Source: a virus
Strand: one strand, 5' to 3'
Length of the DNA: 22,243 nucleotides
IMG/VR virus record: IMGVR_UViG_3300021091_000462
Span: 1-22,243 of that record
Part shown: positions 1-22,243 of the stretch, in pieces
Layout of the letters: each line of letters starts with the position of its first letter
Position numbering within the stretch: the first letter of the stretch is position 1
The notes under the pieces: model-generated
Told to the model about the DNA's origin: nothing
What the model saw: only the letters and a program-made list of their open reading frames with translations
Databases searched by the model: none
Position numbers and translations under genes: made by a program

Positions 1-16
1 GGCGTGCCTGGGGGGT

Positions 17-53
17 CCCCCCCCCCCCCCCCCCCCCCCCCCCTCGGGGGGGG
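17..53. repeat. Poly-C / poly-G homopolymer tract
   Basis: An uninterrupted run of 27 C (17-43) is followed by TC and then 8 G (46-53); six more G precede it at 10-15. The end of the C run and the G run can pair as a hairpin with a very small loop, and the minus strand carries a 27-G run able to form a quadruplex. Such a tract is very unusual in an AT-rich T4-like phage. It lies just upstream of an extended -10 element, where a -35 box would be. It could be a real hypervariable tract, a terminator-like hairpin of an upstream gene, or an assembly or library artefact. The exact length is unreliable, as homopolymers of this size are hard to sequence. Confidence 0.9.
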
Positions 54-62
54 TGCTATACT
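54..62 (+). promoter_or_regulatory. Extended -10 promoter element
   Basis: The bases read TG-C-TATACT, a match to the extended -10 form (TGnTATAAT) recognised by sigma70-type host polymerase. Transcription would start near 69, leaving a leader of roughly 16 bases before the ATG at 86. No -35 box is visible because the C/G tract fills that position; extended -10 promoters can work without one. Assignment rests on motif and spacing only. Confidence 0.45.
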
Positions 63-85
63 AACCACACCAACACCAGACAACC

Positions 86-475
86 ATGGCAACCGCATAC
101 AAGACCGAGACCATCGACGGGCAGACCTTCCAAGTCTTCACCGTGCCACGTGGCAGGAAGACATGGCGCACCACGTCCCCCGAGGGTCCCTGGTCTGTCG
201 CCGAACTCAGTGCCCTGGTGCGCTGCTACATCAGGGGGGGTGGGTACCCCACCCGCTCTGCATGGAGGGCAGAGGCGCTCGCTGCTGTCCATGCAGTCAA
301 CCCCAGGCGCACCCGTCACGGTGTGGAGTTGATGGTGCTCAGCATCGCCCGCTGCGACACCATGGCACACGCTGCTGGATTCGCTGCACGTGGGGGCATG
401 GGGCACAACCTGCGCCGTGTGCTCTCATCAGTTGATCCGATGGGGCGCCGCTTCATCGAACCGACGCCGTGGTGA
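86..475 (+). CDS. Unrecognised GC-rich ORF, 129-residue protein
   Basis: I do not recognise this protein. The frame was chosen over two overlapping alternatives because its third codon positions are overwhelmingly G or C, as expected of a true coding frame in GC-rich DNA, and because its ATG sits a normal distance from the extended -10 at 54-62. There is no Shine-Dalgarno sequence before the ATG. The product is basic, with an arginine-rich stretch (GRKTWR) near residue 25 and a likely alpha-helical region from about residue 37 (WSVAELSALVRCYI) to residue 118; two cysteines (about 47 and 89) are far apart. No signal peptide or membrane segment is evident. Codon and base use are unlike every other gene in the window, suggesting recent transfer from a GC-rich source or a chimeric join. 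The downstream hairpin at 495-523 may end its transcript. Confidence 0.6.
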   Translation: MATAYKTETIDGQTFQVFTVPRGRKTWRTTSPEGPWSVAELSALVRCYIRGGGYPTRSAWRAEALAAVHAVNPRRTRHGVELMVLSIARCDTMAHAAGFAARGGMGHNLRRVLSSVDPMGRRFIEPTPW

Positions 476-494
476 TCTGACAGTCTACCACACC

Positions 495-523
495 CGCCCC
501 CCATCGGCAGTGATTGGGGGGCG
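495..523 (+). terminator. GC-rich hairpin, possible terminator
   Basis: A perfect 9-bp inverted repeat (CGCCCCCCA at 495-503 and TGGGGGGCG at 515-523) encloses an 11-base loop, 19 bases after the stop codon of the GC-rich ORF. The position suits a transcription terminator, but no T-run follows, so a classical intrinsic terminator is not demonstrated. It may instead stabilise the mRNA 3' end. Confidence 0.45.
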
Positions 524-627
524 TCCCGTTACCCGTCGGGGCGCCGTGCAAAATGCATGACTCCCCTAACCTACAACGGACCAAAAGCGACCTCGCAATA
601 TTTCACAAAATAAAAAATTTTTCCCTA

Positions 628-656
628 TTGACAACCGCCAAAAAACCTGATAGAAT
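628..656 (+). promoter_or_regulatory. Consensus sigma70-type promoter
   Basis: TTGACA (628-633) and TAGAAT (651-656) are separated by exactly 17 bases, a near-perfect vegetative bacterial promoter. Transcription should begin near 663, giving a leader of about 16 bases to the ATG at 679. This implies expression by unmodified host polymerase, that is early or immediate expression, in contrast to the T4-type late promoters further down. The promoter lies inside a longer open frame beginning at 514, which argues against that upstream start. Confidence 0.8.
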
Positions 657-678
657 TCCACCATCTGAAACCTTCATC

Positions 679-921
679 ATGAAAAAAATTTTCCCAGTAG
701 TTTTAGCACTCACAAGTCTCACAGGTGCTGCAAAAGCGCAGTATTACCCCCAGAGTATTCCAGGACCACAGTATGCCCCCCCTGCGTTTTTCCAGGGTAG
801 CACGGGTGGTCCTGTTGTTGTGCCCCCCACAATTATTCAGCAAGCACCTCCAAAGTGTGCTGTGAAAAAAATGAGTATTTTTCTGATTTTCGATACATAT
901 GTCCAAGATGGGTCCTGCTGA
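679..921 (+). CDS. Small secreted proline-rich peptide, 80 residues
   Basis: The protein begins with a clear signal peptide: MKK, a hydrophobic stretch (FPVVLALTSLTGA), and a likely signal peptidase site after AKA at about residue 20. The mature part is rich in Pro, Gln, Tyr and Gly, then contains a PPKCAVKK motif and a short tail ending in Cys. The frame is open upstream to 514, but ATG 679 is chosen because the signal peptide starts there and the promoter at 628-656 lies just before it. There is no Shine-Dalgarno sequence. Small exported proteins of this look occur in cyanophage genomes; their function is not known to me. A run of seven A at 865-871 sits where the sequence character changes; a -1 shift there would give a different 19-residue tail, so the C-terminus is uncertain. 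Confidence 0.7.
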   Translation: MKKIFPVVLALTSLTGAAKAQYYPQSIPGPQYAPPAFFQGSTGGPVVVPPTIIQQAPPKCAVKKMSIFLIFDTYVQDGSC

Positions 922-961
922 AAATTTAAAAGATCTATATAACATAGATGCTTTTCGAAAC

Positions 962-1129
962 ATGAGTCATCCAATTGAATCGACTATAGAATATGATGAA
1001 TTAAGTGATGAATACATTCTGCCTATTCCTGACGAAATTTTAGATTCGTTGGGATGGGTAGAAGGAGATGAATTACTATTTGATATTGCAGAAGACAACA
1101 CAATTGTATTAAGGAGAGAATATGAGTAA
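962..1129 (+). CDS. AbrB/MazE-like small DNA-binding protein
   Basis: The 55-residue product carries the signature of a SpoVT/AbrB-type swapped-hairpin fold: a strand with ILPIPDEILDSLGW (an 'I-P-x-x-I/L-x-x-L-G' helix cap), then VEGDELLFDIAEDNTIVLRR, matching the family pattern of 'G-W/L-x-x-G-D-x-L' followed by two strands. AbrB-like proteins bind DNA as dimers and serve as transition regulators or antitoxins; no toxin partner is evident next door. Similar short proteins occur in T4-like cyanophages. The ATG at 962 is preferred because the fold starts shortly after; an in-frame ATG at 899 would add 21 residues and overlap the previous gene, and neither start has a good ribosome binding site. 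The 3' end overlaps the next gene by 8 bases, suggesting translational coupling. Confidence 0.65.
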   Translation: MSHPIESTIEYDELSDEYILPIPDEILDSLGWVEGDELLFDIAEDNTIVLRREYE

Positions 1130-1448
1130 ATTCGATTTACAGATTGTTACAAAAAAAGGCGAGATCTTAGAAGATAAGAAATTTGAGAGTTATGAAGATA
1201 TTGCTGATTATATGCTAGACGCCGCTAATGCGTATTATGAGGGGGTTTATCAACCTACAGATAGTATTTGTTTTGGCATTAAAGATGATAGTGGAAATCC
1301 TATCTACGGCGAACAAAAAACATTTGCATATGGTGGCGATTATGGTATTTCAAATTTACAAGACTACATCGACGTTACTGCAGGAGATGATGAATCCACT
1401 GAAGGAGAGGTTGGTGTATCTGGAGAACAGAATAGCGAAGATACCTGA
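1122..1448 (+). CDS. Unrecognised acidic phage protein, 108 residues
   Basis: I do not recognise a family. The start is secure: AAGGAG at 1111-1116 lies 5 bases before ATG 1122, and the start overlaps the stop of the AbrB-like gene by 8 bases. The protein opens with a short beta-like segment (KFDLQIVTKKGEIL), has a mixed central region with FGIKDDSGNPIYGE, and ends in an acidic Asp/Glu/Ser-rich tail from about residue 88 that is probably disordered. That tail overlaps the start of the next small gene in another frame. There is no signal peptide or membrane segment. It lies in the small-gene cluster just before the baseplate genes, so a structural accessory or assembly role is possible but unproven. 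Confidence 0.75.
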   Translation: MSKFDLQIVTKKGEILEDKKFESYEDIADYMLDAANAYYEGVYQPTDSICFGIKDDSGNPIYGEQKTFAYGGDYGISNLQDYIDVTAGDDESTEGEVGVSGEQNSEDT

Positions 1449-1584
1449 TCCGTTTGTTTTATTGTATCGTCCTCCAGGAGAGGATTATAAAAAAATCAAT
1501 GTAGTTTTAGATGATATTCATCAAAGACTAAATAAACTTGAGGATGCACTGAAAACACATGGGGTTAGTATCGAAGAAAGGTGA
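1390..1584 (+). CDS. Small coiled-coil phage protein, about 64 residues
   Basis: The product has two helical segments with heptad-like leucine spacing: LKERLVYLENRIAKI near the N-terminus and VVLDDIHQRLNKLEDAL near the C-terminus, joined by PDPFVLLYRPPGEDY. This suggests a helical hairpin or oligomer. The start is uncertain. ATG 1387 and ATG 1390 have a GGAG directly adjacent, which is too close, while GTG 1414 has AAGGAG (1402-1407) at an ideal 6-base spacing and would give a 57-residue protein without the first heptads. The longer open frame reaching back to 1228 is rejected because it lies inside the preceding gene. It overlaps that gene's acidic tail and ends just before the PAAR-like gene. 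The function is unknown. Confidence 0.6.
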   Translation: MNPLKERLVYLENRIAKIPDPFVLLYRPPGEDYKKINVVLDDIHQRLNKLEDALKTHGVSIEER

Positions 1585-1585
1585 C

Positions 1586-1933
1586 ATGGACACCTTTAAC
1601 TTTACATCAAGTCTGTGTTACCAATACCCTAATGATACAATATCTCAGGTGAAAGAATCAACGACAGTTTCAGCAGGTGGACAAAAGTTAGTATTACATA
1701 GTCCAGTTATACCCCCACTGACGACTGGTGTTTGGTCTGGTATTTGTGGTCCTATTCAAACAGGTCCAGCGCCACCACAACCAAGAGTAATTACTTCTGG
1801 AGTAAACTTCACGGTAAAAGCAAATGGCATGTTAATCGCTGCCACTGGAGACAAGACAAATGCTGAGGGTTTTACACCCAGATTTTTAGTTGGACCTGGT
1901 AATATAGGATCCAGAACAAGTATAGGAGGTTGA
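1586..1933 (+). CDS. PAAR-like baseplate spike-tip protein
   Basis: The 115-residue protein resembles PAAR-family proteins, small glycine- and proline-rich folds that sharpen the tip of the phage central spike (gp5.4 in T4). Supporting features are the segment ITSGVNFTVKANGMLIAATGD at about residues 70-90, similar to the PAAR layout 'S-x-x-V-x-V-N-G-x-x-x-A-x-x-GD', and Pro/Gly-rich loops before it (VIPPLTTGVWSGICGPIQTG). ATG 1586 is chosen over an in-frame ATG at 1559 because AAAGG lies just upstream and because it removes a 26-base overlap with the previous gene. It would act outside the cell membrane at the tip of the tail, binding gp5-type spike protein. Its place upstream of gp25 fits a baseplate cluster. 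The metal-binding His/Cys set of classical PAAR tips is not obvious, so this is an inferred call. Confidence 0.65.
   Translation: MDTFNFTSSLCYQYPNDTISQVKESTTVSAGGQKLVLHSPVIPPLTTGVWSGICGPIQTGPAPPQPRVITSGVNFTVKANGMLIAATGDKTNAEGFTPRFLVGPGNIGSRTSIGG
1924..1929 (+). promoter_or_regulatory. Strong Shine-Dalgarno AGGAGG
   Basis: AGGAGG lies at the very end of the PAAR-like gene, 11 bases before ATG 1941. It supports translation of a short gene that would otherwise be overlooked. Confidence 0.7.
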
Positions 1934-1940
1934 ATAAATT

Positions 1941-2090
1941 ATGGCAAAATCAAAAGGCAGTTTTAATAAATCAACATATGTTCCTGGTCCTCCGAAAAAA
2001 AGTCGGCAAGGACAGGGACATGGCACAAAAGTAGCGGCAACCAGTCGCAATAACGCACGTAAAAAAACTAGAGGTCAAGGACATGGCTAA
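1941..2090 (+). CDS. Small basic conserved phage protein, 49 residues
   Basis: The short, very basic product begins MAKSKGSFNK and contains YVPGPPKK, a GQGHG motif that occurs twice (about residues 24 and 45), and SRNNARKK. It lacks acidic residues entirely and should be disordered unless bound to something negatively charged. The ATG is supported by AGGAGG at 1924-1929, and the stop overlaps the next gene by 8 bases. From memory, closely similar lysine/arginine-rich proteins with a PGPPKK segment are common in T4-like cyanophages near the baseplate genes; no function is known to me. Nucleic-acid binding or a structural linker role are both guesses. Confidence 0.75.
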   Translation: MAKSKGSFNKSTYVPGPPKKSRQGQGHGTKVAATSRNNARKKTRGQGHG

Positions 2091-2265
2091 ACGCAGAGCA
2101 AGAGATGAAGACGGCAAGTTTATACCCGACGATCCATCTACACCAGAAAATGAAGCATGGGTAGAGATTGAAGAAACACCAAAGGTGCAGACAGTCAAGT
2201 CATTTGGATACGTTGCTGGTCGTCAAGCATCACAGCAAGTTATCGAAGAAATTCCTGCTTCATGA
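2083..2265 (+). CDS. Unrecognised small phage protein, 60 residues
   Basis: A charged 60-residue protein with a basic N-terminus (MAKRRARDEDGKF), an acidic Pro/Glu middle (DDPSTPENEAWVEIEE) and a neutral C-terminus. It is short, hydrophilic and without membrane segments. The start overlaps the previous stop by 8 bases and its own stop overlaps the next ATG by 4 bases, so translation is probably coupled along this run. The phrase 'RDEDGKFIPDDPSTPENEAW' is typical of a flexible linker or tether. Family and function are not recognised. Confidence 0.7.
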   Translation: MAKRRARDEDGKFIPDDPSTPENEAWVEIEETPKVQTVKSFGYVAGRQASQQVIEEIPAS

Positions 2266-2693
2266 ATACATACGAATTAGATATTCGTAAATGGATTCTA
2301 AATATCACTCAACCACAAGAGAAATTAGGCGGGTTAGCAATATGTCCTTTTGCCGCCACTGCCAAGTTTCACATTGAAAAGAGAGATCTTAGCGACGTGA
2401 CGCCATATGATGGTGCTCATGTCGCTATTTTTGTAGTTGAAGACACTCTGAGTATATCTGAGTTGGTATTAAAGTGTGAAACGTTGAATGGAAAATATTT
2501 AGACTATATATTTTTAGATGATCACAAGGATGAGAATTCCTTTATTAATGGTGTGCAAACCAATAATGGTAAATACAATCTCGTCATTGTGCAGGAAAAA
2601 ACAGAATTACTAAAAGCACGTAAAATATTACATAAAACCGAATACTATACTTACTGGTCCGAAGAGTTTTATAATAGAATTGTCAAGGGATAG
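2262..2693 (+). CDS. Conserved-looking phage protein of unknown function, 143 residues
   Basis: The protein begins MNTYELDIRKWILNITQP, followed by GGLAICPFAATAKFHI (about residues 23-38), a hydrophobic beta segment AHVAIFVVED, and the acidic patch FLDDHKDEN near residue 87. The rest looks like an alternating alpha/beta fold of soluble type. The ATG overlaps the preceding stop by 4 bases. I recall similar proteins with a 'CPFA' motif in cyanophage genomes but can attach no activity; the single Cys-Pro-Phe-Ala motif might be a cofactor or redox contact, which is only a guess. It is the last larger gene before the late promoter of the gp25 operon. Confidence 0.7.
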   Translation: MNTYELDIRKWILNITQPQEKLGGLAICPFAATAKFHIEKRDLSDVTPYDGAHVAIFVVEDTLSISELVLKCETLNGKYLDYIFLDDHKDENSFINGVQTNNGKYNLVIVQEKTELLKARKILHKTEYYTYWSEEFYNRIVKG

Positions 2694-2736
2694 CAACCCC
2701 TTTAAAAGTTCTGTTTAACCTTTATGGAAAAAACAG

Positions 2737-2916
2737 ATGGCAAAATACCAAGTTGATCGAGATATCGAGTATATGAAAGAAAATTGGGGCACTACGAGGT
2801 TAGTGACTGATTATGGCGTGACTCCGACAAAAAAGAATACTCCGCCAAAAGATCGTTATTCTCGCCCGTGTGGTGGTAGAGGAGGGTTTGATGATTACGT
2901 TGAGAGGTGGCATTAA
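2737..2916 (+). CDS. Small phage protein, 59 residues
   Basis: This short frame was read directly from the sequence: it starts MAKYQVDRDIEYMKENWG, has a Thr/Lys/Pro middle (TPTKKNTPPKDRY) and ends with a Gly-rich stretch and FDDYVERWH. An earlier ATG at 2724 is in another frame and closes after ten codons. GGAAAA at 2726-2731 may serve as a weak ribosome binding site. The gene fills the space between the 143-residue protein and the late promoter, is hydrophilic, and has the same start motif (MAKY/MAKR) as its small neighbours. No family is recognised; it is called on frame, start and the sensible amino-acid pattern. Confidence 0.6.
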   Translation: MAKYQVDRDIEYMKENWGTTRLVTDYGVTPTKKNTPPKDRYSRPCGGRGGFDDYVERWH

Positions 2917-2920
2917 GAAA

Positions 2921-2941
2921 GTGCTATAAATACAATAGCAC
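2921..2941. repeat. Perfect inverted repeat around a late promoter
   Basis: GTGCTAT (2921-2927) and ATAGCAC (2935-2941) are exact reverse complements with a 7-base spacer. The late promoter TATAAATA at 2925-2932 begins inside the left arm. At the RNA level the structure would lie mostly upstream of the expected start; at the DNA level it could be an operator. Confidence 0.8.
2925..2932 (+). promoter_or_regulatory. T4-type late promoter TATAAATA
   Basis: The eight bases match exactly the late promoter element recognised in T4-like phages by the phage sigma factor gp55 with gp33 and the sliding clamp. Transcription should start a few bases downstream, around 2938, leaving about 24 bases before ATG 2962 of gp25. 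It is likely the promoter for gp25, gp6 and the giant protein. Confidence 0.8.
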
Positions 2942-2961
2942 CGTATATTTGGTATCTTAGT

Positions 2962-3363
2962 ATGCCACAATTAAAAGACTTCAAGGACATCAGTATTACA
3001 TTTGGCAAGCATCCAAACACCGCTGATGTCCTTGTCGTCAAGAATGAAAATGCTATTAAACAATCATTAATGAATTTAGTGAGCACATTAAAAGGAGAAA
3101 GACCTTTTAATTTTGAAATAGGCAGTCGTATTCAAAATTTATTATTTGAGAATATGGACTATGGTCTTGCTGCTATTATTGCAGAAGAAATACAAATGCT
3201 AATTTCAAATTACGAACCTCGCGTTATGTTAAGAGATGTTAGTGCAGTGCCAGATTATGATGCTAACTGTTATTCCATAGTATTAGAATATGTTATTCGA
3301 GGCAGAGAATTGCCAGATGACGGTGTAATCACGACGGAATTCTTTCTAGAGAGAACAAGATAA
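2962..3363 (+). CDS. 25: Baseplate wedge subunit gp25
   Basis: The 133-residue protein matches the GPW/gp25 family in length (T4 gp25 is 132 residues) and in key features. These are the N-terminal half ending LMNLVSTLKGERPFNFEIG at about residues 37-55, the conserved G-E-R-x-x-x-x-x-x-x-G turn, a helix with AAIIAEEIQMLISNYEPRV, and C-terminal strands. In T4, gp25 joins the sheath to the baseplate wedge and forms part of the wedge core with gp6 and gp53; the related pyocin and T6SS proteins (TssE) do the same job. It acts in the assembling virion. The gene is the first behind the late promoter and lies 3 bases before gp6. No strong Shine-Dalgarno precedes the ATG. Confidence 0.92.
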   Translation: MPQLKDFKDISITFGKHPNTADVLVVKNENAIKQSLMNLVSTLKGERPFNFEIGSRIQNLLFENMDYGLAAIIAEEIQMLISNYEPRVMLRDVSAVPDYDANCYSIVLEYVIRGRELPDDGVITTEFFLERTR

Positions 3364-3366
3364 GAA

Positions 3367-5169
3367 ATGCCATACGCTCAACTTAATCAATTAGATTTCA
3401 ATAATATTAAAGCATCACTAAAAGAGTATCTTAGAGCAAACAGTGAGTTTGATTCGTACGACTTCGAAGGCAGTGCTTTAAGTAATTTGCTTGATTTGTT
3501 AGCGTATAATACGTATTATACCGCATTCAATGCTAATCTAGTAGCAAATGAGATGTTTCTAGACTCTGCAACGTTACGAGATAACGTTGTAAGTATTGCA
3601 AAATCATTGGGATACACTCCAAAATCAGCTACATCAGCATTTACTGATTTAGACTTCAAAGTAAACTTTACTGGCACTGCTCCCGCAAGCATTAAAATAG
3701 AGCGTGGCACTGGATTCCTAAGCATTTTTGAGGATCAATCTTACACTTTTGTTACACTAGACGATATCAAGGCTCCAGTAAATAACGGTGTAGCACAATT
3801 TACGAATGCACGATTTCATGAAGGCACACTCATTACACAAACAATTACAGTAAATACCAATTTTCGCAATCAAAGATTCATTATTAACAATCAAGATATA
3901 GACTCTAGCACAATTAGAGTGCGTGTTTTTACTAGTACATACCCATCAGGCGCATTTGATTTGTATGAAATGTCGGATAACATTCTTAAAGTTACTCCAC
4001 AGTCGCGTGTTTTCTTTGTGCAAGAGATAGAAGATGAAAATTATGAGATTATTTTTGGTGATGGAGTGCTTGGTCAAAAATTACAAAACGGAAATGTTGT
4101 TGAAATCTCATATCTAGTGACAAACTCCGACGCACCAAACGGAGCAAAAATATTTTCATTTGCAGGAACGTTATCAGATAACAGTGGAATTAGCGCATAT
4201 ACAATGGCAATTTCAGATCTTACCGTAAAATCTCCCGCTACTGGTGGTGAAAAGATTGAAACAATGCGCTCCATTAAATTTAACGCAGCAAAAACCTTCG
4301 GATCTCAGAATAGAGCAGTTACAGCGGACGATTATAAATCAATTATTCACAAAATTTATCCCTCAATTGCAGATATTATTGTTTATGGTGGAGAAGAAGA
4401 GGATCCACCCGAGTTTGGAGTCGTAAAAATCGTAATAAAACCAAAATCAAGCGCATATTTGTCGAATAGTGTTAAAAAAAGCATTCAAAAATCGTTAAAA
4501 GAATACACAGTTGCTTCCGTAAACCCAAAAATTGTCGATCCTTCGATCATTTACGTCGAAATGTACTCGGATGTGTTTTTTAATCCAAGAAAAACGACAT
4601 ATAATAGTGAAAAAATCAAAGCATTGGTTATTTCAAGTCTAGAAAACTATATTTCAACGTCTGATACTGAAAAATTTAACGGAAAATTTAGATTTAGTAA
4701 GTTTATTAGCGTTATTGACGACGCGGATCAAGCAATTAATTCAAATTTGACGAAAATTCTCATGCGTAAGGATTTTTATCCCGCATTAAACTCAAAATTT
4801 TACTATGAAATTTGTTATAAAAATGAATTTGCGTATGATGATGTAGTTCCTTCTTTAACAAGCACTGGTTTTGTGGTTAGAGAGTTTCCAAACGACCAAG
4901 TATTTTTAGAAGATAGAGATGGCAAAATTGTCCTATATAAAGTGGATCCTCAAACTTCAAATAAAATTGTTTTAAACAAAAATCAAGGAGTTATGAATTA
5001 TAAAAAAGGAGAAATTCAATTGTATGATCTTATCATTATAAAAGGTAGTTTTTCTGATGATAAAATTGAATTACGAGTTACTCCTAAAGTACCTGATATT
5101 ATCTCAACCAGAGAGATGTATCTAGATGTAGATATTTCAAAAAGTCAATTTAACATTATCTCAGAGTAG
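3367..5169 (+). CDS. 6: Baseplate wedge subunit gp6 (Baseplate J-like)
   Basis: At 600 residues the protein is close to T4 gp6 (660). It has the typical start, with LDFNNIKASLKEYLRANSEF followed by FEGSALSNLLDLLAYNTYY at about residues 36-54, a mark of gp6/baseplate-J proteins. The middle holds TVKSPATGGEKIETMRSIKF and RAVTADDYKSIIHKIYPS (about residues 285-330), the conserved J-like core, and the C-terminus is beta-rich. In T4 twelve gp6 copies form the ring holding the wedges together and trigger the baseplate change on sheath contraction. It follows gp25 by 3 bases and precedes the giant protein by 6, so all are probably one transcript. The reading frame is intact. The assignment is firm; only the symbol is by analogy to T4. 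Confidence 0.92.
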   Translation: MPYAQLNQLDFNNIKASLKEYLRANSEFDSYDFEGSALSNLLDLLAYNTYYTAFNANLVANEMFLDSATLRDNVVSIAKSLGYTPKSATSAFTDLDFKVNFTGTAPASIKIERGTGFLSIFEDQSYTFVTLDDIKAPVNNGVAQFTNARFHEGTLITQTITVNTNFRNQRFIINNQDIDSSTIRVRVFTSTYPSGAFDLYEMSDNILKVTPQSRVFFVQEIEDENYEIIFGDGVLGQKLQNGNVVEISYLVTNSDAPNGAKIFSFAGTLSDNSGISAYTMAISDLTVKSPATGGEKIETMRSIKFNAAKTFGSQNRAVTADDYKSIIHKIYPSIADIIVYGGEEEDPPEFGVVKIVIKPKSSAYLSNSVKKSIQKSLKEYTVASVNPKIVDPSIIYVEMYSDVFFNPRKTTYNSEKIKALVISSLENYISTSDTEKFNGKFRFSKFISVIDDADQAINSNLTKILMRKDFYPALNSKFYYEICYKNEFAYDDVVPSLTSTGFVVREFPNDQVFLEDRDGKIVLYKVDPQTSNKIVLNKNQGVMNYKKGEIQLYDLIIIKGSFSDDKIELRVTPKVPDIISTREMYLDVDISKSQFNIISE

Positions 5170-5175
5170 GCATAA

Positions 5176-8100
5176 ATGTCGTCAATTAAGGCAAAAATCT
5201 CAGATCTGATTAACAGACAACTTCCTGCCTTCATTTCTTCGGAATATGAGGATTTTTCTAAGTTTGTACAAAAATATTACGAGCAACTTGAGCTTCCTGG
5301 GCAACCAGCAGACATTATACACAATTTACAAAAATATCGTGACATTGACACTTACGAAAAAGACCTACTTTCTGAAAATACCATTACAACCCTTGCAGTA
5401 ACTGCAACAACAACAAAAATTGACGTTGTTAGCACAAAATCATTCCCAGAAAAAAATGGATATGTGTTAATTGACGATGAAATCATTTTTTACAAATCTA
5501 AAACCGATACCACGTTTGAAAACTGTGTAAGAAACCTTAGTGGCACAACAAAACTTGGAGATTTGTATAATACTTCTAAATTTAAGTTTGTAGATACTTT
5601 AGATTACAATAAAGGTGTTGCTCATAGCTTAAGTAGTCAAGTTTTCAATATTAGTAATCTATTTTTATACGCTTTTGTTAAAAATTTTGAAACTGAGTAT
5701 CTTTATGCGTTTCCAGAAGAAAATTTAAAGACAACAGTAGATAAAAGAATACTTATTAAAAATATTAAGAAATTTTATCAATCAAAAGGCACCGATCAAT
5801 CAATTAAATTTATTTTCAATACTATTGTAAGCAAAACTGCTGATGATGTCCCCACCGTTACATATCCTAAAGAATCTGTTGTCAAATTATCAGAATCTGA
5901 TTGGATTGATAATTTTGCATTAAAGGTAAAAGTAATTTCTGGAAATCCAACAAAACTAGTTGGAGCTAAAATTGTACAATTCGAAGATTCTTACAATAGC
6001 AAGGTAAAAAATGCTTCTGCTACAATTGATCATGTAAAACCTATTGGCGTTTTTAATGGAGAGTCAATTTGGGAGATTACTTTAGATGAAAAGACTGTAG
6101 TTGGTGAGTTTTCTATTGCATCTAAAACATTTTTAACAAAATCTCTAAATGTAGGAGATTCCTATGCAAATGTTTATTCTACACTGGGATGGCAAGAAAA
6201 AACTAATAGATTTGTAATTGGCACAGAAACATTTACCTACACTCAAAAAAATATTAATCAATTTAAGATTGCTTCGCGTGACGGCAACAGTAATTACTCT
6301 GTAAACACTCCAGTTTATAGTTATAGCACTGTAACTGCTTCATATGTTGACACTGACAATATTGTTAGGTATGTAAAAATGTTGCCTTTCGGTATACTAT
6401 ATGATTTACAGGTAGACAACTCTTCACCATATACTACAGAAGGAGAGATCGTTACTCAAACGAAATCTGGGTTTACCTCATCAAATCCAATCGTTTTTGA
6501 TAAACTTTCTGGATCATATAGATGGTTAATTAACAACAACAACACTGCTCCTAGTATTCCATTGAATCCCACTGCTCAACAAGCAGTAGGTCAAAGTTTA
6601 GCAAATGTTTCAGCTTTGCTTGAGGATACTGATTATTTTTATATCGCATCATCTAGTTTTCCTTCATATTCAATTGGACCCTTTTCTTCTTTAGGTATAC
6701 CAGAAGATCAAAGACATCTTAAACTAATTAAGAAGATTCCTGCTAATTCTACAGAAACATATCCAACAAATACCTCTGATGTTGGTATTTTAATTAATGG
6801 TGTGCCAATTTATAGTTACAAAGATGAAGAAGACATCATTACTGGTAAAATAGAAAATATTTCGGTAACTAGTCAAGGAAGAGGATATCTTGCGGCGCCG
6901 TTTGTAATCAATAATAACGGTAATGCAATATTAGGCAGAGCAGTGCTTAGTGGTGAAGTGGTTGAAAAGATTTTACCAACGTCTCCTACTATTTTTACTG
7001 CCGATCCCACAGTTGTTATTACTTCTGGAAGAAATGCCATAGTTAGTGCAACTGTTACTCAAGGAAAGGTAACACAACTCAATATTTTAAATCCTGGCGA
7101 GTTTTATTCTTCTCCACCAACAATTATTATTAAAGACTCTTCTGGACAAGGCAGATCTGCAAGATATACTGCCAATATATCTAATGACGGAAAAATTGTA
7201 AGTTTCAATAAAGAAGACGAAGGAAAATTCTATGATCAATCTACAGTATCAGTAGAAGTGGTTGCGCGTGGGTCTGGTGCAACCGCAATCGCTAAAGTTA
7301 GAAGATGGAAGAAAAATAGATTTAAAAAACTCCAAACAGCATTAGATACTAATTATGGTTATTTGTATGAAAACCCAAATGAAGAAATCGGTTTGGGGTA
7401 TGCTCAATTAGCAAATCCAGTAAAGTTAAGAATTGCTATTCAAGATAATTTAAACAATACAGGAAATCTTAATACGGTTTTAACTCATTCAAAAATTGTT
7501 GGATATGCTTACGATGGTAATCCTATCTACGGTCCATATGCTTATCAAGATCCTTTAGATCAAACTACAGCAATTGTCAGAATGACAAGTAGTTATTCGC
7601 AAAATACTAGTAGAGTTGGCGGTCCTGCAATTTCAACATATCCACTGGGCATGTTTATAGATGATTTTAATTATACTCATAGATCTGGATCGTTAGACGA
7701 AAATAATGGTAGATTTTGTATCACTCCAGAATATCCTCAAGGCACATATGCTTATTTTGTTTCTGTAGATGCATCCGAGACTCCAGTCTTTCCATATGTC
7801 ATAGGAAAAAATTATTACTCTTTGCCCGTAGACGCAAACTACAATAAAAAAATTACGCAAGACAACATTCCTGTAAATGCAGTCAGACTAAGGGATAGCA
7901 ATACACCAAATAATGGAGAGGGATGCTCTGCATACATAGAAGAAATCAATCGCGGCAGTGTATCAGGAATTGATGTCCAAAATTCTCATAATAATTTTTC
8001 TGTTGGTAGTATTGTAGAAAGTAATTATACTAGCACGTTAGGATCTGGTATTGTTGCAAAAGTTTCTTCTATTAAGGGTAAACTAGTAGAATCTATTGAA

Positions 8101-11100
8101 TGTAAAACTACTTATACAGCTAGTTTAAATTTTCCAGCTGGATCTACATCTGCGTTTCCAGTATACATCAATAATGTTGGAGTGTTATTGGGCAACACAG
8201 TTGTTGTGCGTGTACCAGCCCCTAATTTTAATCTATCCAACTTTACCGTTTTGTTAAGAAATTCGCTTAATAATTTTACAATTCCGTCTACTTTATTTGC
8301 TTCTGCAATAGCATCTGCTAAAATCGTTACAGAATCAAATTGTTATCTTTTTGCTGGCGATACTTTAACTCAAGCAGGATCAAATGCTACTGGTCAAATA
8401 ATTGGTAATGTATTTAATGATAAAACGATTGTCTTAAGAAACATTAGTGGCGTATTCAATACTACTAATCTTTTATCATCAAATACAACAGTTTTAAATT
8501 TAATTTTAGATAAAACGTCATCGTTTACTAGCGGAAGTGTAGTTACTTTAACAAATGGTAACCAAGTAGTTATTTTAAATGTAACTGCAAACTTTTTATT
8601 CACTGCATTTACTCCATTTGAAAATGGAGATGCCATTATATTCTCTTCTTCGTTTACTGGGGTGTCTGCAAACGCAATTTATTATGTCGTGAATAAAACA
8701 GCAACCGCTTTTAGAATAGCAGCAACCCCTGGCGGCACTGCATTAACTATTCCAGACAATACTGCTCCATCAGCTTTTGCTATTAGTCAAAAAGCTAGAG
8801 GAGAGATTCTTGAGACTACTTTAAACTCCAACACATTAAAAGTAAAAGTAACTGCTGGAACTTTTGATACCGATCCTAATTGTTACATAGTTAGCTCAAC
8901 TGCTGTAGACACGGTAGGCAGTAAAATAATTCAAATTAATAGTTTAAGTAGTAATATATCAATTTATGATGTAGATGACAAGATTGCAATTGTAAAAACA
9001 TCTTCTTCGCATGGATTGACAATTAATGATGAGGTAAACATCGATATTATTCCAGATGATTTTGTATCGACCGTTTTACATTATGTAAGAAGAAGAATTT
9101 ATCAACGAATTGAATTAGACCCACCAGTATTCTCTTCAAACCTTAATGACAGTGGTGCAGCAAGAATAAAAATTCTTAATATGGGAGCGGATTACAATAA
9201 CGGCACATTTACATCAGAATTACTTTTTAAAGATCAAACAAAAACTAGAGCAGGGTTAGGGGTTGCTGGAAATGCCAATAATGCAAAGGTTTCCATTGTT
9301 GTGTCTTTTAATAGAGTTATTTCTCTAACGATAGTCAGTAAAGGAAAGGGATATAGAAAGGGAGACGAGTTGGTTTTGCCTGCCAACGCTGCTATTAGAT
9401 CATTAGCATCTACAAGCACTTCTATTTTTACTAGCATGGTAGAACATGCTGGATTTGGATCTAATGAATCTGGATTATTTTTAGACAATCTCGATGGATT
9501 GTCAATCAACGATCTTTTAAAGATTGATTCCGAGATTGTTAAAATTTCTGGCTTCGAGACTGTAGAGCCAGTTTGGACTGCTGGAGCAAACGTATATTTT
9601 GGAGAAAAATATTATTTTGGTAGTAATTTATATGTTGTTTCGCAATCTGGCACAACAGCAGCACCTGGACCCACTCACACATTAGGCGAGCAAGTAAATG
9701 GCACTGCGAAGTTTACTTATTTTAGCAAGGCGACGCAATATCTGTCGGTTATCAGGGCACAGTTAGGCACTACTGCTATCGATCATTATGATAATACTTT
9801 AGTTGATTTACATAATCCGACATATCGTTTTAACTCTGGATATCAACTTACTGGCGGATCTGCAGCTGGTTATCTATCCAGTTATGATTCCAGTAAGCAA
9901 ATTATGGAATTGTATTTTGATACCGCTAATACTTTACAAAATATTATAACCGTTGATGATAATAGTGTATTCTTTGATAATAGCACTCCAGCAAAAATTG
10001 TTTCGGTGAAAACAGTATTAAGTCCACCAGAATATAAATTTGAGTTTTCAAGAGGATCTAGTCTTGGTCCTTGGATTAAAAATCCAAACATTTATATTCA
10101 AAAATTCTATCGTTACAAATTTGATACTAGTCACTCTTCAATGATAGGAAGTTATTTGGAATTTTCTCCAAGTATTACGCAAAATATATTGGGAATTGAA
10201 ACCAAAAAAAGTATTGCGCTACCAGGATATTCTAATTCGTTTGTGGAAGTAAAAACGGGATTTGGTCCATTAACTTCAACAAACACATTTGCGAAAAAAC
10301 AAAACATTAGTTATAATTATCTATATTATTATGATAAGGCAAATCTAGCAAAATCAGACAATGCATATTTAGAATTGATTGAAGATCCTTTGCAAGGACT
10401 TAAAAAAGTTATCTATGTTACTGATAATAGATTTGTTTACAGTATTAAAGATTATCCTGTCTTTAATGGCACGGGTAATATTACTTATACTACTACATCT
10501 GTTTCAGCGATTGGTAAAATTGATAAAATTACTGTTTTTAATCCTGGTAATTCATTTACAGAATTACCAACTATCTTTGGTGTAAGACCATCACCAGCAC
10601 TAGAATGCATTGCTCAAGTAATTCATGATCCTCAAACTAAAAGAATTAACTCGGTAAAAATTATTAACCCTGGTGCTAATTATTCTCAACCAAAAGCAAT
10701 TTTGATATCTGGAGATGGTAAATTTGCAGAATTTGAAGTCTTTAAAAAATCGGATAATTCTATTTTATCCATCAACGTTATCAATAAAGGAATCGGGTAT
10801 ACATACAGACCAAATATTATAATAGTAGAGACTGATGTTAATGCATACTATGAATCAACTACTATCGGGGTGCCAAAGAAGATTCGTTTAGGATCTAATG
10901 GAAGTGCTTTCAATTTAGACAAAACAGTTTCTTCTAAATTTACAACAAAACAAATTTTGGTATTAAGTGACTTTGTAAAAAATTCTTTTGCAGTAAATGA
11001 AATCATAAAACAATATGAAGATAATTATATCATTGCAGTAGGAAAAATTGTTGATTATAAAAAAGATACAAATGTATTGAAAATAGAAGTTACTTCTGGA

Positions 11101-14100
11101 GTTTTCCAACCCAATTTAAATATTGTAGGAGAGAAAACAAATAGTGTTGCAAAAGTCAAAAAGATTCTTACAAATAATTTAAAATCTTCTATTAAATCAT
11201 ATTACGATAATCTGGGAGGATATGAATCTGAAAGAGGCATGTTAAACACCTCCTCACAAAGACTAGCAGATTCATATTTTTATCAAGATTATTCTTACGT
11301 AATTAAATCTAAATCTTCAATTAATAAATGGCGTAATTTAATCAAAGACACTATTCATCCAGCAGGATTTCAACTATTTGGTGAGTTGCTGGTAGAAAGT
11401 AAAGGTGATGTAAATATCAAACCGCAACAACCAAAATCAGACAGAATAAGTATTGTTCAGTTGTGGGATGAAACCAAAAACCGCATTACTGTAGAATCTC
11501 AATTAACAAGAAGACAAATTACTTCTGTTACATTAAACACACAAAATACGACCATTGAACAGGGCACGGGATCTGTGTTTGTAAGTGATTACAATACTAC
11601 AGAAACCAGAGCTTATGTTGTTTCTTTGTCTCCCGCATTTACAGGAGATTTTGATCAATCTGGAAATAGAAGTGGTAATAAAGTTTTTACAATGTTTCAA
11701 GCAAAACCAGCTGGATCATTTTTACCAACCACTCCTTTAGTAGTAGATAACCCACAAAATTTGATAATTACAATAGACGGAATATTGCAAGAGCCTGGAA
11801 AAGCATTTACTGTTTCAGGATCAACCATTACTTTTGCAGAAGCTCCATTGGGACCACGCACTGTATTGGGCGTGCCCGTGCAACAACAAAATTTTGTTGG
11901 TCGTTATATAGCATTTAAAAACAACACGTATAATAATCGTTATTTCAAAAAAATTAAACAAATTTCTCAAAATAGCGGACGATGGTTAGATGCAGCAGAT
12001 CAAATTGAAGTCAATCGTAATTTTATTATTGAAGAATCGTTTGCTTATTTGATTGACAAATATCCAACTACAATTATTCCGAATAGCACAAAATGTAAAA
12101 GAGATATTGGAATTATTTTGGATGCTATTTCGCATGATTTAAAATTTGGCGGGAATAAATCTATAGTTACTGCAGCACAGTCATATTATAATGGAAATTC
12201 GTTAGCATATGTAAATTTACAAAAAACAGAAACATTAGATGCGTTTAAATATGCTGCAAATGCAGCAATTGCTGCTACCAGAAACTGGGATATAAGTTTA
12301 AATAATTGTCAAACAGTTATAGGATCATCTACGGTTACTTTGCCGTCTACGGTGGGCATTATTAAAGGAATGAGAGTTAATGGGAAAGGCATACCATCTA
12401 ATTCAACATATCAAGCTGTTGTTTTTGACGTTCTTAACAGCACACAAATTGTTATTGGCATTCCGTCTTTATCTTCTAATGTTGTATCTACACAAAGTGG
12501 TAGTGTTACATCTCCAGTGCAAACTTCCATTATTTTACAAGACGGCACAATTCAAATTCTACCGCCCTCGGAAGTTGTATTACAAGATGGATCAACATTT
12601 ACTGCATTTGGAGCAATTGGTCCTGTGCCAGCTATTGCCACTTTTGCAAATACACAATTAACATTTTCGTTAAGTGGTATAAACAATGGCACCTTTTTTG
12701 ATGCCTCTGATCTAATTGAAAAAAATAGACAATATATCGTTGAAGAGTCATTTGGTTTCTTGAATTTTACATATCCTGGGTTTATAAATCCAAACGCAAT
12801 AAAATGCAAACGAGATATTGGAATTTTTATTGACTCTATTGTTTCAACATTACGTTTTGGCGGTAATATTAAAATGGTAGAATTTGGTGAATCTTATTAC
12901 ACTGGCAATTCTTTAGCATATATTAACATGCAAAAGACAGAAACTTTAGCGACATTTAATAAAGCTAAAGAGTTGGCAATTTTAGCGATGAGAAATCTAT
13001 TGCCTGCAGGACAATTCACTACCATTGCTCCAATAACAGATTTAACAATTAGCGTTGATACTGGAGTGCCTGCATGTGCATTAGTGGCATCTGCAATTAA
13101 TACTTCTTACGCCATAGTAGAAGATGTTATTAACAATGGACCAAATAGAATTGTTAAAGTCCAACAAAATCCAAATTTTCCTGGATTCTATACACCTATA
13201 AGGACCATCTCGAATCATTCAATAATAAGGAGCACAGAAGTCCCAGAATGTGCGTCGGTGGCAAATGCTATTACTACTTATTATACCATTTTGCAAAACA
13301 TTATTAACAATGGAGTAAATAGTGTTCCTATAATTAAACCAATATACTTTGATGGAGTGGAGACATCATTTAAATTATACTATGAAAATAATGCACCTGT
13401 TGAATTAGACAGCAAAGAAAACTTAATTATATCTTTGGATGGTGTGCTTCAAGAATCTCGCACCACTCCCACTATCCCAGCAAAAGCTGCTTACTATATC
13501 AACAAAACAGTTATACCAAATGAAATAGTATTCTTAACTGCTCCCGTAGCATATGATAATAGAAACTTCCAAAAATTCTTTGGTCTAACTGCAGGAAATT
13601 ATGAAAGATTAAAAATTGAAGAAAGTAGGATAACTGGCAACAGTAATGGACCCTTTTTAATGAGATCTGTTGTAACCAATAGAGCATTTACTGTATATGA
13701 TGATCGCAACGTATTAGTATTTGTTGATGGAGTACTTCAAATTAGAAATAAATCATATACAATTAATAATTCAAATATTACATTTAGTGAAAAATTAAAA
13801 GCGGGACAGAATGTTAATATTTTAGTATTGTATGGTAGAGATATCAATAAAACGTTAGAATTTTATAATTATGATCAAGATAGATATTTAAATAGAATAC
13901 AAATCACAGTATCTACTACATTTAATATTGAAAAAACATTTTCTAAAAAGTATGCTTTCCAAGGAGATACTTTGGGCACAGCATCTGCATTGGGAGAAAT
14001 TAAATCAATCAGAAAAAATGGACCGAATACTATTTTAATAGTAGAAACAGATAATAGACCGTTTGGTCCAGGTCAAATCAAATTATCTGGAATTACATAT

Positions 14101-15156
14101 AACAATAGTAATATTGTAATTAATGCAAATCAAGTTGTTTCTATTTCTGACTTTGTGCAAGATGAAGATAAGTTTGATATTTTAACTGAGACAAACGTAA
14201 ATTGGTTATATGATTCTGGCGAAAGAAAAGTATTCAATTTGGGGTTAAGTCCAGGAGATCAAATTAGAATTGATGGCGAAAGTGAGTTTCGTAGGATTCT
14301 AAGTATTCCAACAAATGCAAAGAAAATAGATTACTCAACCAAACTTTCCTATGCTAATATATTTAATGTAACAAATTACAACGAATATTTGTTTGGCGAG
14401 GGGTTAGATATTGTTGCTGAGATTAATCCTTTAAGTGGGGAAGTTGTGAAGTTAGTTTGGAATCAAAGAGATTATGGAAATGCATACGCTCCAATTTCAA
14501 ATACCTCTGGTTATTTAAAAGCACCAATATTAGAATTTATTTCACAAAGAGATGTGGATGTAGATGGAAATACTATAGGTGCTCCTACTGGCGGCGGGGC
14601 AGCTGGACACGTAATCATTGATAAACGCGGTGAAATTATTGATGTGGTATTAACAAATCCTGGAGGTGGGTATATTGTGCCGCCAAAAGTATCTATTAAC
14701 AGAGGATATCAAATCATTAAATCTGCAGAAAGAAAAATTTTTGAAAAACAAACTATACAAATTGAGCCAAAAATAAACTCTCCAATTTTTATTACTTCAA
14801 TAATTCAAGTAATAAAACCACCATCAACCATACCGCCAGTATTACTTAACCCATTTGGAAATGCTGGAGCAATTTCTTTCTCTGTTGATGTTACTAATTT
14901 TAGTCACATAACAGTAAATACTGCTATTGCTTCCTCAACGATAGACATTGTTGTGACAAAAAATCTATTGGCAAAATTAAACGCTTTAATGTTAAAACTG
15001 GCGGTTAATAGAAACATAAACTTAAATATTCCAACAGATGTAAAAGTTATTCCGTTTATTTCTAATAACATTCAATCAGTTGGTCCAGAAGTTGTTGCAA
15101 TCGGTTTGGTGCTTTGGAATCTAATAAATTTGCTTCAGATGAATATGCTCAAGTAA
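5176..15156 (+). CDS. Giant modular baseplate protein at the gp7 position, YHYH domain
   Basis: This 3326-residue protein occupies the place of gp7 (1032 residues in T4), the wedge initiator. The N-terminus (LPAFISSEYEDFSKFVQKYY, about residues 15-34; FYQSKGTDQSIKFIF, about 200-214) looks like the cyanophage wedge protein. Further modules by residue: a 'DDEIIFY' turn module (77-128); short beta repeats with N-P-G/GY signatures (near 559, 632, 1381, 1782, 1824, 1863, 3154); a YHYH domain (about 770-880, with YDGNPIYGPYAY and NGRFCITPEYPQGTYAYF); a phage module with YYVVNKTATAFRIAATPGG (about 1163-1187); a second turn module interrupted by a VYFGEKYYFGSNLYVV insert (about 1463-1518); three 'DGVLQ' modules; and two CKRDIG modules. 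It likely builds the wedge and adds surface-exposed, possibly receptor-contacting parts. The C-terminus appears cut by a frameshift near 15105, the true end probably being 15482. Symbol withheld because homology to T4 gp7 was not shown. Confidence 0.85.
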   Translation: MSSIKAKISDLINRQLPAFISSEYEDFSKFVQKYYEQLELPGQPADIIHNLQKYRDIDTYEKDLLSENTITTLAVTATTTKIDVVSTKSFPEKNGYVLIDDEIIFYKSKTDTTFENCVRNLSGTTKLGDLYNTSKFKFVDTLDYNKGVAHSLSSQVFNISNLFLYAFVKNFETEYLYAFPEENLKTTVDKRILIKNIKKFYQSKGTDQSIKFIFNTIVSKTADDVPTVTYPKESVVKLSESDWIDNFALKVKVISGNPTKLVGAKIVQFEDSYNSKVKNASATIDHVKPIGVFNGESIWEITLDEKTVVGEFSIASKTFLTKSLNVGDSYANVYSTLGWQEKTNRFVIGTETFTYTQKNINQFKIASRDGNSNYSVNTPVYSYSTVTASYVDTDNIVRYVKMLPFGILYDLQVDNSSPYTTEGEIVTQTKSGFTSSNPIVFDKLSGSYRWLINNNNTAPSIPLNPTAQQAVGQSLANVSALLEDTDYFYIASSSFPSYSIGPFSSLGIPEDQRHLKLIKKIPANSTETYPTNTSDVGILINGVPIYSYKDEEDIITGKIENISVTSQGRGYLAAPFVINNNGNAILGRAVLSGEVVEKILPTSPTIFTADPTVVITSGRNAIVSATVTQGKVTQLNILNPGEFYSSPPTIIIKDSSGQGRSARYTANISNDGKIVSFNKEDEGKFYDQSTVSVEVVARGSGATAIAKVRRWKKNRFKKLQTALDTNYGYLYENPNEEIGLGYAQLANPVKLRIAIQDNLNNTGNLNTVLTHSKIVGYAYDGNPIYGPYAYQDPLDQTTAIVRMTSSYSQNTSRVGGPAISTYPLGMFIDDFNYTHRSGSLDENNGRFCITPEYPQGTYAYFVSVDASETPVFPYVIGKNYYSLPVDANYNKKITQDNIPVNAVRLRDSNTPNNGEGCSAYIEEINRGSVSGIDVQNSHNNFSVGSIVESNYTSTLGSGIVAKVSSIKGKLVESIECKTTYTASLNFPAGSTSAFPVYINNVGVLLGNTVVVRVPAPNFNLSNFTVLLRNSLNNFTIPSTLFASAIASAKIVTESNCYLFAGDTLTQAGSNATGQIIGNVFNDKTIVLRNISGVFNTTNLLSSNTTVLNLILDKTSSFTSGSVVTLTNGNQVVILNVTANFLFTAFTPFENGDAIIFSSSFTGVSANAIYYVVNKTATAFRIAATPGGTALTIPDNTAPSAFAISQKARGEILETTLNSNTLKVKVTAGTFDTDPNCYIVSSTAVDTVGSKIIQINSLSSNISIYDVDDKIAIVKTSSSHGLTINDEVNIDIIPDDFVSTVLHYVRRRIYQRIELDPPVFSSNLNDSGAARIKILNMGADYNNGTFTSELLFKDQTKTRAGLGVAGNANNAKVSIVVSFNRVISLTIVSKGKGYRKGDELVLPANAAIRSLASTSTSIFTSMVEHAGFGSNESGLFLDNLDGLSINDLLKIDSEIVKISGFETVEPVWTAGANVYFGEKYYFGSNLYVVSQSGTTAAPGPTHTLGEQVNGTAKFTYFSKATQYLSVIRAQLGTTAIDHYDNTLVDLHNPTYRFNSGYQLTGGSAAGYLSSYDSSKQIMELYFDTANTLQNIITVDDNSVFFDNSTPAKIVSVKTVLSPPEYKFEFSRGSSLGPWIKNPNIYIQKFYRYKFDTSHSSMIGSYLEFSPSITQNILGIETKKSIALPGYSNSFVEVKTGFGPLTSTNTFAKKQNISYNYLYYYDKANLAKSDNAYLELIEDPLQGLKKVIYVTDNRFVYSIKDYPVFNGTGNITYTTTSVSAIGKIDKITVFNPGNSFTELPTIFGVRPSPALECIAQVIHDPQTKRINSVKIINPGANYSQPKAILISGDGKFAEFEVFKKSDNSILSINVINKGIGYTYRPNIIIVETDVNAYYESTTIGVPKKIRLGSNGSAFNLDKTVSSKFTTKQILVLSDFVKNSFAVNEIIKQYEDNYIIAVGKIVDYKKDTNVLKIEVTSGVFQPNLNIVGEKTNSVAKVKKILTNNLKSSIKSYYDNLGGYESERGMLNTSSQRLADSYFYQDYSYVIKSKSSINKWRNLIKDTIHPAGFQLFGELLVESKGDVNIKPQQPKSDRISIVQLWDETKNRITVESQLTRRQITSVTLNTQNTTIEQGTGSVFVSDYNTTETRAYVVSLSPAFTGDFDQSGNRSGNKVFTMFQAKPAGSFLPTTPLVVDNPQNLIITIDGILQEPGKAFTVSGSTITFAEAPLGPRTVLGVPVQQQNFVGRYIAFKNNTYNNRYFKKIKQISQNSGRWLDAADQIEVNRNFIIEESFAYLIDKYPTTIIPNSTKCKRDIGIILDAISHDLKFGGNKSIVTAAQSYYNGNSLAYVNLQKTETLDAFKYAANAAIAATRNWDISLNNCQTVIGSSTVTLPSTVGIIKGMRVNGKGIPSNSTYQAVVFDVLNSTQIVIGIPSLSSNVVSTQSGSVTSPVQTSIILQDGTIQILPPSEVVLQDGSTFTAFGAIGPVPAIATFANTQLTFSLSGINNGTFFDASDLIEKNRQYIVEESFGFLNFTYPGFINPNAIKCKRDIGIFIDSIVSTLRFGGNIKMVEFGESYYTGNSLAYINMQKTETLATFNKAKELAILAMRNLLPAGQFTTIAPITDLTISVDTGVPACALVASAINTSYAIVEDVINNGPNRIVKVQQNPNFPGFYTPIRTISNHSIIRSTEVPECASVANAITTYYTILQNIINNGVNSVPIIKPIYFDGVETSFKLYYENNAPVELDSKENLIISLDGVLQESRTTPTIPAKAAYYINKTVIPNEIVFLTAPVAYDNRNFQKFFGLTAGNYERLKIEESRITGNSNGPFLMRSVVTNRAFTVYDDRNVLVFVDGVLQIRNKSYTINNSNITFSEKLKAGQNVNILVLYGRDINKTLEFYNYDQDRYLNRIQITVSTTFNIEKTFSKKYAFQGDTLGTASALGEIKSIRKNGPNTILIVETDNRPFGPGQIKLSGITYNNSNIVINANQVVSISDFVQDEDKFDILTETNVNWLYDSGERKVFNLGLSPGDQIRIDGESEFRRILSIPTNAKKIDYSTKLSYANIFNVTNYNEYLFGEGLDIVAEINPLSGEVVKLVWNQRDYGNAYAPISNTSGYLKAPILEFISQRDVDVDGNTIGAPTGGGAAGHVIIDKRGEIIDVVLTNPGGGYIVPPKVSINRGYQIIKSAERKIFEKQTIQIEPKINSPIFITSIIQVIKPPSTIPPVLLNPFGNAGAISFSVDVTNFSHITVNTAIASSTIDIVVTKNLLAKLNALMLKLAVNRNINLNIPTDVKVIPFISNNIQSVGPEVVAIGLVLWNLINLLQMNMLK
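7489..7821 (+). other. YHYH domain within the giant protein
   Basis: Within the giant frame, the stretch IVGYAYDGNPIYGPYAY followed by YPLGMFIDDFNY, LDENNGRFCITPEYPQGTY and PVFPYVIGKNYY matches the YHYH domain family, found in bacterial surface proteins and cyanophage structural proteins. Its activity is unknown. It marks this protein as of cyanophage type. Confidence 0.8.
11980..12288 (+). repeat. CKRDIG module, copy 1 (giant gene)
   Basis: This 103-codon segment encodes LDAADQIEVNRNFIIEESF, KCKRDIGIILDAI, FGGN and YYNGNSLAYVNLQKTETL. It aligns without gaps to the segment at 12691-12999, with slightly over half of residues identical by eye. The pattern 'N-R-x-F/Y-I-x-E-E-S ... C-K-R-D-I-G ... 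G-G-N' recurs in cyanophage fibre-like proteins. Its function is unknown. Confidence 0.85.
12691..12999 (+). repeat. CKRDIG module, copy 2 (giant gene)
   Basis: Second copy of the 103-residue module, encoding FDASDLIEKNRQYIVEESF, KCKRDIGIFIDSI, FGGN and YYTGNSLAYINMQKTETL. It is in the same frame and of identical length to copy 1. About 400 bases of unrelated beta-rich sequence separate the two, so this is a dispersed rather than strictly tandem duplication. Confidence 0.85.
13051..13326 (+). repeat. Paired short helical repeats in the giant gene
   Basis: Two related segments follow the second CKRDIG copy: SVDTGVPACALVASAINTSY at 13051 onward and STEVPECASVANAITTYYTI at 13231 onward. Each continues as 'I-V/L-x-x-V/I-I-N-N-G' and contains one conserved cysteine (C-A) in the same position. 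Each unit is about 32-34 residues. They may be the C-terminal part of the CKRDIG module, duplicated. Confidence 0.75.
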
Positions 15157-15482
15157 GCGGATTGTCTATTTACGAATTCAATCAATTTTTCCCAACACTA
15201 ACAATTCAACAATTTAATGAATCGCCAAATCTTGTCAGTAGTATAAGCATTCCTTCTATCAATAATTATATGGCTTATCTTGATCAAGCACTTACAGAAT
15301 CTTCTTCAATTATCTACGTGCCATCAACAAGCAGGTTTGCTCCCTCTGGCAAATTATTAGTTGAAGACGAAATTGTAACTTATACAGGAAAATTAAGCGA
15401 TAGATTTACTGGCGTTACCCGAGGAGTAAATACAGTAGCAAAATCACATGCTGCTGGTGCTCTCTTGAGAACACTAGTTTAA
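15114..15482 (+). CDS. Displaced C-terminal end of the giant protein
   Basis: This frame lies at -1 relative to the giant gene and is open from 15069 to 15482. It has no ATG near its beginning and no Shine-Dalgarno; the first possible start is a TTG at 15114. It encodes LESNKFASDEYAQVSGLSI, then a 'turn module' with YVPSTSRFAPSGKLLVEDEI and FTGVTRGVNTVAKSHAAGAL (about the last 60 residues), the same module type seen twice inside the giant protein. A -1 shift at about 15105 would join the two into one protein of about 3,450 residues. The best reading is that it is the true C-terminus of the giant protein, cut off by a one-base deletion or sequencing error in GGTTTGG. An independent gene is less likely. 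Confidence 0.7.
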   Translation: MESNKFASDEYAQVSGLSIYEFNQFFPTLTIQQFNESPNLVSSISIPSINNYMAYLDQALTESSSIIYVPSTSRFAPSGKLLVEDEIVTYTGKLSDRFTGVTRGVNTVAKSHAAGALLRTLV

Positions 15483-15486
15483 ACAG

Positions 15487-15500
15487 TATAAATATAAATA
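15487..15500 (+). promoter_or_regulatory. Doubled T4-type late promoter
   Basis: Two TATAAATA octamers overlap by two bases (15487-15494 and 15493-15500), just after the end of the displaced frame and 37 bases before ATG 15538. Either or both could be used by the phage late sigma factor; starts would lie around 15500 and 15506. They would drive gp8 and the DUF4815-type gene. Confidence 0.8.
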
Positions 15501-15537
15501 ACTCGGATTTAAAATATTACCAGAGAGTACACCTACT

Positions 15538-17304
15538 ATGGCGGCTATTATTTCAGAAAAGTTTAGAATTTTTAATGCGAAACAATTCTTAGAATCTTTA
15601 TCTGAGCCTAGTGGTGGCTCTGATACTTCTCTCGAAAGGACAAGAAGCTACTTCTTTGTTGGTAGACCACAAAAATGGTTTGCGTATCTAGAATTATACG
15701 CGCCAAATGCAACTGCATTTACTGTTGGCGAATTTGCATATGTTGGCACTAATTTAGCATCTGCAACGTTTAAAGCGAAGGTTGCCGCCGTTTATCCTTC
15801 AAGTATTCTTTTGCAAGATGTGTTGCCAACGATTACATCTAGTCCTGCACTTGGTGCTTTAGTAAAAGGTAATGACAGTGGCGCTCAAGCATACGCTGGT
15901 GTATATAGATATGCTAACGAAGATCAACCATCAATACCTTTAGATAACCAAGAAGAAGACAAAGCATCTTATGATGATATGATTGCGCTTAAGCGCATTA
16001 CTTCTGGTCAAGCAAGACATGTCGCAAAGCGTATTACATATACTGCTAATACTAAGTATGATATGTGGAAACCAGATTATTCCGCAGTAAAGCAAACAGC
16101 TACATCTCAAAATAGTTTAGCAACAGCAAAATATTACTTAGTTAATTCAAATTACGAAGTATTTGTGTGTTTATATAATGGAGAAAGTCCTGCCAATCTA
16201 ACAGGTGTTAATTCAGTAAATGAGCCTTTGAAAACACCTCCTGTAGGTGCTGGCACATATAATCCAACTACAAGAATTTTTAAAGAGCAAACTGGACCAT
16301 ATATTTGGCGTTTTTTATATACAATTCCTACTAATGATGTAATTAAGTTTTTATCCACCGATTTCATGCCAATTATTGATGATCCAACGGAGCAAGCAGC
16401 AGCAGTAAATGGGGCAATTAGTGTTTTACTCATAAAAGATACGGGAGCATCTTTACCCGCTGCACAAACGTTATACGCACCAATTATTGGTGATGGCACG
16501 GGTGGTGTTGCAAAATTAACAACCACTGCTGGTGCTATTCTTCTTTCCGCCGAAGTGGAAACAGCGGGGTCTAATTATACATATGGCAATATCTTAGTTA
16601 GCAATGGATATCTTTTTAGCGACGCTACGTTAAATACTCCAGTAACTTCAACTAACGCAAAAGCATCAATTGAAGTAATCATTCCGCCAAAAGGAGGTCA
16701 CGCCAAAGATCCAGTAATGGAATTAAACGCAAAACGTGTGATGCTAAATGTGCGTTTAACTTACGCAGAAGGAGATGGAGATTTCCCTGTAGATAATGAT
16801 TTTAGAAGAATTGGCATTGTGCAAGATCCACAAAAAGCAGACGGAAGTTTAGCAGTTAGCGATACTCTATCTGCTTTATATGCAGTAAGAGTAAATAATG
16901 CAACTGGTAATTTTGTATCCGATGAAGAAATTAAACAGAATGTAGGCACCAATGCAGCTCCTCAATTTGCATATGGCACTGTTGTTTCATGGACACCAGA
17001 CACTCCTGGAGCAACCACTGGAATTTTAAAATATATTCAATCATCAGATTTGCATACAGATAAGGGAAAAGTTTATGATTTTGTTTCTGATGCTTCTAAA
17101 GCTATCATCGCTACAGTTTCTACTGTGCAAGCAAATGTAGTAACAAGTTACGCCGCTACTCTTTTGGGATCTACTTTTGCTGCTGGATTGGCACTTCCAG
17201 AAGTTAAAAAATATTCTGGAGATATTATTTACTCTGAAAACAGAAAATTAATTAGTAGAGCACCAGATCAAATTGAGGATATTAAATTAGTTATCGAATT
17301 CTAA
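15538..17304 (+). CDS. 8: Baseplate wedge subunit gp8, enlarged
   Basis: The protein keeps the gp8 landmarks in order: an N-terminal KFRIFNAKQFLESL (about 8-21), YFFVGRPQKW (38-47), DDMIALKRI with VAKRITYT (about 147-170), YYLVNSNYEVFVCLYN (about 200), GPYIWRFLYTIP (about 253-264), FRRIGIVQDPQ (about 422-432), and a C-terminus SGDIIYSENRKLI...IEF. These parallel the T4 gp8 segments GYVWEYLFEIP, FRQISIITNPL and SGEMIYMENR. T4 gp8 is 334 residues, this one 588; the extra length sits mainly between about 65-125 and 275-400, both beta-rich, the second with a GSNYTYGN motif like the repeats in its neighbours. In T4, gp8 is a dimer on the wedge, binding gp7 and gp10. It follows a doubled late promoter; a GAGAG lies near the start. 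Confidence 0.88.
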   Translation: MAAIISEKFRIFNAKQFLESLSEPSGGSDTSLERTRSYFFVGRPQKWFAYLELYAPNATAFTVGEFAYVGTNLASATFKAKVAAVYPSSILLQDVLPTITSSPALGALVKGNDSGAQAYAGVYRYANEDQPSIPLDNQEEDKASYDDMIALKRITSGQARHVAKRITYTANTKYDMWKPDYSAVKQTATSQNSLATAKYYLVNSNYEVFVCLYNGESPANLTGVNSVNEPLKTPPVGAGTYNPTTRIFKEQTGPYIWRFLYTIPTNDVIKFLSTDFMPIIDDPTEQAAAVNGAISVLLIKDTGASLPAAQTLYAPIIGDGTGGVAKLTTTAGAILLSAEVETAGSNYTYGNILVSNGYLFSDATLNTPVTSTNAKASIEVIIPPKGGHAKDPVMELNAKRVMLNVRLTYAEGDGDFPVDNDFRRIGIVQDPQKADGSLAVSDTLSALYAVRVNNATGNFVSDEEIKQNVGTNAAPQFAYGTVVSWTPDTPGATTGILKYIQSSDLHTDKGKVYDFVSDASKAIIATVSTVQANVVTSYAATLLGSTFAAGLALPEVKKYSGDIIYSENRKLISRAPDQIEDIKLVIEF

Positions 17305-17336
17305 TTCATATTAACAGAAATTGCGGAAGTTGAAAA

Positions 17337-20300
17337 ATGCCTCTAAATTTAAACATTAATCCTTATAACGATGATTTTGATCCTCGTAAAAATTTTTACA
17401 AAGTATTGTTTAGACCTGGGAAATCTGTACAATCAAGAGAGTTAACAACTCTTCAATCAATTTTACAAAATCAAATTGAAAGTTTTGGAAGATACCAATT
17501 TAAACAAGGACAGCGTGTAATTCCTGGAGAAGTTGGATTAAACACAAGATTAGATTATATTAAATTGTCTTCTGTTTCTGAAGAGGCAACCACTACAGAT
17601 GGCAATATTGTTTTCAAGAAATTTGATATTAAAAGACTGATTGGCACTACTGTATCTGGTCTTACTTCTGGAGTAACAGCAACAGTTATCGCTGCAGAAT
17701 ATGGATCATCTACAGAAGCAGATACTCTATTTGTAAAATATATTGGAAGCGGCAATCAATTTAATGAAAAAACTTTTAGACAAGGAGAAACATTAGAATC
17801 ATCAATTACAAACACACCACAACTAGTAGTAGGAACTGATGGTAGCGTACTGCCTACAGACACCCCTGCAATGGGATTTGGATCTGCTGTAAAAATTGAA
17901 GAAGGCATATACTTTGTAAATGGATTGTTTGTAAGAAATGACGAGGATCTAGTCATTGTTTCAAAATATGATTCTACGCCAACAGCAAAAGTTGGGTTTG
18001 TCATAATTGAGTCGATTGTAACACCAGAGGAAGATTCGTCGCTTTTTGATAATGCTAGAGGGTTTTCTAACTATAGTGCCCCTGGCGCGACTCGTTTAAA
18101 AGTCGAATTAAAACTAACAGTATATAAAAATTCAGAATCAACTAGCACCAATTTTATTGAATTACTTTCCTTAATAAAGGGAGAAATTCAATCTCAGGTA
18201 GTAGCAACAGACTATTCATTAATTGAAGAGGTGTTAGCGAAACGCACATTTGATGAGTCTGGTGATTATGTAGTAGAAAATTTTCCAGTTGATGTTAGAG
18301 AATATGCCCAATTAACTGATAGTAAAGGATATTATATCGCAGATATAAATCAAAAATATGGCGGATTATCTGCAGAGCAAGCAAAAGCAAAAATGATTGT
18401 CTCTATTGGTCCAGGAAAAGCATATATTAAAGGATACGAGACAGTTAATAAAGAAACAAAATATATTACAATAGATAAAGCAAGATCATTTTTATCAAAG
18501 AATGATAACAAATTAAAACTTTCTGGACTATCCTCTTATTATGTGACAAATGCATTTGGTAGTGTATCGTTAAATTCAGAAGGTCAATATCTAAGTGCCT
18601 ATCCACAACTATACATGTATTCTGTATTTGGTGATGGTAGTCTCGGATATTCAAATACAGAAACGGCAACCGCGTATAAACAAACTTTAAATAGAAGAAC
18701 CGTTAGTCAAGATAAAATTTTTAATACCTCTACTGGTATTCAAACAATTTATATTGAATTAACGGGTGGTAATTTAATTCCAACTAATGCAACTTTTGGT
18801 AGCACATTTAACACTTTGTATTTTGTTACTACTAAAGGACTAACGCCAGCGACTACAATAGTTTCTTCGGTGGATGTATTATCATTCTCTAGTGTCACAA
18901 GATCAGACATATCTCCAGGAATTACTTATCTAGAATTAACAGTCTATGGGAAAAAAATAGAGTTAAATGCATTTTTTAAAGAGTATGATCTAGAGGATCT
19001 CCCAAATAGAAGAAGAAAATTATTTTTAACAGAAAATGATGCTAGAAATAACACAGCACCGTATGGAATTATTGTTGATTACAATAATATAATTACTCCA
19101 CTAATTGGTGTTGCAAAAGCAAAAGATTTTGGATTGGTAAAAGACGCGCAAGGATTTAATCCAGATACTGATAAAAGCATTTCAAAAGGATCACTTAGTG
19201 ATGGCACTGCTATTTACAATGGTATATTCAAAGTATCGCATTTTAATCCAGAATTTTTTACAAAAATATTAACAACAACGCCAGTTACTACAGGATTTAC
19301 AACAGGAAAATATATCAATGGAAATGATAGCGGAGCGTATGGTGTTGTAGAAGGAGCACCTACTAGTGGATTTTCTACAGGAAATGTTTTATTTGTAAAA
19401 ACTTTATTTGGAAAATTTATTCCAGGCGAAACTGTCGTTGATGAGTCTGGCAATTCACTGAAAATTGCAGAGGAAAATACTATTTCCCATTTTGTTGTTT
19501 TAAATAGAGGAGAGGGATATTCTGTAGATTCAACGCTTGTAATTGATGGTCAATCATTTAATTCATCTGCTATTGAGTTAAAAAATAGTGCTGGCAATTT
19601 ATATGCTTGTAATATTAAGAATAGAGATCTAGTTAATAACAAATATTTAATTCCTCCTGTTATTACAGTCAATTCAAACCCAGGTCAAGTAACCGCAGTC
19701 ACCATTAATGCTGGATCAGGTGGCACTGGATATAACAATGCGCCGTTAGTAGTTTTTACTGGTGGCGGTGGAGTAGGAGCAAGTGCAAACGCAACGGTCT
19801 CTGGAGGAGTCATACAAACGATTATAGTGACCAATACGGGGTCTGGGTATACAACACCACCCACTGTGTCTTTCACCCCTCAGGGAGGCGATACGCCTAG
19901 TGTTACGGCAGTGGCAACAGCAACTATTTCAAGTCTACAGAGTGTAACACAGATATGCAAAATTGCGCCTGTAATGTTTAGGAATACCGTTTTAGATTAT
20001 AATAACTCTAACGTTAAGTCATTTGCTTCATTTTTTGGCGCTGCTGGAGCGTATCGTTTTACTGGCGACGTAGAGGTAAGTGATAAAAAATATAGTACGC
20101 AAAAGAGTATCACAGATTTTACATTCAGTGGTAGTGTCTCTAAAAATTATCTAGAGTGCGATGCATTTGGTGGTGATCCAACTCCTGATTTAGTGCAAGG
20201 AGATATTATTCAATATTCGGATTCATCTGGAGTAACTGTAAGATCTGTTGTCCAATATGCAACTTCTCCTAGCGGATTGTCAAAAGGAAGAATTTACATT

Positions 20301-22243
20301 GACAATTACAATAAAGTAGGAATTATTACATCTAAAGTAATTGCAATTAAACCAAAACTAGAAAATAGTCAATCTTCAACTCTAGTTGTTCCTACTGGAG
20401 CTAAGTATTTAAAATCATTGGTAACCGATTCACAAAATTCTGGTATTAGTTATTATTTTAGAAGAGATTTTGTTTCTGTATCATCTCCAAGCTCTGGTAA
20501 TGTGACTTTTGTTGCTCAGTTACCATATGGCACGCAAAGATTTGCTCCCTTTAAAAAAGAAGATTTCTTAATTACTGTCCTTCAAAAGAATAGTGCAACA
20601 ACTGTAGCAACAGGAGATATTTTATATGTTACTTCAGATCAAGTTATCATCACCAATTCTATAGACACAACAAATAATTTAACTTCTGGCACAATCACTG
20701 TATCTATTCCAAAAGAATTTTTTGGTTGGACTGCTGCCGCAACTACTTTCACTTTCCCTGTATTAAAACTTACATGTACAGTAGAAGTATCCAAAGCACT
20801 ACCAAGATTAAAAACATCAATTAAGAATAAAAGAATAACTATCAACTCTTCTGGAGATAGAGTCATTCCCTTTAGAGGAAAAAATTATGATGCAAATTCT
20901 CCAGAAATTTTGTCATATTCTGATGCATATAAATTCCACTATGTTTATGAAGGATCTACAACTACACCACCTGTAGTAGATAGCGTAGGAAAATTAATTA
21001 GTGGTAACGACGTAACGGAAAGATTTACTTTTGATGACGGTCAACGCGATACTTTTTATGATATTTCTCGTCTGGTATTAAAACCAGGATATGACGCACC
21101 AGTAGGACAATTAGTTGTTGCGTTTGATTACTTTGAGCATAGTCAAGGAGATTTTTGCACGGTTGATTCATATTCGCATGAGTCTGGAGTATCTCTTGAA
21201 GACATCCCCTCCTTTAACTCTGCTGTGTTTGGTAAAATTAAATTGAGAGATTCTATTGATTTTAGACCTAAGGTTGATTCAGTATCTTTTATTAGTGGAT
21301 TTCAAGATAGCACAATACTATCAGTAGAGAATGCTAATAGTTTTTCGGGAGTTGGTGGCGTAACTTCTAGCTCGCCTGCAGCAGATGCATCTCTAGAGTA
21401 TACAATTAAATATAATTCTTCACAATACTTAGACAGAATTGATTCTATATTCATCAATAAAAATGGTGAGTTTTCTATAAAACAAGGCAATCCCTCATTA
21501 AATCCATCTAAACCAGAAGTAGCAAGTGATGGGTTTTCTCTGTATTATTTGTATATACCAGCATATACAGATTCAGCTAATGATGTAAAAATCATCCCTG
21601 TTGATAACAGACGCTATACAATGCGTGATATTGGGAAGTTGGAGAAAAGAGTTGAAAGATTAGAACAATATACCTCGTTGAGTGTATTAGAGCAACAAGC
21701 TTTAAACACACAAATAAAAGGTGTTTCTGGCATTGATTTATTTAAAACTGGTTTTATAGTAGATAATTTTGAAAATCATTCTGTTGGTAATTTGTCCTCC
21801 GTAGATTATAAGTGTGCTGTTGACACACAACAATCTGTATTAAGACCACCATCTGCAGAGTCTTCATTAGCTCTAAAAGAAGTTTATACCAGAGATGATC
21901 AACGTTTCTTAGCTAATTATAAAAGATCTGGCGATATTATTACACTTCCTTATCAAAACGTATCTTCTATAAAAAACATTTATGCTACTAAAAAAATTAA
22001 TCCAAATCCATTTGTAGTATTACAATATGCAGGAGACTGTGCTATTTCTCCATTAGGAGATCATTGGTTTGATGACGCAGAAAGACCTATTATTTTAAAT
22101 AACGATAGTCAGATTTTTTCAATTTTTTATTCTAAGAATTCTGCTAGAGAGGGGTTTGCCAGCATTTATAATTCATATGCGGTAAATTGGAGCGGCACCA
22201 ATAGATCCTTCTTTAATGTTACTTCATTAGCATCTTTAGATAG
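17337..22243 (+). CDS. DUF4815-type giant structural protein, 3' end outside window
   Basis: An open frame from ATG 17337 (GGAAG at 17325-17329) reads without a stop to the last base, at least 1635 codons. The N-terminus NPYNDDFDPRKNFYKVLFRP with SVQSRELTTLQSILQNQI (about residues 8-45) matches the DUF4815 type of cyanophage virion protein. Further on are short beta repeats: LNRGEGY (near 722), AGSGGTGYNNAPLVVFTGGGG-like (near 785), and TNTGSGYTTPPTVSF (near 830). A coiled coil, IGKLEKRVERLEQYTSLSVL, lies near residue 1431, a common feature of these proteins before their C-terminal part. It is probably a large baseplate or short-fibre-like component, expressed late with gp8. No T4 equivalent was shown. 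Confidence 0.85.
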   Translation, partial: MPLNLNINPYNDDFDPRKNFYKVLFRPGKSVQSRELTTLQSILQNQIESFGRYQFKQGQRVIPGEVGLNTRLDYIKLSSVSEEATTTDGNIVFKKFDIKRLIGTTVSGLTSGVTATVIAAEYGSSTEADTLFVKYIGSGNQFNEKTFRQGETLESSITNTPQLVVGTDGSVLPTDTPAMGFGSAVKIEEGIYFVNGLFVRNDEDLVIVSKYDSTPTAKVGFVIIESIVTPEEDSSLFDNARGFSNYSAPGATRLKVELKLTVYKNSESTSTNFIELLSLIKGEIQSQVVATDYSLIEEVLAKRTFDESGDYVVENFPVDVREYAQLTDSKGYYIADINQKYGGLSAEQAKAKMIVSIGPGKAYIKGYETVNKETKYITIDKARSFLSKNDNKLKLSGLSSYYVTNAFGSVSLNSEGQYLSAYPQLYMYSVFGDGSLGYSNTETATAYKQTLNRRTVSQDKIFNTSTGIQTIYIELTGGNLIPTNATFGSTFNTLYFVTTKGLTPATTIVSSVDVLSFSSVTRSDISPGITYLELTVYGKKIELNAFFKEYDLEDLPNRRRKLFLTENDARNNTAPYGIIVDYNNIITPLIGVAKAKDFGLVKDAQGFNPDTDKSISKGSLSDGTAIYNGIFKVSHFNPEFFTKILTTTPVTTGFTTGKYINGNDSGAYGVVEGAPTSGFSTGNVLFVKTLFGKFIPGETVVDESGNSLKIAEENTISHFVVLNRGEGYSVDSTLVIDGQSFNSSAIELKNSAGNLYACNIKNRDLVNNKYLIPPVITVNSNPGQVTAVTINAGSGGTGYNNAPLVVFTGGGGVGASANATVSGGVIQTIIVTNTGSGYTTPPTVSFTPQGGDTPSVTAVATATISSLQSVTQICKIAPVMFRNTVLDYNNSNVKSFASFFGAAGAYRFTGDVEVSDKKYSTQKSITDFTFSGSVSKNYLECDAFGGDPTPDLVQGDIIQYSDSSGVTVRSVVQYATSPSGLSKGRIYIDNYNKVGIITSKVIAIKPKLENSQSSTLVVPTGAKYLKSLVTDSQNSGISYYFRRDFVSVSSPSSGNVTFVAQLPYGTQRFAPFKKEDFLITVLQKNSATTVATGDILYVTSDQVIITNSIDTTNNLTSGTITVSIPKEFFGWTAAATTFTFPVLKLTCTVEVSKALPRLKTSIKNKRITINSSGDRVIPFRGKNYDANSPEILSYSDAYKFHYVYEGSTTTPPVVDSVGKLISGNDVTERFTFDDGQRDTFYDISRLVLKPGYDAPVGQLVVAFDYFEHSQGDFCTVDSYSHESGVSLEDIPSFNSAVFGKIKLRDSIDFRPKVDSVSFISGFQDSTILSVENANSFSGVGGVTSSSPAADASLEYTIKYNSSQYLDRIDSIFINKNGEFSIKQGNPSLNPSKPEVASDGFSLYYLYIPAYTDSANDVKIIPVDNRRYTMRDIGKLEKRVERLEQYTSLSVLEQQALNTQIKGVSGIDLFKTGFIVDNFENHSVGNLSSVDYKCAVDTQQSVLRPPSAESSLALKEVYTRDDQRFLANYKRSGDIITLPYQNVSSIKNIYATKKINPNPFVVLQYAGDCAISPLGDHWFDDAERPIILNNDSQIFSIFYSKNSAREGFASIYNSYAVNWSGTNRSFFNVTSLASLD

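Follow-up and report, generated by a model that had tools for sequence, protein, structure and literature searches.

A sporadic frame break as the probable cause of an out-of-frame terminal unit in the giant baseplate gene of a T4-like virus contig

The last coding unit of a giant baseplate gene lies out of frame in the DNA analysed here (the window), a 22,243-base IMG/VR virus record that is a fragment of a T4-like, Kyanoviridae-type (cyanophage-type) phage. The giant open reading frame (ORF) ends early, and the C-terminal unit of its homologs follows in the -1 frame. This arrangement very probably reflects a sporadic frame break in a known baseplate gene, caused either by faulty assembly or sequencing or by a private mutation. 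Relatives have a continuous ORF, homology is found on both sides of the break, the spacing from stop codon to gp8 matches, and the break is conserved nowhere; from these observations we infer the sporadic nature of the cause. The finding is an ordinary one and involves no new gene-expression trick.

The window encodes, in order, gp25, gp6, the giant virion or baseplate ORF, gp8, and a DUF4815 protein (Table 1). The giant ORF, 3326 amino acids in length, matches phrog_4406 over most of its length (E=0, 2678 bits). It is located between gp6 and gp8, where a member of that family is expected, in the slot of T4 gene 7. Relatives encode the protein, terminal unit included, as one uninterrupted ORF; in the window, a stop codon at 15156 intervenes and the unit is in the -1 frame.

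Table 1. Coordinates of the genes and of the features around the frame break, in window positions
Feature	Position	Strand	Evidence or remark
gp25	2962-3363		profile matches
gp6 baseplate wedge subunit	3367..5169	+	profile matches
Giant baseplate-wedge/virion structural ORF, phrog_4406 family	5176..15156	+	profile match, S-CAM1/S-CAM3-like gene order
Interval obliged to contain the break	15069..15108	+	-1-frame stops 15063/15066; profile HMM and codon-usage join scoring
-1-frame terminal unit, homolog of the C-terminus of relatives' giant proteins	15099..15482	+	127 aa plus stop; homology
Main-frame tail past the break (LVLWNLINLLQMNMLK), out of frame	15106..15156	+	without homology; codon usage differs from the rest
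A AAT TTG, a heptamer of the X XXY YYZ type in the right frame; considered non-functional	15126..15132	+	join scoring, folding, background count
gp8 baseplate wedge subunit	15538..17304	+	profile matches
DUF4815 protein	17337 to window end		

Several internal segments of the giant protein were also recognized. A YHYH domain (PF14240, E=6e-27) occupies residues 769-866, encoded at 7480-7773. Two similar tail-fibre-like segments, with the pattern NSLAYxNxQKTETLxxF, are encoded at about 11935-12160 and 12680-12950, in a region that matches phrog_4527 and phrog_5342; a Pfam phycobilisome match in the same region falls under the cut-off and is probably spurious.

The -1 frame has stops at 15063 and 15066 and is then open from 15069 to a stop codon at 15480-15482. 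Its translation matches phrog_4406 at profile positions 2908-2991 of 3231 (E=4.2e-23) and, by tblastn, 221 phage records. Against a profile built without the window, the main frame scores 99 bits and the -1 frame 136 bits, as successive parts of one profile. A codon-usage model trained on the remainder of the window favors the main frame at first and the -1 frame later, with a single switch at about 15100, inside 15061-15180. The -1 frame is thus truly coding, and the frame break is real in the sequence as given, far beyond chance. A reading made from the letters alone, the sequence-only reading, had described both the unconvincing main-frame tail that ends at 15156 and the frame open to 15482, and both are as it described them. 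It also held that the terminal unit is a module found twice earlier in the same protein; the copy at residues 71-125 stands (23.3 bits, against a best score of 5.9 from 200 shuffles), but the one at residues 319-368 scores 2.1 bits, inside the shuffle range.

A single break must lie after 15063 and 15066, the positions of the final two stops before the -1 frame opens. To place it, read-through proteins with every join position were scored against profiles that exclude the window's own sequence. On a 14-relative profile, joins at 15069-15099 score 221-224 bits, a join at 15105 scores 216.5, and one at 15132 scores 210.3; two further profiles rank the joins in the same order. Joins no later than 15099 are preferred over 15105 by about 6-7 bits, owing to an N-R-F in the -1 frame at 15099-15107 that agrees with relatives. 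The alignment is ungapped from 15099 (NRFGALESNKF in the window, aligned with NRFEVYENIKF), and the NRF...ExxKF stretch that begins there matches LGNRFEVYENIKF. Codon usage has its optimum at 15105, with 15099 lower by 3.7 nats and 15132 lower by 7.3 nats. Summing the two measures leaves little difference between 15099 and 15105 and puts 15132 about 12 nats behind, so the break most likely lies within 15096-15108. The proposal that one T is re-read at 15105 is therefore allowed, being the codon-usage optimum, but it is not unique, with 15099 nearly equal in summed score. A small indel is likewise supported, while the evidence that a T was lost from a run of Ts is weak. The longest homopolymer within 15069-15108 measures three bases.

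More than 100 relatives read the terminal unit in the frame of the giant ORF. The sequence-only reading had proposed homologs across the join as a check, and nearly all relatives read the unit in this way. Among these are S-CAM1, S-CAM3, AG-345-P14, Sf-FR1, S-WAM2, ACG-2014e, and S-B43, in which the giant ORF stops 52-60 nt before gp8; the -1-frame stop in the window precedes gp8 by 55 nt. A scan of IMG/VR by gp8 alignment returned 80 loci. In 75 of these the unit precedes gp8, and for 74 of the 75 it is in frame with upstream sequence as far as the data reach, the exception (L067) being cut at a contig edge. A second scan, with the unit as query, gave another set of 80 loci (67 distinct), overlapping the first in some contigs, and each of them reads in frame over the available DNA. 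A break at the window's position is absent from every relative and locus examined in both scans.

No relative above about 60% identity was found, so there is no direct view of the ancestral sequence at this site. Exact peptide and DNA pattern searches for near relatives found none in IMG/VR or GTDB contigs, and the sole megablast match to phages is a 63-nt stretch where gp8 begins. One further locus, L002, was rejected as a spurious match; it falls in another kind of gene, which by eye resembles a terminase. Some terminal units carry insertions. In L080:2709-3944 and L081:2700-3944, a couple of hundred residues split the unit between DRFTGVxRG and HNAGDYLRS, and the inserted sequence holds YxLxTPWDITTASY-type repeats that appear propeller-like by eye. 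The unit of L076 has a shorter insertion, of about 60 amino acids.

In the ancestral state, then, one ORF extending to 15482 would have encoded the whole giant baseplate protein. A small sporadic indel at about 15096-15108 (outer limits 15069-15108) would have put the last 127 or so residues out of frame and led to the premature stop. Frame breaks occur elsewhere in the same giant gene in two other IMG/VR contigs. In L042 (break at 2572-2635), homology is found on either side of the break without interruption, and the first 80 codons of the second ORF include no start codon; in L049, the break (2960-3143) is near the end of the gene. Sporadic breaks in such contigs therefore appear not to be rare, at the per-cent level. 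A literature search on frame breaks in viral contigs returned no match. Our guess, at somewhat better than even chances, is that an assembly or sequencing error rather than a real mutation of the phage is responsible, since a truncated conserved baseplate protein in a dominant phage genotype would be unexpected. Against an error, the interval contains no long homopolymer, so the usual cause is not obvious. A real, lineage-specific change of frame, after which slippage or re-initiation would still yield a little of the terminal unit, in an early stage of an S-PM2-type fission, is very improbable.

That type of fission is natural. In S-PM2, S-RIM44, and S-H9-2, the equivalent unit is encoded by a separate gene of about 176 amino acids with its own ATG, abutting or overlapping the stop of the giant ORF (L008:13631-14158, L007:14854-15384, and L010:13879-14409, respectively), which represents gene fission, or fusion, at a domain border. 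Three isolates thus show that phages tolerate a split close to this point, and the terminal unit of the window might be a gene of its own in the same way. The -1 frame of the window, however, has no ATG, GTG, or TTG from 15069 until a TTG at 15114, and no Shine-Dalgarno-like sequence precedes that TTG, which makes a separate gene very unlikely. Initiation at 15114 would also cut into the conserved N-R-F...E..K-F stretch, and the next ATG in the frame is not reached until about 15268. The separate genes encode 44-48 residues ahead of the unit, where the window has about ten.

Programmed -1 ribosomal frameshifting, well known in phages and bacteria from dnaX and the tail assembly chaperones, could in principle yield two products, one short and the other longer by fusion, that differ by one whole unit. 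The sequence-only reading was right that GGTTTGG is non-canonical, but the overlap contains a canonical heptamer that it missed, A AAT TTG, in the right frame and the only X XXY YYZ heptamer in 15069-15156. Such heptamers number 38 in the 3324 codons of the giant gene, so that 0.33 is expected in the 29-codon overlap and its presence is no more than chance would give. By both homology and codon usage, the -1 frame is already in use upstream of it, from about 15099-15105, and a join at 15132 loses 12-13 bits against 15099 by profile, as well as the codon-usage support noted above. The RNA downstream folds no better than shuffled sequences (z = 0.9 and 0.1), leaving no stimulator, and no relative keeps either an overlap or a break at this place. 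Frameshifting here is highly improbable, and the earlier preference for an indel is borne out, since nearly all relatives read the unit in the frame of the giant ORF. Also highly improbable is a chimeric assembly, with fragments of two strains joined out of frame in a variable linker: the linker just upstream of the break (14843-15098) has no detectable homolog and cannot be aligned to relatives, but the two sides do not differ in codon usage, and across the join the domains follow in the order and at the spacing expected.

For annotation, the terminal unit should be assigned to the giant baseplate protein; it is neither a separate gene nor evidence of recoding. More generally, where giant genes in metagenome-derived virus contigs show frame breaks, relatives should be compared before programmed frameshifting is invoked.

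Among known systems, programmed -1 frameshift genes such as dnaX and those for tail assembly chaperones share with the window overlapping -1 frames and an X XXY YYZ heptamer, but in the window homology is restored before the heptamer is reached, and the heptamer has neither stimulator nor conservation. The small virion protein of PHROG 9689 (S-PM2p085 and its S-RIM44 and S-H9-2 equivalents) likewise places the terminal unit between the giant gene and gp8, but it starts from its own ATG, located where the giant gene stops, and has a leading stretch of residues; the -1 ORF of the window has neither. The PHROG 4406 proteins, such as C030809_087 of S-CAM1 and T040910_085 of S-CAM3, resemble the window in the order gp25-gp6-giant-gp8, in a length of some 3000 amino acids or more, in a terminal unit of the form YVPxTxxFPxSGKLLxGxExxxYTGKLxDRFxGVTRG, and in a stop about 55 nt before gp8; the window differs from them in having that unit one frame off the rest.
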